From positions 1 through 64,000 of the forward strand of contig JAFXGO010000019.1 in assembly GCA_017520185.1 (NCBI GenBank): DNA of 64,000 nucleotides, in the 5' to 3' direction. The translations under genes and the position numbers were made by a program. Under the pieces are notes generated by a model. The model worked only from the letters and a program-made list of their open reading frames with translations. It did no database searches and had not been told where the DNA came from. Below are positions 1 through 64,000 of this stretch, one piece after another. Each line of letters starts with the position of its first letter. Position 1 is the stretch's first letter. Source of the DNA: Elusimicrobiaceae bacterium (GTDB lineage: Bacteria > Elusimicrobiota > Elusimicrobia > Elusimicrobiales > Elusimicrobiaceae).

Positions 1-55
1 GAACTCCTCTTTTCGGATTGAAAATCCGACGTCCTAACCGATAGACGAAGAGGGC
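1..55 (-). tRNA. tRNA-Glu (anticodon UUC), 3' part cut by window edge
   Basis: Read on the minus strand, the sequence from 55 down to 1 begins with acceptor strand GCCCTCT, followed by a D-arm (GTCT...GGAC) and a 5-bp anticodon stem TCGGA/TCCGA that closes the loop TTTTCAA. The anticodon is TTC, so the tRNA is glutamate. The T-arm begins with GAGGAGTTC at the window edge, so the 3' end is missing. It lies 14 nt downstream of tRNA-Lys and is probably cotranscribed with it. Confidence 0.93.
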
Positions 56-69
56 AAAAATTTTAATTA

Positions 70-141
70 TGCGCCCGGTGAGACTTGAACTCACGGCCCC
101 CCGCTTAAAAGGCGGATGCTCTACCACTGAGCTACGAGCGC
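70..141 (-). tRNA. tRNA-Lys (anticodon UUU)
   Basis: A complete cloverleaf can be drawn on the minus strand. The acceptor is GCGCTCG/CGGGCGC, the D-arm GCTC...GAGC, and the anticodon stem TCCGC/GCGGG with loop CTTTTAA (anticodon TTT). The T-arm has GTTCAAGTC. The discriminator base is A, and no CCA is encoded. It is the first gene of a Lys-Glu tRNA pair. Confidence 0.96.
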
Positions 142-329
142 GAAAAAACGGTCAAAGATCTTTTAAGGGTTTGTTTGCTTCGGGTCAAACCCTCAACATA
201 AATATTATACAAATTTTTTTCCGTTTTGAAAAGTTTTTATTTTTTCTTTCGGAAAAACAAATTCTTTCAACACATTTATTATAGCAATTTTTTTACTTTT
301 CATACAAATTTATTTTTTTCAAATACTTT
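142..329 (-). promoter_or_regulatory. Promoter region of the tRNA-Lys/Glu unit
   Basis: On the minus strand there is a TATAAT -10 box (204-209) and a TTTTCA -35-like box (227-232), 17 nt apart. The start would fall near 197, about 55 nt before tRNA-Lys. The leader can fold through AGGGTTTG/CAAACCCT (about 167-193). The rest of the gap is A/T-rich and shows nothing else. Confidence 0.6.
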
Positions 330-333
330 TTGC

Positions 334-339
334 TACAAT
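334..339 (+). promoter_or_regulatory. Extended -10 element, near-leaderless
   Basis: TGCTACAAT is an extended -10 (TGnTAnAAT) whose last base lies 8 nt before the ATG at 348. The transcript would start at or within about 2 nt of the start codon, and no Shine-Dalgarno sequence is present. Confidence 0.55.
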
Positions 340-347
340 ATGTGTAT

Positions 348-881
348 ATGAGATATATTCTTTATTTACTTACTTTAGGCCTTGTTTTTACAGGAGGAAT
401 GTTGGTGGGAAACCGCTATGTACCCACCACCAGCAGCAGCCTGTCCTCCGTCGTAGCAGTGCCAGATTTGGACCGCACAAATCCCGCCATTGATGAAAGC
501 ACTTTGTTCCGCGCACAAGAAAATTTGCAAGAGCTTACCCAAGCCTTGTCAACTTGTCCGGCCGTAGTAGAAGAAGAAAAGGAACTTTTGTTCAACCAAA
601 TTTCCTTGTTTTTAACTTTGCAGGATTTTGAATTAAAAAGATATATTTACGAAGCAGAAATTGCCAAGAACGTAAGAGGAACTCAAATCACTCCTCAATT
701 CTCTAAAGCAGCATCTGACTATGCTACCGCCAAAGCCACCACTGAAAATCTGGCTAACACTTTATTTCCCATCATAACAGAAGCGGAAGAACCTGTTTCT
801 TCGGCGGAACAATCTACCGCTTCTACACAAACTGCCACTGCCGAGATTATCCCCAGCATCGCCGAGAACAAAAACAAATAA
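348..881 (+). CDS. Hypothetical membrane-anchored or exported protein
   Basis: Not recognised. The 177-residue product begins with a hydrophobic segment (about residues 2-20, RYILYLLTLGLVFTGGMLVG) that fits an uncleaved signal anchor or signal peptide without a lipobox. The middle, about residues 45-120, looks alpha-helical and is rich in Glu and Leu. The last 35 residues are rich in Ser, Thr and Ala and are probably disordered. I chose the ATG at 348 because it sits 8 nt after a -10 box; an in-frame TTG at 330 lies upstream of that box. The gene is convergent with the nucleotidyltransferase and ends 1 nt from it, with no terminator hairpin visible. Function unknown; an envelope location is inferred from the N-terminus only. 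Confidence 0.7.
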   Translation: MRYILYLLTLGLVFTGGMLVGNRYVPTTSSSLSSVVAVPDLDRTNPAIDESTLFRAQENLQELTQALSTCPAVVEEEKELLFNQISLFLTLQDFELKRYIYEAEIAKNVRGTQITPQFSKAASDYATAKATTENLANTLFPIITEAEEPVSSAEQSTASTQTATAEIIPSIAENKNK

Positions 882-882
882 A

Positions 883-1815
883 TCAGCAATTGTATTTATC
901 AAAAATCTTGTGGCTTTGCTTTTTGTCCAATAAGTAAGTATCCGCCGAGATAATACTATTTTCTATTACATTGTTTTTTAATACAGCCCCTTCCGCCACA
1001 GACACGTTAGGCCCAAGTACACAATTTTCCACAATGGCACTATCATCTATCCAACAGGGTGCAATAATTTTATTATTTTTCAAAAACTTTTCCGGAACAT
1101 AAGATTTTTTTTCTAAAAGTATTTGATTGGTATGAAGCAGAACCTCCACCGTACCGCAATCATACCAATTTGTCATAAAAACAGGCGTAATACAGACCGC
1201 TTGTTTCAACAATAGCGCAAGAGCATCTGTTAATTGAATTTCATTTTTGACGGTTTTTCCGGAAGAAATAACTTTTTCAATCGCATCAAAGAGTTGTTGT
1301 GAATCCAAAAAAGAATAGGCCCCGATTAAAGCAATATTGCTTTTTGGATTTTCCGGTTTTTCTTCCATATCTACAATACAATTATCTTGTATTTGTACCA
1401 CACCAAAACGTCTGGGATCCTCTACTTCTTTTACCCCCACACAATTTTTGCCGCTTTGCACAAGTGGGCGCAAATTCCCATCTATAATGGTATCTCCAAG
1501 CACAATTAAGCACGGACCTTTTACAAATTCTTTGGCTTGATAAATAGCATGCCCTAATCCTTTAGGTTCCTTTTGTTCCACAAACTCTATATGCAAATGG
1601 GCATAGTGCTTTTGAGCATAATCCATTAACACCTGCTTTTGATAACCGACCACAAACACCACCTTTTTAATCCCGCATTGCTCTATTTGCTCTAAAATAT
1701 GAGCAATAATAGGCCTGCCGGCTACGCAAAGCATCGTTTTGGGCATATGCGCAGTATATGGAAGCAAGCGCAATCCTTTTCCGGCTACGGGGATAATGGC
1801 AGTATAATCAGACAT
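883..1815 (-). CDS. Sugar-phosphate nucleotidyltransferase (glucose-1-phosphate type)
   Basis: The 310-residue protein has the nucleotidyltransferase signature near its start (IIPVAGKGLRLLPYTAHMPK; the usual motif is G-x-G-x-R-x-x-P...PK). Further features are VLGDTIIDG with the metal-binding Asp, VEDPRRFGVVQ, and EKPENPKSNIALIGAYSF. A short C-terminal left-handed beta-helix-like repeat (about residues 250-300) follows. These enzymes transfer a nucleotide from NTP to a sugar 1-phosphate. Glucose-1-phosphate is the likely substrate, but the nucleotide (UTP, dTTP or ATP) cannot be told from the sequence. It is the last gene of ridA-malQ-this gene and overlaps malQ by 8 nt, so translation is probably coupled. 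The position next to malQ suggests a role in glycogen or surface-sugar supply (inference). Confidence 0.85.
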   Translation of the reverse strand: MSDYTAIIPVAGKGLRLLPYTAHMPKTMLCVAGRPIIAHILEQIEQCGIKKVVFVVGYQKQVLMDYAQKHYAHLHIEFVEQKEPKGLGHAIYQAKEFVKGPCLIVLGDTIIDGNLRPLVQSGKNCVGVKEVEDPRRFGVVQIQDNCIVDMEEKPENPKSNIALIGAYSFLDSQQLFDAIEKVISSGKTVKNEIQLTDALALLLKQAVCITPVFMTNWYDCGTVEVLLHTNQILLEKKSYVPEKFLKNNKIIAPCWIDDSAIVENCVLGPNVSVAEGAVLKNNVIENSIISADTYLLDKKQSHKIFDKYNC

Positions 1816-3391
1816 TTTTTGCTCTTTGTGTTTGTTTTAATAATTCTTCGTAAGCATCTAGTTGCGCACGATATACTTCCAACGCTTCAGCCGGCGTATA
1901 AGGACTGCGGTAGGTCCAATTTTCTTCTCCCACTGTACCCGGCACATTGATTCGGTCTAAGGTACCGATAATATCTTGCCAGGAAAACATAGTCAACGCA
2001 GAACCGGAAGTTAAAACGCGGTGAAAAATGGCTTTTTGGGTATTTAAATCAAAGGGCACATTGCCGTCCGTTTTTTGAGCGGTAATCATTTCCCACATAT
2101 TCGCACGCTCATATTGGGGCATTGTCTCCCACCAACCGCGTACCGTTTCCGTATCGTGAGTAGATGTGGTAGCCAGAGAAACAAGCGGATAACTGCGAGG
2201 CTCGCGATAGTATCCGTTATCTTCCCGTTCCCACCGCAACACTTTATAGCCGGCTATTTTCAGATCTACCAACATACGACGTACATAATTAGGGATAACC
2301 CCCAAATCTTCTCCCACCGGCATAGCGCCGTGTGCTGCTTCTAACACCATGCTTAAGAAACGATATCCGCGATCAATTTGTGCCTGCTCATCTTGCACGT
2401 CAAATGCGCCTTTTTCATCTCCGGGAGCAAACACATACGTGCGGTAAAAACCTACTAAATGGTCCAAGCGGAACAAGTCATACAGTTCCACAGCACGATG
2501 GATTTTTCTTCTCCACAAGTTGAAATTATTTGCTTGAATATAATCCCAATCATAGGCAGGCAAGCCCCAGCATTGGCCTTTATCGCTAAATTGGTCAGCC
2601 GGAGCACCGACGGAATAATCCAAACGGAAATTTTCCCGTTCGCTCCACACTTCGGCACTGTCCAAATTGGTTCCAAACGGAATATCCCCAAACAAAAAGA
2701 TCCCCGCTTTTTGCGCACAAACTTTGGCATTGCGCAGTTGCATATCTGCTTGCCATTGCACATAAGCAAAGAAATCTACATATTCTTTGTATTTAGCTTC
2801 AAAAGCGTCCACCGCTTCTTTTTTAAATTCATTAAGTCCATTGGGCCAATCTTGCCACGTTTGCCAACGATAAAAATCTTTCAAAGCACGGAAAATGGCA
2901 TAGTTGCGCAACCAACTTTTATTAAGGTTGCAATAGGCCTCAAAAGCATGATATTCAGGGGAAGAATTAGCCATTTCATTTTCTAAGAAAAATTGATAGG
3001 CTTGCCAAAGTACTTTTAGTTTGGCATCTTTGACAGGTTTAAAAGCAGCTTTGTGAGAAAGCCTCCACGCGGCTATATCTCCCTGCATGTCGTGCACCAA
3101 TCGGCGCACCGACGGAGAAAGATTAACTTCTCTTACCTGATTGACGTCTATATAAACGGGATCTATGGCAAACGCACTTAAAGCAGAATAAGGGCAGTTC
3201 TGACCGGGGGCCGTTTCTTGCAGGGGTAAAATTTGAATAATTTTCGTCCCTAATCCACCCAAAAATTCTATCCATTGGCACAGGGAGGAAAAATCCCCCA
3301 CCCCCCAATCTTGCTCCGTTTTCATGGCGGAAACAGGCATCAAAATACCATTTGTGCGCGTGGCTAAAAGTTCTTCATGTACGGTTGCCAT
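1808..3391 (-). CDS. malQ: 4-alpha-glucanotransferase (amylomaltase)
   Basis: The 527-residue length fits GH77 amylomaltases. Visible family motifs are GDIPFGTNLDSAEVW, the catalytic-nucleophile region FRLDHLVGFYRTYVF, GEDLGVIPNYVRR with the general-acid Glu, and STHDTETVRGWWE with the transition-state Asp. The enzyme transfers alpha-1,4-glucan segments between malto-oligosaccharides or onto glucose and acts in the cytoplasm in glycogen and maltodextrin turnover. The start has an AGGTGA ribosome-binding site, 11 nt after the ridA stop codon. The nucleotidyltransferase downstream overlaps its end. Confidence 0.95.
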   Translation of the reverse strand: MATVHEELLATRTNGILMPVSAMKTEQDWGVGDFSSLCQWIEFLGGLGTKIIQILPLQETAPGQNCPYSALSAFAIDPVYIDVNQVREVNLSPSVRRLVHDMQGDIAAWRLSHKAAFKPVKDAKLKVLWQAYQFFLENEMANSSPEYHAFEAYCNLNKSWLRNYAIFRALKDFYRWQTWQDWPNGLNEFKKEAVDAFEAKYKEYVDFFAYVQWQADMQLRNAKVCAQKAGIFLFGDIPFGTNLDSAEVWSERENFRLDYSVGAPADQFSDKGQCWGLPAYDWDYIQANNFNLWRRKIHRAVELYDLFRLDHLVGFYRTYVFAPGDEKGAFDVQDEQAQIDRGYRFLSMVLEAAHGAMPVGEDLGVIPNYVRRMLVDLKIAGYKVLRWEREDNGYYREPRSYPLVSLATTSTHDTETVRGWWETMPQYERANMWEMITAQKTDGNVPFDLNTQKAIFHRVLTSGSALTMFSWQDIIGTLDRINVPGTVGEENWTYRSPYTPAEALEVYRAQLDAYEELLKQTQRAKNV

Positions 3392-3402
3392 TTTTTCACC
3401 TG

Positions 3403-3780
3403 TTATTTACGCGCAATGGCTTCAATTTCAATACTGCTTCCTTTGGGCAAAGCAGCCACTTGTACTGTGGTACGGGCAGGCGGATTTTCTTTAAAGAAAG
3501 AGGCATACACATTATTCATTTCCGCAAAGGCAGTTAAATCCGTCATAAAAACGGTGGTTTTTACAACATGTTTTAATTGGGCTCCGGCTGCTTTTAATAC
3601 ATTTTCTAAATTTTTCAGTACTAATTCCGTTTGCACTTTTACATCCCCGCCACCGATTTCGCCCGTCACAGGATCCACCGGCAACACACCGGACGTAAAA
3701 ATAAAACCGCCGTCTTCCACCGCTTGAGAATAAGGTCCGATGGCTTTGGGGGCTTGGGGTGAGTTGATGATTTTTTTCAT
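3403..3780 (-). CDS. ridA: RidA family reactive-imine deaminase
   Basis: At 125 residues it has the usual length of the YjgF/RidA family. Family motifs are APKAIGPYSQA near the N-terminus, FTSGVLPVDPVTGE, and the C-terminal active-site segment PPARTTVQVAALPKG, whose Arg binds the carboxylate of the substrate. RidA hydrolyses reactive enamine/imine intermediates made by PLP enzymes (2-aminoacrylate, 2-iminobutanoate). It is the first gene of the operon with malQ, and a GAGAGGAA ribosome-binding site precedes the ATG. A functional link to malQ is not obvious. Confidence 0.93.
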   Translation of the reverse strand: MKKIINSPQAPKAIGPYSQAVEDGGFIFTSGVLPVDPVTGEIGGGDVKVQTELVLKNLENVLKAAGAQLKHVVKTTVFMTDLTAFAEMNNVYASFFKENPPARTTVQVAALPKGSSIEIEAIARK

Positions 3781-3829
3781 AAAATTCCTCTCGTATAAAA
3801 GTATAAAATCTATATTATTATATAGTATA

Positions 3830-3864
3830 AAACCCCGCGTGGCATGTCAAACCAAGCGGGGTTT
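3830..3864 (-). terminator. Intrinsic terminator after the 93-aa gene
   Basis: Perfect 9-bp stem AAACCCCGC/GCGGGGTTT. On the minus strand it is followed by TTTATA, just past the stop codon at 3887 and upstream of the ridA promoter. Confidence 0.75.
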
Positions 3865-3886
3865 CATCAAAAGCTCTTTGGCAAGA

Positions 3887-4168
3887 TCAAAAATTTTTTT
3901 CACGTTTTTTTAAAATCTCGGCTTCTACCATCTGTATAAGGCTATTTAATCCTTCTTTTTGCTCTTGAGAGATTTTTTTAACTATTTTCGGATCTGTTAT
4001 TTTTTCTGCTGGAAGCACATCTTGCGCAACAAAGGGGTGATTGTTCTCATACTCTAAAGCGGCCTTCATTTGCTTTACCCACAAATCCGGCTCTGTCCCT
4101 GCCCAGCCATTAATTACAGACCCCAAACCCTCCAAAATATCCATAAAATACAATTCTTCGCGCGTCAT
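3887..4168 (-). CDS. Hypothetical protein, 93 aa
   Basis: Not recognised. A small, mixed-charge, probably alpha-helical cytoplasmic protein with no signal peptide or membrane segment and a lysine-rich C-terminus (ILKKREKNF). The start lies 15 nt after the stop of the upstream lipoprotein gene, so the two are probably cotranscribed, although no clear Shine-Dalgarno precedes the ATG. A terminator follows. Codon use looks like that of the neighbours. No function can be proposed. Confidence 0.65.
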   Translation of the reverse strand: MTREELYFMDILEGLGSVINGWAGTEPDLWVKQMKAALEYENNHPFVAQDVLPAEKITDPKIVKKISQEQKEGLNSLIQMVEAEILKKREKNF

Positions 4169-4183
4169 GGATGAAAGGTAAAT

Positions 4184-4537
4184 TTATTGCCCTAAGATTA
4201 ACAGACCGGCTTGTTTTTTTGATTCTTCATAATATTCCTTAGAAATAGGCGTTATAGAAGTGCGCGCCTGCAATAAAATACGAACACGTAATTGTGCTAG
4301 ATAAAATACAAAAACTGATTTTTCTTTTTCATTATTTTCAAATAAATAATTGGCATAACCAAACAAAACTTCTGGAGCGAGCGAATGAATATTTTTCGCA
4401 TTATTAAAAACAGGTACTTTTTGCACATATGTCTGCAAGCCTTGTTCAAACCATAGCATATCGTCTTTCATATTTTTATTCTCCTGTTGACATCCTATTA
4501 GAATAGTAAAAAACAAAATTAAAAAAAAGTATTTCAT
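4184..4537 (-). CDS. Small hypothetical lipoprotein
   Basis: The ATG at 4537 starts MKYFFLILFFTILIGCQQ, a lipoprotein signal peptide with a lipobox ending in Cys16, so it is probably lipid-anchored in the envelope. A GGAGT ribosome-binding site lies at 4546-4550. A longer in-frame ATG at 4591 would run through the rplI terminator hairpin and is unlikely. The mature part (about 100 residues) is helical (VLFGYANYLFENNEKEKS...) and could be a single TPR-like unit, but no family is recognised. It is followed at once by the 93-aa gene. Confidence 0.7.
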   Translation of the reverse strand: MKYFFLILFFTILIGCQQENKNMKDDMLWFEQGLQTYVQKVPVFNNAKNIHSLAPEVLFGYANYLFENNEKEKSVFVFYLAQLRVRILLQARTSITPISKEYYEESKKQAGLLILGQ

Positions 4538-4584
4538 CAGTTTTGACTCCTTATATCTCAAACGAAAGAAAAAAAGATAAAAAA

Positions 4585-4614
4585 ACCCCAAGCGGAATAA
4601 ACTCCGCTCGGGGT
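4585..4614 (-). terminator. Intrinsic terminator of the rpsF-rplI operon
   Basis: Stem ACCCC-A-AGCGGA/TCCGCT-C-GGGGT with one mismatch. On the minus strand it is followed by a run of T, 29 nt beyond the rplI stop codon. Confidence 0.85.
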
Positions 4615-4642
4615 ATAAATCAGAGAACTACCGCTGTATCTC

Positions 4643-5134
4643 TTAAGCCGCTACTTCTTCTTTGGCGTCAGCGATTTTTTCTTCCACTTCAGTCAAAGCT
4701 TCAATTTTTACTTTGATTTTAGCGGTGACAGTCGGTTTCAAATAAATGCCTACTTCAGTTTCACCTAAGGCTTTTACCGGCATGTTAAGTTCGATATTGT
4801 CTTTGGTGATTTTATGACCTAAAGCGGTCAAGGCTTTGAAGATGTCGGCTTTGTTTACAGAACCGAATACTACGCCGTCACTATTAACGGTTTTGGTGAA
4901 AGGCAACACCACGCCTTCCAATTTTTCAGCAATAGCACGAGCTTCTTTAAGTTCAGCTTCAATTTTTTTGGCGCGGCGTTCGGCACCTAATTGCCAATTT
5001 TTAATAGCACCCGGGGTGGCGATTTCGGCCAAACCTTGAGGTACTAAAAAGTTTCTGGCGTAGCCAGTTCTTACTTCTACGATATCACCGGCCATGCCGA
5101 GGTTTTTTACGTTTTCTCTTAAAATAACTTTCAT
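4643..5134 (-). CDS. rplI: 50S ribosomal protein bL9
   Basis: MKVILRENVKNLGMAGDIVEV is the standard bL9 N-terminus, followed by GYARNFLVPQGLA, the linker helix and the C-terminal domain with VFGSVNKADI. At 163 residues it is a little longer than the usual 148-150 because of an acidic, Ala-rich tail (EEKIADAKEEVAA). It is the last gene of the rpsF-ssb-rpsR-rplI operon and has an AGGAG ribosome-binding site. It is part of the large ribosomal subunit near the L1 stalk base. Confidence 0.97.
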   Translation of the reverse strand: MKVILRENVKNLGMAGDIVEVRTGYARNFLVPQGLAEIATPGAIKNWQLGAERRAKKIEAELKEARAIAEKLEGVVLPFTKTVNSDGVVFGSVNKADIFKALTALGHKITKDNIELNMPVKALGETEVGIYLKPTVTAKIKVKIEALTEVEEKIADAKEEVAA

Positions 5135-5152
5135 TTTAAATTCTCCTAAAAC

Positions 5153-5461
5153 TTATTTCTTCGGCAAAGAGTACGGCAAAATGGCCAAATTGCGATCGCG
5201 TTTGATGGCTTTGGTAATTTGGCGTTGGTGTTTGGCGCAAGTGCCGGTAATGCGGCGGGATAAGATTTTGCCGCTTTCCATGGTGAAAGATTTGACAAAT
5301 TGGAAATTTTTGTAATCTACATTGTCAATTTTTTCCGCGCAAACTTTGCAAACTTTGCGGCGGCTTTCAAAGCGTTTTTTACCAAACGGTCTGGCCGGTC
5401 TTTCCGGTCTGGCAGCCGCAGCAGCGGCAGGAGCAACATTGGTTTTAATTTCTTCGGACAT
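5153..5461 (-). CDS. rpsR: 30S ribosomal protein bS18
   Basis: The C-terminal 70 residues are a standard bS18 (ESRRKVCKVCAEKIDNVDYK, GKILSRRITGTCAKHQRQ, TKAIKRDRNLAILPY). CxxC plus the later Cys marks the cysteine-containing, putatively zinc-binding form. An Ala/Pro/Arg-rich N-terminal extension of about 30 residues (APAAAAAARPERPARP) makes it longer than typical. bS18 binds bS6 on the platform of the small subunit. GAGGGAAG precedes the start. The order between ssb and rplI is the usual one. Confidence 0.96.
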   Translation of the reverse strand: MSEEIKTNVAPAAAAAARPERPARPFGKKRFESRRKVCKVCAEKIDNVDYKNFQFVKSFTMESGKILSRRITGTCAKHQRQITKAIKRDRNLAILPYSLPKK

Positions 5462-5488
5462 TTTTACTTCCCTCGTATTTGTTAAATT

Positions 5489-5938
5489 TTAAAAAGGCAC
5501 ATCATCTTCCATAACGGGTTGATCCACGTCTACGGAAGGAATATCGTCTTTGGCAGCCGGTTGGGCATAATCACCGCCGGTGATACCGCTTTCCAGAATT
5601 TGTAAGCGACGGCAAGTGACCTGCAAGGAACGACGGGTTTGGCCGGTGGCTTTATCCGTATATTCGCTGCTGGTCAAGCGACCGTCTACATAAACGGGGG
5701 TACCCTTTTTCAGGCGGTCTTTGGCGCGCTCGGCACCTTGGCCCCAGACTACAACGGGCACGTAGACCACATCGTCTTTCCACTCACTAGTAGCTTGATC
5801 CAAATAGCGGCGGTTCACGGCCACATCAAAGCGGCACACTGCCTGCCCTTTTTGGGTAAAAGCTACATTCGGCTCACGCGTTAAACGCCCCGAAATGAGG
5901 ACTTGGTTCTGCTCCGGAAGTCTGACTTGGCCTGCCAT
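5489..5938 (-). CDS. ssb: Single-stranded DNA-binding protein
   Basis: An OB-fold covers residues 8-110 (NQVLISGRLTREPNV, AVCRFDVAVNR, VVWGQGAERA, KGTPVYVDGRLTSSEYTD, RRSLQVTCRRLQIL). A short acidic tail ends in MEDDVPF, the C-terminal motif that recruits repair and replication partners. At 149 residues the disordered linker is shorter than in E. coli SSB. It lies between rpsF and rpsR in the conserved operon, 10 nt after rpsF, with an AAGGCGGCG ribosome-binding site. Confidence 0.97.
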   Translation of the reverse strand: MAGQVRLPEQNQVLISGRLTREPNVAFTQKGQAVCRFDVAVNRRYLDQATSEWKDDVVYVPVVVWGQGAERAKDRLKKGTPVYVDGRLTSSEYTDKATGQTRRSLQVTCRRLQILESGITGGDYAQPAAKDDIPSVDVDQPVMEDDVPF

Positions 5939-5948
5939 AAGCGCCGCC

Positions 5949-6266
5949 TTATTTGGCCACCGGGGCCGGTTTGACCTTTACTTCATTGGCCAACATAACC
6001 ATAGAACGCAACACTCTTTCGTTGAGTTTCATGGTGTCTTCCCAGATTTTTACAAAGTTCGGCTGGGCTTTGAATTTCAAATAGAGGTAGAAGCCGTCAC
6101 GCACGTGTTTTACATCGTGGGTGAATTTTCTTCTGCCCAATTTTTCTTCGCTGGTGACTTCGCCACCGTGTTTGGCAACCAGTTCTTTAACCGTGGTTAC
6201 GAATTGCGCCACTTCCGTATCGGAAAGCTGCGGTTTTACAATCGTTACTGTTTCGTAGGTTCTCAT
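5949..6266 (-). CDS. rpsF: 30S ribosomal protein bS6
   Basis: The 105-residue product begins MRTYETVTIVKPQLSD and has GGEVTSEEKLGRRKFTHDVKH and DGFYLYLKF, the bS6 fold with its conserved Lys/Arg-rich beta strand. It pairs with bS18 on the 30S platform. It is the first gene of the operon. No good Shine-Dalgarno precedes the ATG (AATAAAAAGTAAATAATT), which is unusual for a ribosomal protein gene. It is preceded by a leader of about 130 nt with a strong promoter and a terminator-like hairpin, listed separately. Confidence 0.97.
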   Translation of the reverse strand: MRTYETVTIVKPQLSDTEVAQFVTTVKELVAKHGGEVTSEEKLGRRKFTHDVKHVRDGFYLYLKFKAQPNFVKIWEDTMKLNERVLRSMVMLANEVKVKPAPVAK

Positions 6267-6434
6267 AATTATTTACTTTTTATTCTCTGATTTTTTACAG
6301 ACAAAAAACCTCACAAGGCGTTATTTTACCGCCTCGTTTAGGTTCATTAAGTCTCTTTCGGGCTCTTACTCACCTGCGGCCCCGGCGACTCTTTCCTTGT
6401 AGATATTATAACAAACTAAAAAGATTTTTGGCAA
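6267..6434 (-). promoter_or_regulatory. Promoter and structured leader of the rpsF operon
   Basis: On the minus strand, TTGCCA (6429-6434) and TATAAT (6405-6410, extended TGTTATAAT) are separated by 18 nt. The start is near 6398, giving a leader of about 130 nt. About 35-80 nt before the ATG the leader can form AACCT-ACG-AGGCG/CGCCT-TGT-AGGTT followed by six T, which looks like an intrinsic terminator inside the 5' UTR. In other bacteria the S6:S18 pair represses its own operon through a leader structure. Whether this hairpin plays that part is inference. Confidence 0.65.
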
Positions 6435-6436
6435 GA

Positions 6437-6664
6437 CTATTCTCTAAGCAAGAAAATTTTGGCAGGGCTGGTGGCACCCTTTATTAAAGAAAGTTTGTTT
6501 TCAGGCAAGTTTAAATGACGCGCCAACACACTGCGCACGGCGGCATTGGCTTGACCGCGTTCTGCGGGAGCCTTGACCCAAATTTCAAAAGTATCGGCGG
6601 ATTTTTCAACCAACTTTTCCTTTTTTTCGTCCGCGTGTACTTTTACTTTAATGTATTTTTCCAT
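6437..6664 (-). CDS. DUF167 (YggU) family protein
   Basis: The 75-residue product has the family pattern IKVKVHADEKKEKLVE, the core FEIWVKAPAERGQANAAVRSVLARHL and a C-terminal KLSLIKGATSPAKIFLL. The family function is unknown. I chose the ATG at 6664 rather than 6697: the upstream in-frame ATG lies inside the hairpin that terminates gpmI, and MEKYIKVKV is the conserved N-terminus. It follows gpmI on the same strand, so it depends on read-through or on a promoter I cannot see. Confidence 0.85.
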   Translation of the reverse strand: MEKYIKVKVHADEKKEKLVEKSADTFEIWVKAPAERGQANAAVRSVLARHLNLPENKLSLIKGATSPAKIFLLRE

Positions 6665-6665
6665 A

Positions 6666-6696
6666 GAAAAAGGGGCACCTATTGTCAGTGCCCCCA
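6666..6696 (-). terminator. Intrinsic terminator of gpmI
   Basis: GGGGCAC/GTGCCCC 7-bp stem (6672-6678 with 6688-6694), followed on the minus strand by TTTTTC, 12 nt after the gpmI stop codon and immediately before the DUF167 start. Confidence 0.85.
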
Positions 6697-6707
6697 TTAT
6701 AATAATG

Positions 6708-8255
6708 TTATTTCACAATCAGACTTTTGGCAGTCATGTCGGCAGGTTTTTCTACGTTCATAACATCTAAGACCGTGACGGCGATGTCGCCCAAGTTGCC
6801 GCTTTGGGCCATTTTGGCTTGCGCGTCATCAGGGTTGACGTAGACAAAATCTACCAAGTTGGTGGTATGTGCCGTTTTGGGCATATTGATTTTGCTATCC
6901 CACATTTCTTCAGCATTACCATGATCGGCCGTAATCATGACGGCATATCCTTTGGACAAGGCCGCTTCGGTCACTTGGCCGACACATTCATCTACCACTT
7001 CAATAGCCTTGACAACAGAGTTAAAATTGCCGGTATGTCCGACCATATCTCCGTTAGCAAAATTGATCACCATGAAATCATATTTTTCTTCGCTGATTTG
7101 TTTAACGGCTTCTTCCGCTACACGGTAGGCTTCCATTTCCGGATGATCGGCAAATGTAGCAGGATCAAAACGGCCTTTGATTTCAATGCGTTCTTCCCCT
7201 TCGTACGGTTGAATTTGTTTACCGTTGAAGAAAGAGGTGACGTGTTTGAATTTTTGGGTTTCGGCCAAACGCAATTGTTTCAGCCCTGCTTTGGAAATCA
7301 CTTGACCAAGCAAATTATCCATACCGCCGCCATCCGTCATAGACGGCAAGGCATTGTACGGGAAAGAATCGTAATATTTGGTAAGTCCGCAATACACACA
7401 ACTCACGCGGTTTACGTTGCCGGCATATTCAGAGTCAATAAAGGCTTTGGTTAACTGAATAGCACGATCTTGGCGGAAATTGAAGAAAATCACACTGTCG
7501 CCTTCGGCCATACCTTTATAATCACCAAGTACGGTGGGCGGGATATATTCGTCCACCATCGGACCACCGTCCGGAGTTTTCAAGGTATCATAACCGGTTT
7601 GTACGGCTTCTTCGGCAGTAGCAGCATGAGCCCCTTTGGCATGCACGATTAAATCATAGGCTTGATCGGTCAAGGCCCAGTTTTCGCTGCGGTCCATGCT
7701 GTAATAGCGCCCTTGAATGGTGGCAATTTGGCCTACGCCGGCCTCTTTAATGACTTCTTCTAATTGGCGGATAAAACCGATGGAGGATTTCGGCGGAGTA
7801 TCGCGACCGTCGGCAAAAAAGTGGATATACACTTGGTTAATGCCTTTTTCGGCGGCATATTTAACAATAGCAAACAAGTGGTCTTGGTGAGCGTGCACCC
7901 CTTCATCTTGCACCAGTCCCATCAAATGCAAGGCCTTGCCATTACTTACGCAATTATCAATCGCAGCAGAAAAAGGAGCGGACTGAAACAAGGAGCCGTC
8001 TTCAATGGTGTCTTTTAAGCGTTTCAACTCTTGCACCACAATACGTCCGGCACCCATATTCAAATGGCCTACTTCGGAAGATCCCATATAGCCGGCCGGC
8101 AAACCTACTTCTTCACCGGAGGCTTCAATTTGGGTATGCGGCCATTGTGCCAAATATTTGTCCATATTCGGGGTTTTGGCATTGCTGACGGCATTGTGCT
8201 GACCTGCTTTTGCATCACCCCAACCATCACGAATAATCAAAACTACTTTCTTCAT
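6708..8255 (-). CDS. gpmI: 2,3-bisphosphoglycerate-independent phosphoglycerate mutase
   Basis: 515 residues, the usual length for GpmI. Motifs are LIIRDGWGD at the start (first metal ligand), MGSSEVGHLNMGAGR with the phosphoserine nucleophile at about Ser60, FADGRDTPPKSS, HTGNFNSVVKAIEVVDE and MITADHGNAEEM. The enzyme interconverts 3- and 2-phosphoglycerate in glycolysis with two Mn ions and no bisphosphoglycerate cofactor. The AAGGAGTG ribosome-binding site is strong, and a TATAAT box lies about 42 nt upstream (8297-8302, minus strand). It is monocistronic, with its own terminator. Confidence 0.97.
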   Translation of the reverse strand: MKKVVLIIRDGWGDAKAGQHNAVSNAKTPNMDKYLAQWPHTQIEASGEEVGLPAGYMGSSEVGHLNMGAGRIVVQELKRLKDTIEDGSLFQSAPFSAAIDNCVSNGKALHLMGLVQDEGVHAHQDHLFAIVKYAAEKGINQVYIHFFADGRDTPPKSSIGFIRQLEEVIKEAGVGQIATIQGRYYSMDRSENWALTDQAYDLIVHAKGAHAATAEEAVQTGYDTLKTPDGGPMVDEYIPPTVLGDYKGMAEGDSVIFFNFRQDRAIQLTKAFIDSEYAGNVNRVSCVYCGLTKYYDSFPYNALPSMTDGGGMDNLLGQVISKAGLKQLRLAETQKFKHVTSFFNGKQIQPYEGEERIEIKGRFDPATFADHPEMEAYRVAEEAVKQISEEKYDFMVINFANGDMVGHTGNFNSVVKAIEVVDECVGQVTEAALSKGYAVMITADHGNAEEMWDSKINMPKTAHTTNLVDFVYVNPDDAQAKMAQSGNLGDIAVTVLDVMNVEKPADMTAKSLIVK

Positions 8256-8308
8256 GTTTCACTCCTTTTTATATGGTGATAAATTTTCTTACTTATATTA
8301 TATGAAAT

Positions 8309-8920
8309 TCATTCAAACAGTGTTTTTTGTCCTAACACTACCGTTCCATGCTTTTTGGTTTGATAGGATTGCAGTTCTTCTAATGTGTTTACACCGGCAT
8401 TTGCAAAATCACGCAAAAAACGGTAAAGCACTTTTTCGGTCATGCGAACATCTGCCATCGCGCGGTGGGCACCCTCTGCATTGATACCCAATGACGTGGC
8501 AATAACGCCTAAGTTATTGCGCTCAAAACGCCCGTTCTTACGCGCCAACTTTAATGTATCTAAAACCGGATATTCAGGCAGTTGCCTGCCACAGTTCTGC
8601 ACTTCTGCACGTAAAAAACTTAAATCAAATTCTGAATTATGAGCCACCAGCACACACCCTTCCAACAAATCAAACAAGCCTGTCAAAATATCAGAAAATT
8701 TAGGGGCTTGAGCCACCATTTCATTGGTAATACCATGAATAGCAACAACACTAGGATGCATAGGAATTTCGGGATTTAATAAAGTTGAAAACTCCTTTAT
8801 CTTACGACCGTTTTGCGTGACAGAGACTGCAATTTCACAAATTCTTCCTCCGTCGACAGGAGAAAGCCCCGTCGTTTCCGTATCTAAACAAGCAAACTTT
8901 ACTTCTGATAATAGGGTCAT
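8309..8920 (-). CDS. DnaQ-like 3'-5' exonuclease (DEDDh)
   Basis: 203 residues with the DEDDh exonuclease motifs: CLDTETTGL (Exo I), VAHNSEFDLSFLRAE (Exo II) and GAHRAMADVRMT (Exo III, His plus Asp). It resembles the epsilon proofreading subunit of DNA polymerase III or a stand-alone DnaQ nuclease; the sequence does not decide between them. I prefer the ATG at 8920 over 8938, because it forms an ATGA overlap with the stop of the upstream membrane-protein gene. It is the third gene of the histidine kinase, membrane protein, DnaQ operon. Confidence 0.88.
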   Translation of the reverse strand: MTLLSEVKFACLDTETTGLSPVDGGRICEIAVSVTQNGRKIKEFSTLLNPEIPMHPSVVAIHGITNEMVAQAPKFSDILTGLFDLLEGCVLVAHNSEFDLSFLRAEVQNCGRQLPEYPVLDTLKLARKNGRFERNNLGVIATSLGINAEGAHRAMADVRMTEKVLYRFLRDFANAGVNTLEELQSYQTKKHGTVVLGQKTLFE

Positions 8921-9627
8921 TTCCAGTAAAAACTCCATTTTGCTAAAAATCCGACTGCACTGGCCCCAAAAATTCCAAAATACAGGGCAAAACGAGAAAA
9001 ATCCATCAAACGGTTTTTACGGGCAACTTGGCAAGCCCACAACCACACTAAAAACCATAGCAACCAGCGCCAACCGGGCAGTAATACAATCAAATAGAAA
9101 ATCAAACGCATGAGCATCGTCACAAAACTTTCATCTATGGTAGGGTAGTCGCGCCCGTAGATATCTTGCTCCACCATATAGATAAATACACTAAACATTT
9201 TAGTCACTACCAAAGCCCCCACCAAAAACACCGCCCAAGAATCAGCCACCCAATTTCCGGTTTGATAAAGAACATCTAGCGGAGAAGCTAAAAAGAAAAA
9301 CAAAACCGCCAAAAAATCATGTGTTAAAAAAGTAAGGCTATGATATTTTATTTGTCCGGCTCTAAACACAAACAATCTGTCAATAAAAACATAAAATAAA
9401 GACAACCAAATAATACTTTGCCAGCCATGCAAAGAAAAGAAATGAAAGAAAGGCCATTTAATCACCAAATAGGGCCACAAAATTGTGGTTGCAAGCAATA
9501 AAAACGCCCCAACTTGCACTACCGCACTAATTAACGGCCGTTTATTGCGCCAAGCAAAAAAAGGACGATTATAAAATAAAACAGCTAATATATAATACAC
9601 CAGCAGCAAACGCCAAAAAACTATCAT
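8917..9627 (-). CDS. Hypothetical polytopic membrane protein
   Basis: 236 residues with about six to seven hydrophobic segments (roughly residues 4-20, 35-58, 68-88, 100-118, 130-150, 170-195, 210-232), very rich in Trp and Phe. No family is recognised. Both ends overlap neighbours by 4 nt (ATGA), with the histidine kinase upstream and the exonuclease downstream, so the three genes are surely cotranscribed and translationally coupled. It could serve as the sensor partner of the kinase (inference). Confidence 0.75.
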   Translation of the reverse strand: MIVFWRLLLVYYILAVLFYNRPFFAWRNKRPLISAVVQVGAFLLLATTILWPYLVIKWPFFHFFSLHGWQSIIWLSLFYVFIDRLFVFRAGQIKYHSLTFLTHDFLAVLFFFLASPLDVLYQTGNWVADSWAVFLVGALVVTKMFSVFIYMVEQDIYGRDYPTIDESFVTMLMRLIFYLIVLLPGWRWLLWFLVWLWACQVARKNRLMDFSRFALYFGIFGASAVGFLAKWSFYWK

Positions 9628-11327
9628 GCTCCCTCCTTAGGCAGCCAAACCGTAAAAGTGCTGCCTTGCCCCAATGCAGAAACAACGTTCAAATCTCCTC
9701 CATGCGCACGGGCCAACTGACGGCTGATAAAAAGGCCCAGCCCATAACCGTCTGCATTTTCATCTACTTGACGATACTTTTCAAAAACTTCTTGGCATCC
9801 TTTTTCAGTAAGTCCGACTCCTGTGTCTTTAACAGATATAAAGGTTTTATTTTCTTCTTCCCATGCCTTCACTTCAATGCCGCCTTGAGTGGTAAACTTA
9901 AGCGCATTAGAAAGTAAGTTATTCACAATTCGACGCAAAAGTTTTGGGTCGGCATAGACGCATAAAGACTCACCCGCTTCACAACTTAAAGAAAGCCCCT
10001 TTTCAGTTGCCACAGCCTCCTGCGTATTAACCAAACTTTGCAAAAGTGGCGCCAATTCGATGCGTTGACGTTGAGGCAAAGTCATACCGGCTTGTACACG
10101 AGAAACTGCCAACACATCTTCCAACAAAGAAGATAAATCCTGTGCTGCTTCTTTCATGCGAGCTAAATATTCTTCGCGTTGTTGGGCATTGATTTTGCCG
10201 CTGGATAAAATATAAATATACCCTTGCAAGCCCAGCAACGGCGCGCGCAAATCATGAGCTACGGATCGGAAAATATGTTCCTTCATTTCACTTACTTGGC
10301 TTTTTAATTGTAAGGCTTGATAATCTTTTAAATCAGATGTCATTTTATTAAAGGAAGAAATTAATTCTCTAAATTCCCCCCAACCCACTTCTTCTTTAAC
10401 GCGATGGTCCAAATTGCCTTGACTGACTTGCTTCGCGCCTTCTAGCAAAGCGGAAATAGGCTCTCCTAAACTATGAGAAAAAGTGAGCGCCCCGAAATAA
10501 GATAAGGTGCCAATAGCCAACAAGAATAATAATAAAACAATATTGGAAAAATACAAACTTCGGTATGCCTCATCTTTCCGTTGCAAAACAACCACATACA
10601 TACCCAACGGTTTCGCAGCGGAAAAGCCTCCGACAAACTTGTCTTCTGCCCCTTTAATTGATTTTAACAAACGGGATTTTCCTTCAAAGGCAACCTTTAA
10701 TTTTTCAGGTGCTATCTGAGCAGACCATTGTGAAGGAGCACTGTACACCACTCCATCGGCAGACACCAAAAACACTTGTCCGCTCCGCCCTATGCGCATC
10801 TGTTGCAAACGGTCTGCCAAGTCTGAAAGTTCCGTAATTCCATATAAAAAATATCCATTTTTAAAAGGCATTACAAATTCAAATTCCAAAGACCCTTGCA
10901 GTGTTTCAAAAGGAGCAATATAAATGCGCGGATTTTTGGCCATTTCAGCCAAAACATCCTCTGTCAAACGGTGGGGAGTAGCATATAAATCACTTTTTTC
11001 TAAACGGATTAAATTTTTCCCGTTTTGATCCAAAAGTCCTAACACATTAATATCGGATTGTTGTGTTAATACTTTCTGAAATTCATTTTGCAATTGCACG
11101 TCTTGTCCTATAAGATTTTGCAGAGAAGAAGCAAAAGACAAACGCCAATTTAAATCTTCCGCATAATGATTTAGATCAGAGGCCACCACTTCAGCCAAAT
11201 TATAGTGGTTTTCCAAAATCGTATCTTTTTGGCGATTTTGATAAAAAGCCAGCAAGGCCGTCATGGGAATCAACGGCATCAAGACTACGGCGATAAAGAG
11301 TTTAAAAAGTTTAGAAAATATAGACAT
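9624..11327 (-). CDS. Membrane sensor histidine kinase
   Basis: 567 residues. A membrane segment (about 8-28) is followed by an extracytoplasmic Cache-like sensor domain (about 30-250), a second membrane segment (about 255-283) and HAMP (about 285-335). The H-box is FRSVAHDLRAPLLGLQGYIY, with the phospho-accepting His near 357. The ATPase domain has N-box NNLLSNALKFT, G1 VKDTGVGL and G2 GYGLGLFISRQLARAHGG. It autophosphorylates in response to an external signal. No response regulator is encoded in the window, so it is an orphan here. An extended -10 TGCTATAAT lies only 11 nt before the ATG, leaving a leader of just a few nucleotides. Confidence 0.93.
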   Translation of the reverse strand: MSIFSKLFKLFIAVVLMPLIPMTALLAFYQNRQKDTILENHYNLAEVVASDLNHYAEDLNWRLSFASSLQNLIGQDVQLQNEFQKVLTQQSDINVLGLLDQNGKNLIRLEKSDLYATPHRLTEDVLAEMAKNPRIYIAPFETLQGSLEFEFVMPFKNGYFLYGITELSDLADRLQQMRIGRSGQVFLVSADGVVYSAPSQWSAQIAPEKLKVAFEGKSRLLKSIKGAEDKFVGGFSAAKPLGMYVVVLQRKDEAYRSLYFSNIVLLLFLLAIGTLSYFGALTFSHSLGEPISALLEGAKQVSQGNLDHRVKEEVGWGEFRELISSFNKMTSDLKDYQALQLKSQVSEMKEHIFRSVAHDLRAPLLGLQGYIYILSSGKINAQQREEYLARMKEAAQDLSSLLEDVLAVSRVQAGMTLPQRQRIELAPLLQSLVNTQEAVATEKGLSLSCEAGESLCVYADPKLLRRIVNNLLSNALKFTTQGGIEVKAWEEENKTFISVKDTGVGLTEKGCQEVFEKYRQVDENADGYGLGLFISRQLARAHGGDLNVVSALGQGSTFTVWLPKEGA

Positions 11328-11338
11328 ATCTTTTTATC

Positions 11339-11440
11339 ATTATAGCAATTCCCTAGGCCAGAGGACCTATTTTCTCTGCACAAAAAGACCTATTTGAAAA
11401 AGGGTCCAAAAAACAAGGTCTTATAGGCCAAAAGACTCTG
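11339..11440. promoter_or_regulatory. Divergent promoter region with repeated GACCTATTT
   Basis: The minus-strand -10 of the kinase operon (TATAAT, 11339-11344) is followed by two copies of GACCTATTT (11364-11372 and 11387-11395, 23 nt apart). Nearby are the partly overlapping inverted pairs GGACC/GGTCC and AGACCT/AGGTCT. The arrangement could be an operator for a regulator acting on the kinase operon and on the divergent small gene. Confidence 0.4.
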
Positions 11441-11461
11441 TTGAAAAAACCTCAAAAACCA

Positions 11462-11467
11462 TACACT
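11462..11467 (+). promoter_or_regulatory. -10 box of a leaderless transcript
   Basis: TACACT ends exactly 6 nt before the ATG at 11474, with no Shine-Dalgarno sequence. TTGAAA at 11441-11446 could be a -35, but the spacing of 15 nt is short. Confidence 0.45.
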
Positions 11468-11473
11468 GTATAT

Positions 11474-11740
11474 ATGAAGAACAAAATACTCCAACTTAAA
11501 CAATTTTTTCGTTTATATCATATCCGCCGCCAAGAAATTTTGCTTGACTCTTACTTATCGTCCAGCAAAACTGTTGACCTGACAAGCGAAGAAAAAGATT
11601 ATGTAAATATGCAAACCAATCGCATGCTCATGCGTAAATCCGCCCGTCAACGTCGCTTGAACCCGACTTTAGACTGGACCGCTCTTTTACACACCATGCC
11701 CAATAGAGGCAGTGCCTATGCACTGCACGTCGGACGTTAA
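11474..11740 (+). CDS. Hypothetical basic protein, 88 aa
   Basis: Not recognised. The product is basic and probably helical (KNKILQLKQFFRLYHIRRQE; MLMRKSARQRRLNP), with no membrane segment. It could bind nucleic acid, but that is only an impression from charge. I chose the ATG at 11474 because of the -10 box 6 nt upstream; an in-frame TTG at 11441 lies within the promoter. It is a single gene with a strong terminator, divergent from the histidine kinase operon. Confidence 0.6.
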   Translation: MKNKILQLKQFFRLYHIRRQEILLDSYLSSSKTVDLTSEEKDYVNMQTNRMLMRKSARQRRLNPTLDWTALLHTMPNRGSAYALHVGR

Positions 11741-11792
11741 AAACCCACGCTTCAGCGCAGACCTTTAAATTTTTTCATATCCTCCTACACAG

Positions 11793-11818
11793 CCCCGCAA
11801 TCAAATGCGGGGTTTTTT
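11793..11818 (+). terminator. Intrinsic terminator
   Basis: CCCCGCA/TGCGGGG 7-bp stem with a 6-nt loop followed by TTTTTT, downstream of the 88-aa gene. Confidence 0.85.
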
Positions 11819-11870
11819 ATAGTTCACTATTGTTATAACCCCAACCATCCATTTATTTTCTCCAAATTTG

Positions 11871-11876
11871 TACAAT
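11871..11876 (+). promoter_or_regulatory. -10 box of a leaderless transcript
   Basis: TTGTACAAT: the TACAAT hexamer ends exactly 6 nt before the ATG at 11883, and no Shine-Dalgarno sequence is present. Confidence 0.6.
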
Positions 11877-11882
11877 AACATT

Positions 11883-12170
11883 ATGAGTGAATTGATTTAT
11901 ATATGGATAGTGGCACATCTTTTTTGGGTTTTTTTCATTAAAATCAAACCCTTACCCATCATCGGATTTTTTCTGATGCACGGCATTCTTTTTTGGGTAT
12001 TGCTGATCAATCAAAACAATTTAGAACCCCTTATTGGCTATTATTACCGTCGAGACCCGATGATAATGCTAATCCTTTTATGGAGCGGAGCTTTGATTTT
12101 TCTAGTCAGCAAAATATGTGACGCAGATTTAAAAAAAAGCAGAAATTCCAATAAAAAACCCCGCTCCTAA
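11883..12170 (+). CDS. Hypothetical small membrane protein, 95 aa
   Basis: Not recognised. Three hydrophobic segments (about residues 2-20, 26-44 and 60-78) and a short basic C-terminal tail (KKSRNSNKKPRS) suggest a three-helix inner-membrane protein with a cytoplasmic tail. I chose the ATG at 11883 because of the -10 spacing; an in-frame TTG at 11868 lies upstream of the -10. The stop codon lies inside the loop of a bidirectional terminator shared with the convergent etf operon. Confidence 0.65.
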   Translation: MSELIYIWIVAHLFWVFFIKIKPLPIIGFFLMHGILFWVLLINQNNLEPLIGYYYRRDPMIMLILLWSGALIFLVSKICDADLKKSRNSNKKPRS

Positions 12171-12184
12171 AAGCGGGGTTTTAT
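12155..12184. terminator. Bidirectional intrinsic terminator
   Basis: AAAACCCCGCT/AGCGGGGTTTT 11-bp stem with T runs on both strands, between the convergent small membrane protein gene and etfA. Confidence 0.9.
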
Positions 12185-12195
12185 TGGGTACAAAC

Positions 12196-13392
12196 TTATT
12201 TTTGTTTGGCTTTTTTCACGCCGTCTACCACTTTGGGCAAGAGTTGGCGCGCATCAGCTACAAAGCCGTACTTACACACATTAAAGATAGGAGCGTTGGC
12301 ATCTTTGTTAATGCCGATAATTACATCGCTGTGTTCCATACCCACAATATGTTGTACCGCACCGGAAATACCGGCTGCAATATAGAGTTTGGCGGCCACC
12401 GTCACACCGGATTGACCGATTTGTTTCTCTTTTGGCAGAATTCCCATATCGATAGCCGCGCGGGAAGCACCCACCGCACCACCCAATTCTTGGGCCAATT
12501 CTTGCAACATAGCAAAACCGGTTTTATCTTTCAATCCGCGTCCACCGGCCAACACCACTTCGGCTTCATCTAATTTTTCTTGATTAGAATTATCATCAAA
12601 GTGTCGGCTCACAATGCGCACCTTTCCGGCGGCGGCAGGAAGGGCGACAGTTTCGCTAATAACTTGGGCCATGCTACCGGGTCTGCTAACCACTTTCTTA
12701 AAAACATTCGGGCGAACGGTAGACATTTGCGGACGATAATCAGGACATTTAATATCTGCCATAATATTACCGCCAAAAGCCGGACGGGTTTGAATCAATA
12801 AGCCGTCTGCAATAGAAAGCCCCGTACAATCTGCCGTCAATCCCACAAATAATTCCGAAGAAATACGCGGAGACAAATCCCGCCCGATATATGTGGAGGG
12901 ATACAAGACAATGCTGGGATTGTACTTTTTAATCAAAGTAATCATGGCATTAGCATAAGCGGCAGTATTATAATCGCGATAAGCAGGACCGCTGACGGCA
13001 TAAATTTTATCGGCACCGTAAGAGGATAACTCCGCAAAATATTTTTCCACTCCCTCGCCAATGACCACTGCGGCCAATTCTTCACCCAATTGGTCCGCTA
13101 GTTCACGACCTTTGGATAACAACTCAAAACCTACAGGGCGAACCTTTTGTTCTTTACCGTCATCAGAAATTTCGATAAAAGCCCATACCCCTTTATAAGA
13201 GGATAAGTCTTTTTTCTCGGCACTATTCGTTGGCAAAGACAAGGCTTTAACAGGGCACACACTCACACAAGCCCCACACATAGTACAACTTGCACTCGCC
13301 ACCGCTTTGCGGTTTACTAAGGAGAGCGCACCAAACGGACAGGTACTTACGCACTTTCCGCAACCTACACAGTTAGATCCTACTTGAATCAT
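12196..13392 (-). CDS. etfA: Ferredoxin-fused electron transfer flavoprotein alpha subunit
   Basis: 398 residues against about 320-340 for ordinary EtfA. The first 50 residues are a two-cluster ferredoxin domain: Cys8/11/14/18 (CVGCGKCVSTCP) and Cys36/39/42/46 (CTMCGACVSVCP) can bind two [4Fe-4S] clusters. The rest is EtfA: an N-terminal alpha/beta domain and a C-terminal FAD domain (LAGGRGLK, GASRAAIDMG, QIGQSGVTV, YIAAGISGAVQHIVGM, INKDANAPIF). A ferredoxin domain on EtfA is known from the caffeyl-CoA reductase CarE of Acetobacterium, an electron-bifurcating complex. Its start overlaps the etfB stop by 4 nt. The operon order (acyl-CoA dehydrogenase, etfB, etfA) suggests a bifurcating or NADH-linked enoyl-CoA reductase (inference). 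Confidence 0.93.
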   Translation of the reverse strand: MIQVGSNCVGCGKCVSTCPFGALSLVNRKAVASASCTMCGACVSVCPVKALSLPTNSAEKKDLSSYKGVWAFIEISDDGKEQKVRPVGFELLSKGRELADQLGEELAAVVIGEGVEKYFAELSSYGADKIYAVSGPAYRDYNTAAYANAMITLIKKYNPSIVLYPSTYIGRDLSPRISSELFVGLTADCTGLSIADGLLIQTRPAFGGNIMADIKCPDYRPQMSTVRPNVFKKVVSRPGSMAQVISETVALPAAAGKVRIVSRHFDDNSNQEKLDEAEVVLAGGRGLKDKTGFAMLQELAQELGGAVGASRAAIDMGILPKEKQIGQSGVTVAAKLYIAAGISGAVQHIVGMEHSDVIIGINKDANAPIFNVCKYGFVADARQLLPKVVDGVKKAKQK

Positions 13393-14177
13393 TTGACAAA
13401 ACTCTCCTTTTTCAAAATTTCAATAAATTTCGCGGCCATTTCTTCCGCAGAGCCGGAAATCATTTCCCCTTTGGCACGCGCGGCCGGAGGGAAAATGCGA
13501 GATACACGAGTGGGAGAGCCTTCTAATCCCAACTTATGCAAATCCGCTCCAATATCGGCTGCCGTCCAAGTGGAAATTTGCTTATCTTGAGCCTTGTGAG
13601 CTGCCATGAAAGACGGATACTTAGGAGCATAATCTACCGGCATGGTCATAGTAATAAGTACGGGTAAATCCGCCTCCATAATCTGATGACCGCCCTCAAT
13701 AAGTTTTTTCACTACGGCACGTTGACCGTCACTATCTACACTGTCACAAAACGTAATTTGAGAAATGCCCAAATGATAGGCAATACCGGGGCCGGTTTGT
13801 GCGGTATCGCCGTCAATGGCCATTTGACCGCACAAAATCATATCAAAAGAACCTATTTTCTTAACGGCCGTAGCCAGCGCATAAGAAGTAGCCCACGTAT
13901 CAGATCCGGCAAAGGCGCGATCCGAAAGGAGCACCCCTTCATCAGCACCTAAGGCCAAAGCCAAGCGAAGCACCGCTACGGCTTGAGCAGGGCCCATAGA
14001 AAGCACCGTCACTTTGGCACCGGTTTTAGCCTTGATGGCTAAGGCTTTTTCCAATGCATAGTGATCATACGGATTTAAAATGCTGGGCACGCCGGCACGA
14101 ATTAAGGTGCCGGTTTTCGGGTCTACCTTGACTTGGGTAGAATCGGGTACTTGTTTAATGCATACGATGATATTCAT
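13389..14177 (-). CDS. etfB: Electron transfer flavoprotein beta subunit
   Basis: 262 residues, standard EtfB: MNIIVCIKQVPDSTQVKVD, NPYDHYALEKALAIK, the nucleotide-binding region VTVLSMGPAQA..LALGADEGVLLSDRAFAGSDTWATSYALA, and CGQMAIDGDTAQTGPGIAYHLG. The DG-D-TAQTGP region binds the second nucleotide or flavin in bifurcating ETFs. AAGGAAAT precedes the start, 9 nt after the acyl-CoA dehydrogenase stop. It forms the heterodimer with the ferredoxin-fused EtfA and delivers electrons to or from the dehydrogenase. Confidence 0.95.
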   Translation of the reverse strand: MNIIVCIKQVPDSTQVKVDPKTGTLIRAGVPSILNPYDHYALEKALAIKAKTGAKVTVLSMGPAQAVAVLRLALALGADEGVLLSDRAFAGSDTWATSYALATAVKKIGSFDMILCGQMAIDGDTAQTGPGIAYHLGISQITFCDSVDSDGQRAVVKKLIEGGHQIMEADLPVLITMTMPVDYAPKYPSFMAAHKAQDKQISTWTAADIGADLHKLGLEGSPTRVSRIFPPAARAKGEMISGSAEEMAAKFIEILKKESFVK

Positions 14178-14186
14178 GGGATTTCC

Positions 14187-15827
14187 TTATGCTTTAAAAG
14201 TTTCTCTGAGTTTGGCAGATACCAAATCTTCATCTTCAATAATGCCGGTCATTTTTTCTTCAATACCGACTAAATTGACCGCTTGGGAAAGGTCTTGCGC
14301 AGAGGCTGCACCCACACCCAAAATCAGTTTCATGCCTTCGGTAGCCACTTTAAAAGCACTCAAGCGGGCATTGACGCGAGACATGATTTTTAAGGTATTT
14401 AAGTCAAAGCGGCTTCCTTCTGTCACTTTGCCTTCAGCACATTGGCGAGCAAAAACAGCCGCTACTTCTGCTTCACTGATCAAATCACCCAACATAAAGG
14501 TAATATATTGGTGACGGGTCAATTTTTGCAAGCGGCAATCTTCCAATACGCGGGCCAATGCTCTAAAACCTAAAGCCACACTATCGGCACCAACATCGGG
14601 GTGTTGCGTATGCAAGGCTTCAAATTCTTCAGCTTGTTTAATATAGTATTGACCGCGACTTTTGAGGTGCTCCTGCCAGCGTCCGCGGAAGATGGTCATC
14701 TCCAACACTTCGCTGGTGCCTTCATAAATGCAGGTAATCTTTACGTCACGTTTAATTTTCTCAACAGCAAATTCTTTGGTATAACCGAAACCACCCATCG
14801 CTTGAATGGCATCTTCGGCGGCTTTGTTGCCGGATTCAGTAGCATAAAGTTTAGCAATAGCACCTTCGGTGGCTAAGCCATGATTATTGACTTCTAATTG
14901 TTTGGCCGTCCAATCAATATAGGCACGCGCGGCTTCAAAACGTACATAGTGAGGGGTAATAAGTTTTAACATGAAGCCCTGTTTTTCAGAAAGAGGACCG
15001 CCGGCTTGAATGCGCTGTTGAGCATACATTAAAGCGGTTTCCACCGCTTCTTCACCACCGCCCAAACCAAACGCAGCTACCATCAAGCGAGTATAACCAA
15101 ATACCGCCTGTGCCTGCAAGAATCCTTTACCTTCTTCCAAACCAATTAAATTTTCGGCCGGCACATAGACTTCGTCAAAAGCAAGTCCCGCCGTATTGGA
15201 CAAACGGATACCGTGTTTATCTTCATGGGCATCTTGGGTAAAGCCGGGAGTACCCTTTTCTACGATAAACCAACTCGGACCACCGGGAGCTAAGGCTAGC
15301 ACCGTATAAATATCGGCCACGCCTCCGTTGGAAATCCACATTTTACTACCGGTAATTTTATAACCGACAATTTTACCGTCTTTTTCCACACGGTCAGCAC
15401 GAGTGCGCAAGGAGACTAAGTCAGAGCCGGCATCGGCTTCTGTGGCACCGTAAGCGACCAATTTGTTTTCATGGGCGATTTTTTGAAACCATTTGGCTTT
15501 TTGTTCCGGCGTACCGCCGACGTTAATCGGGTCACTGCCCAAAAACGTGGCAAACACACCGGTGGCAATACCCAAATCAATACGCGCCAACTGCTCACAA
15601 ACGCGATAGATTTCGGTAGTTTGGCCACCCAAACCGCCATATTCTTCCGGAATAAGCAAAAGGTGTACACCCAAAATATCATGGTCATACATCTCTTTCA
15701 AAATCTGCAAGGGAATTTCGTTCTTCGCATCATACTCGCGGAGAAACTCGTGGGAAATCCTGTTCTTGGCATATTGCTTCAAACTGTCCAACATCAGGTT
15801 CCTAGTAATCAGGTCATTTTTTGCCAT
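14187..15827 (-). CDS. Acyl-CoA dehydrogenase with C-terminal extension (butyryl-CoA dehydrogenase-like)
   Basis: 546 residues. The first 390 or so match the acyl-CoA dehydrogenase fold: EYGGLGG, the FAD-binding strands AYGATEADAGSDLVSLRTRA and GSKMWISNGGVADIYTVLA, QAMGGFGYTKEFAVEKIKRD, and IYEGTSEV with the catalytic-base Glu. A C-terminal helical extension of about 150 residues is absent from the usual 380-residue short-chain enzymes. Adjacent etfB and Fd-etfA make reduction of an enoyl-CoA such as crotonyl-CoA, or the reverse reaction, the likely job. Chain-length specificity cannot be read here. GGAG lies 10 nt upstream of the ATG. Confidence 0.9.
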   Translation of the reverse strand: MAKNDLITRNLMLDSLKQYAKNRISHEFLREYDAKNEIPLQILKEMYDHDILGVHLLLIPEEYGGLGGQTTEIYRVCEQLARIDLGIATGVFATFLGSDPINVGGTPEQKAKWFQKIAHENKLVAYGATEADAGSDLVSLRTRADRVEKDGKIVGYKITGSKMWISNGGVADIYTVLALAPGGPSWFIVEKGTPGFTQDAHEDKHGIRLSNTAGLAFDEVYVPAENLIGLEEGKGFLQAQAVFGYTRLMVAAFGLGGGEEAVETALMYAQQRIQAGGPLSEKQGFMLKLITPHYVRFEAARAYIDWTAKQLEVNNHGLATEGAIAKLYATESGNKAAEDAIQAMGGFGYTKEFAVEKIKRDVKITCIYEGTSEVLEMTIFRGRWQEHLKSRGQYYIKQAEEFEALHTQHPDVGADSVALGFRALARVLEDCRLQKLTRHQYITFMLGDLISEAEVAAVFARQCAEGKVTEGSRFDLNTLKIMSRVNARLSAFKVATEGMKLILGVGAASAQDLSQAVNLVGIEEKMTGIIEDEDLVSAKLRETFKA

Positions 15828-15915
15828 GGGGTATAATCTCCATTACAATAAGGTATATATAATGATACCAATTTTAGGGGAACAGGGGCAAAAAAGAAAA
15901 TCAAAAAATCAAAAT
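15828..15915 (-). promoter_or_regulatory. Probable promoter region of the acyl-CoA dehydrogenase-etf operon
   Basis: On the minus strand a TATAAT-like stretch (CATTATATATACC, about 15850-15866) lies about 30 nt upstream of the ATG and is followed by GGAG. The exact -10 register is uncertain because the A/T run offers several. Confidence 0.45.
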
Positions 15916-16174
15916 TTGTTATACTAAAAATGTAGTTACAATTTATTCTGTTTTTGGAACCGTTTTGGAAACGGACCTTTGCCGTCAGGCAAGAGTATGC
16001 TCTCCGAAAACAGTCGTTTAGGTATAGGATAAACGGACTAATTACCCGTTTGTTTTATGCCAAATGTTTATCGTTTTGGCGATAAACTACGGCTGTTCTT
16101 GGTTGAAGGTGAGCATACTCTCAGGCAAGAAGCAGCCGTTTTTGTTGGGTTTCATAACAGAATGAGGAGCGTTT
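15916..16174 (+). promoter_or_regulatory. Structured leader RNA upstream of the prepilin gene (candidate riboregulator)
   Basis: A -10 lies at 15920-15925 (TATACT) or 15937-15942 (TACAAT). The following leader of about 230 nt can form CCGTTT/AAACGG (15960-15974), TTGCC/GGCAA (15979-15992), AAACGG/CCGTTT (16031-16051) and TTTATC/GATAAA (16067-16086). The last hairpin is long: CGGCTGTTCTTG (16090-16101) with CAAGAA-G-CAGCCG (16126-16138), then TTTTT, like an intrinsic terminator. Its loop holds GAGCATACTCT (16111-16121), an exact complement of AGAGTATGCTC at 15992-16002. TCAGGCAAGA occurs twice (15985-15994 and 16121-16130). The prepilin Shine-Dalgarno (GAGGAG) lies after the hairpin. I do not recognise a known riboswitch class. 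Confidence 0.6.
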
Positions 16175-16687
16175 ATGAAAAACAACAAAAAAGCATTCAC
16201 CCTCATAGAATTATTAGTTGTCGTTTTAATCATCGGCATTCTATCTGCCGTAGCCTTACCACAATATACCTTTGCGGTAGAAAAAGCGCGCTTTGCAGAA
16301 GCAGAACAAACAGTCGGTTCTTTGCAAAAAGCCATAGATATATGGTTGCTGGAAAATGGATATCCTTCACAACAGATTCAATTCCTTGGAAAAAATAGCG
16401 GTTCCGGACAGTTGTTGCTTGACTTTGAGGGAAGCTTAGATTGTTCCGCAGAAGAGAGATGTAAAAGCAAAAACTTTAGTTATGCGGCGTCTTGCTGGCC
16501 ATCAAGGTGTTGGGTTATGGTATTTCGCGAACCCGAAAGTTCCTATGTCATTACTTGGCTCCGTGATTCTCCCGGTTGGCATGGAGACGAATGCGACTAT
16601 TATACAGATGTGTCTCCCATCGGCGAGAAGCTATGTAAAATGCTGGAAAAGCAAGGCAATGGCTTTGTTGCTTGTGAAAATTGTTAA
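16175..16687 (+). CDS. Type IV prepilin-like protein (first copy)
   Basis: 170 residues. It has a short basic leader and the class III signal peptide site, K-AFTLIELLVVVLIIGILSA, with the conserved Glu5 of mature pilins and a long hydrophobic helix, then VALPQYTFAVEKARFAEAEQ. The globular C-terminal part carries several Cys residues (LDCSAEERCKSKN, SCWPSRCWV, CEN C) that may form disulphides. The prepilin peptidase would cut before Phe. It may be a major or minor pilin or pseudopilin. It is monocistronic, behind the structured leader, with its own terminator. The N-terminus is nearly the same as in the prepilin at 38895-39395; pilT is at 46622-47755. Confidence 0.88.
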   Translation: MKNNKKAFTLIELLVVVLIIGILSAVALPQYTFAVEKARFAEAEQTVGSLQKAIDIWLLENGYPSQQIQFLGKNSGSGQLLLDFEGSLDCSAEERCKSKNFSYAASCWPSRCWVMVFREPESSYVITWLRDSPGWHGDECDYYTDVSPIGEKLCKMLEKQGNGFVACENC

Positions 16688-16694
16688 CTTATCT

Positions 16695-16724
16695 TAACCG
16701 CCTGTTTCTACAGACGGTTTTTTT
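16695..16724 (+). terminator. Intrinsic terminator of the first prepilin gene
   Basis: AACCGcCTGT/ACAGaCGGTT stem with one mismatch and a 4-nt loop, followed by a T run, 8 nt after the stop codon. Confidence 0.85.
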
Positions 16725-16782
16725 AAAGCCGTTCGCAACAAATGAAAACCCTATGTTCGCTGCATGATTTTTCAGATTTAAG

Positions 16783-16860
16783 TTTAGTTTGCGTTGCAAG
16801 TTACCCGAGGCAAGTACTGCCAGGTACGGCGAGCGGTAAGGCAACGCAAAATAAACTAAA
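16783..16860. repeat. Imperfect palindrome, candidate dispersed palindromic element
   Basis: TTTAGTTT-GCGTTGC (16783-16797) is mirrored by GCAACGC-aaaat-AAACTAAA (16841-16860), a 15-bp inverted repeat with one 5-nt bulge. The 43-nt centre is itself palindromic (TTACC...GGTAA, TAC...GTA, GCC...GGC). It lies between the prepilin terminator and the cdsA promoter and codes for nothing evident. It has the shape of a REP or miniature inverted-repeat element, but only one copy is in the window. Confidence 0.5.
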
Positions 16861-16916
16861 TATGGAAAATAGTTTGCCCAAACCCAGCCCCGCAAATGAA
16901 AAAGTCGTAAATATGC

Positions 16917-16922
16917 TAAAAT
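16917..16922 (+). promoter_or_regulatory. Extended -10 of a leaderless transcript (cdsA operon)
   Basis: TGCTAAAAT: the TAAAAT hexamer ends exactly 6 nt before the cdsA ATG at 16929, and no Shine-Dalgarno sequence is present. Confidence 0.65.
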
Positions 16923-16928
16923 ACCTAT

Positions 16929-17744
16929 ATGTTATTACCGCGTATATTAACTGCCGTTATCGGCGTCCCTGTGATTTTGGCTGCCATTCATTTTGGCGGT
17001 CTGGTGTATATGGCTTTTGTGGCCTGTGTCATCGCTTTGTGCTTATATGAGTACGGGTTGGTGTTGCGTTCCGGCAAAAAACCGGTGCATATGTTCTCAT
17101 TGGTTTTCTTCGGCCTTTTAATGGCGGTGGTAGCCATTGCCGGACGAACGGAAATTCCTTCTTTAGAACTGCCGGATAATCTTTATCCCTTTGCCATCAG
17201 TGTTGTTTTGTTTGGTGTTTTGTTTGTGGAAGTCATTACCCCGCGTCGCAGTTGGGACCGCGTCACCAACACCTTAACAGGTGTGTTTTTAATTCCTTGG
17301 TCTTTGGCTCACCTTATTAATATACGTGATTTGCAACCCAATGGTGAGTATTTAACCTTATTTATGATTGTGACGGTTTGGATTTGTGATACCGGTGCGT
17401 ATTTTACAGGTCGTTTTTTAGGCAGACACAAACTGAACAAAGAAGTTAGCCCGAAAAAAACGTGGGAAGGATCTGTCGGAGGTACTTTACTTGCTGTGGG
17501 CGGTGCTTTGTTAATGCGTCATTTATTTTTACCGTCTTTAACTTTGCAGGCTGCCGTTTGGTTGGGTCTTTTGGTAGCGGTTGTGGGCCAAGTATCTGAT
17601 TTAGCCGAATCTGTACTCAAAAGAAGCACCGGTGTTAAAGATTCTTCCAATCTTCTTCCCGGACACGGCGGCTTTTTGGACCGTTTTGACTCCTACTTAT
17701 TATTAGCTCCCGTATTTTATTACGTGGCTCTGTACGTATTATGA
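16929..17744 (+). CDS. cdsA: Phosphatidate cytidylyltransferase
   Basis: 271 residues, a polytopic inner-membrane protein with about seven to eight hydrophobic segments. The CDP-alcohol synthesis signature near the C-terminus is SDLAESVLKRSTGVKDSSNLLPGHGGFLDRFDS, with the conserved D...K-R...KD...PGHGG-DR-D residues. It makes CDP-diacylglycerol from phosphatidate and CTP, the precursor of all phospholipids. It is the first gene of cdsA-dxr-rseP-ispG-proS, an order found in many bacteria, although the usual upstream uppS is absent. The dxr ATG overlaps its stop (ATGA). Confidence 0.96.
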   Translation: MLLPRILTAVIGVPVILAAIHFGGLVYMAFVACVIALCLYEYGLVLRSGKKPVHMFSLVFFGLLMAVVAIAGRTEIPSLELPDNLYPFAISVVLFGVLFVEVITPRRSWDRVTNTLTGVFLIPWSLAHLINIRDLQPNGEYLTLFMIVTVWICDTGAYFTGRFLGRHKLNKEVSPKKTWEGSVGGTLLAVGGALLMRHLFLPSLTLQAAVWLGLLVAVVGQVSDLAESVLKRSTGVKDSSNLLPGHGGFLDRFDSYLLLAPVFYYVALYVL

Positions 17745-18940
17745 AAAACATCGTCATTTTAGGCTCTACCGGATCTATCGGTACTTCTTCTTTAAGCGTG
17801 ATGGAAGGATTAGGGCCGGATTACCGCGTCTTAGCCTTAACCGCTAACCGAAATGCGGAACTTTTTTTAAAGCAAGTTCATGCTTTTAAGCCCCGCTTTG
17901 CCGCCGTATTGGATAGCGCCGCTTACGAAACCTTAAAAAATCAAATGCCTCAAGGCACGCAACTTTTACCGCCGGAAATGGAAAGTTTAACTTTTTTGGC
18001 TTCTTTGCCTTCGGCTGATTTAATTATTAACGGTTTGGTCGGAGCGGTAGGCTTTAAGCCTTTAGTAGCTGCTATTAAGGCAGGCAAAACCATTGCTTTG
18101 GCTAATAAAGAGCCTATGGTGATGGCCGGTAAAACCGTTATGCAAGAATGTCGCCGTTGGAATGCCACCATTATTCCGGTGGATAGCGAACCTTCGGCCA
18201 TGTTTCAATGTATGGAAGGCACCGATGCCAACAGTTATGACCAAGTAAACAAATCCATTTCTCGTGTGTTTCTCACTGCTTCCGGCGGGCCGTTTGCCAA
18301 AAGAACAGACTCTTTAGACACCGTGACACCGGCAGAGGCTTTAAATCCTCCTCGTTGGAAAATGGGTAAAAAAATTACCATAGATTCCGCAACCTTAATG
18401 AATAAAGGTTTTGAAGCCATTGAAATTATGAACCTTTTCTCCTTGCCGGAAGAAAAAGTGCAAATTGTTATTCACCCTCAATCTTTAATTCATTCTGCCG
18501 TAGAATATGTAGACGGTGCTATCTTGGCCGAAATGAGTGAACCGGATATGCGCATTCCCATCCAGTATGCCATCACCTATCCCAAGCGCATGCCCAGCCC
18601 TGTCAAACCGCTTAATTTATTTCAAGCGCAAAAATTAGAATTTTTTGAGCCGGATTTTGAGCGTTTTCCCTGTTTGGAGCTTGCCCTTGCGGCACAAGCA
18701 AAAGGAAGTATTTTTCCGGCAGTGCTCAGTGCGGCCGATGAAGTGGCGGTAGATGCCTTTTTAAAAGAGCAAATCCGTTTTACCGATATTCCCAAACTAA
18801 TCTATAGTGTTTTGAAAGAAACCTATGGTACTTCCACCGAACACATTACCTTAAACCAAGCGGCCGAAGCCGATGCTTGGGGACGGGAAAAGGCTTTGGC
18901 TAATTTGGCTGAAAAGAAATACACCAAAGCTATTTTATAA
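17741..18940 (+). CDS. dxr: 1-deoxy-D-xylulose 5-phosphate reductoisomerase
   Basis: 399 residues. The NADPH-binding N-terminus is ILGSTGSIGTSSLSVM, followed by LANKEPMVMAG and VDSEPSAMFQC with the metal-binding Asp/Glu. The active-site loop is TASGGPFAK, and later segments are KKITIDSATLMNKGFEAIE and HPQSLIHSAVEYVDGA. The enzyme makes 2-C-methylerythritol 4-phosphate in the MEP isoprenoid pathway. Together with ispG two genes downstream it shows that the organism makes IPP by this route. The start overlaps the cdsA stop by 4 nt. Confidence 0.97.
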   Translation: MKNIVILGSTGSIGTSSLSVMEGLGPDYRVLALTANRNAELFLKQVHAFKPRFAAVLDSAAYETLKNQMPQGTQLLPPEMESLTFLASLPSADLIINGLVGAVGFKPLVAAIKAGKTIALANKEPMVMAGKTVMQECRRWNATIIPVDSEPSAMFQCMEGTDANSYDQVNKSISRVFLTASGGPFAKRTDSLDTVTPAEALNPPRWKMGKKITIDSATLMNKGFEAIEIMNLFSLPEEKVQIVIHPQSLIHSAVEYVDGAILAEMSEPDMRIPIQYAITYPKRMPSPVKPLNLFQAQKLEFFEPDFERFPCLELALAAQAKGSIFPAVLSAADEVAVDAFLKEQIRFTDIPKLIYSVLKETYGTSTEHITLNQAAEADAWGREKALANLAEKKYTKAIL

Positions 18941-18949
18941 GGAGTTTTT

Positions 18950-20083
18950 ATGTTGCTTTCTGCATTAGCCGTTATTGTAGTGCTCAGTCCGATTGTTATT
19001 ATCCACGAATTTGGGCATTTTATCGCGTGTCGCTTAACCGGCATCGGGGTAAAAGAGTTTTCTTTTGGATTTGGAAAAATTCTTTGGCACAAAAAGTCTT
19101 CCAAAGGAACTGATTTTCAAATTCGCGCCATTCCTTTTGGCGGATTTGTAGAGCCGGAAGGACAAATGTTTCCCGAAGATGGTCAAACCGAAAAACCCAA
19201 AGGAAACGAATTCGGCGCCAAAAAATGGTATGCCAAATTGTTTATGGTAGTCAATGGGGCATTTTTCAACTATGTATTGGCGGCTTTTATCTTCTCCTTG
19301 CTTATTTTTCTGCGTGGTATGCCGGAAAATGACCCGACCAGACTTGCCCCCGTCGTTGGAGAAGTGGTGGCTGAATTTCCGGCTGAAAAAGCAGGCCTGC
19401 AAAAAATGGATTTGATTACATCTATTGACGGTAAAAATATTCAAAATTGGCAAGAACTTAATCAAGCCCTCAAAGCCAGACAAGGGGACTTGTCTTTGAC
19501 GGTTAAACGTGGAGAAAATGCTTTGCAGCTTTCTATTAAAGATTCCTATTTCTCACCAGAAAATCCAACAATCATCGGCATTGCCGTACACAACGAACTC
19601 AAACCCGTAGGCTTGATTTCGGCTGTAGGACTTGGCCTGTATCAATGCTGGTACTGGAGCAAATTTTCTCTTGTGTCCATTTGGCAAAGCATCACACATA
19701 AAAAAGCACCGGATTTGGCAGGACCTATCGGCATTGTAAACATTATTCATCAATCGGTACACAAAGGTTGGATGGATTTTATTTTCTTAATCGGCATGCT
19801 TTCTTTGGCGGTGGGTATGTTTAACTTATTCCCTATTCCTATATTAGATGGCGGATATGCGCTCGTATTTTTGTGGGAAGGCTTGACAGGCAAACTCCCC
19901 TCCACCAAAATGATTATGCGTGCAGCCAATGTAGGCTTTTATATTTTAATGATCTTGGTTGTCTATGCGTCTTATTCTGACATTAAACGTATTTTCTTTA
20001 AACCCAAAGCAACCATAGAGCAAACCCAAGAAAAGCAAACACCTGCCACAACGCAAGAGGCAGTTGCACAGGAGGAAAAATAA
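18950..20083 (+). CDS. rseP: RIP site-2 zinc metalloprotease
   Basis: 377 residues. HEFGHF in the first membrane segment (about residue 22) is the zinc-binding HExxH. A single PDZ domain covers about residues 120-205 (AEKAGLQKMDLITSIDGKNIQNWQEL). NLFPIPILDGGYAL near the C-terminus carries the third-ligand motif (LDG). The C-terminal 30 residues are a polar Gln/Thr/Glu tail. Such proteases cut transmembrane segments, for example of anti-sigma factors, within the inner membrane. GGAG lies upstream. The TAA stop shares its last base with the ispG ATG. Confidence 0.95.
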   Translation: MLLSALAVIVVLSPIVIIHEFGHFIACRLTGIGVKEFSFGFGKILWHKKSSKGTDFQIRAIPFGGFVEPEGQMFPEDGQTEKPKGNEFGAKKWYAKLFMVVNGAFFNYVLAAFIFSLLIFLRGMPENDPTRLAPVVGEVVAEFPAEKAGLQKMDLITSIDGKNIQNWQELNQALKARQGDLSLTVKRGENALQLSIKDSYFSPENPTIIGIAVHNELKPVGLISAVGLGLYQCWYWSKFSLVSIWQSITHKKAPDLAGPIGIVNIIHQSVHKGWMDFIFLIGMLSLAVGMFNLFPIPILDGGYALVFLWEGLTGKLPSTKMIMRAANVGFYILMILVVYASYSDIKRIFFKPKATIEQTQEKQTPATTQEAVAQEEK

Positions 20084-21177
20084 TGTATAAAACCAGACAA
20101 GTCCAAGTAGGCCCCTATACTTTAGGTACGGGCAACCCTGTGCGCGTGCAAAGCATGTGCAATACCGATACACGCGATACACAAGCCACTGCTGATCAAA
20201 TCAATGCTTTAGAAAATGCGGGTTGTGAAATTAACCGCGTAGCCGTACCGGATATGCAAGCGGCCCAAACTTTGGGCGAAATCAAAAAACGCATTCATAC
20301 CCCCTTGGTGGCAGACATTCACTTTGATTATAAATTGGCTTTAGAGGCCATCAAACAAGGCGTAGACAAAGTACGCATTAATCCCGGCAATATCGGTGCG
20401 ATTGAAAACACCAAAGAAGTGGTCAAAGCGTGTGCCGACCATAATGTAGCCATTCGCATCGGGGTTAATGCAGGCTCTGTTAAATATTTGAAAAGCGTCT
20501 CAGGGCAAGTGGAACTTTCTGATGACAAATGGGCTGAAGTGATGGTTAACGAAGCCTTAGAACAAGCCAATATTTTAGAGCAACTAAATTTCAAAAACGT
20601 AGTGGTGTCTTTAAAATCGGACGATTTTGCCCGTACTTTAAAAGCCAATGAACTTTTTGCTTCTCAAAGCGACATTCCCTTACACATCGGGCTGACAGAA
20701 GCGGGCAGTTTCCTGAGCGGAACGGTCAAAAGTTCTATTGCTTTAGGCACTCTTTTGCAAAAGGGCATCGGCTCTACCATTCGTGTTTCTCTAACCGAAG
20801 ACCCTGCCTTGCAAGTACGCACCGCCTATGAAATTTTAAAAGCCTTAGGCATGCGTAAATATGGGCCAAACTTGATTTCCTGCCCTACCTGCGGACGCAC
20901 GCAAGTAGATGTGGCCGGAACAGTGCGCGAATTGGAAAAGCGCATCTACTCCAACAAAGATTTGTTAGAAAAGGCCACCGGTCTTAAAATTGCGGTGATG
21001 GGTTGTATCGTCAACGGACCCGGTGAAGCGCGCGATGCAGATTTTGGCATTGCCGGCGGAAAAGGGGAAGGATTGTATTTTGAAAAAGGCGAAACGATGT
21101 TCAAACTCCCGCAAGACCGCTGGGTAGAATTTTTAATCAATAAAATAAATACTTGGAAAAAAGAAGAAGGAAAATAA
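20083..21177 (+). CDS. ispG: 4-hydroxy-3-methylbut-2-en-1-yl diphosphate synthase (flavodoxin/ferredoxin)
   Basis: 364 residues. It begins VQVGPYTLGTGNPVRVQSMCNTDT, with the TIM-barrel segments VAVPDMQAA, PLVADIHFDYKLAL and RINPGNIG. The C-terminal [4Fe-4S] site is formed by SCPTCGRTQ and MGCIVNGPGEA. The enzyme performs the penultimate step of the MEP pathway, with electrons probably from ferredoxin or flavodoxin in an anaerobe. It starts at TAATG, overlapping rseP by 1 nt. Confidence 0.97.
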   Translation: MYKTRQVQVGPYTLGTGNPVRVQSMCNTDTRDTQATADQINALENAGCEINRVAVPDMQAAQTLGEIKKRIHTPLVADIHFDYKLALEAIKQGVDKVRINPGNIGAIENTKEVVKACADHNVAIRIGVNAGSVKYLKSVSGQVELSDDKWAEVMVNEALEQANILEQLNFKNVVVSLKSDDFARTLKANELFASQSDIPLHIGLTEAGSFLSGTVKSSIALGTLLQKGIGSTIRVSLTEDPALQVRTAYEILKALGMRKYGPNLISCPTCGRTQVDVAGTVRELEKRIYSNKDLLEKATGLKIAVMGCIVNGPGEARDADFGIAGGKGEGLYFEKGETMFKLPQDRWVEFLINKINTWKKEEGK

Positions 21178-21178
21178 A

Positions 21179-22897
21179 ATGAAACTCTCTAACTATTATG
21201 TACCTACTTTAAAAGAAGCCCCCAAAGATGCAGACAACCTTTCTGCCAAACTGATGATCCGTGCAGGACTCATTCGCAAAATGGGCAGTGGACTGTATGA
21301 ATGGTTGCCGTTAGGATTTAAAGTACTTAAAAAAGTAGAAAACATTGTGCGCGAAGAAATGGACCGCGCCGGTGCGTGTGAAGTATGGTTGCCGGTGGTG
21401 CAACCCAAAGAACTCTGGAGTGAAACAGGCCGTTGGGAACATTTCGGCAATCAGCTCTTAAAAATTGAAGACCGCAAAAAAGCCGAATTTTGTGTGGCCC
21501 CTACCGCCGAAGAAGTAATTACGGATTTAGCCAGAAAAGATATTTCCTCTTACAAACAACTTCCCGTTTGTTTGTATCAGTTCGGCACCAAATTTCGCGA
21601 CGAAATTCGCCCTCGCTTTGGCGTGATGCGTGCACGCGAATTTTATATGAAAGATGCTTATTCTTTTGCTGCTACTGATGAGCAAGCCAATGAGTGGTAC
21701 CAGAAAATGCATGATGCTTATCAGCGCGTTTTCACACGTTGCGGTTTTAAATTCAAAGCCGTAGAAGCCGATACCGGTGCCATTGGCGGTAATTTCTCTC
21801 ATGAATTTATGGTATTGGCCGACAATGGCGAAGATGTTATTGCCGATTGTCCGTCCTGCGATTATGCCGCCAACACCGAAAAAGCGGAAATTAAAGTTCC
21901 TGAGTTTACTATAAATGAAGCAGAATTTAAAGAAATAGAAAAAAGAGATACCCCCAAAGCCTATACCGTAGAAGACGTAGCCAAGATGCTAAACGTCGGT
22001 ACGGATAAATTAATCAAACTGTTGGTCTTTACCGCTGACGGCGAACCGGTGGTGGCTTTAGTGCGCGGTGATCATGAACTTAATGAACCCAAATTGCGCG
22101 CTCTTTTGAAATGCACCGAACTTGAAAAAGCCAGTGAAGAAGTTTATACCCAAGTGACGGGCTCTCCCGTAGGTTTTGCCGGTCCGCAAGGGCTGAAACA
22201 ACGCAATCCAAAAGTAAAAATTTATGCTGACAATTATGTCAAAGGCGTAGTCAACGGTGTGGCCGGCGGCAACGAATTTGACGTACACGTTATCAATGTC
22301 AATCCGTCACGCGATATTGAAGTAGATGCTTATTGTGATCTTAAAATCGCTTCTGAGGGTGACTGCTGTGCCAAATGTGGTGCCAAGTTCAACTTTACAC
22401 GCGGTATTGAAGTAGGCCACATCTTCAAATTGGGTACCAAATATTCCGAAGCCATGAAAGCGGAATTTTTAACGGAAAAACAAACCTCTGAGCCTTTTAT
22501 CATGGGTTGCTACGGCATTGGCATTAGCCGCGTGGTGGCTGCCGCCATTGAGCAAAGCCACGATGAAAATGGCATTATTTGGCCTGAGCCGATTGCTCCG
22601 TTTAACGTCTCTTTAGTGGCCATTGATTATGACTCTAACCCCGATGTTAAAAAAGCCGCTGATGAATTAACGGCCAAGTTGGAAAACGCGGGACTTACCG
22701 TACTCATGGACGACAGAGACGAAAGACCCGGTGTGAAATTTAAAGATGCCGACCTCATGGGTCTGCCCCACCGCGTGGTCATCAGCAGCCGCACCGTCAA
22801 AGAAAGTCAGTTTGAGTACAAACACCGCGCAGACAAAGAGGCTGTGCGCAAGAACCTATCCGACATGGATACTTTTGTAGCCGAACTGAAAAAATAA
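21179..22897 (+). CDS. proS: Prolyl-tRNA synthetase
   Basis: 572 residues, a bacterial-type class II ProRS. Motif 1 is GLYEWLPLGFKVLKKVENIVREEM; motif 2 is FRDEIRPRFGVMRAREFYMKDAYSF. An editing (INS) domain lies at about residues 225-400, with KLIKLLVFTADGEPVVALVRGDHELNE and GPQGL. Motif 3 is GCYGIGISRVVAAAIEQ, and an anticodon-binding domain forms the C-terminus (ERPGVKFKDADLMGLPHRVVI). It charges tRNA-Pro and clears mischarged alanine. It is the last gene of the cdsA operon and is followed by a strong terminator. Confidence 0.97.
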   Translation: MKLSNYYVPTLKEAPKDADNLSAKLMIRAGLIRKMGSGLYEWLPLGFKVLKKVENIVREEMDRAGACEVWLPVVQPKELWSETGRWEHFGNQLLKIEDRKKAEFCVAPTAEEVITDLARKDISSYKQLPVCLYQFGTKFRDEIRPRFGVMRAREFYMKDAYSFAATDEQANEWYQKMHDAYQRVFTRCGFKFKAVEADTGAIGGNFSHEFMVLADNGEDVIADCPSCDYAANTEKAEIKVPEFTINEAEFKEIEKRDTPKAYTVEDVAKMLNVGTDKLIKLLVFTADGEPVVALVRGDHELNEPKLRALLKCTELEKASEEVYTQVTGSPVGFAGPQGLKQRNPKVKIYADNYVKGVVNGVAGGNEFDVHVINVNPSRDIEVDAYCDLKIASEGDCCAKCGAKFNFTRGIEVGHIFKLGTKYSEAMKAEFLTEKQTSEPFIMGCYGIGISRVVAAAIEQSHDENGIIWPEPIAPFNVSLVAIDYDSNPDVKKAADELTAKLENAGLTVLMDDRDERPGVKFKDADLMGLPHRVVISSRTVKESQFEYKHRADKEAVRKNLSDMDTFVAELKK

Positions 22898-22912
22898 GTT
22901 TTAAACAGACGC

Positions 22913-22942
22913 AAAAACCCCGCCAAATCGGCGGGGTTTTTG
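22913..22942 (+). terminator. Intrinsic terminator of the cdsA-proS operon
   Basis: CCCCGCC/GGCGGGG stem with a 5-nt loop followed by TTTTT, 16 nt after the proS stop codon. Confidence 0.9.
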
Positions 22943-23181
22943 AATTTTAACTTCTTGAAAGAGTATCTTTTGATACAATAAAAATTCAACGCAGAGGATC
23001 GCTGAGTCCTTCCCTCATTGCATACCCCTTCTGCTAAGAGATAATCACTTATACCTACTTCTTCACATAAATTCTGCCTTTTCTTTTCAGATTTTTAACT
23101 TCTACTCTATAAGCCTTTTTCCTTCTCTAAAGATGCCCTCTTTTTTATATAATGTAAGTACTTATCAAAAAGGGGTTTAAG
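22943..23181 (+). promoter_or_regulatory. Upstream region of clpC with two candidate promoters
   Basis: An extended -10 TGATACAAT (22971-22979) would start a transcript near 22986. A second -10 TATAAT (23148-23153) lies 28 nt before the clpC ATG. The 170 nt between them is C/T-rich, has no open reading frame and no clear terminator. It is therefore either a long clpC leader or a small RNA. I see no CtsR-type or CIRCE-type operator. Confidence 0.4.
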
Positions 23182-25710
23182 ATGGCAAAACGATTTACGG
23201 AAAATGCGCAAAAAATTATTCTCATCGCGCAAGAAGAAGCCAAAAGGCTCAATCATGATTACGTCGGCACCGAACATATTATGCTGGGGTTAACAGCACT
23301 AGACGGCACTGTATCCAACAAAATATTATCTTCTTTAGGCATTACCTTTCGAAAGGTACGCTTAGAAATAGAAAAGATGGTCGGTATAGGAGATTCTGTA
23401 ATGCTCTTGGGAGAAATCCCATTTACGCCGCGTGCGAAAAAAGTGCTGGAATTTGCGGTGGAAGAATCGCAAAGTCTAGGTACGGAGCACATCGGTAGCG
23501 AACATATTCTACTAGGTCTTGTACGTGAAGAAGAAGGCATGGCTAGTACCATTTTTCAAAATTTAAACGTCACGTTGGATTCCGTACGAGAAAGCACCCT
23601 TACTTTTTTAGAAGGGGCACAACCGTCTGATTTAAAAGAAGATTCCACCTCTGATTTCTCTCAAGAATCCGATGAAGAAGATGTTGAAGAAGAAATAGTG
23701 GTAGAACGCACTTCCAAAAAAGAAACCAAAAGCAAAACCCCTACGCTAGATGAATATACCCGAGATTTAACGGCACTGGCGGAAAAAGGCTCTTTGGACC
23801 CTGTTATCGGCAGAGAAGAAGAAATTGAACGTTTGGTCCAAATTTTGGCCCGCCGCACCAAAAATAATCCCGTCTTAATTGGTGAACCGGGCGTAGGTAA
23901 AACCGCCATTGTAGAAGGTCTTGCACAAAAAATGGCCACTGGTGATATTTCCGACGTTTTAAGCGGCAAACGATTGCTGGGCCTAGACTTGGCCTCTGTA
24001 GTGGCAGGCACCAAATATCGCGGTGAATTTGAGCAACGTCTTAAAAATATCATTGATGAAGCCGCCGCAGACCGCAATAGTATTATTTTTATAGATGAAC
24101 TGCATACTCTTATCGGAGCAGGCGCAGCAGAAGGATCTATGGATGCCTCTAACATGCTCAAACCGGCTTTGGCACGTGGAGAAATACAATGCATCGGTGC
24201 CACAACCTTCGACGAATATCGTAAATATATTGAATCTGACACCGCTTTTGAACGTCGCTTTCAACCCGTCACGGTAGAGCCGCCCGATGTAGAGCAAACG
24301 GTCACCATTTTATCTGGCATACGCCCTAAATTTGAAGAGCACCACAAAGTATTTTTTACAGATGGTGCTGTTCGCGCTGCGGCCGCCATTGCAGACCGTT
24401 ATATCACTGATCGCGCCATGCCGGACAAAGCCATCGATCTTTTTGACGAGGCCGGTGCGCGCGCTCGCTTGAAGAATTCTGCCATGCCCGATGATGTGCG
24501 CCAGCAACAACGCATATATCAAGCCGCTGTGGCCGAAAAAGACCAAGCAATTCGCAACCGTGAATTTGAAAAAGCCACCCAACTCAAAGCCAATGAAGAA
24601 GCCTTAAAAAAACAATTGGACGAACTGAAAACCAAGTGGCAGGAAGAACGCAATAATCGCCGTGTGGAAGTGACGGAAGAAGATATTGCTATCGTAGCCT
24701 CTAAATGGACCGGCATTCCCGTGACGCGCCTGACGCAAAGCGAAACCGACAAAATTTTGCACATGGAAGATCATTTGCATAAACGCATTATCGGTCAAGA
24801 AGAAGCCGTACGCGCCGTTTCTCAGGCCATTCGCCGCAACAGAACGGGGCTAGGAAACCCGCACCGTCCCATTGGGGGATTTTTATTCTTAGGCCCTACC
24901 GGTGTAGGAAAAACGGAACTTGCCAAAAGTTTAGCCACTTTCTTATTCGGTGACGAAGAAGCGATGGTGCGGTTGGACATGTCCGAATATATGGAAAAAT
25001 TTGCCGTATCGCGCTTAATCGGGGCCCCTCCGGGCTATGTAGGCTATGAAGAAGGAGGCCAACTGACCGAAGCCGTACGCCGCCGCCCTTATAGCGTTGT
25101 CGTGCTGGACGAGTTAGAAAAGGCCCACCCCGATATCTATAATATTTTGTTGCAAGTATTAGATGAAGGTTCTTTAACCGATAATTTGGGGCATAAAGTA
25201 AGTTTTAAAAACTGTGTCATTATCATGACTTCAAACGTCGGTGCACGCCAAATCACCAACAAAGGCAACAGTTTGGGCTTTACCGCTTCTTCCACAGAGG
25301 AACAACAACATGCTGAAATGCGCCAACACGTCATGGACGAAGTGAAAAAGACCTTTAATCCTGAATTTATTAACCGTATTGACGAAATTGTGGTTTTCCA
25401 CTCTTTGGGCAAACAACATATCGGCCAAATTTTAGATCTCTTGCTCAGCAATGTAGAGGCTAAACTGACCGAACGTCAATTAACCTTACAACTGACGCAA
25501 GAAGCCAAAGACTTCTTAATTGCAGAAGGCTATGATGAAAAATACGGCGCGCGTCCCCTGTTGCGCACGATACAACGCCTTTTGGAAGACCCGTTAGCAG
25601 AAAATATTTTGGTACAACAGTACCCTGCAGGCACTCAAATTATTGTAGACTTAGAAAAAGAAAACAATAAACTTGCTTTTGCACGCGCAGTAGAAACGAC
25701 CGCCGTGTAA
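23182..25710 (+). CDS. clpC: ATP-dependent Clp protease ATPase subunit ClpC
   Basis: 842 residues. An N-terminal double Clp-N repeat (residues 1-150) is followed by an acidic linker (about 150-185). D1 has Walker A GEPGVGKT and Walker B FIDELHTLIGAG. A UVR-type middle segment (QAIRNREFEKATQLKANEE) distinguishes ClpC from ClpA, and D2 has GPTGVGKTELAK and VVLDELEKAHPD. The AAA+ unfoldase feeds substrates to ClpP, which is not in this window. AAGGGG precedes the start. recA follows 27 nt downstream with its own ribosome-binding site, and no terminator separates them. Confidence 0.96.
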   Translation: MAKRFTENAQKIILIAQEEAKRLNHDYVGTEHIMLGLTALDGTVSNKILSSLGITFRKVRLEIEKMVGIGDSVMLLGEIPFTPRAKKVLEFAVEESQSLGTEHIGSEHILLGLVREEEGMASTIFQNLNVTLDSVRESTLTFLEGAQPSDLKEDSTSDFSQESDEEDVEEEIVVERTSKKETKSKTPTLDEYTRDLTALAEKGSLDPVIGREEEIERLVQILARRTKNNPVLIGEPGVGKTAIVEGLAQKMATGDISDVLSGKRLLGLDLASVVAGTKYRGEFEQRLKNIIDEAAADRNSIIFIDELHTLIGAGAAEGSMDASNMLKPALARGEIQCIGATTFDEYRKYIESDTAFERRFQPVTVEPPDVEQTVTILSGIRPKFEEHHKVFFTDGAVRAAAAIADRYITDRAMPDKAIDLFDEAGARARLKNSAMPDDVRQQQRIYQAAVAEKDQAIRNREFEKATQLKANEEALKKQLDELKTKWQEERNNRRVEVTEEDIAIVASKWTGIPVTRLTQSETDKILHMEDHLHKRIIGQEEAVRAVSQAIRRNRTGLGNPHRPIGGFLFLGPTGVGKTELAKSLATFLFGDEEAMVRLDMSEYMEKFAVSRLIGAPPGYVGYEEGGQLTEAVRRRPYSVVVLDELEKAHPDIYNILLQVLDEGSLTDNLGHKVSFKNCVIIMTSNVGARQITNKGNSLGFTASSTEEQQHAEMRQHVMDEVKKTFNPEFINRIDEIVVFHSLGKQHIGQILDLLLSNVEAKLTERQLTLQLTQEAKDFLIAEGYDEKYGARPLLRTIQRLLEDPLAENILVQQYPAGTQIIVDLEKENNKLAFARAVETTAV

Positions 25711-25737
25711 TTATTTTTGATCTATCTTGGAGGATTT

Positions 25738-26796
25738 ATGGACGCAAACAAACAAAAAGCATTAGACCTTGCTTTAGGCCAAATTGAAAAAGCCTTCGGC
25801 AAAGAAGCCATTTCCATTTTAGGAAACGCCAATGTTAAAAAAGTAGATGCCATTGCTACGGGAGCTTTGTCCTTAGACTTAGCCTTAGGAGTAGGTGGTA
25901 TTCCTCGCGGACGCGTAATTGAAATTTACGGACCCGAAGCCGGCGGCAAAACCACCCTTTCTTTGCACGTAGCAGCCCAAGCACAAAAAAATGGAGGCGT
26001 GGTGGCTTTTATTGATGCCGAACATGCCTTAGATCCCGTATATGCTACTTCTATCGGTGTAAATGTAGATGAACTTTTAATTTCTCAGCCCGACAGTGGC
26101 GAACAAGCCTTAGAAATCGCGGAAAAATTGGTCCGTTCCGGCGCTATCGATTTGATCATTATAGACTCCGTAGCCGCCCTTGTACCGCGCGCGGAAATCG
26201 AGGGAGAAATGGGAGACTCTCACGTCGGTCTACAAGCCAGACTCATGAGCCAAGCCCTGCGCAAACTCACCAGCATTTTAAATAAAACCAAAACGAGTAT
26301 TATTTTCATCAACCAACTTCGCCAAAAAATCGGTGTCATGTTCGGCAACCCCGAAACCACACCGGGTGGTTTGGCTTTAAAATTTTACTCCTCTGTACGC
26401 ATTGACGTGCGCCGCATCGAAAACTTGAAGAAAGGGGATGAAATCATCGGCACTCGCGTGCGCGCCAAAGTGACCAAAAACAAAGTGGCGCCTCCGTATC
26501 GCCAAGCCGAATTTACCATGTTGCACGGAGAAGGCATTTCTCGTGAGGCCTGTCTGCTCGATAAAGGGGTGGAAGCCGGCATTTTAGACAAGAGCGGCAG
26601 TTGGTTTATCTATGGTGATGAAAAACTAGGTCAAGGTGCGGAAAATGCCCGTCAGTATTTAAAAGACAATCCGCAATTGGCCGCCGAAATAGAAGACAAA
26701 TTATACGTCAAATATTTAGGCCACCATTACGACGGTTCCAAAGCTCCTAATGCCGCCGAAGCAGAAACGGCTCCTGCCAAAAAAGGCAAGAAATAA
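25738..26796 (+). CDS. recA: Recombinase RecA
   Basis: 352 residues. It begins [21 protein letters not shown]. Walker A is [14 protein letters not shown] (most RecA proteins have GPESSGKTT; the essential GK-T is kept). Walker B is [13 protein letters not shown]1 [24 protein letters not shown] and L2 [22 protein letters not shown]. The tail is Ala/Lys-rich rather than strongly acidic. RecA forms filaments on single-stranded DNA for recombination and the SOS response. I chose 25738 because TTGGAGGATTT is a perfect ribosome-binding site; an in-frame upstream start would add seven non-conserved residues. No LexA box is evident. Confidence 0.98.
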
Positions 26797-26809
26797 GTTT
26801 TAAACTCAC

Positions 26810-26840
26810 AAAATACCCCACAAACAGTGGGGTATTTTGA
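26810..26840 (+). terminator. Intrinsic terminator of recA
   Basis: AAATACCCCAC/GTGGGGTATTT 11-bp stem with a 5-nt loop followed by T, 15 nt after the recA stop codon. Confidence 0.9.
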
Positions 26841-26926
26841 TTTTAAAGGTCAAATTTTATATAATAAATAAGAAGTTTTTTCGTACCGATTTTTTGCTGG
26901 TTATACAGAAGGTGGTGAAAAAGTAA

Positions 26927-27121
26927 ATGGTTTTTGTGAAAGTCAGAGATGCCGAACACTTGGAAGAGGCTCTCAAACGCTTCAAACGCGAATGCGAAAA
27001 AAACGGCATTCTCAAGGAAATCAAACGCCGCGAGACTTATATGCCCCCCAGCGTGAAGCGCAAAATTAAATCTCAAGAAGCGCAACGTCGCGCTCGCCGC
27101 ACCAAACGTCGGCGCTATTAA
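26927..27121 (+). CDS. rpsU: 30S ribosomal protein bS21
   Basis: 64 residues: VKVRDAEHLEEALKRFKRECEKNGILKEIKRRETYMPPSVKRKIKSQ followed by a very basic tail (RRARRTKRRRY). This is the bS21 pattern. bS21 helps mRNA binding at the anti-Shine-Dalgarno region of the 30S subunit. It is the first gene of rpsU-dnaG-rpoD. A TATAAT-like -10 (TATATAAT, about 26858-26865) and a GGTGGT ribosome-binding site lie upstream. Confidence 0.96.
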   Translation: MVFVKVRDAEHLEEALKRFKRECEKNGILKEIKRRETYMPPSVKRKIKSQEAQRRARRTKRRRY

Positions 27122-27136
27122 TTCAAGTAGTTTTCA

Positions 27137-27177
27137 GGCAATAGTCCAAGGGCAACCGAGGGCTATTGCCTTCTTTA
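27137..27177 (+). terminator. Hairpin between rpsU and dnaG (weak terminator or attenuator)
   Basis: GGCAATAG-TCC (27137-27147) pairs with GGG-CTATTGCC (27160-27170), 11 bp, followed by TTCTTT. In enterobacteria the macromolecular-synthesis operon also has a partial terminator between rpsU and dnaG that sets the high S21 to primase ratio. That function here is inference. Confidence 0.65.
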
Positions 27178-27179
27178 GC

Positions 27180-27211
27180 ATGTGCGCGCGCGAGCGCATA
27201 CGCGCGTACGA
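27180..27211. other. Alternating purine-pyrimidine GC tract upstream of dnaG
   Basis: Starting at the ATGTGCGCGCGCGAGCGCAT stretch, about 30 nt alternate R and Y almost without break (GCGCGCG...CGCATACGCGCGTACG). CGCGCG occurs twice as an inverted pair. It is far more GC-rich than its surroundings and of a type that can adopt Z-DNA. It lies between the rpsU hairpin and the dnaG start. Confidence 0.55.
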
Positions 27212-27228
27212 TACTTCGACGGTAAACT

Positions 27229-29010
27229 ATGTTTATTGATCAAAACGTTGCTGAAAAAATAAAACAACGCATCGACATTGTGGATTTTGTCCGCCAATAT
27301 GTGCCACATCTTAAAAAAGCGGGCAAAACGTGGAAGGCTTGTTGTCCTTTTCATAAAGAAAAAACCCCTTCTTTTACCGTCAGCAGCGAAAAAGGCTTGT
27401 TTTACTGTTTTGGCTGTCAATCCGGCGGAGATATTTTTGAATTTTTGATGAAAATCGAAAATCTCTCTTTTCATGAAGCGTTGCAAAAATTAGCCGATAT
27501 TGCCGGAGTGGAGTACAAGCCTACGCATGGATTTTCAGCAGATGAACAAAAGCGTATTGATGCACGCAAAACATTGGATTTTGCCAAAAACTTTTTTCAT
27601 AAAAATTTAATGTCCGTCGGTGGGGAGTTCGCCCGCAATTATGTAAAAGGGCGCAATCTGACCAAAGAAACCGCGCTTAAGTTTGAGTTGGGTTTTGCCA
27701 AAAATGATGCTACGGCTTTGTGCCGAGAAGCGCAAAGTGCAGGATATACCCCCCAACAACTCAAAGAGGTTGGGCTGGGGGTTATTACCGCTTATGGTCC
27801 GCGTGATTATTTTCGCGGTCGTTTAATTTTCCCCATCATCAACCAACGTGGGGAAACCGTTGGTTTTGGCGGGCGTATTTTGGCAGAGGGAGAACCGAAA
27901 TATTTAAACTCCCCCGAAACGTTGCTCTTTAACAAAAGCCAAGTGCTTTACGGTATCAATTTTGCAGGACCCGCCATCAGAAAAGCAGGCAGGGCCCTAC
28001 TCTTAGAAGGATATATGGACGTGATTGCCTGTCATCAGGCCGGCTTTGAAAATACGGTGGCTCCTTTAGGCACCAGTTTAACGGAAGATCATGCCCGTCT
28101 GCTTAAACGTTATACTGATAATGTGGTCGTGCTTTTTGATCCCGATGCAGCCGGTATTAAAGCAGCATTACGTGGGGCTTTAATTTTAATTGAGCAAGGG
28201 GTATTTGTAAAGGTAGCGTCTTTGTCTGAGGGGTTAGACCCAGACGAATATATCACCAAATACGGAAAAGAAAACTTTAACTGCGTATTGGACCAAGCAC
28301 AGGATTTAATAGAGTTTCACACCCAATTACAGTTGAATTTATATCCGCAACCTTTGCAAGCACAAGCCAAAACGGCTATTGTCAATGAACTTGTGGAAAC
28401 CCTTTTAAAACAACCGGACCCGATTGTGCGCAGAGAATGGGTAAAATATGTAGCCGAAAGAGTGGGAGTAGAGGAGGCTTTGGTATTAGAACGATTGCGC
28501 AGTAAAGAATATGCATCCACGCGCTTTCAACATCGTCTCCAAAAGCAAAAACCGGTGCAACAACACTTTACGGAAAAACAAACACATAATGCTGCAGAAG
28601 AAAATTTAACAGGATGGTTGTTGCGCTATCCGCAATACGCAGCGGAAAGCAACCATTTAGCAGATTTGTTTGATAGTCAAGCATTGGCGGCTCTTTTAAA
28701 AGTTATCTGCCAAGCAGCGGCAGAAAATTCATCTTCGGAAGGATTTATAGATCGTGTGTGTCGGCTGGCTCCCCAAACGGCCAACTTAGCCACCAGGCTC
28801 ATGATGACGGAACTGCCCAAAGATTTTGAACCGCAGCGTGATATTTCCGCGTGCCGCAAGGCCGTAGAAAGAGAAGCCCTGCAACGGCAACTTAATGCCG
28901 TTAGACAACAAATCAAAACTGCCGGTGCCGGACAGGTACCTGCGCAGTTGCTCAAAAAAATGACTGAGCTACAAAACAGATTAAAAAAATTAACGGATAG
29001 AGGTACATAA
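27229..29010 (+). CDS. dnaG: DNA primase
   Basis: 593 residues. A zinc-binding domain (CCPFHKEKTPSFTVSSEKG, FYCFGCQSGGD: CHCC) is followed by the RNA polymerase core with FGGRIL and the Toprim motifs LLEGYMDVIACHQAG and LFDPDAAGIKAA. A C-terminal helicase-binding region (about 430-590) is rich in Gln and Glu. The enzyme makes RNA primers for Okazaki fragments. It is the second gene of the macromolecular-synthesis operon. The ATG at 27229 has no clear Shine-Dalgarno (GACGGTAAACT precedes it). rpoD follows after 3 nt. Confidence 0.97.
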   Translation: MFIDQNVAEKIKQRIDIVDFVRQYVPHLKKAGKTWKACCPFHKEKTPSFTVSSEKGLFYCFGCQSGGDIFEFLMKIENLSFHEALQKLADIAGVEYKPTHGFSADEQKRIDARKTLDFAKNFFHKNLMSVGGEFARNYVKGRNLTKETALKFELGFAKNDATALCREAQSAGYTPQQLKEVGLGVITAYGPRDYFRGRLIFPIINQRGETVGFGGRILAEGEPKYLNSPETLLFNKSQVLYGINFAGPAIRKAGRALLLEGYMDVIACHQAGFENTVAPLGTSLTEDHARLLKRYTDNVVVLFDPDAAGIKAALRGALILIEQGVFVKVASLSEGLDPDEYITKYGKENFNCVLDQAQDLIEFHTQLQLNLYPQPLQAQAKTAIVNELVETLLKQPDPIVRREWVKYVAERVGVEEALVLERLRSKEYASTRFQHRLQKQKPVQQHFTEKQTHNAAEENLTGWLLRYPQYAAESNHLADLFDSQALAALLKVICQAAAENSSSEGFIDRVCRLAPQTANLATRLMMTELPKDFEPQRDISACRKAVEREALQRQLNAVRQQIKTAGAGQVPAQLLKKMTELQNRLKKLTDRGT

Positions 29011-29013
29011 CAA

Positions 29014-30723
29014 ATGGCAAATACCGGAAATAAAGCATTAAAAGAATTGGTAGAAATCGGCCAAGAAAGCGGCATGATTTCTTTAGACGAAATTAACCGT
29101 TCTTTAAGTTCCAACCTGATGAGTGCCGAAGAAATTGACGGCTTGATGGGTACTTTGGAAGACAAAGGTATCCAAGTAGTAGATGAAAAGAAGTCTAAAT
29201 CCAGCTCCGCCGAAAAAGAAATATTGACTGAAGATTGGTCCTCCAGTCCGGACATTTCCAACTCTATCCGCATGTATTTGTCTGAAATGGGCCGTGTACC
29301 TCTTTTAACCCGCGACGAAGAAATCACTTTAGCTCGCAATATCCGCGAACGCGAAAAAGAACTGCGCAAACTTGTGTTAGAGTCCCCCATCACCATGCGC
29401 GAAATTTGCAATTGGGAAGAACTCGTAGACCAAGAGGAAATGACCACCAAAGAATTGATGCCGCGCGGTAAACGCACTACGCGTGAGCTCAATAATATGC
29501 GTAAAAAACTCAAAGAAGCGGCTCAGTTTATCGGCAAACGCGAACAAGAAATCACAAAGCTGATGAAGGAATTGCGCGATGAAAACATCTCCGATAAAAA
29601 ACGCAATCGCAATATTGAACTTTTGGAAGAAAAACAAAAAGAAGTGGTAGCGCGCATTATTAAACTTAACTTAAACCAAAATAAAATTAAACGTTTAACC
29701 AATAAAATTAAAAATTTGGCCGACCGCTTGACCGAAACTTCCGGTGATATCAACCGCTTTAATGAATATTTCGGCACATATGAAAACGTCAAAAAACTGG
29801 TCAATTCTTATAAAAACAAAAAGATTTCCGAAAAAGAATTTAAAAAGAAAACCAAATTCTCTATTGAAGAATTGGAAAGAGCCTTGACGAATATTGAGGG
29901 AGTTCGCGCCCGTCATGAACGCATGGTGGAGGCCTTGCCGATGACGGAAAGAGAATTTTTGTCCTTCAATGACCGCATCGTTTTCTTTGAAAACATGATT
30001 TTGCAAGACAAACTCAAACTCATCAAAGCCAACTTGCGTTTGGTGGTCTCTATTGCCAAAAAGCACGTCAATTCTAATTTAGAACTTTCTGACCTGATTC
30101 AAGAAGGTGGATTGGGGTTGATGAAAGCGGTAGAGAAATTTGAATATAAACGCGGTTTTAAATTTTCTACCTATGCCACTTGGTGGATTCGCCAAAGCAT
30201 CAACCGCGCTATCGCAGATCAGGCTAATACTATCCGCATTCCGGTACACATGAAAGAATTAGTTTCCAAACTGACCAAAGTGACCAACAAATTCCGCCAA
30301 GAACACGGCAAGGAACCTTCTTTGGAAGATTATGCAAAAACATTGCGTTTACCTGTGGAAAAAGTAAAAAGTGTACTCAAAATCATGCAGGATCCGATTT
30401 CTCTCTCCACCCCTATCGGTGAAGACGAAGACTCCAACCTGGAAGATTTTATTGAAGATAAGAGCGGACCGACGCCTACTACGTCTGCGGCTGATTTCTT
30501 GCGCAAGCAAGAAGTGGCCGACGTATTGGCCACTCTGTCTGAGCGTGAAGCCAAAATTATCCGCTTGCGCTTTGGGATTGATTCGGGCTATCCGCGCACC
30601 TTGGAAGAAGTGGGCAAAATGTTTAATGTGACGCGCGAACGCGTGCGCCAAATTGAAGCCAAAGCCATTCGCAAACTGCGCCACCCCAGCCGCACCAAGA
30701 TGTTAAAAGATTATCAAGAGTAG
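29014..30723 (+). CDS. rpoD: RNA polymerase sigma-70 factor (primary)
   Basis: 569 residues. Region 1.1-like N-terminus (about 1-80). Region 1.2 is [22 protein letters not shown] long Lys/Glu-rich non-conserved insert covers about 140-310. Region 2 is [37 protein letters not shown], followed by region 3. Region 4 has a helix-turn-helix ([29 protein letters not shown]). The conserved region 2.4 fits the TATAAT-like -10 boxes seen throughout the window. It is the last gene of rpsU-dnaG-rpoD. Confidence 0.97.
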
Positions 30724-30727
30724 AAAC

Positions 30728-30760
30728 AAATCCCCCCGCCAAAAGCGGGGGGATTTATTT
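30728..30760. terminator. Bidirectional intrinsic terminator
   Basis: AAATCCCCCCGC/GCGGGGGGATTT 12-bp stem with a 5-nt loop and T runs on both sides. It serves rpoD and the convergent protease gene. Confidence 0.9.
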
Positions 30761-30766
30761 TAAAAA

Positions 30767-32206
30767 TTATTTTACTTTCTGATACCATTTAAGTAAATTG
30801 CTGCGTAATTGTTGTTTTGCACGTTCTGTGTTTTCTGCTTGAAACAGCATTTCTACTTTATCCAATCTTTCCGCAGAAACATTCTTTGGCTTGGCGGGCG
30901 GAGTGATGCTTGCCTCTGACCAAAACTCATCTTTTAAATTTCTTTTTCCATCAAACTTCATCTCTACATAACGGTCCCTTTCGAAAAAATTTTCCCCTTC
31001 CTCATAAGATAAAGCACCGCCTTTTCGGGGGTAATAAACCGCAGAAAAAGTTTTAAACTCGCCATCTCCTCCAAAATAGGCTTCATATTTTTTTCCATAA
31101 ATATAACTATATCTCGTTTTTTTCCGAACCTGATTCCATCCTTCTACCAGCAGAGCCTTTGCTTGATTAGCCACTAAGCGAATTTTTTTATCATAACCAT
31201 AACTATAATAAACATCTTCCCCTGTAGCCAAATGGGCCCGTACGGGACGCTGGAAAGAATCTGTTTCGAGTACCGTTTCTGCTATGTCAGAAAAAGGATT
31301 CATCGTTTTTTGTGTTTCCGGCCGAAAAGAAACATATTTTTGCAAGCCATTGTTATCCTGGAACATCAAAGTCCATGTTAAATCTTCTTGATTAAAATCA
31401 ATATGATACGAAGCGTTGGTTAAGGTTTTTCCATGACTATAGTAATCTTTAGATTTTCTGCACAAACTTCGCCAACCGGTCTCACCACCGCGGCTAGTAC
31501 CGCGCGCAATATCTATTAAATTAATAATTCCGTCAGCATCGTCACAGGTGAGTTTTGTGGATTGGCGCATAATACTTCTGCGGGGAGAAGTAGAATGATA
31601 CACAGAATGCGTCGTGGCATCTTTGCCCAAATCATATTGATCGCTTAGGCCCAAAGAATGACCAATTTCATGCAGGGCAATGGTTTCTTTAGAATAATTT
31701 AATCCCTTCGAAATTTTCAACCGAAAGTCATTTCTTGCTATATAAATTATGGGAATATCCGGATTATACTCGCTGTGAGCATGATAGCAACCAAAAGCTC
31801 CTTCACCGCAGGTTTGAATTACAAAGTCTTGATCCACAACCGCAATATAAATATCCGGATTATCTATAGAAAAACGAACACTCACTTCTTTATTCAACAA
31901 TGGTAAAATATCGGCAAATTCTTCCTCTCGTTCCTGTTCTTTAATTTTCTGTGCTGGATAGGCAAACCATTGGTAATAAGAATCCCAAATCATTTTTTCC
32001 ATCTTTTCCCGTTTATCCACATCTCTAACATCCAGGATCAAGTCTACCACTATTTGTTCTTCTTTTAATACTTTGTGTATCAAATACTTTTCCCCGTTGA
32101 CACCACTGTCTGTTTGAGAAGGATAATCCCGCAAGGCACCCCACTCTCCTGCAAAAAGAGCATTCATACCACAGAAAATCAAAAGAAAAACTAGCCATTT
32201 CTTCAT
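30767..32206 (-). CDS. Secreted metzincin-like zinc metalloprotease
   Basis: 479 residues with a Sec signal peptide (KKWLVFLLIFCGMNALFA, cut near residue 19-20). Residues 179-189 read HEIGHSLGLSD, the metzincin zinc motif HExxHxxGxxH/D, with Asp189 as third ligand. SIMRQS at 211-216 supplies a Met-turn-like Met. Two Cys (133, 140) precede the active site. The C-terminal 250 residues, with YSYGYDKKIR and RYVEMKFDGKRN, are not recognised. It is probably exported to the periplasm or outside to cleave proteins or peptides. It starts 31 nt after the stop of the mechanosensitive-channel-like gene on the same strand, so it may be cotranscribed. Substrate unknown. Confidence 0.8.
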   Translation of the reverse strand: MKKWLVFLLIFCGMNALFAGEWGALRDYPSQTDSGVNGEKYLIHKVLKEEQIVVDLILDVRDVDKREKMEKMIWDSYYQWFAYPAQKIKEQEREEEFADILPLLNKEVSVRFSIDNPDIYIAVVDQDFVIQTCGEGAFGCYHAHSEYNPDIPIIYIARNDFRLKISKGLNYSKETIALHEIGHSLGLSDQYDLGKDATTHSVYHSTSPRRSIMRQSTKLTCDDADGIINLIDIARGTSRGGETGWRSLCRKSKDYYSHGKTLTNASYHIDFNQEDLTWTLMFQDNNGLQKYVSFRPETQKTMNPFSDIAETVLETDSFQRPVRAHLATGEDVYYSYGYDKKIRLVANQAKALLVEGWNQVRKKTRYSYIYGKKYEAYFGGDGEFKTFSAVYYPRKGGALSYEEGENFFERDRYVEMKFDGKRNLKDEFWSEASITPPAKPKNVSAERLDKVEMLFQAENTERAKQQLRSNLLKWYQKVK

Positions 32207-32236
32207 TTAAAAAATCTATTTTTTAGATTTAATTTT

Positions 32237-32917
32237 TTATTTTTCATCTTTTTTAAATGTTTCTCGCAGAAAATCTTCCACCAAAGGTTTAGCCCCTAGT
32301 CCTGCCGCAATTGCAAAAGCCAAACCAAAAGAAGCCAATATCACTACGGCTACATTATTGACAATTTGGCTGGCAATACCCAAATTTTCCACTGCCACAA
32401 GTCCGAAGAAAAACACTACAAAACCATAAACGGCCCGTGCCATGACCACACCGCCTTTCAAACCGTTGACTTTAGCCGAATTTTCCATAATATTAGAGAG
32501 CAGTTTACCCAACAACAAACCGGCAAATAAAATTAATACCGATACAAAAAGAGTAGGAATAAACTCTAAGAAACGAGTAAACAAATCGCGGATAATTGTC
32601 AGGTGCAAAACATCGGCCCCCAGCACCACCGCATAAAAAATAACCGCCCACGCCAACACAAAAGAAATAATATAGGTAGGAGATTTTCCCAACCCGAAAC
32701 GCATACACAATTCATTCACGCCAAGTTTAGCGGTTTTATCGTCAAAAGAGATTTTATTAAGTAATTTCTTAACGTAAGAACCCACAAAACGAGACAAATA
32801 AAGCCCTACTACCAAAATCAGTATCGCCGCCAATAAAGAGCCTAATACACGCCCGGTTTGTTCTGCCAAAGAAATCAAATGTTCACTCACGTTTACGGAA
32901 ATGGTTTCAAAATTCAT
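32237..32917 (-). CDS. TM-helix repeat membrane protein (MscS-related)
   Basis: 226 residues with four to five hydrophobic helices, including two copies of the conserved TM_helix pattern (LLAAILILVVGLYLSRFVGSYVKKLL and FVSVLILFAGLLLGKLLSNIMENS). The cytoplasmic beta domain of true MscS channels is absent. Such proteins are thought to be channel-like or to associate with mechanosensitive channels. The start at 32917 has a perfect AAAGGAGG ribosome-binding site; a longer in-frame start would overlap the recG promoter. It is divergent from recG. Confidence 0.8.
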   Translation of the reverse strand: MNFETISVNVSEHLISLAEQTGRVLGSLLAAILILVVGLYLSRFVGSYVKKLLNKISFDDKTAKLGVNELCMRFGLGKSPTYIISFVLAWAVIFYAVVLGADVLHLTIIRDLFTRFLEFIPTLFVSVLILFAGLLLGKLLSNIMENSAKVNGLKGGVVMARAVYGFVVFFFGLVAVENLGIASQIVNNVAVVILASFGLAFAIAAGLGAKPLVEDFLRETFKKDEK

Positions 32918-32934
32918 AGTGCCTCCTTTTTTGT

Positions 32935-32957
32935 ATTTTATCAAATATTTGTAAAAT
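32935..32957. promoter_or_regulatory. Back-to-back promoters of recG and the TM-helix gene
   Basis: Minus-strand -10 TAAAAT (32935-32940) and plus-strand -10 TAAAAT (TTGTAAAAT, 32952-32957) are only 11 nt apart, so the two polymerases cannot bind at once. The recG hexamer ends exactly 6 nt before the ATG at 32964, predicting a leaderless recG mRNA. Confidence 0.6.
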
Positions 32958-32963
32958 AAACGT

Positions 32964-35051
32964 ATGGGCACCATTCAATACCTCAAAGGAATCGGACCGG
33001 CTAAAGCCAAATTATTTGAACGCTTGGAAATTTTTTCCGTTGCGGATTTATTGCATTATTATCCACGCACCTATCAAGACCGTCGAGAAAATGCCCCCAA
33101 TGCCGGTTTAAATCCTGTTTCATTGCTGGTATTTAAAGGGCGCGTATTGCGTGTGCAAAATATTCCGGCTCGTTCGGTTTTAATTTTTAAAGCATTTCTG
33201 GCAGATGAAAAAAACCGTCAAATAGAATGTACTTGGTTTAAAAAACGATCTTTTGGTTCCTTCCGCTTTGATCCTTTTGCTGCTTTAAAAAAAGATTTCA
33301 AAATCAATGCGGAGATTTGGGTAATCGGAAGAAAAGAAAACAGAAACAACTTTTTTGACAATAAAATAACGGTAGAAGAATATTACCCCGTTTCCGATCC
33401 GGCCGGCGCGTGGCATGCGGGCAGAATCACCCCTATTTACAGTCTGACAGAAGGCCTGACCAACAAACAGTTCCGTCAATTTATGCAAGAAGCCTTGCAA
33501 GAAAGTGAGGCCAAAAACGAGCCGGACATTTTACCCCCCTCTTTAACGCAAAAGCGCAAATTTTTGGCCAGCAACCAAGCCTTGCGCGCGGTTCATTTCC
33601 CAAACAGTCTAGCCGAGTTGGAAAATGCCCGCTCCCGTTTGGCATATGAAGAATTTTTACTCTTGGCTACCGCTTGGGGTATCAAACGCACCCAACATAA
33701 AATAGCCACCAAAAATTATATTTACCAAATCCAAAAACATTTACTCACCCCTTTTCGTCAAAATTTGGGTTTTGATTTTACCAATAGCCAAAAAAAAGTG
33801 ATTAATGAAATCTTTGCCGATTTGCAATCTCCGTTGCCGATGAATCGGTTATTACAAGGAGATGTCGGCTCAGGCAAAACGATAGTAGCTCTTTCGGCGA
33901 TGTTGCTGGCGGTGGAAAACGGGTTTCAAAGCGCGCTGATGGCCCCTACAGAAATATTGGCAGAGCAACATTTTTTAACCTTTCAAAAAATCCTTCATAA
34001 ACTCAAAGTACCTGTGGCTATATTAACCTCAAGTACCAAAACAGCCGAACGCAAGAAAATATTAGCCGGACTTTCTGATGGCTCCATCTCCATCGTAGTG
34101 GGCACTCATGCGCTGATACAAGATGATGTAAAATTTAAAAATTTAACTTTAGCGGTCATAGACGAACAACATCGCTTTGGAGTAAAGCAACGCGGAAAGC
34201 TGAAAGAAAAAACCGCCCGCTTAGACCTTTTAACCATGACCGCCACCCCTATTCCGCGCACATTAGCCTTGGCCTTTTACGGAGATTTGGCCGTTTCCAC
34301 GCTGACAGAACTGCCACCCGGACGCCAACCCATACAAACGCGCCAAGCCGACGAATTTCAGGCCAATCATATCGTAGAAAATGAAATTAAAAAAGGAAGA
34401 CAGGCCTATATTGTTTATCCCTTAATTGAAGAAAGCGAAAGCATTTCCGCCAAAGCGGTCACGGAAGAATTTGAAAAATTACAAAAAACTTTTCCGCAGT
34501 TTAAATTAGCCATGCTACATGGACAAATGAGCCGCAGTGAAAAAGAAAGTGTCATGCAAGACTTTGCCGCCCATAAAACGGATATTTTAGTAGCTACTCC
34601 CGTCATTGAAGTAGGCATAGATGTGCCTAATGCCACCGTCATGGTTATTCAAAACGCAGAGCGTTTCGGCTTGGCAAGTTTGCACCAATTACGCGGCAGG
34701 GTAGGCAGAGGCAAGCACGAAAGTCATTGCGTTTTGGTGCCTCAGCACAAGTCAAGCCTAGCACGTGAAAGATTGGGCATTATCTGTGATACTTGCGACG
34801 GATTTAAAATAGGTGAACGAGATATGCAACTGCGCGGACCGGGTGAAATTTTGGGCACGCGCCAAAGCGGAGAATTGGAGTTTAAAGCAGGGGACCTTTT
34901 AAAAGATCACAATATTTTACAATGGGCTATAGAGGACCGAGATGAACTTTTAAAAGAAGACCCTCTGCTTCAAAAACAGGAACATGCCCCTTTTAAACAA
35001 AGGCTCATAGAATTGTATCAAAAAAATTGGCACTTAATAGATTTAAGTTAA
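32964..35051 (+). CDS. recG: ATP-dependent DNA helicase RecG
   Basis: 695 residues. An N-terminal wedge/OB domain (YLKGIGPAKAKLFERLEI, VADLLHYYPRTYQDRR) precedes the SF2 helicase motifs LLQGDVGSGKTIVALSAML (I), DEQHRFGVKQRG (II, DEQH), TMTATPIPRTLALAFYGDL (III) and QLRGRVGRGKHESHCVL (VI). RecG remodels stalled forks and Holliday junctions. The start codon sits 6 nt behind a -10 box, with no ribosome-binding site. A terminator follows at once. Confidence 0.97.
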   Translation: MGTIQYLKGIGPAKAKLFERLEIFSVADLLHYYPRTYQDRRENAPNAGLNPVSLLVFKGRVLRVQNIPARSVLIFKAFLADEKNRQIECTWFKKRSFGSFRFDPFAALKKDFKINAEIWVIGRKENRNNFFDNKITVEEYYPVSDPAGAWHAGRITPIYSLTEGLTNKQFRQFMQEALQESEAKNEPDILPPSLTQKRKFLASNQALRAVHFPNSLAELENARSRLAYEEFLLLATAWGIKRTQHKIATKNYIYQIQKHLLTPFRQNLGFDFTNSQKKVINEIFADLQSPLPMNRLLQGDVGSGKTIVALSAMLLAVENGFQSALMAPTEILAEQHFLTFQKILHKLKVPVAILTSSTKTAERKKILAGLSDGSISIVVGTHALIQDDVKFKNLTLAVIDEQHRFGVKQRGKLKEKTARLDLLTMTATPIPRTLALAFYGDLAVSTLTELPPGRQPIQTRQADEFQANHIVENEIKKGRQAYIVYPLIEESESISAKAVTEEFEKLQKTFPQFKLAMLHGQMSRSEKESVMQDFAAHKTDILVATPVIEVGIDVPNATVMVIQNAERFGLASLHQLRGRVGRGKHESHCVLVPQHKSSLARERLGIICDTCDGFKIGERDMQLRGPGEILGTRQSGELEFKAGDLLKDHNILQWAIEDRDELLKEDPLLQKQEHAPFKQRLIELYQKNWHLIDLS

Positions 35052-35057
35052 AAAATA

Positions 35058-35086
35058 AAAAAGCCTCCCAAAAGGAGGCTTTTTAT
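35058..35086. terminator. Bidirectional intrinsic terminator
   Basis: AAAAAGCCTCC/GGAGGCTTTTT stem with a 5-nt loop between convergent recG and metG. Confidence 0.9.
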
Positions 35087-35094
35087 AGTAAGAT

Positions 35095-36600
35095 TTATTT
35101 ATCTTCCAATCTGGGAAACAGCGGAGCATATTTCTCGATCTTCCCTGCCGCCAAACGGCGTTGCATTTCTTGGGCCACCGTCGGCATAAAGGGCTCAATC
35201 CACTTAGAAATAAAACGAAGTCCGCACACTAATTCCAACAAAACTGCCGAAGCGGCCTCTTTATCGGTTTTAGCCAACTCCCACGGTTTCTTTTCATCTA
35301 CCAATTTGTTGAGTTCACCGGCAAATCCGTAAATGCTTTCCAATACTTTATCAAAAGCCAGCTCATTATATTGAGCATCAATATTGGCGGCCACTTGCAA
35401 TGCTCTTTTTTCGGTAGCGCAATCAGCGGCAGCCGTTTCGGGCAAATCACCTACGTTTTTGGCAGCCATATTCAACGTGCGGGAAAGCAAATTGCCGATA
35501 TTATTGGCCAAATCGGAATTATAGCGATTTTTAAAACTCTGCATAGAGAAATCACCGTCTTGACCGAAGGGCACTTCGCGGAATAAAAAGGCACGCACCG
35601 GATCAACACCGTACTTTTCAGCTAGTTCTACCGGGTTTACCACATTGCCCAAAGATTTGGACATTTTTTCCCCTTCTACCGTCCACCAACCGTGCGCAAA
35701 CACTTTGCTGGGTAGCGGAAGGCCCAATGCCATCAACATAGCAGGCCAAATCACACTGTGAAAACGGAAAATTTCTTTACCGACCATATGCAAATTAGCC
35801 GGCCAAAAATCTTCAAATTTTTCTGCACCTACTTTCTTTAAATGTTCTTCATGTTCGGACTTGTCTTCACAAAGCAACGTTCCTGCTCCGGTAGCGGAGA
35901 CATAGTTAATCAAAGCATCAAACCATACATATACAGTATGTGCCGGGTCAGACACCACCGGTACCCCCCATTTTACTTTGGTGCGGGTGACGGATAAATC
36001 TCTTAAACCGCCTTTCACGAAATTAATGATTTCATTAGCGCGGTATTTAGGACTTAAAAAGTCCGGATTATCGGCATAGAATTTAAGTAAAGCATCTTGA
36101 TATTTGGAAAGTTTAAAGAAATAAGTTTCTTCGTGCACTTCGGTCAACGGACGTTTATGGACAGGGCAAATACCGCCTTCCAACATTTCACTTTCATCGT
36201 AATATTGCTCGCAAGACAAACAATATTTACCTGAGTAAGAACCTTTATAAATATCCCCTTGTTTTAAGAGTTTCTCAAAAATAGCCTGCACCACATGTTC
36301 ATGCTTGGCATCAGTTGTGCGGATAAAATCGTCATAAGAAATATTTAAAACCTTCCACATCGCTTGGTACTGAGCCGATACATTATCTGTCCATTCCTTT
36401 GGGGAAACCCCTTGTGCGGCGGCCGATTTTTCAATATTGGCACCATGTTCATCTGTACCTGTTAAGAAGTGCACATCCACCCCTTGTTGACGTTTATAAC
36501 GAGCCAAAATATCCAAAGCAATCGTCGTATAAGCATGACCGATATGCGGTACGGAATTTACGTAATAGATGGGGGTTGTCACAAAAAATTTCTTACTCAT
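35095..36600 (-). CDS. metG: Methionyl-tRNA synthetase
   Basis: 501 residues. The class I HIGH motif lies in TPIYYVNSVPHIGHAYTTI, a zinc-knuckle in CLSCEQYYDESEM..GGICPVHKRPL, and the KMSKS loop in GEKMSKSLGNVVNP. It lacks the C-terminal tRNA-binding (EMAP/Trbp111-like) domain of longer MetRS. The ATG at 36600 is preferred over 36636: GGAG lies 7 nt upstream and MSKKFFVTTPIYYV fits the family. It is the last gene of kdsC-tmk-holB-metG. Confidence 0.96.
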   Translation of the reverse strand: MSKKFFVTTPIYYVNSVPHIGHAYTTIALDILARYKRQQGVDVHFLTGTDEHGANIEKSAAAQGVSPKEWTDNVSAQYQAMWKVLNISYDDFIRTTDAKHEHVVQAIFEKLLKQGDIYKGSYSGKYCLSCEQYYDESEMLEGGICPVHKRPLTEVHEETYFFKLSKYQDALLKFYADNPDFLSPKYRANEIINFVKGGLRDLSVTRTKVKWGVPVVSDPAHTVYVWFDALINYVSATGAGTLLCEDKSEHEEHLKKVGAEKFEDFWPANLHMVGKEIFRFHSVIWPAMLMALGLPLPSKVFAHGWWTVEGEKMSKSLGNVVNPVELAEKYGVDPVRAFLFREVPFGQDGDFSMQSFKNRYNSDLANNIGNLLSRTLNMAAKNVGDLPETAAADCATEKRALQVAANIDAQYNELAFDKVLESIYGFAGELNKLVDEKKPWELAKTDKEAASAVLLELVCGLRFISKWIEPFMPTVAQEMQRRLAAGKIEKYAPLFPRLEDK

Positions 36601-36611
36601 TTTATTCTCCG

Positions 36612-37613
36612 TCAGCCAAAAAGATCTATTGGGCATTTATCCAAACTCATCAAGGCTGTTTCCACCGTCAACGCAGGGGATACATTGCGCAAAACGGCTA
36701 TTTTGTAATTTTCTAACTTCTTTAAAATCTGTTGTAATATTTGGCGCTGGGAATAGTTTTCCTCTTTTACCCACGCCTGATGTACGGCCAGAATCAGCAC
36801 ATCAAGCACTGCTTGTGCCTGTTGACGCGCAGCCACCATCGTACGCGGCAATGCAGCCGCTACTGAAGCCGGCCAAGCGGGGCCCTGTGAGGCCGATTGC
36901 AAAAGTTCCAATGCTTGTGCAGCATAACGGGCCCGCGTAATGGAGCCTTGCCCGTATTGAGCCGCCAACGCGGCATTTTCCGTTTCTGGCGACACTTGCT
37001 CCAAAAGTTGTGCCACCGTTTTTTGCTGCAACGGTGCAAACTGCAAAGGCTGGCAACGTGATAAAATGGTTTTAAGCATGGAGGCCTTTTTATCTGTTAG
37101 CAAAATCCATACTGTTTTTTGAGGCGGTTCTTCTATAAATTTAAGCAAGGCATTGGCCGCTTCAGCCTGCATACTCTGGGCCTCATCCACGATAAATACT
37201 TTCCAACCGCCTATGGCACTTTTCTGTTGGCTTTTGGCCGTAATATCACGAATAGTGTCCACTTTTATGCGTTGTTGTTTGGCTAGTTCCTTTTCTAATT
37301 CTTCTTCGTAATTTTTATCGTTGGGGTCTTTTTTAAGTTCCAGCCTGGCTTGATATAAAAAATCTGCCAGCACCACATCGGCATATCTGCCGGCTGCTAT
37401 AGCGCGGCAATGCTCACACACACCACAAGAGTCCCCCTCCTGCCGAGCAATAAAATCTTGGCAATTAAGTGCTTTGGCAAACTCCAAAGCGGCTTTTTTC
37501 TTTCCTACGCCGGACGGACCACAGAAAAGCATGGCTTGGGGCACATGCCCCATCACACTTTTTTTGAGGTACTGCGTAGCGGCCGCTTGGTCTAAGATTT
37601 CATTGAAGGACAT
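36612..37613 (-). CDS. holB: DNA polymerase III delta-prime subunit
   Basis: 333 residues. MLFCGPSGVGKKKAALEFAKAL is a P-loop in which the usual Ser/Thr after GK is Lys, so it probably does not hydrolyse ATP, as expected for delta-prime. The zinc motif is CGVCEHCRAIAAGRYADV, VFIVDEAQSMQAEAANALLKFIEEPP is the Walker B region, and LSRCQPLQF carries the SRC arginine finger. It is part of the clamp loader with tau and delta (holA at 43604). Its start lies within the 3' end of tmk (22-nt overlap). Confidence 0.92.
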   Translation of the reverse strand: MSFNEILDQAAATQYLKKSVMGHVPQAMLFCGPSGVGKKKAALEFAKALNCQDFIARQEGDSCGVCEHCRAIAAGRYADVVLADFLYQARLELKKDPNDKNYEEELEKELAKQQRIKVDTIRDITAKSQQKSAIGGWKVFIVDEAQSMQAEAANALLKFIEEPPQKTVWILLTDKKASMLKTILSRCQPLQFAPLQQKTVAQLLEQVSPETENAALAAQYGQGSITRARYAAQALELLQSASQGPAWPASVAAALPRTMVAARQQAQAVLDVLILAVHQAWVKEENYSQRQILQQILKKLENYKIAVLRNVSPALTVETALMSLDKCPIDLFG

Positions 37614-38230
37614 AAATCTGTAATATGGTGTTCTTTTAACAGAGAAATCACTTTTTCCCGAATGACATCTACATCGCCGTCAGCATCAATCAAGTGAGCA
37701 TTTTCGGTACGGCCCAACATGTTTTTATATCCGCGTCTCATGTTTTCTCTAAATTCGCGGTCTTCTCTTTCCAAACGGTCGGAGAATAAATATTCTCCGC
37801 GAGAAGAAAAATATTTATCAGACATCAAAAATACCAGTGTTAAATCCGGCTTAATTCCTGTAGTAGCAATGTCATTAAGCGTTTCAATCATTTTCAAATC
37901 CAGCCCACGCGCATACCCTTGATAAGCACAGGTGGACATAGTATAACGCTCGCAAATAACAATTTTCCCCTCTTGCAAAGCAGGGATAATTTTTTCCTGC
38001 GTATGTTGGGCGCGGCTGGCCTCATAAAGCATCAACTCCGCCACAGGACGAATATCCAAATCCGGCTCCAGCACAATTTGGCGAATTTTTTCAGCCGCCG
38101 GCGTACCGCCCGGTTCGCGCGTAAGTACCACATCAAAACCTTGCTCTAACAAATAGTTGTAAAGCAGTTTGGCTTGGGTCGATTTACCGCAACGGTCCGG
38201 CCCTTCTAAAACAATAAATTTTCCTTTCAT
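37592..38230 (-). CDS. tmk: Thymidylate kinase
   Basis: 212 residues. The P-loop is FIVLEGPDRCGKSTQAKLLYNYL. VLTREPGGTPAAEKIR is the DR/E-type dTMP-binding motif. CERYTMSTCAYQGYARGLD is followed by LID residues (RLEREDREFRENMRRGY). The enzyme makes dTDP from dTMP with ATP. The neighbours kdsC and holB form one operon with it. The 3' end runs 22 nt into holB. Confidence 0.95.
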   Translation of the reverse strand: MKGKFIVLEGPDRCGKSTQAKLLYNYLLEQGFDVVLTREPGGTPAAEKIRQIVLEPDLDIRPVAELMLYEASRAQHTQEKIIPALQEGKIVICERYTMSTCAYQGYARGLDLKMIETLNDIATTGIKPDLTLVFLMSDKYFSSRGEYLFSDRLEREDREFRENMRRGYKNMLGRTENAHLIDADGDVDVIREKVISLLKEHHITDLCPSMKS

Positions 38231-38232
38231 AA

Positions 38233-38835
38233 TTAAGAAATCCCTTCTTCAGATGTGACGATTTGCAATTCTTCTGCGGCAGGACGCGTCCAACGGCTGG
38301 CGCGGATATCGGCCAACATAGGTTCCATTTTTTCTTGTGCAGAAACTATCAAATCCACCATTTCGCGGTAGGCTCCGTCTCCGCCGCATCTGGAAGTAAT
38401 AAAATGAGCCGCTTCTTTGACTACCGCAACGGCATTGGGCACAGTGACGGCAAGGCCCACTTTTTCCAATAGCGGCAAATCGGTTAAATCATCTCCCATA
38501 TAGGCCACTTCTTCAGCGGTAATTTTTTCCCTTTTCAGCACATCTTCCAGCGGACCCAACTTTGTTAAAAATCCTTGATAAAAGTAGTTCATGCCCAAAT
38601 TACGCGCACGAGTGATGGTGGTTTCATGACGACGGCCGGTGATGACTCCGCTTTTGATACCACTGCTGCGCAACATCATAACGGCAATGCCGTCTTGGGC
38701 ATTAAAAGATTTGATTTCTTCCACGCGACCTTCGGGCGTAAGAAAAAAATGCAGTTTTCCATCCGTCCAAATGCCGTCTATATCAGTTAGGACTACTTTG
38801 ATTTTGCGCGCACGCGCCAAGAGATCTTCATTCAT
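38233..38835 (-). CDS. kdsC: 3-deoxy-D-manno-octulosonate 8-phosphate phosphatase (KdsC-type HAD)
   Basis: 200 residues. The HAD motif I is VVLTDIDGIWTDGKLHF (DxDG..TDG as in KdsC), followed by GIAVMMLRSSGIKSGVITGR, YMGDDLTDLPLLEKVGLAVTVPNA and TSRCGGDGAYREMVDLI. It removes phosphate from Kdo-8-P in LPS core synthesis; a YrbI-like activity on a related sugar is possible. It is the first gene of the operon. A TATAAT ends exactly 6 nt before the ATG, with no Shine-Dalgarno. Confidence 0.9.
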   Translation of the reverse strand: MNEDLLARARKIKVVLTDIDGIWTDGKLHFFLTPEGRVEEIKSFNAQDGIAVMMLRSSGIKSGVITGRRHETTITRARNLGMNYFYQGFLTKLGPLEDVLKREKITAEEVAYMGDDLTDLPLLEKVGLAVTVPNAVAVVKEAAHFITSRCGGDGAYREMVDLIVSAQEKMEPMLADIRASRWTRPAAEELQIVTSEEGIS

Positions 38836-38841
38836 ACTTTT

Positions 38842-38847
38842 ATTATA
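38842..38847 (-). promoter_or_regulatory. -10 box of the leaderless kdsC operon transcript
   Basis: On the minus strand TTGCTATAAT ends 6 nt before the kdsC ATG. The T run of the second prepilin gene's terminator directly abuts this -10, so terminator and promoter are fused. Confidence 0.65.
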
Positions 38848-38851
38848 GCAA

Positions 38852-38873
38852 AAAGCCCCGCTATCAAGCGGGG
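38852..38873 (-). terminator. Intrinsic terminator of the second prepilin gene
   Basis: GCCCCGCT/AGCGGGGC 8-bp stem followed on the minus strand by TTTTTGC, about 22 nt after the prepilin stop codon. Confidence 0.88.
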
Positions 38874-38894
38874 CGAAAATAAAGCCAAAAAACT

Positions 38895-39395
38895 TTAAAA
38901 ATCAGCATCTACATATTCCCAGCCCAAACTTTCCAACTGTTTACAAATCTTGCGCCCGTATGTATCCTGTCCTGTATAACATTGACGGATTAGATTATCG
39001 GGAGTTCCTGCAACATAAAATTTATAATAAGGGCTGTCTGATAATCTGCTCACCTCAATATACATCTTTCCGTTGTCATGAATATAGGGATGGTAATAAG
39101 AAAAATATTTAGATAAATACTCACCAAAGAAACCTTGGCAGTTGCCTCCCCCGCCGTTCTCTCTTTCTAATTTTATCCCCAAATCAACTGTCGTAAAATT
39201 GGAAAAACAAGCATCGGACGTAGAAGACATTAAATACAGTTTCATTTGGTCTTCAATTACTTTTATATTTGCCAACACTTCCGTTGCGCGGGCTTTTTCC
39301 ACCGCTAAAGTATATTTCGGCAAGGCTACTGCCGACAAAATACCGATAATAAGCACCACCACCAACAGTTCTATCAAAGTAAAACCTTTTTTCAT
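38895..39395 (-). CDS. Type IV prepilin-like protein (second copy)
   Basis: 166 residues. A short leader MKKG precedes FTLIELLVVVLIIGILSA, with Glu5 of the mature form, then VALPKYTLAVEKARATEVLANIKVI. The C-terminal globular domain differs from that of the first copy and has Cys residues near its middle and end (DACFSN, GNCQGFFG, QCYTGQDTYGRKICKQLE). Its -10 TGGTACAAT (39470-39475) gives an ordinary leader of about 67 nt with GGAGAG before the ATG, with no structured element like that of the first copy. Confidence 0.88.
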   Translation of the reverse strand: MKKGFTLIELLVVVLIIGILSAVALPKYTLAVEKARATEVLANIKVIEDQMKLYLMSSTSDACFSNFTTVDLGIKLERENGGGGNCQGFFGEYLSKYFSYYHPYIHDNGKMYIEVSRLSDSPYYKFYVAGTPDNLIRQCYTGQDTYGRKICKQLESLGWEYVDADF

Positions 39396-39571
39396 TTTTC
39401 TCTCCTTTTAAACCCATTTAAAGTTCACCAACCAGTCTTTTAAATTTGATTATTCGGCATATTTCCAAGATTGTACCAAAAAAACGTGTTAAAAATTAAA
39501 GTACTTTTTAGCAAAGAAAGGCCAAAAAATCTATAATATTTATAATATTATGTTAACTATTTAGGTTTTTT
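39396..39571. promoter_or_regulatory. Divergent promoter region of prepilin and xerD
   Basis: Minus strand: extended -10 TGGTACAAT at 39470-39475 for the prepilin gene. Plus strand: two overlapping candidate -10 boxes, TATAAT at 39532-39537 and at 39541-39546, 26-40 nt before the xerD ATG. Nothing else is evident. Confidence 0.6.
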
Positions 39572-40456
39572 ATGGACGCATTGCTGGAAGATTTTAAAAA
39601 TCATTTAACTTTTGAACGTCAACTCAGCCCCAATACTCTTGCGGCATACGTGGCTGATGTGGCACATTATTTTGAATATTGCACCGCCAACGAACTCTCT
39701 CCCGAAAAAGTACCCCCTCAGTTTTTGGACAGTTATACCTATCAATTAAAGCAAAATGAAAAACTATCCATTAACAGTGTTTTTCGCAAACAAGAAGCGG
39801 TGAAGTGTTTTTATAAGTTCTTACTGATAGAAGGGAAAATACAGGAAGATCCAACCCGTTTTTTAAAATCCCCCAAATTGCCTCAATCCTTGCCGGAGCA
39901 ACTTTCGCGTCAAGAAATGGAACGGTTGCTCTCTTATCCGGCAGAAAAATTTGATGAAATCCGCACCTTAACTATTGTAGAACTTTTGTACGCAGCCGGC
40001 CTTCGCGTGAGCGAACTGATTAACCTGAACTTAGAAAATGTAAATACGCAAGAAGGCTGGGTGTTGGCTTTTGGTAAAGGAGGCAAGCAACGCTTTGTAC
40101 CGTTGCACCCTGCATGTTGCCAACGGCTTAAGTATTATTTATCAGTCCGAGAGGCTCATTTTGCCAGCAAAATAGTGGGGTCTGAACTTTTTTTAAACAA
40201 TAGAGGCACTAAAATCAGTCGCGTCAGCGTATGGAAAGATTTGGCTGCTTTGGGCCGCAAGGCCGGTATTTCTCAACCATTACACCCACACCTTTTCCGT
40301 CACACTTTTGCCAGTCATCTTTTACAAGGCGGTGCAGATTTGCGCAGTTTACAGGAAATGCTGGGGCATGCCAATTTAACCACCACCCAAATTTATACCC
40401 ATTTGGACGTGGGCGATTTAAAAGACAAACACAAAAAATATCATCCGCGCGGATAA
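39572..40456 (+). CDS. xerD: Tyrosine recombinase XerC/XerD
   Basis: 294 residues. The N-terminal SAM-like domain begins [26 protein letters not shown]. The catalytic domain has [14 protein letters not shown] (Arg I), [11 protein letters not shown] (Lys), [40 protein letters not shown] (His-x-x-Arg, His, nucleophile Tyr). It resolves chromosome dimers at dif with its partner. Whether this is XerC, XerD or the sole XerH-type enzyme cannot be decided. A weak AGG lies upstream of the ATG. Confidence 0.92.
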
Positions 40457-40486
40457 GATTTTTCTTCGCAATTTTATAGGATTTGG

Positions 40487-40492
40487 TAGAAT
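40487..40492 (+). promoter_or_regulatory. -10 box of the leaderless leuS operon transcript
   Basis: TGGTAGAAT: TAGAAT ends 7 nt before the leuS ATG at 40500, with no Shine-Dalgarno sequence. Confidence 0.6.
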
Positions 40493-40499
40493 AAAGATT

Positions 40500-43013
40500 A
40501 TGACTATTGAAAACTTCCAAGAAATTGATAAAAAACAACAAGCACGCTGGGAAAAGGAAAACCTTTTCTCTACCCCCAGACTGCCGAAAGGTAAAAAATT
40601 CTATTGTCTGGATATGTTCCCGTATCCGTCAGGTGTGGGCTTACACGTAGGACACCCCGAAGGCTACACCGCCTCTGACATTTTAACACGTTATAAATTG
40701 ATGAACGGATTTGATGTACTGCACCCGATGGGTTGGGATGCTTTTGGCTTGCCGGCAGAAAATTATGCCATTGCCACCGGTATCCATCCGGCAGAAACTA
40801 CCCAAAAAAATGTAGACAATTTCCGCCGTCAAATTAAATCTCTGGGTTTAGCTTATGATTGGAAGCGCGAAACCAACACTACCGATCCCGAATATTACAA
40901 ATGGACACAATGGATTTTCTTACAATTATTCAAAAAAGGCCTTGCTTACGAGTCCACTGTACCTATAAATTGGTGTCCCTCTTGCAAAACGGGCTTAGCT
41001 AATGAAGAAGTATTTAACGGTAAATGTGAACGTTGCGGAAGTCAAATCGAACGTAAAAACTTACGCCAGTGGATTTTAAAAATTACCGCCTATGCCGAAA
41101 GACTCTTGGAAGATTTAGAAGGTTTAGATTGGCCGGAAAGCACATTGGCCATGCAGAAAAACTGGATTGGCAAAAGCAAAGGGGCGGAAGTTGTTTTCCA
41201 AATTGACGGCACTAAAGATAAATTGACCGTTTTTACCACCCGTCCAGACACTTTGTTCGGCGCTACCTATATGGTAGTTTCTCCCGAACATCCGATTTTG
41301 ACTCGCATCGTTTCCGACGAACAAAAAGAGGCCGTAGCCGCCTATCAGGCTGCTGCTGCTAATAAAAGTGACTTGGAACGTGTCGACCTCAATAAAGACA
41401 AAACCGGTGTATTTACCGGTGCTTATGCCATTAATCCGGTCAACGGAAACAAAATCCCTGTTTGGACGTCTGATTATGTGCTTATGGGTTATGGCACAGG
41501 GGCCATTATGGCCGTACCTGCTCATGATGAGCGAGACTATGCCTTTGCCAAAAAATTCGGCTTAGATATTATTGAAGTCATTCAGTCTGAAAAAGGAGTG
41601 AAAGAAGAAGCCTTCACCGGAGACGGAGAATTGATTAACTCCGGCTTTTTAAATGGTTTGCGCGTACGCGAAAGCAAAGCCAAAATGATTGAATGGTTAA
41701 AGGAAAAAGGGGTTGGACAAGGAAAGACTACTTATAAACTCAGAGATTGGGTGTTTGCCCGCCAACGTTATTGGGGTGAACCGATTCCTTTGGTCCACTG
41801 TGAAAAATGCGGAGTAGTGGCTTTGCCCGAGAGAGAGCTGCCCTTGCGCTTGCCCGAGATGAAAAATTTTGAGCCTTCCGGCACCGGAGAATCTCCGTTA
41901 GCCAATGCCACAGAATGGCTACACACCACTTGTCCACAATGCGCAGGCCCTGCCTTGCGTGAGACCAACACCATGCCCCAATGGGCCGGCTCTTGCTGGT
42001 ATTATTTGCGCTATATGGACCCTCATAATGACCAAGCCTTAGTAGATCCTGAAATTGAAAAAGCCTACGGACCGGTGGATTGCTATATCGGCGGTGCCGA
42101 ACATGCCGTATTGCATCTGTTATATGCTCGTTTCTGGCACAAGGTACTCTACGATTTGGGTGTAGTACATACCAAAGAACCTTTCCAGAAATTACGCCAT
42201 CAGGGCATGATTTTGGCCTTTTCTTACCGCGACAAAATGGGGAATTATCACGGCTATGAGGAAATTGATTTCAAAGATGGAAAAGCCTTCTTAAAAACCT
42301 CTGGGGAGGAACTATCCCCCATGGTGGAAAAGATGTCCAAATCCAAAAAGAATGTTATCAATCCTGATGATATTCTTTCTCAATACGGGGCCGATGCTTT
42401 CCGTATGTATGAAATGTTTATGGGCCCCTTTGAAGCCAGCAAACCTTGGGACATGAAAGGGATTGAAGGCATTGCCCGTTTCTTACGCCGTATTGTGGCT
42501 TGGAACGACTCTGTCAAATTAACTACTGCCAGCAACCCTAAAGAAATTGAAATTTTGAAAAATAAGACCGTCGCCAAGATAACAGAAGATATTGAAAATT
42601 TCCATTTCAATACGGCTATTTCTGCTTTGATGGTGTTGTTTAATGAAATCAGCAAATTGCAATCTGTCAGTCAAGATACGTTTGAAACGTTCTTAAAACT
42701 ACTGCATCCGTTTGCTCCACACATCACCGAAGAAATTTGGCAAACCAGCGGACATGCAGACTTCTTGGTCAAGCAAACTTGGCCGAAAGCCGATGCGGAT
42801 ATCATTGCTCAAGAAATGGTAGAAGTGGGTGTGCAGGTAAACGGAAAAGTAAGAGATCGCATTAAAGTCGTGGCCACTGCTTCTAAAGAAGAAATGGAAA
42901 AAGCCGCCCTGTCCTCCGAAAAAGTACAAAAATACTTGGAAGGTTGTGAAATCAAAAAAATCATCGTGGTACCGGCGCGTATTATCAGCATTATTGCAGC
43001 GCCCAAAAAATAG
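40500..43013 (+). CDS. leuS: Leucyl-tRNA synthetase
   Basis: 837 residues, bacterial type. The HIGH-equivalent is [24 protein letters not shown] zinc-type insert ([22 protein letters not shown]) and the CP1 editing domain ([39 protein letters not shown]) follow. The KMSKS motif is [18 protein letters not shown], followed by a helical anticodon domain. It charges tRNA-Leu and clears mischarged residues. It is the first gene of leuS-lptE-holA, the gene order also seen in enterobacteria. Its predicted mRNA is leaderless. Confidence 0.97.
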
Positions 43014-43022
43014 GAGAATTTG

Positions 43023-43604
43023 ATGAAAAAACTAATATTATCTGTTTTATGTGCTTTGTGCGTCGTGGGTTGTGCCAGCGAGGGGGCCTATTATAAACCT
43101 CAAGCCCAAATTATGCCGCAGCATATACGCAAAATCGCTATCCGCCCTATTTTAAATAAAACAGAAATTTTTGCTATGGAAGACAAATTATATATTCGTT
43201 TATATGATGAGTTTTTAAAAAATGGCAGTTATCAAGTAGTCAATGAAAACAATGGTGCCGAAGGGGTTATCGTATCCACCATCACGCGCTATTTAAACGT
43301 ACCTATTCAATACGATAGCCAGCTCATTCCTACCGTCTACAAAATGGACGTATGGCTTGATGTAGTGCTGATGGACAAATCCACCAACACTCCTGTCTGG
43401 AGAGAGCCGGCTTTCTTAGGCACGCAGACTTATTCCGCCTCTACCTTGCCGGGTGGCCTGACCGAACAACAAGCCCGCGAACGTATTTGGGAAAAACTTT
43501 CCAAAGATATTGTCAAACGTACGGTAGACGGTTTTGGTTCTGTTATGAGCGAAAGCAAAAAGAAAGTCATGCAGAACCCACAATACACCACCATCACACA
43601 ATAA
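43023..43604 (+). CDS. lptE: LptE-family LPS-assembly lipoprotein
   Basis: 193 residues with a lipoprotein signal peptide (MKKLILSVLCALCVVGC, lipobox Cys17). IRKIAIRPILNKTEIFAMEDKLYIRLYDEFLKNGSYQVV, followed by beta strands and an amphipathic stretch, matches the LptE/RlpB-like fold. LptE plugs the LptD barrel that inserts LPS at the outer membrane. Family similarity is modest, but the position between leuS and holA is the conserved one. The ATG at 43023 follows TAGGAGAATTTG. The TAA overlaps the holA ATG by 1 nt (TAATG). Confidence 0.8.
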   Translation: MKKLILSVLCALCVVGCASEGAYYKPQAQIMPQHIRKIAIRPILNKTEIFAMEDKLYIRLYDEFLKNGSYQVVNENNGAEGVIVSTITRYLNVPIQYDSQLIPTVYKMDVWLDVVLMDKSTNTPVWREPAFLGTQTYSASTLPGGLTEQQARERIWEKLSKDIVKRTVDGFGSVMSESKKKVMQNPQYTTITQ

Positions 43605-44617
43605 TGTCCAAATCTACGATTTCCAAACTGCAACAATCTTTAGCTAAAGGCATGGTCTCCCCCGTTTATCTACTAACGGGGGAAGATCTTTTCCGCAAGC
43701 AGGAAATCATCAAGAAAATTACGGCCATTGTTCAACCGGACGATTTTAATATTTTCAGTTCTTCTGCCGATAAAGCCGATTTGACCGAAGTTTTGGCTCT
43801 GGCCAATACGGCACCTGTTTTTTCACAACGGCGCCTTGTGATATTGACCGGCATTGAAAAACTGCGCAAAGATCCCAAAGAAGCTATTATCCGCTATTTG
43901 CAAAACCCGCTAGAAACTACTGTTCTTATTTTAACTCATGACGACAGCAAAAAATTCAAAACAGAAAAAGTACTCTCCTCAGTAGCGGCCGATCACGGAG
44001 AATTGGTAAATTTTGATGAATTGAAAAGAGACGATCTGGCTATTTGGGTGAAAGAGCGCCTTAAAGAAAAAGGATTAACGGGCGAATTTGAAGCGGTAGA
44101 AACCTTGTGTGAAGCAGTGGGAGCAGATTTAAATGCTTTATCACAGGAAATAGAAAAATTAGCCCTTTATACGGCTGATCGAGAAAACAAAAACATTTCC
44201 AAAAGCGATGTTTTGGCCGGGGTTGGATTTTCAAAAGAAGAAAATCCGTTTGATTTATCCAACGCCGTTCAGTATATGAACAAGAACAAAGCCATCGACT
44301 TGATAGAAAAACTTTTAGACTCCGGAGAGGACCCTGTGGGTGTCTTAGGCAAAATTTCTTATCCGGTGCTCAAAATGGCACGTATTAAACGCATGGCTAA
44401 TGCCGGCATGGCTCCGGCCGAAATTACACGTGCAGCTGGACTCATGTTTTGGGAAAACTCTCTTGTCAATAATGCACGCAATTTCCCGAGCGAAGACACT
44501 TTTTTAAAAACCTTAGATAAAATTATAGAGGCTGACAAATCCTTTAAAACCTCTACTGCGTCAGATCCCAAAAATACACTCAAATCAATTATAATGACCC
44601 TTTTTCCGGGTCGTTAA
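43604..44617 (+). CDS. holA: DNA polymerase III delta subunit
   Basis: 337 residues. The N-terminus MVSPVYLLTGEDLFRKQEIIKKI is typical, followed by the AAA+-like fold without a functional P-loop (FNIFSSSADKADLTEVLALANTAPVFSQRRLVIL) and a helical C-terminal collar domain (FDLSNAVQYMNKNKAIDLIEKLLDSGEDPVGVLGKI). It is the clamp-loader subunit that opens the beta clamp. I chose the start at 43604 because of the TAATG overlap; a longer in-frame reading would run back through lptE. Confidence 0.93.
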   Translation: MSKSTISKLQQSLAKGMVSPVYLLTGEDLFRKQEIIKKITAIVQPDDFNIFSSSADKADLTEVLALANTAPVFSQRRLVILTGIEKLRKDPKEAIIRYLQNPLETTVLILTHDDSKKFKTEKVLSSVAADHGELVNFDELKRDDLAIWVKERLKEKGLTGEFEAVETLCEAVGADLNALSQEIEKLALYTADRENKNISKSDVLAGVGFSKEENPFDLSNAVQYMNKNKAIDLIEKLLDSGEDPVGVLGKISYPVLKMARIKRMANAGMAPAEITRAAGLMFWENSLVNNARNFPSEDTFLKTLDKIIEADKSFKTSTASDPKNTLKSIIMTLFPGR

Positions 44618-44643
44618 CCATTAATCTCTAAACTATTATCCGA

Positions 44644-44667
44644 ACCTCCTCAAAACAGGAGGTTTTA
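44644..44667 (+). terminator. Intrinsic terminator of leuS-holA
   Basis: ACCTCCT/AGGAGGT 7-bp stem with a 6-nt loop followed by TTTATTA, 27 nt after the holA stop codon. Confidence 0.8.
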
Positions 44668-44689
44668 TTAATCTATAAATAAAACTCAA

Positions 44690-44718
44690 CAAAAAACCCG
44701 CCTTTTCAGGCGGGTTTA
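44690..44718 (-). terminator. Intrinsic terminator of rpsT
   Basis: ACCCGCC/GGCGGGT 7-bp stem (44696-44702 with 44709-44715), followed on the minus strand by TTTTTTG. Confidence 0.85.
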
Positions 44719-44734
44719 AATTATCCGTTTAGAC

Positions 44735-45049
44735 TTATTTGGCTTTTTTAGCAGCAGTCTTTTTGACCGGAGCTTTAACGCCTTTGTTTACGGCTTTGGC
44801 CAAGCGGGATTTTTTGCGGGCCGCAGTTTTCCAATGAATGGTTTTCTTTTTAGCGGCTTTATCAATGCTGGACGCAGCCAATTTCAAGTCTTCCGCTACG
44901 GTGGCGGATTCGGCCTTTACAGCGGCGAGCACTTTCTTGGTGGTGACGCGCACTTTTTTCATCAGGCCTTTGTTCTGAGAATTTCTTTTCTCAGCTTGTC
45001 TTTGCGCTTTTAAAGCGCCGGTATGTCTACCAGTTTTCAATTTTGCCAT
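44735..45049 (-). CDS. rpsT: 30S ribosomal protein bS20
   Basis: 104 residues, very basic. The core RNSQNKGLMKKVRVTTKKVLAAV, SSIDKAAKKKTIHWKTAARKKSRLAKAVNKG matches bS20 helices. The tail is a Lys/Ala-rich extension (APVKKTAAKKAK). bS20 binds 16S rRNA at the bottom of the 30S body. GAGGAATT precedes the start. A good promoter lies upstream on the minus strand. Confidence 0.94.
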   Translation of the reverse strand: MAKLKTGRHTGALKAQRQAEKRNSQNKGLMKKVRVTTKKVLAAVKAESATVAEDLKLAASSIDKAAKKKTIHWKTAARKKSRLAKAVNKGVKAPVKKTAAKKAK

Positions 45050-45230
45050 TTTTAATTAATTCCTCGCGAGAAATCTCTCTTGGTATATATTTTACCCTAT
45101 TTTATAGACGGGGGTCAACCGAAAATCAAACTCCGGGCCGCTTCACACACCAGAAGCCCCGTCAGTTCTTATGTATATTAAACCATTTTTTCCCCCTGTT
45201 TGGCAAATGGTATAAATGCTAGAATATGGC
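45050..45230. promoter_or_regulatory. Divergent promoters of rpsT and uvrC
   Basis: Minus strand: TTGACC-18 nt-TAAAAT within about 45087-45116 drives rpsT. Plus strand: the extended -10 TGCTAGAAT (TAGAAT at 45220-45225) ends 5 nt before the uvrC ATG at 45231 and predicts a leaderless mRNA. Between them lies a GC-rich stretch with a GCTTC/GAAGC hairpin of unknown meaning. Confidence 0.6.
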
Positions 45231-46562
45231 ATGGACCCGAGAATAGAGTTGTTGCCTAAAAAAGCCGGTGTATATATCATGCGCTCTAAAGAGGGCACGG
45301 TTATCTATGTCGGAAAAGCCAAAAACTTGGCTGACCGCGTAAAACAGTACTTTCAAGACAGCAATTTATACTCTCGCGGTTGGAAATTGCCCTGCCTGCT
45401 CCCCATGATTTGGAAAATTGATTATGTGACCACCGCTTCGGAACGCGATGCCTTAGTCTTAGAAGAAAAACTGATCAAAAAGTATCAACCTTTTTTTAAT
45501 TCACTCGGAAAAGACGGCAAACAATACCCTTATTTAAAACTATCCATGAGTGAGGATTTCCCACGCCTAAGTGTTGTACGCAGAAAAACAGTGGGAAAAG
45601 ATTTGTTTTTCGGTCCTTATCCAAAAGCCAGCATCGTACGCAATTTGATGCGCTTTTTATGGAAAAGCAAATATGCCCCGTTGCGTCCTTGTAAGTGGAA
45701 TTTTTCACGCGAAAAAGAACTGCAACCACATAAGATAAATACGTGTCTTTACTTTCACACGGGGCAATGTTCTGCCCCATGCACAGGTAAAATTTCCTAC
45801 GAAGACTACCGGCAGGTGGCTCAACGAATGGCCCTATTTTTAGAAGGAGATTTTAAAGATATTACCCAACAAATCACCTCTTTAATGAAAGCATCTTCCG
45901 ATGAAATGAAATACGAACAAGCCGCCGTCTACCGCAACTTTTTACAAGCCTTAGACCACATGAGAGAGCGTGTAATTGTGGGAGAATATAAAGATGAAAA
46001 AATATCACAAGCCATTGCTAACTCGGACAAATTAAAACGTTTGGCACACATTGTTGGACTAACGCGATTACCGGCGCATATTGAGGCTTTTGACAATTCT
46101 CACTTGTTCGGGAGAGAAGCAGTGGGGTGCATGGTATGTTATGTTAATGGGGAGAAAAATCACGAACATTATCGCAAATTTAAAATTCGCTCCAAATTGC
46201 CCGAAAAAGGCGGAAGTGATTTTACTATGATGCAGGAAAGCATATACCGCCGTTTACGCCAAATCAAAAAAGATCCCGCACAAAAACCGGACTTAATTTT
46301 ATTAGATGGCGGAAAAAGTCAAATTACAGCCGCTTTAAATGCCTGTGAAAAAGCGGGATTATATATTCCGATGATTTCTCTGGCAGAAACGCACGAAGGT
46401 ATTTATGTGCCTGGACAAGAAGAAAGTATCAAACTTCCTCTGGGAGACCCTGCATTAAATATGCTCATGGAAATTCGAGATGAAGTACATCGCTTCGCCG
46501 TCACCTATCACCGCAAACTGCGCGACAAAGCCACCCTTTCCAACAAAGGACATCTTGCTTAA
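45231..46562 (+). CDS. uvrC: UvrC-type excinuclease subunit C, short form
   Basis: 443 residues against about 600 for usual UvrC. Present are GIY-YIG (KKAGVYIMRSKEGTVIYVGKAKNL), the Cys cluster (CLYFHTGQCSAPC), the UVR motif (DEMKYEQAAVYRNFLQALDHM), and the RNase H-like nuclease with EAFDNSH, LILLDGGKSQ and RDEVHRFAVTYHRK (Asp, Asp, His). Missing are the roughly 100-residue segment normally between UVR and the nuclease domain, and the entire C-terminal helix-hairpin-helix pair; the protein stops after KATLSNKGHLA. Both nuclease centres keep their visible key residues, so it is probably active. I chose the ATG at 45231 from the -10 spacing; 45216 is in frame but lies inside the promoter. Confidence 0.88.
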   Translation: MDPRIELLPKKAGVYIMRSKEGTVIYVGKAKNLADRVKQYFQDSNLYSRGWKLPCLLPMIWKIDYVTTASERDALVLEEKLIKKYQPFFNSLGKDGKQYPYLKLSMSEDFPRLSVVRRKTVGKDLFFGPYPKASIVRNLMRFLWKSKYAPLRPCKWNFSREKELQPHKINTCLYFHTGQCSAPCTGKISYEDYRQVAQRMALFLEGDFKDITQQITSLMKASSDEMKYEQAAVYRNFLQALDHMRERVIVGEYKDEKISQAIANSDKLKRLAHIVGLTRLPAHIEAFDNSHLFGREAVGCMVCYVNGEKNHEHYRKFKIRSKLPEKGGSDFTMMQESIYRRLRQIKKDPAQKPDLILLDGGKSQITAALNACEKAGLYIPMISLAETHEGIYVPGQEESIKLPLGDPALNMLMEIRDEVHRFAVTYHRKLRDKATLSNKGHLA

Positions 46563-46568
46563 TTCACA

Positions 46569-46605
46569 AAAAACCGCGTAAAACAGAAAGTTTTACGCGG
46601 TTTAA
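46569..46605. terminator. Bidirectional terminator between uvrC and pilT
   Basis: Perfect 14-bp stem AAACCGCGTAAAAC/GTTTTACGCGGTTT with a 5-nt loop. The T run is longer on the minus (pilT) side. Confidence 0.9.
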
Positions 46606-46621
46606 AGAGTGTTTCGATCTT

Positions 46622-47755
46622 CTATTTAAAAGAAGTTTGTCCCGTTTTTTGGGTCAAGTATCCCTTTAAGCCGGAGGGATCAGCACTATGCAACATAGCC
46701 TCTTGGAAGGAAATTCTCTTTTGAATATACAAATCTCCTAAGGTTTGGTTCATCGTCACCATACCGATACCGGCATTGGTTTGCATGGTACTCATGATTT
46801 GCTCCGCCTTACCATCGCGAATCAAGTTGCGCACAGCAGAGTTGGCAATCAACACTTCCGCCGCCAAAACACGTTTTCCATCTAAAGTGGGTATAAGTTG
46901 TTGAGAGATAACGGCTTCCAACACAAAGGACAACTGCGTGCGAACCTGCGGTTGCTGATTGGGCGGAAAGACGTCAATAATACGGTTAATAGATTGGATA
47001 GCATCATTCGTGTGCAATGTAGCAAACACCAAGTGGCCCGTTTCAGCCAATGTCAAACAGGCTTCAATAGTTTCAATATCGCGCAACTCACCTACCAGAA
47101 TAATATCCGGATCTTCGCGCAAGAAGTGTTTCAAAGCCGCTTGGAAGGAATGTGTATCTGCCCCTACTTCACGTTGGTTGATGATACTGCGTTTATGCGG
47201 ATGCACAAACTCAATAGGATCTTCTACCGTAATAATATGATTGCTTTCTCTTTCGTTGAGATAGTTAATCATACTGGCCAAAGAGGTAGATTTACCGGAT
47301 CCGGTGGCACCGGTCACCAAGACCAAGCCTTTATTAAGTTTCATCAAATTATAAACAACGGCCGGCAAACCAAGTTGTTCAAAGGTTTTAAATTCGTTGG
47401 GAATGGAACGCAAAGCCGCCGCGACACAACCTTTCTGTTTATAAACGTTTACACGCAAACGGCCCAAACTTTTTAAACCGAAAGAAAAGTCACACTCTAG
47501 GGTTTCTTCAAAGGTCTGACGTTGATCATCTGTCATGATAGAGTAAATCAGTTGTTGTGCCGTTTCCGGAGTAAGGGCTTCATATTGGCCCAATTGATAC
47601 AAGCGACCTTGCACACGGAGCACCGGCGGCACACCGACCGTCAAGTGAATATCGGAGGCGTTGTTCTTTTTCATTATTTGGAACAAGTCGTCCATGATAA
47701 TTGTTTTATATTTACCCGTTTCTTCGGTTTGAGTTTGTTGCACGTTTTCTGACAT
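46622..47755 (-). CDS. pilT: Type IV pilus retraction ATPase PilT
   Basis: 377 residues. It has Walker A LVTGATGSGKSTSLASMI, the Asp box ITVEDPIEFVH, Walker B ILVGELRDIETI, the His box ATLHTNDAIQSINRIIDVFP, and the PilT C-terminal segment DGKAEQIMSTMQTNAGIGMVTMNQ. The N-terminal PAS-like domain reads NNASDIHLTVGVPPVLRVQGRL. It powers pilus retraction and twitching from the inner-membrane face. It is the third gene of gltX-GYF protein-pilT on the minus strand, with GAGAGGG before the start. No pilB, pilC or secretin genes are in the window. Confidence 0.95.
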   Translation of the reverse strand: MSENVQQTQTEETGKYKTIIMDDLFQIMKKNNASDIHLTVGVPPVLRVQGRLYQLGQYEALTPETAQQLIYSIMTDDQRQTFEETLECDFSFGLKSLGRLRVNVYKQKGCVAAALRSIPNEFKTFEQLGLPAVVYNLMKLNKGLVLVTGATGSGKSTSLASMINYLNERESNHIITVEDPIEFVHPHKRSIINQREVGADTHSFQAALKHFLREDPDIILVGELRDIETIEACLTLAETGHLVFATLHTNDAIQSINRIIDVFPPNQQPQVRTQLSFVLEAVISQQLIPTLDGKRVLAAEVLIANSAVRNLIRDGKAEQIMSTMQTNAGIGMVTMNQTLGDLYIQKRISFQEAMLHSADPSGLKGYLTQKTGQTSFK

Positions 47756-47766
47756 AAAACCCTCTC

Positions 47767-49503
47767 TTATCTGATCTTACCCACTAAATCAAGTGTAATA
47801 TTATTTAAAGCACCGGTCAATTTTTTCTTAGCCACATTTACCTGAAAGACATATACTATCGGTTCTTTCCGCGTTTTGGCTAAGCGATACTTCACTACAT
47901 ATACATCTTTATGCAAAGGCTCTGCAGACCAAGAGGCTGCATAACCGCTTTGCAGTTCATTTTGATAACGTTGTTGCAAATATTCACTTATCGTCACATT
48001 TTCTTGCGTCAAAAAATATTGTTGCACTATTTCCTTAGCCAACTCCACAGGGTTTTTTGTTTGTTGGTTCTGCATCGCCGCGATGAGCTCTTTAGCAGAA
48101 ACAGGGCTTTGCTTTTCCGGCTTTACCTCTACCTTTTCAATGCCAGGCTGTTGCACCGTTTCTTCTTCCGGTATAAGCAAATTCAAAACAATACCGCTCA
48201 ACACAAACAATCCACCCAACAACACTACCATCTTCCATTTGCTTTGAGGCTTCTGTTTGACCACTCTGTGTTGCAGGCTATCTTCTGCCTGTTCTGCCGT
48301 TGCAGGCTGTTTGGTCGCTTCAGCAGGAACTTCTTTTATCGGCTCCGGAATTTCGCTTCGTTGCGTATCCACCCGCAAGGTCCCCTCTAAAATTGTTTTT
48401 ACGGTATGATCGTTGGGGTCATCTTCTTGTTCCGGCACAATCAATTCTTGCTCAGTGGGCGGCTCTGTTTTTTCGGGGTCTTGCTCAGGGGCAATTTCCA
48501 ACTGATGCGGGGGAAGCGGTTCCTCTAATTTTGAAGGCCCTTGCCCAACCACTTTTAAAGGAGCTGCCTGCTGTAAATCCGGCAAAGAACGCATCAAACG
48601 TTCTTGCGTTTCTTGATCAGATTCTATCAATGTTTTATCGGAAAATAAATTTTCGTCCAATTCTTCCGGTGCCGATTTGGGGGCAAACTCATCAAACGGG
48701 TCTTCCACTTCGGAAGACGGAGAAATGCCGGGTTCTGATTTTTCAAACTGATTTTGAATAGCGCGAGACAAACTCATATCTGAGTTCTCTTTCGGGTCGG
48801 GTATACCTAAAATATTTCCCAAATCCCCACTGCGCATCGTATTAAAATATTCTTCCAACGGATTTACTTTGGAAATTGTACGAGCAACGGGTTCCATTTC
48901 CCAATTTGTTTCTTCTTTAGGCTGTATATCTTCCGGTGCAGGTTCTTCCGCCGGTTGCAAAAGAGGCATTTGAGAAGAAGATTTCAAAGAATCTTCGGCC
49001 TTTTTTGGCTCGGCCGGCTCATCTTGCTTCTTCATTTCTTCCGAAGCCTGCAACAATAATGCAGAAATTTTACGCCCCGTTGAAGACGTGGGAACAGATG
49101 ATGCTTCTTCCACGTGAGGCAAATTTTCTGTTTTTTGAGGCTCCCTTGTTTGAGAATCGGTTGTTTCTTGCGGTAAATGGAAAGAGGCAGCATCTGTTGG
49201 GATCGGCAGTTTCTCCACAACTTCCAGAGAAGACAATTCAGACATAACATTATCCATTGCCCTTAAAAACTGCTCAGACTGAGCCGTAGTGACGGCATCT
49301 TCGTTTTCTTCTTCCGCTTCTTTCACAGATGAGCTGAAGCCAAACTCCTCATAGGCTCCGGCTTCCTTCCAATAAGATTCTTCATCACTGTACTCATCGG
49401 GACAAACCAAACTGTGCGCACCAAACCCTGCGCGCGCCAACAACTCTTGCGCCGAGAAAGGTCCCACCACATCTCCACCCTCAAAGAGACAGTATTTTCT
49501 CAT
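47767..49503 (-). CDS. GYF-domain, single-pass membrane protein of unknown function
   Basis: 578 residues. Residues 1-55 (KYCLFEGGDVVGPFSAQELL...YWKEAGAYEEFG) match the bacterial GYF_2-type domain, a small module that often binds proline-rich peptides. About residues 60-415 are a long acidic region rich in Pro, Glu, Gln and Ser, surely disordered, with repeated PEP/PEQ segments. A single membrane helix (WKMVVLLGGLFVLSGIVLNLLI, about 422-443) follows, then a roughly 130-residue C-terminal domain with beta strands (DVYVVKYRLAKTRKEPIVYVFQVNV). It would be cytoplasmic N-in with an external C-terminal domain. It lies 2 nt after gltX and 11 nt before pilT, so a pilus role is possible (inference). 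Confidence 0.8.
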   Translation of the reverse strand: MRKYCLFEGGDVVGPFSAQELLARAGFGAHSLVCPDEYSDEESYWKEAGAYEEFGFSSSVKEAEEENEDAVTTAQSEQFLRAMDNVMSELSSLEVVEKLPIPTDAASFHLPQETTDSQTREPQKTENLPHVEEASSVPTSSTGRKISALLLQASEEMKKQDEPAEPKKAEDSLKSSSQMPLLQPAEEPAPEDIQPKEETNWEMEPVARTISKVNPLEEYFNTMRSGDLGNILGIPDPKENSDMSLSRAIQNQFEKSEPGISPSSEVEDPFDEFAPKSAPEELDENLFSDKTLIESDQETQERLMRSLPDLQQAAPLKVVGQGPSKLEEPLPPHQLEIAPEQDPEKTEPPTEQELIVPEQEDDPNDHTVKTILEGTLRVDTQRSEIPEPIKEVPAEATKQPATAEQAEDSLQHRVVKQKPQSKWKMVVLLGGLFVLSGIVLNLLIPEEETVQQPGIEKVEVKPEKQSPVSAKELIAAMQNQQTKNPVELAKEIVQQYFLTQENVTISEYLQQRYQNELQSGYAASWSAEPLHKDVYVVKYRLAKTRKEPIVYVFQVNVAKKKLTGALNNITLDLVGKIR

Positions 49504-49505
49504 AT

Positions 49506-50969
49506 TTATTTACAATATTGTTGTGCCGCTTGCAAACGGGCTACCACCGTTTCTTTGCCCATATACTCAAGCATTTTAAATAAGGTCGGTCCATGTGTGC
49601 GGCCGGATACGGACACGCGCACCGGATGGAACACTTGACCGGCTTTATAGCCGTTTTCTTTGGCAAAAGCACGAGTGGCCGCTTCTAAAGAAGCTTCCGT
49701 AAAGTCTGCCAACTCGCTATAAGTTTTAGCAATACCTTCCAATACGGCTTTTGCTTCCGGTTTGGCAAATACTTTATCTAAGGCTTCCTGTTCAAAAACA
49801 GGGGCTTCAAAGAAAAAGCGAATCAAGTCCGGAATTTCGGTCAACAATTTATATTTTTCTTGTTCCAAACCTACAATGCCTTCCAATTGTTCTCGGCTGA
49901 CTTGGCTGATATCAATGCCGGCTTTTTCGATAAAAGGCAAGGCATAATCGGTTAATTTAGAAATGGGGGTTTGGCGGATATATTCGCCATTCATCCAATT
50001 TAATTTTTCAGGGTCCATGACGGCAGGGCTTGGCTGACAACCGGCGATATCAAACTTGGCCTCCAACTCCCCTTCAGCAAACAATTGTTGAGAGTCACTG
50101 GTAGCCCAACCGAGCAAGGCCAAGTAATTTTTCAAGGCTTCGGGCAAATAACCCATATTGCGGAATTCAACCACATTGGTGGCCCCATGACGTTTGGAGA
50201 GTTTTTTTCCATCGGGTCCATGAATCATAGACAGGTGAGCAAAAACAGGCTCTTTCCACCCCAAAGCGCGGTAAATTTGGATTTGGGCCGGCGTGTTGGA
50301 AATATGGTCATCCCCACGCACCACATGTGTCATACGCATCAAATGGTCATCTACCACTACGGCAAAGTTATACGTCGGATAACCGCTGGTTTTTTGAATT
50401 ACCAAATCATACAAATCTTTGCTGGCAAACTTCACATGACCGCGGATCATATCTTCCCACTCTACGTCTCCTTCTTCAGGCATACGGAAACGAATGACAT
50501 ATTTGCGTCCTTGCGCTTCCAATTCTTTTTGTTGTTCGGGTGTCAAATCGCGGCATTTTCCGCTATATTTGGGAGGGCGATGCTCTGCAATACATTTTTG
50601 GCGATTTTCTTCCAATTCTTCTGCCGTACAGTAGCATTTGTAGGCTTTGCCTTCCGCAATCAATTGGTCAATATATTTTTTATAAATTCCCTGATCGGCA
50701 CGCATGGCTTGATAATAGGGAGTATCCGGGCCTTTGTTGGTGCCGTCCGGCATTGGGCCTTCGTCCCAATTTAGTTTCATCCATTGCATACCCTCAAAAA
50801 TGGCATCGGTGGAAGCTTGTGTGCTTCTTTCTTCGTCCGTATCTTCAATGCGAAGCAAAAAAGTGCCATTATTTCTTTTGGCAAAAAGGTAGTTAAAAAG
50901 GGCAGTACGCACTCCTCCGATATGTAAAAATCCCGTCGGTGAAGGGGCGAAACGAACTCTAACTGTCAT
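49506..50969 (-). CDS. gltX: Glutamyl-tRNA synthetase
   Basis: 487 residues. The class I motif is RFAPSPTGFLHIGGVRTALFNYLFA, with YKCYCTAEELEENR, VVDDHLMRMTHVVRGDDHISNTPAQIQIYRALGW, and the KMSKS-equivalent KKLSKRHGATNV, then the helical anticodon domain. It makes Glu-tRNA(Glu), the tRNA encoded at the start of the window, and perhaps also Glu-tRNA(Gln). A TATAAT box lies upstream on the minus strand, with a GAGGAAAA ribosome-binding site. It is the first gene of the operon with the GYF protein and pilT. Confidence 0.96.
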   Translation of the reverse strand: MTVRVRFAPSPTGFLHIGGVRTALFNYLFAKRNNGTFLLRIEDTDEERSTQASTDAIFEGMQWMKLNWDEGPMPDGTNKGPDTPYYQAMRADQGIYKKYIDQLIAEGKAYKCYCTAEELEENRQKCIAEHRPPKYSGKCRDLTPEQQKELEAQGRKYVIRFRMPEEGDVEWEDMIRGHVKFASKDLYDLVIQKTSGYPTYNFAVVVDDHLMRMTHVVRGDDHISNTPAQIQIYRALGWKEPVFAHLSMIHGPDGKKLSKRHGATNVVEFRNMGYLPEALKNYLALLGWATSDSQQLFAEGELEAKFDIAGCQPSPAVMDPEKLNWMNGEYIRQTPISKLTDYALPFIEKAGIDISQVSREQLEGIVGLEQEKYKLLTEIPDLIRFFFEAPVFEQEALDKVFAKPEAKAVLEGIAKTYSELADFTEASLEAATRAFAKENGYKAGQVFHPVRVSVSGRTHGPTLFKMLEYMGKETVVARLQAAQQYCK

Positions 50970-51081
50970 ATCTGTTTTCCTCGATAAAAATAAATTATTG
51001 CATATAGATATATTATACTTATTATTGGGAAATTATTTAAAATATAAATGAAGATATTTTTTTTCTTTTTTTAGAGGTTTT

Positions 51082-52167
51082 ATGGGGTTTTTTGCAGTAG
51101 CCGGCTTAATTCTGCTCATCATGCAAATAGTTATTGGGATTTGGTTTTATTTTTCCTTTCCTTCTTTAGGCTGGAAAATCCCCTCGCTGCTTGTACCTTT
51201 TTCATTAACTTTACTAATGCTGTTTACCCTATCCTATACACGCAGCCACTATGGTTTTTGGGAGAAAATCGCCTATTATTTGGCATATACGTGGGCTGGT
51301 CTTGTGTTTATCTTCTTTTTCATTATTTTGGCCTTTATCTTATTACAAGCCTTATGTGCCCTTTTCCACTGGCAGAGCAAAACATTCATTACATATAGCA
51401 GTATGGCGACATTGAGTGTAGTGATGGTTCTTTCCATGCTGGGTGGAATCAAACCCCCTGTGATAAAGCATGTGGAGATTTCTATGCCACATGCTCCTCA
51501 AATGAAAATTGCCGTTTTATCTGATGCGCATTTAGGGGTAGGAGTATCTGTTGATCGATTTAAAAAGGCTTTGAACAAAATTTCTCAAGAAAATCCGGAT
51601 GCCGTTTTCGTGTTGGGAGATTTGTTTGAGTATGGTCCTCATCGGCAGCAATACGCACAGGCTTTGGCTGATTTAAAAACAAAATACGGAACGTTTGGCG
51701 TATTGGGAAATCATGAATATTATGTAGGGTTAGAAAAATCCCTCGAATTTTACAAACAGGCCAACATTCACCTTTTGGACAACAAAATACACCTCTTACC
51801 CAATGGGTTGGAAATTATCGGAGTTAATGATATCCTTACCTCTCGAGTGCAAGCCTCTCAATTAGAAAATTTGTTAAAAAACTCTCACCCCGATCGCGCG
51901 CGAGTTTTATTAAGTCATCAACCCTTGCTAACACACGTGGCTGCAGCGTATCAAATTCCGTTGATGCTTAGCGGCCACACACATAATGGGCAAATATTCC
52001 CCTTTAATTTCTTTGTAAAATTAAGATATAAATATATATACGGCCGGTACAATCTTTCTGACAAATCCCAATTGTATGTGACGTCAGGAATGTTTTACTG
52101 GGGAATGCCTTTACGTTTCTTAACAACAGCGGAAATTCCGCTTTTGCATATAAAAAATCATGATTAA
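51082..52167 (+). CDS. Membrane-anchored metallophosphoesterase
   Basis: 361 residues. Four hydrophobic segments cover about residues 1-125, followed by a calcineurin-like phosphoesterase domain: LSDAHLGVG (D-x-H), VFVLGDLFEYG (GD), VLGNHEYYVG (GNHE), LLSHQPLL (H) and LSGHTHNGQIFPF (GHTH). All metal-ligand motifs are present. Relatives (YkuE/YaeI type) act on lipid or peptidoglycan phosphates at the membrane; the substrate here is unknown. TTTAGAGG precedes the ATG. The nagZ start overlaps the 3' end by 8 nt. Confidence 0.88.
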   Translation: MGFFAVAGLILLIMQIVIGIWFYFSFPSLGWKIPSLLVPFSLTLLMLFTLSYTRSHYGFWEKIAYYLAYTWAGLVFIFFFIILAFILLQALCALFHWQSKTFITYSSMATLSVVMVLSMLGGIKPPVIKHVEISMPHAPQMKIAVLSDAHLGVGVSVDRFKKALNKISQENPDAVFVLGDLFEYGPHRQQYAQALADLKTKYGTFGVLGNHEYYVGLEKSLEFYKQANIHLLDNKIHLLPNGLEIIGVNDILTSRVQASQLENLLKNSHPDRARVLLSHQPLLTHVAAAYQIPLMLSGHTHNGQIFPFNFFVKLRYKYIYGRYNLSDKSQLYVTSGMFYWGMPLRFLTTAEIPLLHIKNHD

Positions 52168-53809
52168 AAAATTATTAATTTTTTTATTTATTTTTCTCTT
52201 TTCCGGATGGACGGCAATGGCTGAAGAAATCCGGTTTGAAGACTTGTCTTTGGAAGAAAAACTAGGGCAAACTTTAACCGTATTTGTAGATATAGACAGT
52301 GCCGACATTTTCCGCCCTATTATCGAAAGCGGAAAAGTGGGTGGGGCGCTTATTCAATGGGGCAATTATTCTTTGGCCCAAACAAAAGATTTAATTGCCA
52401 AATTGCAAAGCTGGGCCGCCAAAAGCCCACACAAAATCCCCCTTCTCATTTCCATTGATTATGAAGGCGGCACCGTTTATACCCCCATCACTTTGGGGTT
52501 TGACTATTTGCCGACTAATATGATGCTTTCCGCCGCCGCAGATGAAGAAGGCGCCGCTACTATTGCTTATTTAGCAGGGCTTGAACTCAAAAGAGCCGGT
52601 GTGCATATCAACTTTTCTCCGGTGTTGGACGTTAACAGCAATCCGCACAATCCGATTATCGGCGTGCGATCCTTTGGTTCAGATCCGGCCAATGTCACTA
52701 AGATGGGCATTTCTTTGATGAATGGTTTTAAAGCGGCCGGTATCGTAAGTGTGGTAAAGCACTTTCCGGGTCATGGAGATACTTCCGTTGATTCGCATTA
52801 TCAGGTACCGGTTGTAAAATCATCTTACCAAGAATTGGAAAAAACCCACATCGCCCCCTTTGCTAAAGCCATCGAACACGGTGTGCAGGGTGTAATGACC
52901 AGCCACATTATTTATCCGGCTTTGGATAACAAAAACATTACCACTTTTTCCAAGCCCATCGTACAAGATTTATTAAGAGGGAAATTAGGATACAAAGGTT
53001 TGGTGGTGACGGATAGTCTGGACATGAAGGCTGCCACTCAATTTTGCACGATTGCTAACTGCGCTGTACGCGCTCTAAATGCCGGGTCAGACCTAATTTT
53101 ATTGGGACGCTATATTAAACCGCAAACCACCTTCTCGCGCATTTACAAACAAATTTCTACCAACAAAAAAAGTATTGCACACGTCAATGAAGCAGCCGAA
53201 AAAATTTTTAACCTAAAAAAAGAATTAGGTTTATTAGATGCTTCTGCCACTATTCCACCACCCATTGATCAAGCTTATAGAGAAGAATTGGAAAAAATCA
53301 GCAATCGTGCCGTCACTCTCGTAAGAGACCGGGTTAATCTGCTCCCGTTCAATCCGGAAGTATTGCGCGGCAAGAAACCCACCGTCTGTGCTATTTTCTT
53401 TTCTCCTTCACGATTTGCAGACCAATTGCCCAACTTTGCCCAACCTTTTATGGAAAAGGGTTGGGAGGTGCGCGGATATAATGCGGCTTTGACACCTAAG
53501 GCAGTAGACGCCAAGCGTGCCCGAGAATGTGCCAACGGGGCAGACTTATTGGTGGTCACCAGTTTACAATGGGCCGACAAAACGAATATCAATCAAAAAA
53601 ACACCATTCAGGCTCTTTTCAAAGAAAATCCGAGAAATGTATTTATCTCCACCATGAGTCCCTATGATATCGCCAATTATCCGCACGCCAATACCGTATT
53701 GGCTACTTACGGGCTTAACAGATATGTACTAAAAACGGCGGCGGATATCATTTTGGGCAATCTAAAGCCACAAGGCAAACTGCCGGTTTCTTTACCTGTC
53801 ACTCAATAA
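52160..53809 (+). CDS. nagZ: Glycoside hydrolase family 3 beta-N-acetylhexosaminidase (NagZ-type)
   Basis: 549 residues with a signal peptide (LLIFLFIFLFSGWTAMA). The GH3 barrel has LLISIDYEGGTVYT, FSPVLDVNSNPHNPIIGVRSFG, VKHFPGHGDTSVDSHYQVPV (the His/Asp dyad loop of NagZ) and LVVTDSLDMKAA, whose Asp is the likely nucleophile. A second alpha/beta domain (about 360-549) resembles GH3-C and makes it a two-domain, Bacillus-like form, longer than the 340-residue cytoplasmic NagZ. It probably removes GlcNAc from muropeptides in the periplasm. It is coupled to the metallophosphoesterase gene. Confidence 0.88.
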   Translation: MIKKLLIFLFIFLFSGWTAMAEEIRFEDLSLEEKLGQTLTVFVDIDSADIFRPIIESGKVGGALIQWGNYSLAQTKDLIAKLQSWAAKSPHKIPLLISIDYEGGTVYTPITLGFDYLPTNMMLSAAADEEGAATIAYLAGLELKRAGVHINFSPVLDVNSNPHNPIIGVRSFGSDPANVTKMGISLMNGFKAAGIVSVVKHFPGHGDTSVDSHYQVPVVKSSYQELEKTHIAPFAKAIEHGVQGVMTSHIIYPALDNKNITTFSKPIVQDLLRGKLGYKGLVVTDSLDMKAATQFCTIANCAVRALNAGSDLILLGRYIKPQTTFSRIYKQISTNKKSIAHVNEAAEKIFNLKKELGLLDASATIPPPIDQAYREELEKISNRAVTLVRDRVNLLPFNPEVLRGKKPTVCAIFFSPSRFADQLPNFAQPFMEKGWEVRGYNAALTPKAVDAKRARECANGADLLVVTSLQWADKTNINQKNTIQALFKENPRNVFISTMSPYDIANYPHANTVLATYGLNRYVLKTAADIILGNLKPQGKLPVSLPVTQ

Positions 53810-53836
53810 AAAACCCAGCCTTTTCGGCTGGGTTTT
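53810..53836. terminator. Bidirectional intrinsic terminator
   Basis: AAAACCCAGCC/GGCTGGGTTTT 11-bp stem with a 5-nt loop between convergent nagZ and the dedA-family gene. Confidence 0.9.
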
Positions 53837-53839
53837 AAT

Positions 53840-54493
53840 TTATTTTTTCTTTAATTTTCTTCGTTCTGACCAAAACTCATAGATGGCCGGAAGCACCGAA
53901 ATCACAATAATGGCCACAATAACATAATGAAAATGATTTTGTACTAATGGCAAGTCCGCAAACCAATATCCGCCCCCTACAAAAAGCAATACCCATGCCA
54001 AACCGCCGATTACGTTGTAAGAAATAAAATGAAAATAACTCATTTTACCGATACCGGCCACAAACGGTGCGAACGTACGGATAATAGGGATAAAACGCGC
54101 CAAAATAATGGTTTTACCACCGTATTTTTCATAAAAAGCATGTGCCTTGTGCAGGTGGTCCTGATTTAAAAGCCAACTGTCTTTACGGCTAAACACTTTT
54201 GGTCCCAGCCATTTGCCTATTTCATAATTTACGCTGTCTCCCAATACGGCGGCTACAAAAATAGACGGTATCAACAACCACAAATGAATAGGGCTTGCGT
54301 CCATCGCAGCCAAAGCACCGGAAGCAAAAAGCAAAGAATCACCCGGTAAAAATGGTGTCACTACCAACCCTGTTTCGCAAAATACTATGACAAAAAGCAC
54401 CACATACAACCAAGCCCCCATCACACCGGCCCATGCATTGAGGTGCGCATCTAAATGTAAAAAAATATCCATTACTTGAGAAAATAGTTCCAT
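53840..54493 (-). CDS. DedA family membrane protein
   Basis: 217 residues with about five hydrophobic segments. Family motifs are ETGLVVTPFLPGDSLLFASGALAA, AAVLGDSVNYEIGKWLG, and the basic HAFYEKYGGKTIILARFIPIIRTFAPFVAGIGKMSY. DedA proteins are thought to move undecaprenyl phosphate or phospholipids across the inner membrane. The gene is single. A TGCTAAAAT -10 ends 7 nt before the ATG, so the transcript should be leaderless. Confidence 0.92.
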   Translation of the reverse strand: MELFSQVMDIFLHLDAHLNAWAGVMGAWLYVVLFVIVFCETGLVVTPFLPGDSLLFASGALAAMDASPIHLWLLIPSIFVAAVLGDSVNYEIGKWLGPKVFSRKDSWLLNQDHLHKAHAFYEKYGGKTIILARFIPIIRTFAPFVAGIGKMSYFHFISYNVIGGLAWVLLFVGGGYWFADLPLVQNHFHYVIVAIIVISVLPAIYEFWSERRKLKKK

Positions 54494-54500
54494 AATATAT

Positions 54501-54506
54501 ATTTTA
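54501..54506 (-). promoter_or_regulatory. -10 box of the leaderless dedA transcript
   Basis: TTTGCTAAAAT on the minus strand ends 7 nt before the ATG at 54493, with no Shine-Dalgarno sequence. Confidence 0.6.
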
Positions 54507-54556
54507 GCAAATCAGAAATTCTTAAAAACAGCAAGCGATTTTAACTTTAAAATAAG

Positions 54557-54585
54557 ACAGGGTAAAACCTCATGTTTTACCCTGT
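54557..54585 (-). terminator. Intrinsic terminator of the yajQ-TPR operon
   Basis: Perfect 12-bp stem ACAGGGTAAAAC/GTTTTACCCTGT with a 5-nt loop. It is followed on the minus strand by CTTATTTT, about 28 nt past the TPR gene stop codon. Confidence 0.8.
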
Positions 54586-54612
54586 GTATAAATCAAAACA
54601 ACTCAAAAAGCA

Positions 54613-55863
54613 CTATTGTTTTGCTAATTTATTTATACGGCTCTGTGCGCGATTAGCCAAGCGATCCGTCGGATAGTTGATAATCAGCCTTTTATAAGTG
54701 GCAATGGCTTGGGCATCTTTGCCTTGTTTCTCCAAAGCATAGCCCAAATCATACATCACTTCAGGAGCCGTTTGAGTTTGCGGATAAATCAATAAGATTT
54801 TGTCCAAAGCAGCCGCCTCTTGAGCGGGGTCCTTCAAACGGCGATGGGCCGTATCTGCCGCTGCAGTTAAAGCAGACACATAATTATCTTCTTTTGAAGC
54901 AAATATTTCAGCTGCTTTTACTTGCGTATCATAGGCAGCTTGATATTCTTTGTTCTTGATCAAAACATCTGCTTTGCCAATCCATGCTTCATAAGCGGCC
55001 GGTTTGGAGCCAAGTTCGGTGATGGCTCTTTGATAGTAAGCCAAAGCAGCTCCGTAATCTTTTTGGTTTTCTTCTAAAACAGCCATGTGTTTATAAACAA
55101 TTCCTTTTTCACTTGAATCAGGATATTGTTTTAACACTTGGTTATACATGAACACAGCTGTTTCATATTCTTTCAAATCTCCGCCGTACACGTCGGCCGC
55201 CATGCGCAATCCGGCTGCTTTATACGGGGTATCTTCAAACAATTCATTTACTTTTTTATATTCCAAAATAGCAGCATTGTAGTTGCCGTTTTGGCGGTGC
55301 CAATCCCCATACAACAGGGTTAATTTATCGTTTCCTGCATAATCAGGGTTTTTGGTAAAAAACTGTTCAAACAACCCACACACCGGCTCATAGATTTTTT
55401 CTAACTTTCCTTTCACCAAAGTTTCAAGCAAGGCTGTTTCTCTTTGTTTTTGGGTTAATGCAGAAGTATCCGTAGCCAAAATACGTAAGGCTTGAGCCTT
55501 TTGAGAACGGCTCAAATGATCCATCGCTTGCTCTACATTAGAAGAAAGCAAAGATAAATCCTGCATAGAAGGGAAGTAAAAACGCACTTGATATAAAGCC
55601 ACCAATGCTTTTGCTTCTTGCCGAGCACGCAAATAATAATCTGCTTGCATTAAAAGAGCCGTCTTCACTTCCGGATCTTGCGGATGAGCCGCAATCCACA
55701 AGGCGGTATCTCTGGCTAAGGCAGCGGCAAAGGCGCGGTCTTCTCCGGAGGTATTTCCTTTGGTTAAAGATTGTCTCTGATAAAAATTCAGTGTAGCATC
55801 ATTCTCCGCAAAAGCCGGCAACCATAGCGCGCACATCAAAGCGACTGAAATAATTTTTTTCAT
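54613..55863 (-). CDS. Exported tetratricopeptide-repeat protein
   Basis: 416 residues with a Sec signal peptide (KKIISVALMCALWLPAFA, cut after AFA). The mature part is almost wholly helical, with several TPR units, for example NYNAAILEYKKVNELFEDTPYKAAGLRMA, YETAVFMYNQVLKQYPDSSEKG, YGAALAYYQRAITELGSKPAAYEAW and DAQAIATYKRLIINYPTDRLANRAQ. The last unit resembles the YbgF/CpoB-type C-terminus. It is probably a periplasmic scaffold; partners are unknown. It starts 8 nt after the yajQ stop. Confidence 0.85.
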   Translation of the reverse strand: MKKIISVALMCALWLPAFAENDATLNFYQRQSLTKGNTSGEDRAFAAALARDTALWIAAHPQDPEVKTALLMQADYYLRARQEAKALVALYQVRFYFPSMQDLSLLSSNVEQAMDHLSRSQKAQALRILATDTSALTQKQRETALLETLVKGKLEKIYEPVCGLFEQFFTKNPDYAGNDKLTLLYGDWHRQNGNYNAAILEYKKVNELFEDTPYKAAGLRMAADVYGGDLKEYETAVFMYNQVLKQYPDSSEKGIVYKHMAVLEENQKDYGAALAYYQRAITELGSKPAAYEAWIGKADVLIKNKEYQAAYDTQVKAAEIFASKEDNYVSALTAAADTAHRRLKDPAQEAAALDKILLIYPQTQTAPEVMYDLGYALEKQGKDAQAIATYKRLIINYPTDRLANRAQSRINKLAKQ

Positions 55864-55871
55864 ACAGATAC

Positions 55872-56366
55872 CTATCTATAGTTGGTAAATTGCAAATCTA
55901 AGCCAAAATCTTTTTCGCGCAATTTGGCCATCGTGGCTTGCAGTTCGTCTTTAGATTTGGAAGATACGCGCAACTGATCGCCTTGAATAGAGGCCGCCAC
56001 TTTCAGTTTGGCATCTTTGATATATTTAGAAATTTCTTTGGCTTTATCTGAGGGAATGCCTTGTTGGATTTTAATGCTTTGTTTGGCATTACCGCCCAAA
56101 GCAGCCTCCACTTTGCCCTGATTTAAATTTTTAAGAGCCACACCGCGTTTGGCCAAACGCGTAAAAAGCACATCGCGCAAAGAAGCCACTTTATATTCAT
56201 CGCTGGAGTGAAGTTTCAATTCATTGTCTTTTTCATTGAGTTCAATGCTGGAGTTGCTGCCTTTAAAATCATAGCGGTTGGCAATTTCTTTGTCTGCCGC
56301 AGTCACCGCCTCAGAAATTACATTTAAATCTACTTTGCTTACGACGTCAAAACTGTAATCAGCCAT
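55872..56366 (-). CDS. yajQ: YajQ family nucleotide-binding protein
   Basis: 164 residues: YSFDVVSKVDLNVISEAVTAADKEIANRYDFKGS, ALGGNAKQSIKIQQGIPSDKAKEISKYIKDAKLKV, and the end DFGLDLQFTNYR are the hallmarks of the DUF520/YajQ family of two RNP-like domains. Family members bind RNA or nucleotides, and a Xanthomonas member binds cyclic di-GMP. I chose the ATG at 56366 because of the perfect AGGAGG ribosome-binding site; the longer frame adds 21 non-conserved residues. Confidence 0.93.
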   Translation of the reverse strand: MADYSFDVVSKVDLNVISEAVTAADKEIANRYDFKGSNSSIELNEKDNELKLHSSDEYKVASLRDVLFTRLAKRGVALKNLNQGKVEAALGGNAKQSIKIQQGIPSDKAKEISKYIKDAKLKVAASIQGDQLRVSSKSKDELQATMAKLREKDFGLDLQFTNYR

Positions 56367-56507
56367 TTTTTCCTCCTGTTTCCTATGCGGAAATATCTGT
56401 ATTACACATATTATATATTTTTTGTACAATAGGGTTGGTAAGATGATGTAATGCCGTACCTACCTAAAATCCGACAAAAATTAGGAGAATGTACTGATTC
56501 ACAGTCG

Positions 56508-56513
56508 TAAAAT
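56508..56513 (+). promoter_or_regulatory. -10 box of the leaderless nucleoside transporter transcript
   Basis: TCGTAAAAT: TAAAAT ends exactly 6 nt before the ATG at 56520, with no Shine-Dalgarno in the interval. Confidence 0.6.
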
Positions 56514-56519
56514 ACACTT

Positions 56520-57842
56520 ATGAACATGAAACTTCGCCTCATCATCATGAACTTCCTCCAGTTTGCCGTCTGGGGTGCTTATTTAACCTCCATGGGTGCT
56601 TTTTTAGCAAACGTGGGGCTGGCACAATACATTGGGCTCTTTTATGCCACACAAGGTTTTGTGTCTATCTTCATGCCGGCTATTATCGGTATTTTGGCTG
56701 ACCGTTGGTTGCCTGCCCAAAAAATGTTGGGCGTGTGCCACTTTTTGACGGCAGTTTTTATGGCAGGTGCGGCTTATTTTGGCTCTCAAGCCGAAGTCAG
56801 TTTTAAAGCCATTTATACCTGCTATACCTTGAGTGTGGCTTTTTATATGCCCACGTTAGGTATTTCCAACTCTGTGGCCTACACCAGCTTGCACAAGGTA
56901 AACTTAGACCCCGTTTCCGCATTTCCGCCGATTCGTATTTGGGGTACAATTGGCTTTATCTGCACCATGTTGGTTTCTAACTTTACGGGCTTCCAAAACA
57001 CTTTTGCCCAATGGTATTTATCTGCTGCTTTAGGCATTGTGTTGGCTATCTATAGTTTTACTTTGCCTCAATGCCCCACCGCCAAATCCGGAGAAAAGAA
57101 ATCTTTTGCCGAAGCCATGGGCTTAAAAGCATTTGCCTTGTTTAAAGATAAAAAAATGGCAATTTTCTTTATATTCTCCATTTTGCTTGGCAGCTGCTTA
57201 CAAATCACTAACGGCTATGCAAATCCTTTCATTCACAGTTATAACAGTTTGCAAGGGCTTGCCGGCTCTTGGGGTGCCAGCAATGCCAATGCCTTAATTT
57301 CTTTATCTCAGATTTCCGAAACGTTCTGTATTTTGTTAATTCCTTTCTTCTTAAAACGCTTCGGCATCAAGAAAGTTATGCTCATTAGTATGTTTGCGTG
57401 GGTATTGCGCTTTGGTTTGTTCGGTTTAGGCAATCCGGTCAGCTTGGGCGGGATTACCTTGCTCGTGCTTTCCATGATTGTATACGGTGTAGCCTTTGAC
57501 TTCTTTAACGTTTCCGGCTCTTTATTTGTGGAAAAAGAAACCGATGAATCTATCCGCTCCAGCGCACAAGGTTTATTTATCTTGATGACCAACGGTGTGG
57601 GTGCTACCATCGGTATGCTGGGTGCGCAGAAAATTGTAGATAAACTTGTCAACAATACTGTCAACGCCTATGTGTCTGCCAACGGGCCTTTGGCCGCCGG
57701 AGCCGTCTATCCGGCTGATGTATCTCAAGCCATCGCCTCTGGTTGGGCCAATTCTTGGTTTATCTTTGCGGGTTATGCTTTGGTAGTAGCCATCGCTTTT
57801 GCGATTGTCTTTAAATACAAACACACTCCGCAAGAAAATTAA
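56520..57842 (+). CDS. MFS nucleoside permease (nucleoside:H+ symporter family)
   Basis: 440 residues with 12 hydrophobic segments and a central polar loop (about 188-215). The N-terminus KLRLIIMNFLQFAVWGAYLTSMG, YATQGFVSIFMPAIIGILADRW and VSAFPPIRIWGTIGFI are the pattern of the NupG/XapB nucleoside:H+ symporter family. It should import nucleosides across the inner membrane. The gene is single, with a terminator. The second Met (residue 3) is an alternative start, but the -10 spacing favours 56520. Confidence 0.9.
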   Translation: MNMKLRLIIMNFLQFAVWGAYLTSMGAFLANVGLAQYIGLFYATQGFVSIFMPAIIGILADRWLPAQKMLGVCHFLTAVFMAGAAYFGSQAEVSFKAIYTCYTLSVAFYMPTLGISNSVAYTSLHKVNLDPVSAFPPIRIWGTIGFICTMLVSNFTGFQNTFAQWYLSAALGIVLAIYSFTLPQCPTAKSGEKKSFAEAMGLKAFALFKDKKMAIFFIFSILLGSCLQITNGYANPFIHSYNSLQGLAGSWGASNANALISLSQISETFCILLIPFFLKRFGIKKVMLISMFAWVLRFGLFGLGNPVSLGGITLLVLSMIVYGVAFDFFNVSGSLFVEKETDESIRSSAQGLFILMTNGVGATIGMLGAQKIVDKLVNNTVNAYVSANGPLAAGAVYPADVSQAIASGWANSWFIFAGYALVVAIAFAIVFKYKHTPQEN

Positions 57843-57860
57843 ATAAAAGTTCTGTTAAAA

Positions 57861-57892
57861 AGAGGAGAGAAATAATTCTCTCCTCTTTTTTT
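57861..57892. terminator. Intrinsic terminator, probably bidirectional
   Basis: Perfect 11-bp stem AGAGGAGAGAA/TTCTCTCCTCT with a 4-nt loop followed by a run of T, between the transporter gene and the convergent arylsulfotransferase-like gene. Confidence 0.9.
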
Positions 57893-59389
57893 CTACAAAT
57901 GATCTTCTTTTGGATATTCCCTTCCGGGTGTATGATAAAAAGGCATTTTGTCTACTCTATAAAACATCAAAGAAGGCAATGCAAAATTAAGTTGATACAA
58001 TTTTTTTTGCTTTTGTTTATCCAATTCTATAATCACATGGGAAGGACCAAAACCTAGCAGCAATGTCCCGTCCGGTAATACATCTACATCACCAGTGAAG
58101 TCATTTTTATTCGCTTGCGGTTCATAAAACTGATACACTTTTTTGGCTTTCCATGCGCCATGTTTACCGGAGATTTTATATTCCACATAACGGCTTTCAT
58201 TCTCTTTATAACCACGATTGTCAAACAATCCCAACACCCCGTTCGGCAATAAAAACAACGCATGATGATGCTTTGGCCCGTCGGTCAAACCATCTGCTTT
58301 TACGCGGTACGGCTTTAAAGAAGGCAAATCAGATAAAAACTTACGATTATGTGCCGTTATGGGCGGCTCCATCAATAAATCCATCTTATTATTAGACATC
58401 CACCATACCAACTCCCAAGAGGCGTACTTGGCCGCCACTACCCCCAAATTACGAACGGACATATACAAAATATCCGTCGTCGGTTCATATACAATAGAGT
58501 TGATATGAGCCCAATCCACCGGATATTGCTTACCGTTAGTGGCCACGTAAATATTTTTTTCGTCAAAGGCCACTCTGTTTAATGTTTCTATTTCGGCAGG
58601 GTCATTTTTTTGATAGACCACTTTGCGCAGCAAATCCCCCAAAGACAAATCACGCAAAATATTTCCTTGCCCGTCCAACTCCAAAATGCGGTCTTCTACC
58701 CCCCATTTAGAAAAAGCCAACGAAATAAATTTATCTCCTATTTTCAAACGGTCGTGGTGTCCCTCTGTCTCTTTTCCGCGCAAATCAAAGACAGATTTCC
58801 CCAGCAAAGTTTCCGCACCAAAGTTGTTCACCAAAATCATCTCCTCTCCCACAGGTACGACTCGGTGCATCTCATTAAAACGAGTAGGGTCATCTATGTT
58901 CAGATAGCGCAGGTTGCCTTTTCGGCTAAAGGCCATAATTACCCATTGCTCTGCAGATGTTTTGCCGTAAATGCTGGCACTGATAAAGTACATATTATCG
59001 GCTTTTGTTTGGGCGGGGTCTGTATCTATTTTGACCACTTGTGTCGGTGGGAGCCACTCTCCGTGTGCATACACTTTATCTATATCTACACGATAAGTTT
59101 TGGTTTTGCCGGCATAGTCAATCACAATCTCTGTTTGCGCTTCAGGATACAAACCATGTATGCCAAATTCTTTGCCATAACCGGCAGAAAAAGTGTGGGT
59201 CAGGTCTCCATCGCCCCTTTGCCCTTTGACAGTGACAGTAAGCGGATGCTTATTCACAAAAGGCAGTTTATAGACGGCAGACAGCGGAGTCTTGCCGCTG
59301 GGGTTTAATACAAAGTGCGGAGTAAAATAATAATATACTCCGCAGCCGAAAACAATTATTAAAACTATTAAAAATAATTTTTTAATCAT
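57893..59389 (-). CDS. Arylsulfotransferase (AssT)-like protein
   Basis: 498 residues. An N-terminal membrane anchor or signal (IKKLFLIVLIIVFGCGVYYYF; a Cys is present but the context is not a clean lipobox) precedes a small beta domain (LTVTVKGQRGDG) and a beta-propeller: VDWAHINSIVYEPTTDILYMSVRNLGVVAAKY, GPKHHHALFLLPNGVLGLFDNRGY, SRYVEYKI. DW-H-N and HH-A-x-x-LPNG-x-x-x-FDN are the conserved His-bearing blades of PAPS-independent arylsulfate sulfotransferases. It would move sulfate between phenolic compounds in the periplasm. The ATG at 59389 has AGGAAAA upstream. Confidence 0.82.
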   Translation of the reverse strand: MIKKLFLIVLIIVFGCGVYYYFTPHFVLNPSGKTPLSAVYKLPFVNKHPLTVTVKGQRGDGDLTHTFSAGYGKEFGIHGLYPEAQTEIVIDYAGKTKTYRVDIDKVYAHGEWLPPTQVVKIDTDPAQTKADNMYFISASIYGKTSAEQWVIMAFSRKGNLRYLNIDDPTRFNEMHRVVPVGEEMILVNNFGAETLLGKSVFDLRGKETEGHHDRLKIGDKFISLAFSKWGVEDRILELDGQGNILRDLSLGDLLRKVVYQKNDPAEIETLNRVAFDEKNIYVATNGKQYPVDWAHINSIVYEPTTDILYMSVRNLGVVAAKYASWELVWWMSNNKMDLLMEPPITAHNRKFLSDLPSLKPYRVKADGLTDGPKHHHALFLLPNGVLGLFDNRGYKENESRYVEYKISGKHGAWKAKKVYQFYEPQANKNDFTGDVDVLPDGTLLLGFGPSHVIIELDKQKQKKLYQLNFALPSLMFYRVDKMPFYHTPGREYPKEDHL

Positions 59390-59543
59390 TTTTTTTCCTG
59401 ATGATATAACTGATTTAGTGTGTATAGAAACAAGATTGATATACACCGCGCAAACACATCGGCACCTTCTTTTGTAAAACTCAGATTTTTACAAGTTTCA
59501 ATCTTAAAGAACCTTGAACATTTACAGTCAGTGTATTTGGGGG
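59390..59543 (-). promoter_or_regulatory. Gap between radC-cyuA and the arylsulfotransferase-like gene
   Basis: It holds a TTGTAAAA/TTTTACAA 8-bp hairpin on the minus strand (about 59476-59497) that could end cyuA transcription, but no good T run follows. GTGTATA occurs twice closer to the arylsulfotransferase start. I cannot place a convincing -10/-35 pair. Confidence 0.35.
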
Positions 59544-60827
59544 TTATTTCATTTTCTCTTGCATAATGCCCACAATCATCGGGTCCACTGCGCTCATCCC
59601 CACCGTAGAAATACTGCCCAAATTTTGGATCGTTTGCTCCGCACTGCGCCCCACGAAACCTTCCACTTCCGTAATGCCGTAATCGTTAATGCCCATAAAA
59701 GCACTGCGGATAGCCGCATCGGCCGAGCTGACCACCTTTAAAGCGCAGCCACTTTTGGCACCGTCACAGAGCATACCGCCGATATCACTGATAATATTGT
59801 TAATGGCCAACGTCATAGCCTTCACATTGCCGCCGCGTTGCTGATAAACAATAGCCGCCGTAGCGCCGACTCCGGCCGCAATGGCACAACCACAAATAGG
59901 GGCCAACTCTCCCGTAAAAACCTTTACATATCCGTTGAGCAGGTGAGAAAGCGCGATGCTTTTTAAAATTTTTTCTTCACTTACTTCCATCTCTTTGCCT
60001 ACTTTCCACGGGACCAAAATCGTCACTACTCCCTGATTGCCGCTTTCTCCGCTGCTCATCACCGGTACGGCTTGCCCGTCCATACGCGCATCAGCTGCAC
60101 ACGCAGTTAAAATTTTGGTGGAGGTAATCAAATCCATGTGCAATAGTTTTTTACGCACCAATTCCTTAATATAAAAACCTACTTTTTGCAAAGCCTGCCC
60201 CATTTCGGCAGCTTTTAGATTCATTTCTACGCCCTTTTTGATATAGGTTAAGTCCGCGCCGTCGGCATTATCCGCCCAAGCAATCAAATCTGACAAGGTG
60301 GCCTTTTTTAATGCTTCTTTAAAAGCATGACAATCGGTCTTTTCTTCTTGCACTTGGGCGTCTTTTAATACCGTTTCATTTTTAGATAAATAAGTGACAT
60401 TGGTATGACTGCCGGAAATAATACAGGTAGATTTTCCCCCATTTTTCCCCTGCAAATTGGCCTCTATATAAAAGCCGTTTTTATCGGGGGCTACTTCTAA
60501 TAGGACCTTTTTATCGGCTACTAATTTTTTGGCTTTTAACAAAAGTTCTTTATCGGCACCGGACAAAATTTCCATTTGTAAGTCCGGCTTAGCAATCAAC
60601 AACCCCATCGCCGCTGCCAACAAATTCCCTTTTTCTCCGTCAGTGTTGGGAATGCGTACACCACAACCGTTTTTATAGGTTCCGGCATCTAACCGAAAAG
60701 AGGCCTGAGCCACTTCCTCACCCAACTCCGCTGCCGCATAAGCGGCACATAAAGCAACCGACACCGGCTCTGTACAACCCATAGCCGGATAAACTTGGTG
60801 TTTTAATACTTCCTTTAATATATTCAT
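59544..60827 (-). CDS. cyuA: L-cysteine desulfidase family protein (CyuA/YhaM)
   Basis: 427 residues. VYPAMGCTEPVSVALCAAYAAAELG at the start, YKNGCGVRIPNTDGEKGNLLAAAMGLL, CGCAIAAGVGATAAIVYQQRGG and GGMLCDGAKSGCALKVVSSADAAIRSA near the end are the conserved blocks of the UPF0597/serine-dehydratase-like family. The conserved Cys residues bind a [4Fe-4S] cluster. Characterised members break L-cysteine into pyruvate, ammonia and sulfide. It overlaps radC by 4 nt and forms an operon with it. Confidence 0.9.
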   Translation of the reverse strand: MNILKEVLKHQVYPAMGCTEPVSVALCAAYAAAELGEEVAQASFRLDAGTYKNGCGVRIPNTDGEKGNLLAAAMGLLIAKPDLQMEILSGADKELLLKAKKLVADKKVLLEVAPDKNGFYIEANLQGKNGGKSTCIISGSHTNVTYLSKNETVLKDAQVQEEKTDCHAFKEALKKATLSDLIAWADNADGADLTYIKKGVEMNLKAAEMGQALQKVGFYIKELVRKKLLHMDLITSTKILTACAADARMDGQAVPVMSSGESGNQGVVTILVPWKVGKEMEVSEEKILKSIALSHLLNGYVKVFTGELAPICGCAIAAGVGATAAIVYQQRGGNVKAMTLAINNIISDIGGMLCDGAKSGCALKVVSSADAAIRSAFMGINDYGITEVEGFVGRSAEQTIQNLGSISTVGMSAVDPMIVGIMQEKMK

Positions 60828-61513
60828 GCGATATTCCCGTTTGTCTTTAAACTATAATGAGCGCCTTTACCCACAATAATATGGTCATGCACTGTAATCC
60901 CCAGCAAAGCGGCTGAACGGACTATTTCTTTTGTTAAAGCGATATCCTCTGCAGAGGGGGTAGGGTCTCCGGAGGGGTGATTATGCACCAAAATCACTGC
61001 GGCCGCTTTAGCCGCCAAAGCACATTCTACCACTTTACGCGGAGACACACTTACTCTATCTAAACTTCCGGTGGCAATAATTTCCGTTTTGATCACCGTA
61101 TTTCGAATAGACAAATAAATCAATTCTAAACATTCATCACTGTTTCCGGCCAAAGAGGCTTTGCAATATTTTATCACTTGTTCCGGAGTACGAATAGTAA
61201 TTTTTTTCTTTACTTCATCTAAAGAATATTTTTTAAATACACTTCGGATAAGTTTTAAGTACAAAGCACTTTGACGGCCTATTCCTTTTACACAACACAG
61301 CTCCTCCACCGAAGCATCCAACACCGCTGAAAGGCTGCCAAAACGTTTCAATAAAGCCCAAGCCAACGGCTTTGTATCTCGTCTGGCAATACAATAGGTG
61401 AGCAAAAGTTCCAGCGTTTCATGATCCAAAAAATGGTCCAATCCACCGGAAGCAAATTTCTCACGAATTCTTTCTCTGTGCCCTAAATAGGAAGGTTTTA
61501 TTTTTACAGGCAT
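60824..61513 (-). CDS. radC: RadC/MPN-domain JAMM metalloprotein
   Basis: 229 residues. An N-terminal helix-hairpin-helix (LSAVLDASVEELCCVKGIGRQSALYLKLI) is followed by an MPN/JAMM domain with VILVHNHPSGDPTPSAEDIALT (H-x-HPSGD...S..D) and HDHIIVG. The biochemical role of RadC is unsettled; the JAMM residues suggest a zinc hydrolase acting on or near DNA. TATAAT ends exactly 6 nt before the ATG, so the mRNA should be leaderless. It is divergent from lpd. Confidence 0.92.
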   Translation of the reverse strand: MPVKIKPSYLGHRERIREKFASGGLDHFLDHETLELLLTYCIARRDTKPLAWALLKRFGSLSAVLDASVEELCCVKGIGRQSALYLKLIRSVFKKYSLDEVKKKITIRTPEQVIKYCKASLAGNSDECLELIYLSIRNTVIKTEIIATGSLDRVSVSPRKVVECALAAKAAAVILVHNHPSGDPTPSAEDIALTKEIVRSAALLGITVHDHIIVGKGAHYSLKTNGNIA

Positions 61514-61519
61514 AATTTA

Positions 61520-61556
61520 ATTATATGTTTTTTATGCTATTTTTTAATGCTAAAAT
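61520..61556. promoter_or_regulatory. Divergent promoters of radC and lpd
   Basis: Minus strand: TATAAT at 61520-61525, 6 nt from the radC ATG (leaderless). Plus strand: extended -10 TGCTAAAAT (61551-61556) gives lpd a leader of about 34 nt with GAGGAAAAC before its ATG at 61597. Confidence 0.65.
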
Positions 61557-61596
61557 ACAAGAAAGTTTCTTTTTACCTATTACGAGTGAGGAAAAC

Positions 61597-62970
61597 ATGT
61601 CTATCAAAGTTGCTATCATCGGGGCAGGACCTGCCGGCTATCCGGCCGCATTGACCGCCGCTAAATTGGGTGCTGAAGTAAGCGTGATTGAAAAGGCAAA
61701 ACTTGGCGGAGTTTGTTTAAATAGCGGTTGTATCCCTTCTAAATCTTTATTAGATGCCGCACACAGATTTGACGTCATTAAACATATTTCTTCTTTATGT
61801 GAAACGGAAGCGGCCAATAGCGCCGAAAATGTTTTCCGACATTTATCTTGGCAAAAAATACAAACCCGTCAGCAAAATATCACCCAGAAATTAACAATGG
61901 GCATTTCCGCCTTGCTGAAGCAAGCCAAAGTAAACGTCATACAAGGCACTGCCACTTTTAAAGACGCAAACACCTTAACCGTAAAAAATGAACAAGAAGA
62001 AAAAGAAATTCCCTTTGATTATGCCATCGTGTGCAGCGGAAGTACGGCTTTTGTACCACCGCCGTTTGATAAAATTAAAGAACACATTTACGATAACAGC
62101 AATATTTTCACGCTTTCCCAATTACCGCAAACATTAACAATAGTAGGCGGCGGAGTCATAGGTTGTGAGTTTGCCACACTCATGTCTTCGTTGGGTGTTA
62201 AGGTATCCATGATAGAAATGCAAAACCGCCTTTTACCCACTTTAGATGAGGGTTTAAGCCGCGTTATTCAAACCAATCTTCAAAAACGCGGTGTCTCTTT
62301 GTTATTAGGTAAAAAAGCCGTAGATGTGAAAGTAGAAGAAAATCAAAAAACATTAATCTTAGATGATGGCACCACTTTACAAACGGAAGTTATATTAACG
62401 GCGATCGGCCGCAGTTGTGATCTAACGGAACTCAAACCGGAAAATGCCGGATTAACATGGGATAGAAAAGGCCTTAAAAACGTAAACCCGCACACCTTGC
62501 AAATCACAGAAAATATTTACGCCGCCGGCGATGTGACGGGCCTTTCGCTTTTGGCTCATGCCGCCAGCCGTCAGGGTATCGTGGCCGCCGGCAATATCTG
62601 TGGGAAAAAGGCCACCTATAATAATGATCTAGTGCCCAATGCCGTTTATACTTCTCCGGAATTAGCCTCTGTCGGCCTCAGCAAAGCACAGGCTCAAGAA
62701 AAGGGCTTGGAAATAAAAACATATAAATATTTTATGCTGGCCAACGGCAGAGCCTTAACGATGCAAGCGGCAGAAGGCTTTGTGGAAATTGTTGCCGATA
62801 AAAATTCCGATAAAATTTTAGGTGCAACGATGGCGGGCCCCAATGCTTCGGAAATCATCAGTACTATTACCGTAGCCTTAGAAGCGGGCTTTACGGTGGA
62901 AAGATTAAAAAATGTCATTTTTCCGCACCCGACGGTTTGCGAATCCATCGGAGATGCTTTAGTCAAATGA
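61597..62970 (+). CDS. lpdA: Dihydrolipoyl dehydrogenase-like flavoprotein
   Basis: 457 residues. It has FAD-binding VAIIGAGPAGYPAALTAAKLG, the redox disulfide GGVCLNSGCIPSK (Cys pair in CLNSGC), NAD-binding IVGGGVIGCEFATLMSSLGVKV, AIGRSCDLTELKPENAGL, a second FAD motif NIYAAGDVTG, and the dimer-interface HPTVCESIGDAL with the active His-Glu. This is the pattern of E3 of 2-oxoacid dehydrogenase or glycine cleavage complexes; no other subunits lie nearby, so the partner complex is unknown. The ATG at 61597 has a GTGAGGAAAAC ribosome-binding site; an earlier in-frame ATG (61525) lies in the promoter. Confidence 0.92.
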   Translation: MSIKVAIIGAGPAGYPAALTAAKLGAEVSVIEKAKLGGVCLNSGCIPSKSLLDAAHRFDVIKHISSLCETEAANSAENVFRHLSWQKIQTRQQNITQKLTMGISALLKQAKVNVIQGTATFKDANTLTVKNEQEEKEIPFDYAIVCSGSTAFVPPPFDKIKEHIYDNSNIFTLSQLPQTLTIVGGGVIGCEFATLMSSLGVKVSMIEMQNRLLPTLDEGLSRVIQTNLQKRGVSLLLGKKAVDVKVEENQKTLILDDGTTLQTEVILTAIGRSCDLTELKPENAGLTWDRKGLKNVNPHTLQITENIYAAGDVTGLSLLAHAASRQGIVAAGNICGKKATYNNDLVPNAVYTSPELASVGLSKAQAQEKGLEIKTYKYFMLANGRALTMQAAEGFVEIVADKNSDKILGATMAGPNASEIISTITVALEAGFTVERLKNVIFPHPTVCESIGDALVK

Positions 62971-63677
62971 AAAAATCCTTTGTTATCGTATTAGTTCGAC
63001 CCAGAGACCCCAACAATATCGGGGCTGCTGCAAGGGCCATGGCCAATTTTGGCCTAAGCGAACTGCGCGTAGTAGAGCCCTTTTTGCCTTCTTGGCAGAT
63101 AGCCGTCAGTGCAGTGGGCGCACAAGATATTTTGCAAAACGCCAAACTTTTTTCTTCTTTACCACAAGCATTGAGCGATTGCGACCTCACGATTGCCACT
63201 ACCGCTTTAAAAAATCGTCAACTCAATGAGCAGATTGTCGCTTTACCTCAACTTCCTACATGGATAGAGCAGTACAATGCAGAAAAAATAGCACTTGTTT
63301 TCGGTAATGAAAAAACCGGCCTTTGCAATGAAGATATCGAACTTTGCACCGCCGCCATGCATATCCCTACAACGGCCAAACAACCCTCCGTCAATTTGGC
63401 TCAAGCAGTTATTTTGACCTGTTATGAATTGGCACGCGCAAATAGCGATCAAACACTTAGAGGCCCTAAGTTGCCTACTTTTCAACAAACCGAATTGGTC
63501 ATTGACTCTTTAGAACGTTTGATGACGCAAGCGAACTTTAAACAAGATTTCTCTTGTGAACAACGTAAAATATTAGTCCGAACATTGTTTCACAAAACCC
63601 GTTTATCCGGAAACGATTTATTCTTTATTAAAAAATTGGCGGACCAACTGGTAGCAACTTTACAAAAGAATTCTTAA
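62967..63677 (+). CDS. trmJ: SPOUT tRNA/rRNA 2'-O-methyltransferase (TrmJ-like)
   Basis: 236 residues: FVIVLVRPRDPNNIGAAARAMANFGLSELRVVEP, ALVFGNEKTGLCNEDIELC and IPTTAKQPSVNLAQAVILTCYELAR are motifs 1-3 of the SpoU/TrmH class with its SAM-binding knot. The N-terminal P-x-NIGAAARAM and the short C-terminal helical part fit TrmJ, which methylates position 32 of tRNA. The ATG overlaps the lpd stop (ATGA). Target specificity is inferred from family only. Confidence 0.88.
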   Translation: MKKSFVIVLVRPRDPNNIGAAARAMANFGLSELRVVEPFLPSWQIAVSAVGAQDILQNAKLFSSLPQALSDCDLTIATTALKNRQLNEQIVALPQLPTWIEQYNAEKIALVFGNEKTGLCNEDIELCTAAMHIPTTAKQPSVNLAQAVILTCYELARANSDQTLRGPKLPTFQQTELVIDSLERLMTQANFKQDFSCEQRKILVRTLFHKTRLSGNDLFFIKKLADQLVATLQKNS

Positions 63678-63756
63678 TCCGTTTTTTATAAAAACGGAAA
63701 ATGAAAGAAAGGCGCACAAAATGTTAGAATATACACGTGCTATAAGCGGAGAATGT
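63678..63756 (+). promoter_or_regulatory. Hairpin and promoter before butyrate kinase
   Basis: TCCGTTTT/AAAACGGA (63678-63685 with 63691-63698) forms an 8-bp hairpin but is followed by A-rich rather than T-rich sequence, so it is at best a weak terminator for trmJ. The extended -10 TGTTAGAAT (63722-63730) is followed by GGAG at 63748-63751, 5 nt before the next ATG. Confidence 0.55.
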
Positions 63757-64000
63757 ATGCAATATAATATTTTGGTCATTAATCCCGGTTCCACTTCAGA
63801 CGATATCGGTTATTATCGTGGCGATAAAGCCGTATTTGAAGTGACGGTGCGTTATTCGATAACAGACCTTGAACCCTATGAAGGGAAAAATGTGATCGAA
63901 CAATTACCTCTGCGAAAAAAATTAATCCTAGACTACTTAATAGATCACCATGTTTCTCTAAAAGAGATTGATGCCGTTATCGGACGCGGCGGTTTTATTC
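63757..64000 (+). CDS. buk: Butyrate kinase, N-terminal part (runs off the window)
   Basis: 81 codons are visible: QYNILVINPGSTSDDIGYY, VIEQLPLRKKLILDYLIDHH and EIDAVIGRGGFI match the start of butyrate kinase (ASKHA fold, NPGSTS phosphate loop). The enzyme makes butyrate and ATP from butyryl phosphate. In the family the loop usually continues NPGSTSTK, with a conserved Lys; here the same place reads Asp. An earlier in-frame ATG at 63721 overlaps the -10, so 63757 is preferred. Together with the acyl-CoA dehydrogenase-etf operon it points to butyrate fermentation; a branched-chain acid kinase is an alternative. Confidence 0.85.
   Translation, partial: MQYNILVINPGSTSDDIGYYRGDKAVFEVTVRYSITDLEPYEGKNVIEQLPLRKKLILDYLIDHHVSLKEIDAVIGRGGFI

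Follow-up and report, generated by a model that had tools for sequence, protein, structure and literature searches.

The window, a stretch of 64,000 nucleotides from the genome of an Elusimicrobiaceae bacterium (contig JAFXGO010000019.1), carries on its forward strand a gene for a type IV prepilin-like protein whose 5' leader contains a conserved structured-RNA unit (Table 1). The leader folds with a computed energy of -96.1 kcal/mol, versus -60.6 kcal/mol for dinucleotide shuffles (z = -7.5). Helix P1, formed by CTGTTTTTGGA and TCCGAAAACAG, surrounds the two variable hairpins P2 and P3 together with the J strand, and P4, P5 and P6 follow downstream; the J strand sits immediately 5' of strand 2, and its partner occupies the center of the P6 loop. 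The initial annotation of this DNA had described a multi-hairpin leader of about 230 nt; the hairpins are indeed there, but the conserved unit is shorter and comprises 196 nt. The annotation had also pointed to a terminator-like hairpin (16090-16138; 12 bp with one bulged G) followed by TTTTT (16139-16143), and to an exact complementarity between AGAGTATGCTC and a segment of the terminator loop. Both are present in the sequence, and the complementarity recurs as a pairing of 9-12 bp in nearly all of 180 relatives. A 10-nt direct repeat, TCAGGCAAGA (15985-15994 and 16121-16130), is present as well, but we rejected it as a functional part; it looks incidental because other copies of the RNA (e.g., L002 and L030) do not retain it. 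The segment complementary to strand 1 that follows the U-run was considered as a core element and kept as a minor one, with 45 of 143 copies at a shuffle P <= 0.05.

Table 1. Features of the leader RNA and its surroundings, in positions of the window.
Feature	Positions	Strand	Remarks
-10-like element TATACT	15920-15925	+	22 nt 5' of P1; kept in relative G040, which has a related pilin without the RNA
Conserved structured-RNA unit	15948-16143	+	196 nt, 5' leader of the prepilin gene
Strand 1, 5' arm of P1, CTGTTTTTGGA	15948-15958	+	partner 16003-16013; P1 cells 98.9% paired
P2 hairpin, CCGTTT...AAACGG	15960-15974	+	fold and aligned copies; sequence variable
P3 hairpin, TTGCC...GGCAA	15979-15992	+	fold and aligned copies; sequence variable, missing from some copies
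J strand, AGAGTATGCTC	15992-16002	+	partner is the terminator loop, 16111-16121; covariation
Strand 2	16003-16016	+	P1 3' arm (16003-16013) and putative antiterminator 5' arm ACAGTCG (16010-16016)
P4 hairpin, 16 bp	16021-16061	+	two-sided changes at 14/16 pairs
P4 apical loop, ACTAATTAC, palindrome TAATTA (2 nt + 6 + 1)	16037-16045	+	proposed homotypic kissing site
AAATG joining segment and P5 hairpin (16066-16087)	16062-16087	+	two-sided changes at 9/10 P5 pairs
Strand 3, TACGGCTGTT, terminator 5' arm and putative antiterminator 3' arm	16088-16097	+	ACGGCTGTT almost invariant
P6, predicted intrinsic-terminator hairpin with U-run	16090-16143	+	upper-stem complementarity z = 11.6 across copies
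P6 loop segment, J-strand partner	16111-16121	+	covariation across copies
Strand 4, terminator 3' arm, partner of strand 3	16132-16138	+	fold
Strand 5, complementary to strand 1, U-run to Shine-Dalgarno	16148-16163	+	minor, subset of copies
Shine-Dalgarno GAGGAG	16164-16169	+	sequence
Type IV prepilin-like protein gene, 170 aa	16175-16687	+	Pfam N_methyl PF07963, E 9.6e-9

A DNA search with the leader recovered a second site in the same genome, also upstream of a pilin gene, and matches in 68 of 199 related genomes. An alignment of 28 copies (A1) served to build a covariance model (R1), which finds three copies in the own genome, two of them upstream of pilins and one upstream of an SNF2-like helicase ORF, and which matches 92 of 341 Elusimicrobiota genomes spread over two separate families, f1 and f21; the hosts include gut and rumen Elusimicrobiota. 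At least 128 matches at E <= 1e-5 are found in the 1.7-Mb roe-deer rumen MAG RGIG5124, whereby the per-genome counts are lower bounds (up to 150 candidates were scored) and the E-values of R1 are rough. An exact pattern scan of 84,980 species genomes returned at least 120 stretches, and all 116 that carried a taxon name among the matches listed belong to the Elusimicrobiota. Phage, plasmid and viral collections yielded no matches to the leader RNA, and such an origin was accordingly rejected. The family has thus been seen so far in Elusimicrobiota alone, with a covariance search within the phylum and the exact pattern scan beyond it. The segment 15948-16143 is a member of this uncatalogued family of structured RNAs, and the observation that had singled it out was real. 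For comparative work we used 180 non-redundant copies and, for validation, 60 further copies fetched later (240 in total); the source sequences are mostly metagenome assemblies, and the copies are mutually related, so that counts and statistics over them overstate independence.

Scanned with Rfam 15 at the gathering score, the whole window produced tRNAs alone, and the leader by itself, at E <= 10, gave chance-level hits to miRNA and CyaR families alone. Since the gathering score of no family was reached, we rejected an assignment of the leader to a known Rfam class, be it c-di-GMP-I/II, guanidine-II, OLE, ROOL or GOLLD. This agrees with the initial annotation, which had seen no consensus of the c-di-GMP riboswitches. 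In the literature on Elusimicrobia, with many subscription journals outside our coverage, we found no published description of the leader RNA.

The helices of A1 are paired in 90.3% of the cells, versus 39-50% when the partners are slid against each other, and 35 of the 54 pairs show two-sided changes, among them all ten pairs of the J:loop helix. For this helix the comparative evidence is particularly strong: cognate J strands and loops pair with a mean of 24.9 hydrogen bonds versus 12.2 for those taken from mismatched copies (z = 63; 180 non-redundant copies), and the 180 copies realize 173 distinct pairings of 9-12 bp at the same place. Among the 60 further copies, 97% exceed the 99th percentile of non-cognate combinations. 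The long-range contact with the terminator loop that had been proposed from a single sequence is consequently real; its letters differ in almost every copy while the pairing is retained. We looked for avoidance of cross-pairing between J strands and the loops of other copies and found none, non-cognate combinations behaving as shuffled ones. At the junction, the third base of the joining segment that follows P4 pairs with Y16088, the base 5' of ACGG, as A-U, G-C or G-U and never as A-C (Fisher P 8e-31 in f1 and 1e-5 in f21).

The near-invariant ACGGCTGTT of strand 3 has two partners, strand 2 (ACAGYCG), which overlaps P1, and strand 4 (AACRGCCG). Folding of transcripts that end just 5' of strand 4 predicts, for 95% of the 180 copies, the 2:3 antiterminator together with a nested J:loop helix and a broken P1, while the finished leader, now with strand 4, is predicted to adopt the 3:4 terminator in 93%. 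When the J:loop pairing is forbidden during folding, 3:4 appears in more than 99% and P1 in about 99% of the 180 copies; when it is added as a pseudoknot, handled as a rough sum of fold energies, the terminated state is the lower one in 98%. The terminator hairpin and its U-run lie between a candidate promoter and a co-oriented gene, the layout expected of an attenuator, and a mutually exclusive antiterminator pairing is conserved across copies. The support for this 2:3 pairing stems from energies and conservation rather than from covariation, since the antiterminator strands are nearly invariant. The folding computations support a conserved two-state attenuator behavior, and the transcription attenuator that had been suspected in front of the prepilin gene is supported, as P6 with its U-run is conserved and the predicted states alternate between nascent and finished transcripts.

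The apical loop of P4 carries a palindrome of 4-8 nt that occurs in 19 kinds and renders the loop self-complementary in 93% of the copies. Its centers read TAATTA, TTATAA, TTCGAA, TCATGA, TTGCAA, TCTAGA, CTCGAG, CTATAG, CTGCAG, GATC, GGCC, GTAC and others, and a geometry of 2 nt + 6 + 1 is the commonest (118 of 240 copies); in 18 of the 240 copies this loop lacks a palindrome of 4 nt or longer. With loops taken from predicted folds, 95% of the 39 distinct P4 loops of at least 6 nt contain a palindrome of at least 4 nt (38% when shuffled) and 72% contain one of at least 6 nt (6% when shuffled). The loops of P2, P3 and P5, which served as negative controls, show no excess (11-12% versus 11-19% when shuffled). 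The rule was found in the first 180 copies and then tested on the 60 copies fetched afterwards, where all eight previously unseen P4 loops of at least 6 nt bear a 6-nt palindrome, against 8% for the shuffle. A partner in cis was considered and rejected, because a second copy of the palindrome does not occur within the leader beyond chance. Self-complementarity that persists despite sequence change most simply implies that two identical loops pair and the RNA forms a homodimer. Docking of two leaders through P4 is thus supported, because a loop that stays self-complementary while its letters change bears the mark of an RNA-RNA contact; we infer it from the loop sequences. The commonest palindromes, UAAUUA and UUAUAA, consist entirely of A and U, and their predicted self-pairing as free duplexes is weak (-0.4 and -0.6 kcal/mol).

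A co-oriented prepilin gene follows the RNA in 116 of the 180 copies (100 in f1 and 16 in f21), in 56 of the 60 further copies, and in 34 of the 35 copies examined in RGIG5124. Its ATG is located a median of 40 nt 3' of the U-run, so that a separate promoter would hardly fit in between. Other downstream genes encode glycosyltransferases (families 2, 8 and 9), a polysaccharide pyruvyl transferase, a TupA-like ATP-grasp protein, an HsdR_N protein, SNF2/PLD helicases, an EcoRI-type methylase and lipoprotein-like ORFs; for the most part, these have to do with the cell surface or with defense. EcoRI-type adenine methylase genes accompany the RNA in both f1 (L018, L025) and f21 (L196/L205) and are 65% identical; the one in f21 has two tandem RNA matches. 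This suggests that methylase and RNA were transferred together between distant families.

The pilin repertoires of these bacteria are very large, with about 60 prepilin motifs in the own genome (1.4 Mb) and at least 150 in RGIG5124. As R1 places the RNA upstream of only two of the about 60 motifs in the own genome, we regard it as an optional module. In relatives, the interval between acd and cdsA in which our locus resides (window 15828-16928; corresponding interval in L285-L297) is either empty or occupied by various pilins, by a lipoprotein-like ORF or by other genes, which makes it a hot spot of insertion. The site measures 127-138 bp without an insert in some relatives, harbors RNA plus pilin in the own clade, and in G040 holds a promoter in common with our locus and a related pilin without the RNA. 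These empty sites and the arrangement in G040 mark the leader as a discrete 5' UTR module.

Across copies, -10-like hexamers are enriched about twofold at -35 to -21, and the number of copies possessing one exceeds that of shuffles modestly; the signal is weak overall and merely suggestive, and a promoter at a fixed distance was therefore rejected. Many other prepilin genes of the own genome, which lack the RNA, are preceded by a promoter-like CTTGACTTG-T(10-12)-GCTACAATTT (upstream regions L255-L284), which we read as a -35 element, a long T tract as spacer, and a -10 element. One further prepilin gene of this genome is preceded, within about 200 nt (L268; G000:C8 near 114874), by a GC-rich and apparently structured leader, GGGGTGCAAAGTCCCGGTATCGGGCAAGGGGC..., that is unlike the family described here and for which Rfam gave no match.

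These data lend themselves to a regulatory model that builds on the family, its helices and their covariation, the palindrome rule, the two-state folding potential and the gene association, all of them computed here. We infer transcription from the upstream promoter, its termination, the dimerization and the direction of control. In the nascent RNA, strand 2 (ACAGTCG) would pair with strand 3 (CGGCTGT, 16090-16096) so as to enclose P4 and P5, the J:loop helix would nest outside this pairing, and transcription would continue into the gene. Alternatively, P1 would form and free strand 3 for strand 4, P6 would then fold, and RNA polymerase would halt at the U-run. The J:loop helix should be compatible with both states and may serve as their pivot, taking the form of a pseudoknot in the terminated one. 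Docking of two leaders via P4, for instance when a leader released after termination meets a nascent one, could bias the switch and would entail feedback specific to a gene or to a class; a small-molecule or protein signal, as surmised in the initial annotation, may act additionally. A cis-acting attenuator leader is the best-supported reading of the data. That the RNA is the 5' leader of a prepilin mRNA and belongs to a new family of cis-acting transcription attenuators whose switch is biased by leader docking through P4 has, in our estimate, a probability of about 0.72. A more far-reaching and decidedly tentative extension is that leaders recognize themselves by gene or palindrome class: terminated leaders would accumulate, dock via P4, perhaps with domain-swapped, copy-specific J:loop helices, and only some pilins would be expressed. 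If true, this would constitute an RNA-only self-recognition system that chooses within a repertoire of more than 100 pilin genes. In three f21 copies (L188, L203 and L204), the stretch between U-run and gene can also fold into a hairpin that hides the Shine-Dalgarno sequence, e.g., CTCCAAAG...CTTTGGAG, and whose 5' arm is complementary to strand 1 as well; this is possibly a second, translational layer of control.

The leader might instead be a conventional riboswitch in which a small molecule bound by the P1-P4 region selects terminator or antiterminator and the palindrome in P4 does no more than create a dimeric aptamer. For pilus genes, the ligand that comes to mind first is a nucleotide second messenger, and P1 acts as an anti-antiterminator in the predicted folds, ahead of genes for pili and surface sugars. 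GGDEF proteins are present in all seven genomes tested, which makes c-di-GMP possible, but they are also present in a relative without the RNA (G066). Known riboswitch models do not match, few unpaired bases are conserved that could form a fixed pocket, and the letters of the P4 loop change; we consider this reading possible but doubtful. Control by an RNA-binding protein, perhaps a dimer, that binds P4 and the conserved P1 and favors one of the two states would account for the sequence conservation of P1 and strand 3 besides their pairing, and for the wide regulon. Such a partner would have no need of a palindromic single-stranded loop unless two RNAs meet, and 19 different palindromes speak against a sequence-specific reading, which renders this explanation unlikely. 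Although a compact unit that ends in a U-run and exists in many copies per genome might be an independent small RNA that acts in trans, has a promoter and a terminator of its own and lies next to its downstream gene by chance, the downstream genes are co-oriented and start about 30-55 nt past the U-run in most copies, their types recur in two distant families, and other pilins of the same genome lack the RNA, so that we deem this quite improbable. The patchy distribution, the insertion hot spot and an incomplete inverted repeat formed by strand 1 and the stretch ahead of the Shine-Dalgarno sequence would fit a mobile or recombination site acting as DNA (attC-like hairpin, MITE or pilin gene-conversion signal), but the orientation relative to the gene is constant wherever it can be judged, the unit ends in a terminator, the sense strand tolerates G-U pairs, the J:loop helix comes in 173 different pairings, and phage, plasmid and viral collections hold no match, which makes such an element very improbable indeed.

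Collectively, the cis-acting attenuator leader represents a large class of regulatory RNA that had not been catalogued before and that comparative evidence supports strongly, and its numbers in a single 1.7-Mb genome are such that we know of no riboswitch class with as many copies per genome. The proposal of the initial annotation that it represents a new class of riboregulators is supported by the absence of an Rfam match, by its distribution in 92 of 341 genomes and by the covariation. A lack of covariation and an Rfam match, two outcomes that the annotation had named as refutations, were both checked for and did not arise. Beyond that proposal, our analysis adds the palindromic P4 loop, an explicit antiterminator strand exchange and a wider set of downstream genes. 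To our knowledge, there is no earlier case of a gene-control leader that keeps a changing palindrome in a loop, a feature that points to control through RNA dimerization, nor do we know of an attenuator built on homodimerization through palindromic loops. The leader RNA also gives a tangible starting point for understanding the management of repertoires of 60 to at least 150 pilin genes in these bacteria.

The c-di-GMP-I and c-di-GMP-II riboswitches are transcription-attenuating elements upstream of pilus genes. The leader resembles them in its position 5' of pilus genes, in the competition between P1 and an antiterminator, and in the intrinsic terminator before the gene, but it differs through another architecture, with a copy-specific helix of 9-12 bp that joins the terminator loop to the P1 domain, a palindromic loop, and no Rfam match. 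At first sight it also seems distinct from integron attC sites, which stand in cassette arrays with an integron integrase nearby, since it lies in front of single genes and has a U-run at its 3' end. RNA dimerization as such has been reviewed (PMC7357161). In the guanidine-II riboswitch, small loops kiss through a self-complementary core (PMC9300104, PMC7544219); they belong to two hairpins of a single RNA with fixed loop letters and a known ligand, whereas the leader has one hairpin with changing palindromes. OLE, ROOL and GOLLD are natural homo-oligomeric bacterial RNAs (PMC12286853); the leader shares with them the assembly with its own copies, which is putative in its case, and ROOL is also of rumen origin, but these RNAs are much larger, while the leader, without Rfam match, precedes a gene and has a terminator at its end. 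A geometrical counterpart of P4 is found in a virus. The loop of the HIV-1 dimerization initiation site (DIS) consists of 2 nt, a 6-nt palindrome and 1 nt. Kissing through palindromic loops has been described (PMC4588261), and P4 shares with the DIS loop both the 2 + 6 + 1 apical loop and a self-complementarity kept through sequence change. The two RNAs are unrelated by descent, dimerization of the leader is putative, and in contrast to the DIS, the leader is a putative bacterial attenuator that displays 19 palindromes in one family, mostly A-U rich, and accommodates them in loops of other sizes too.
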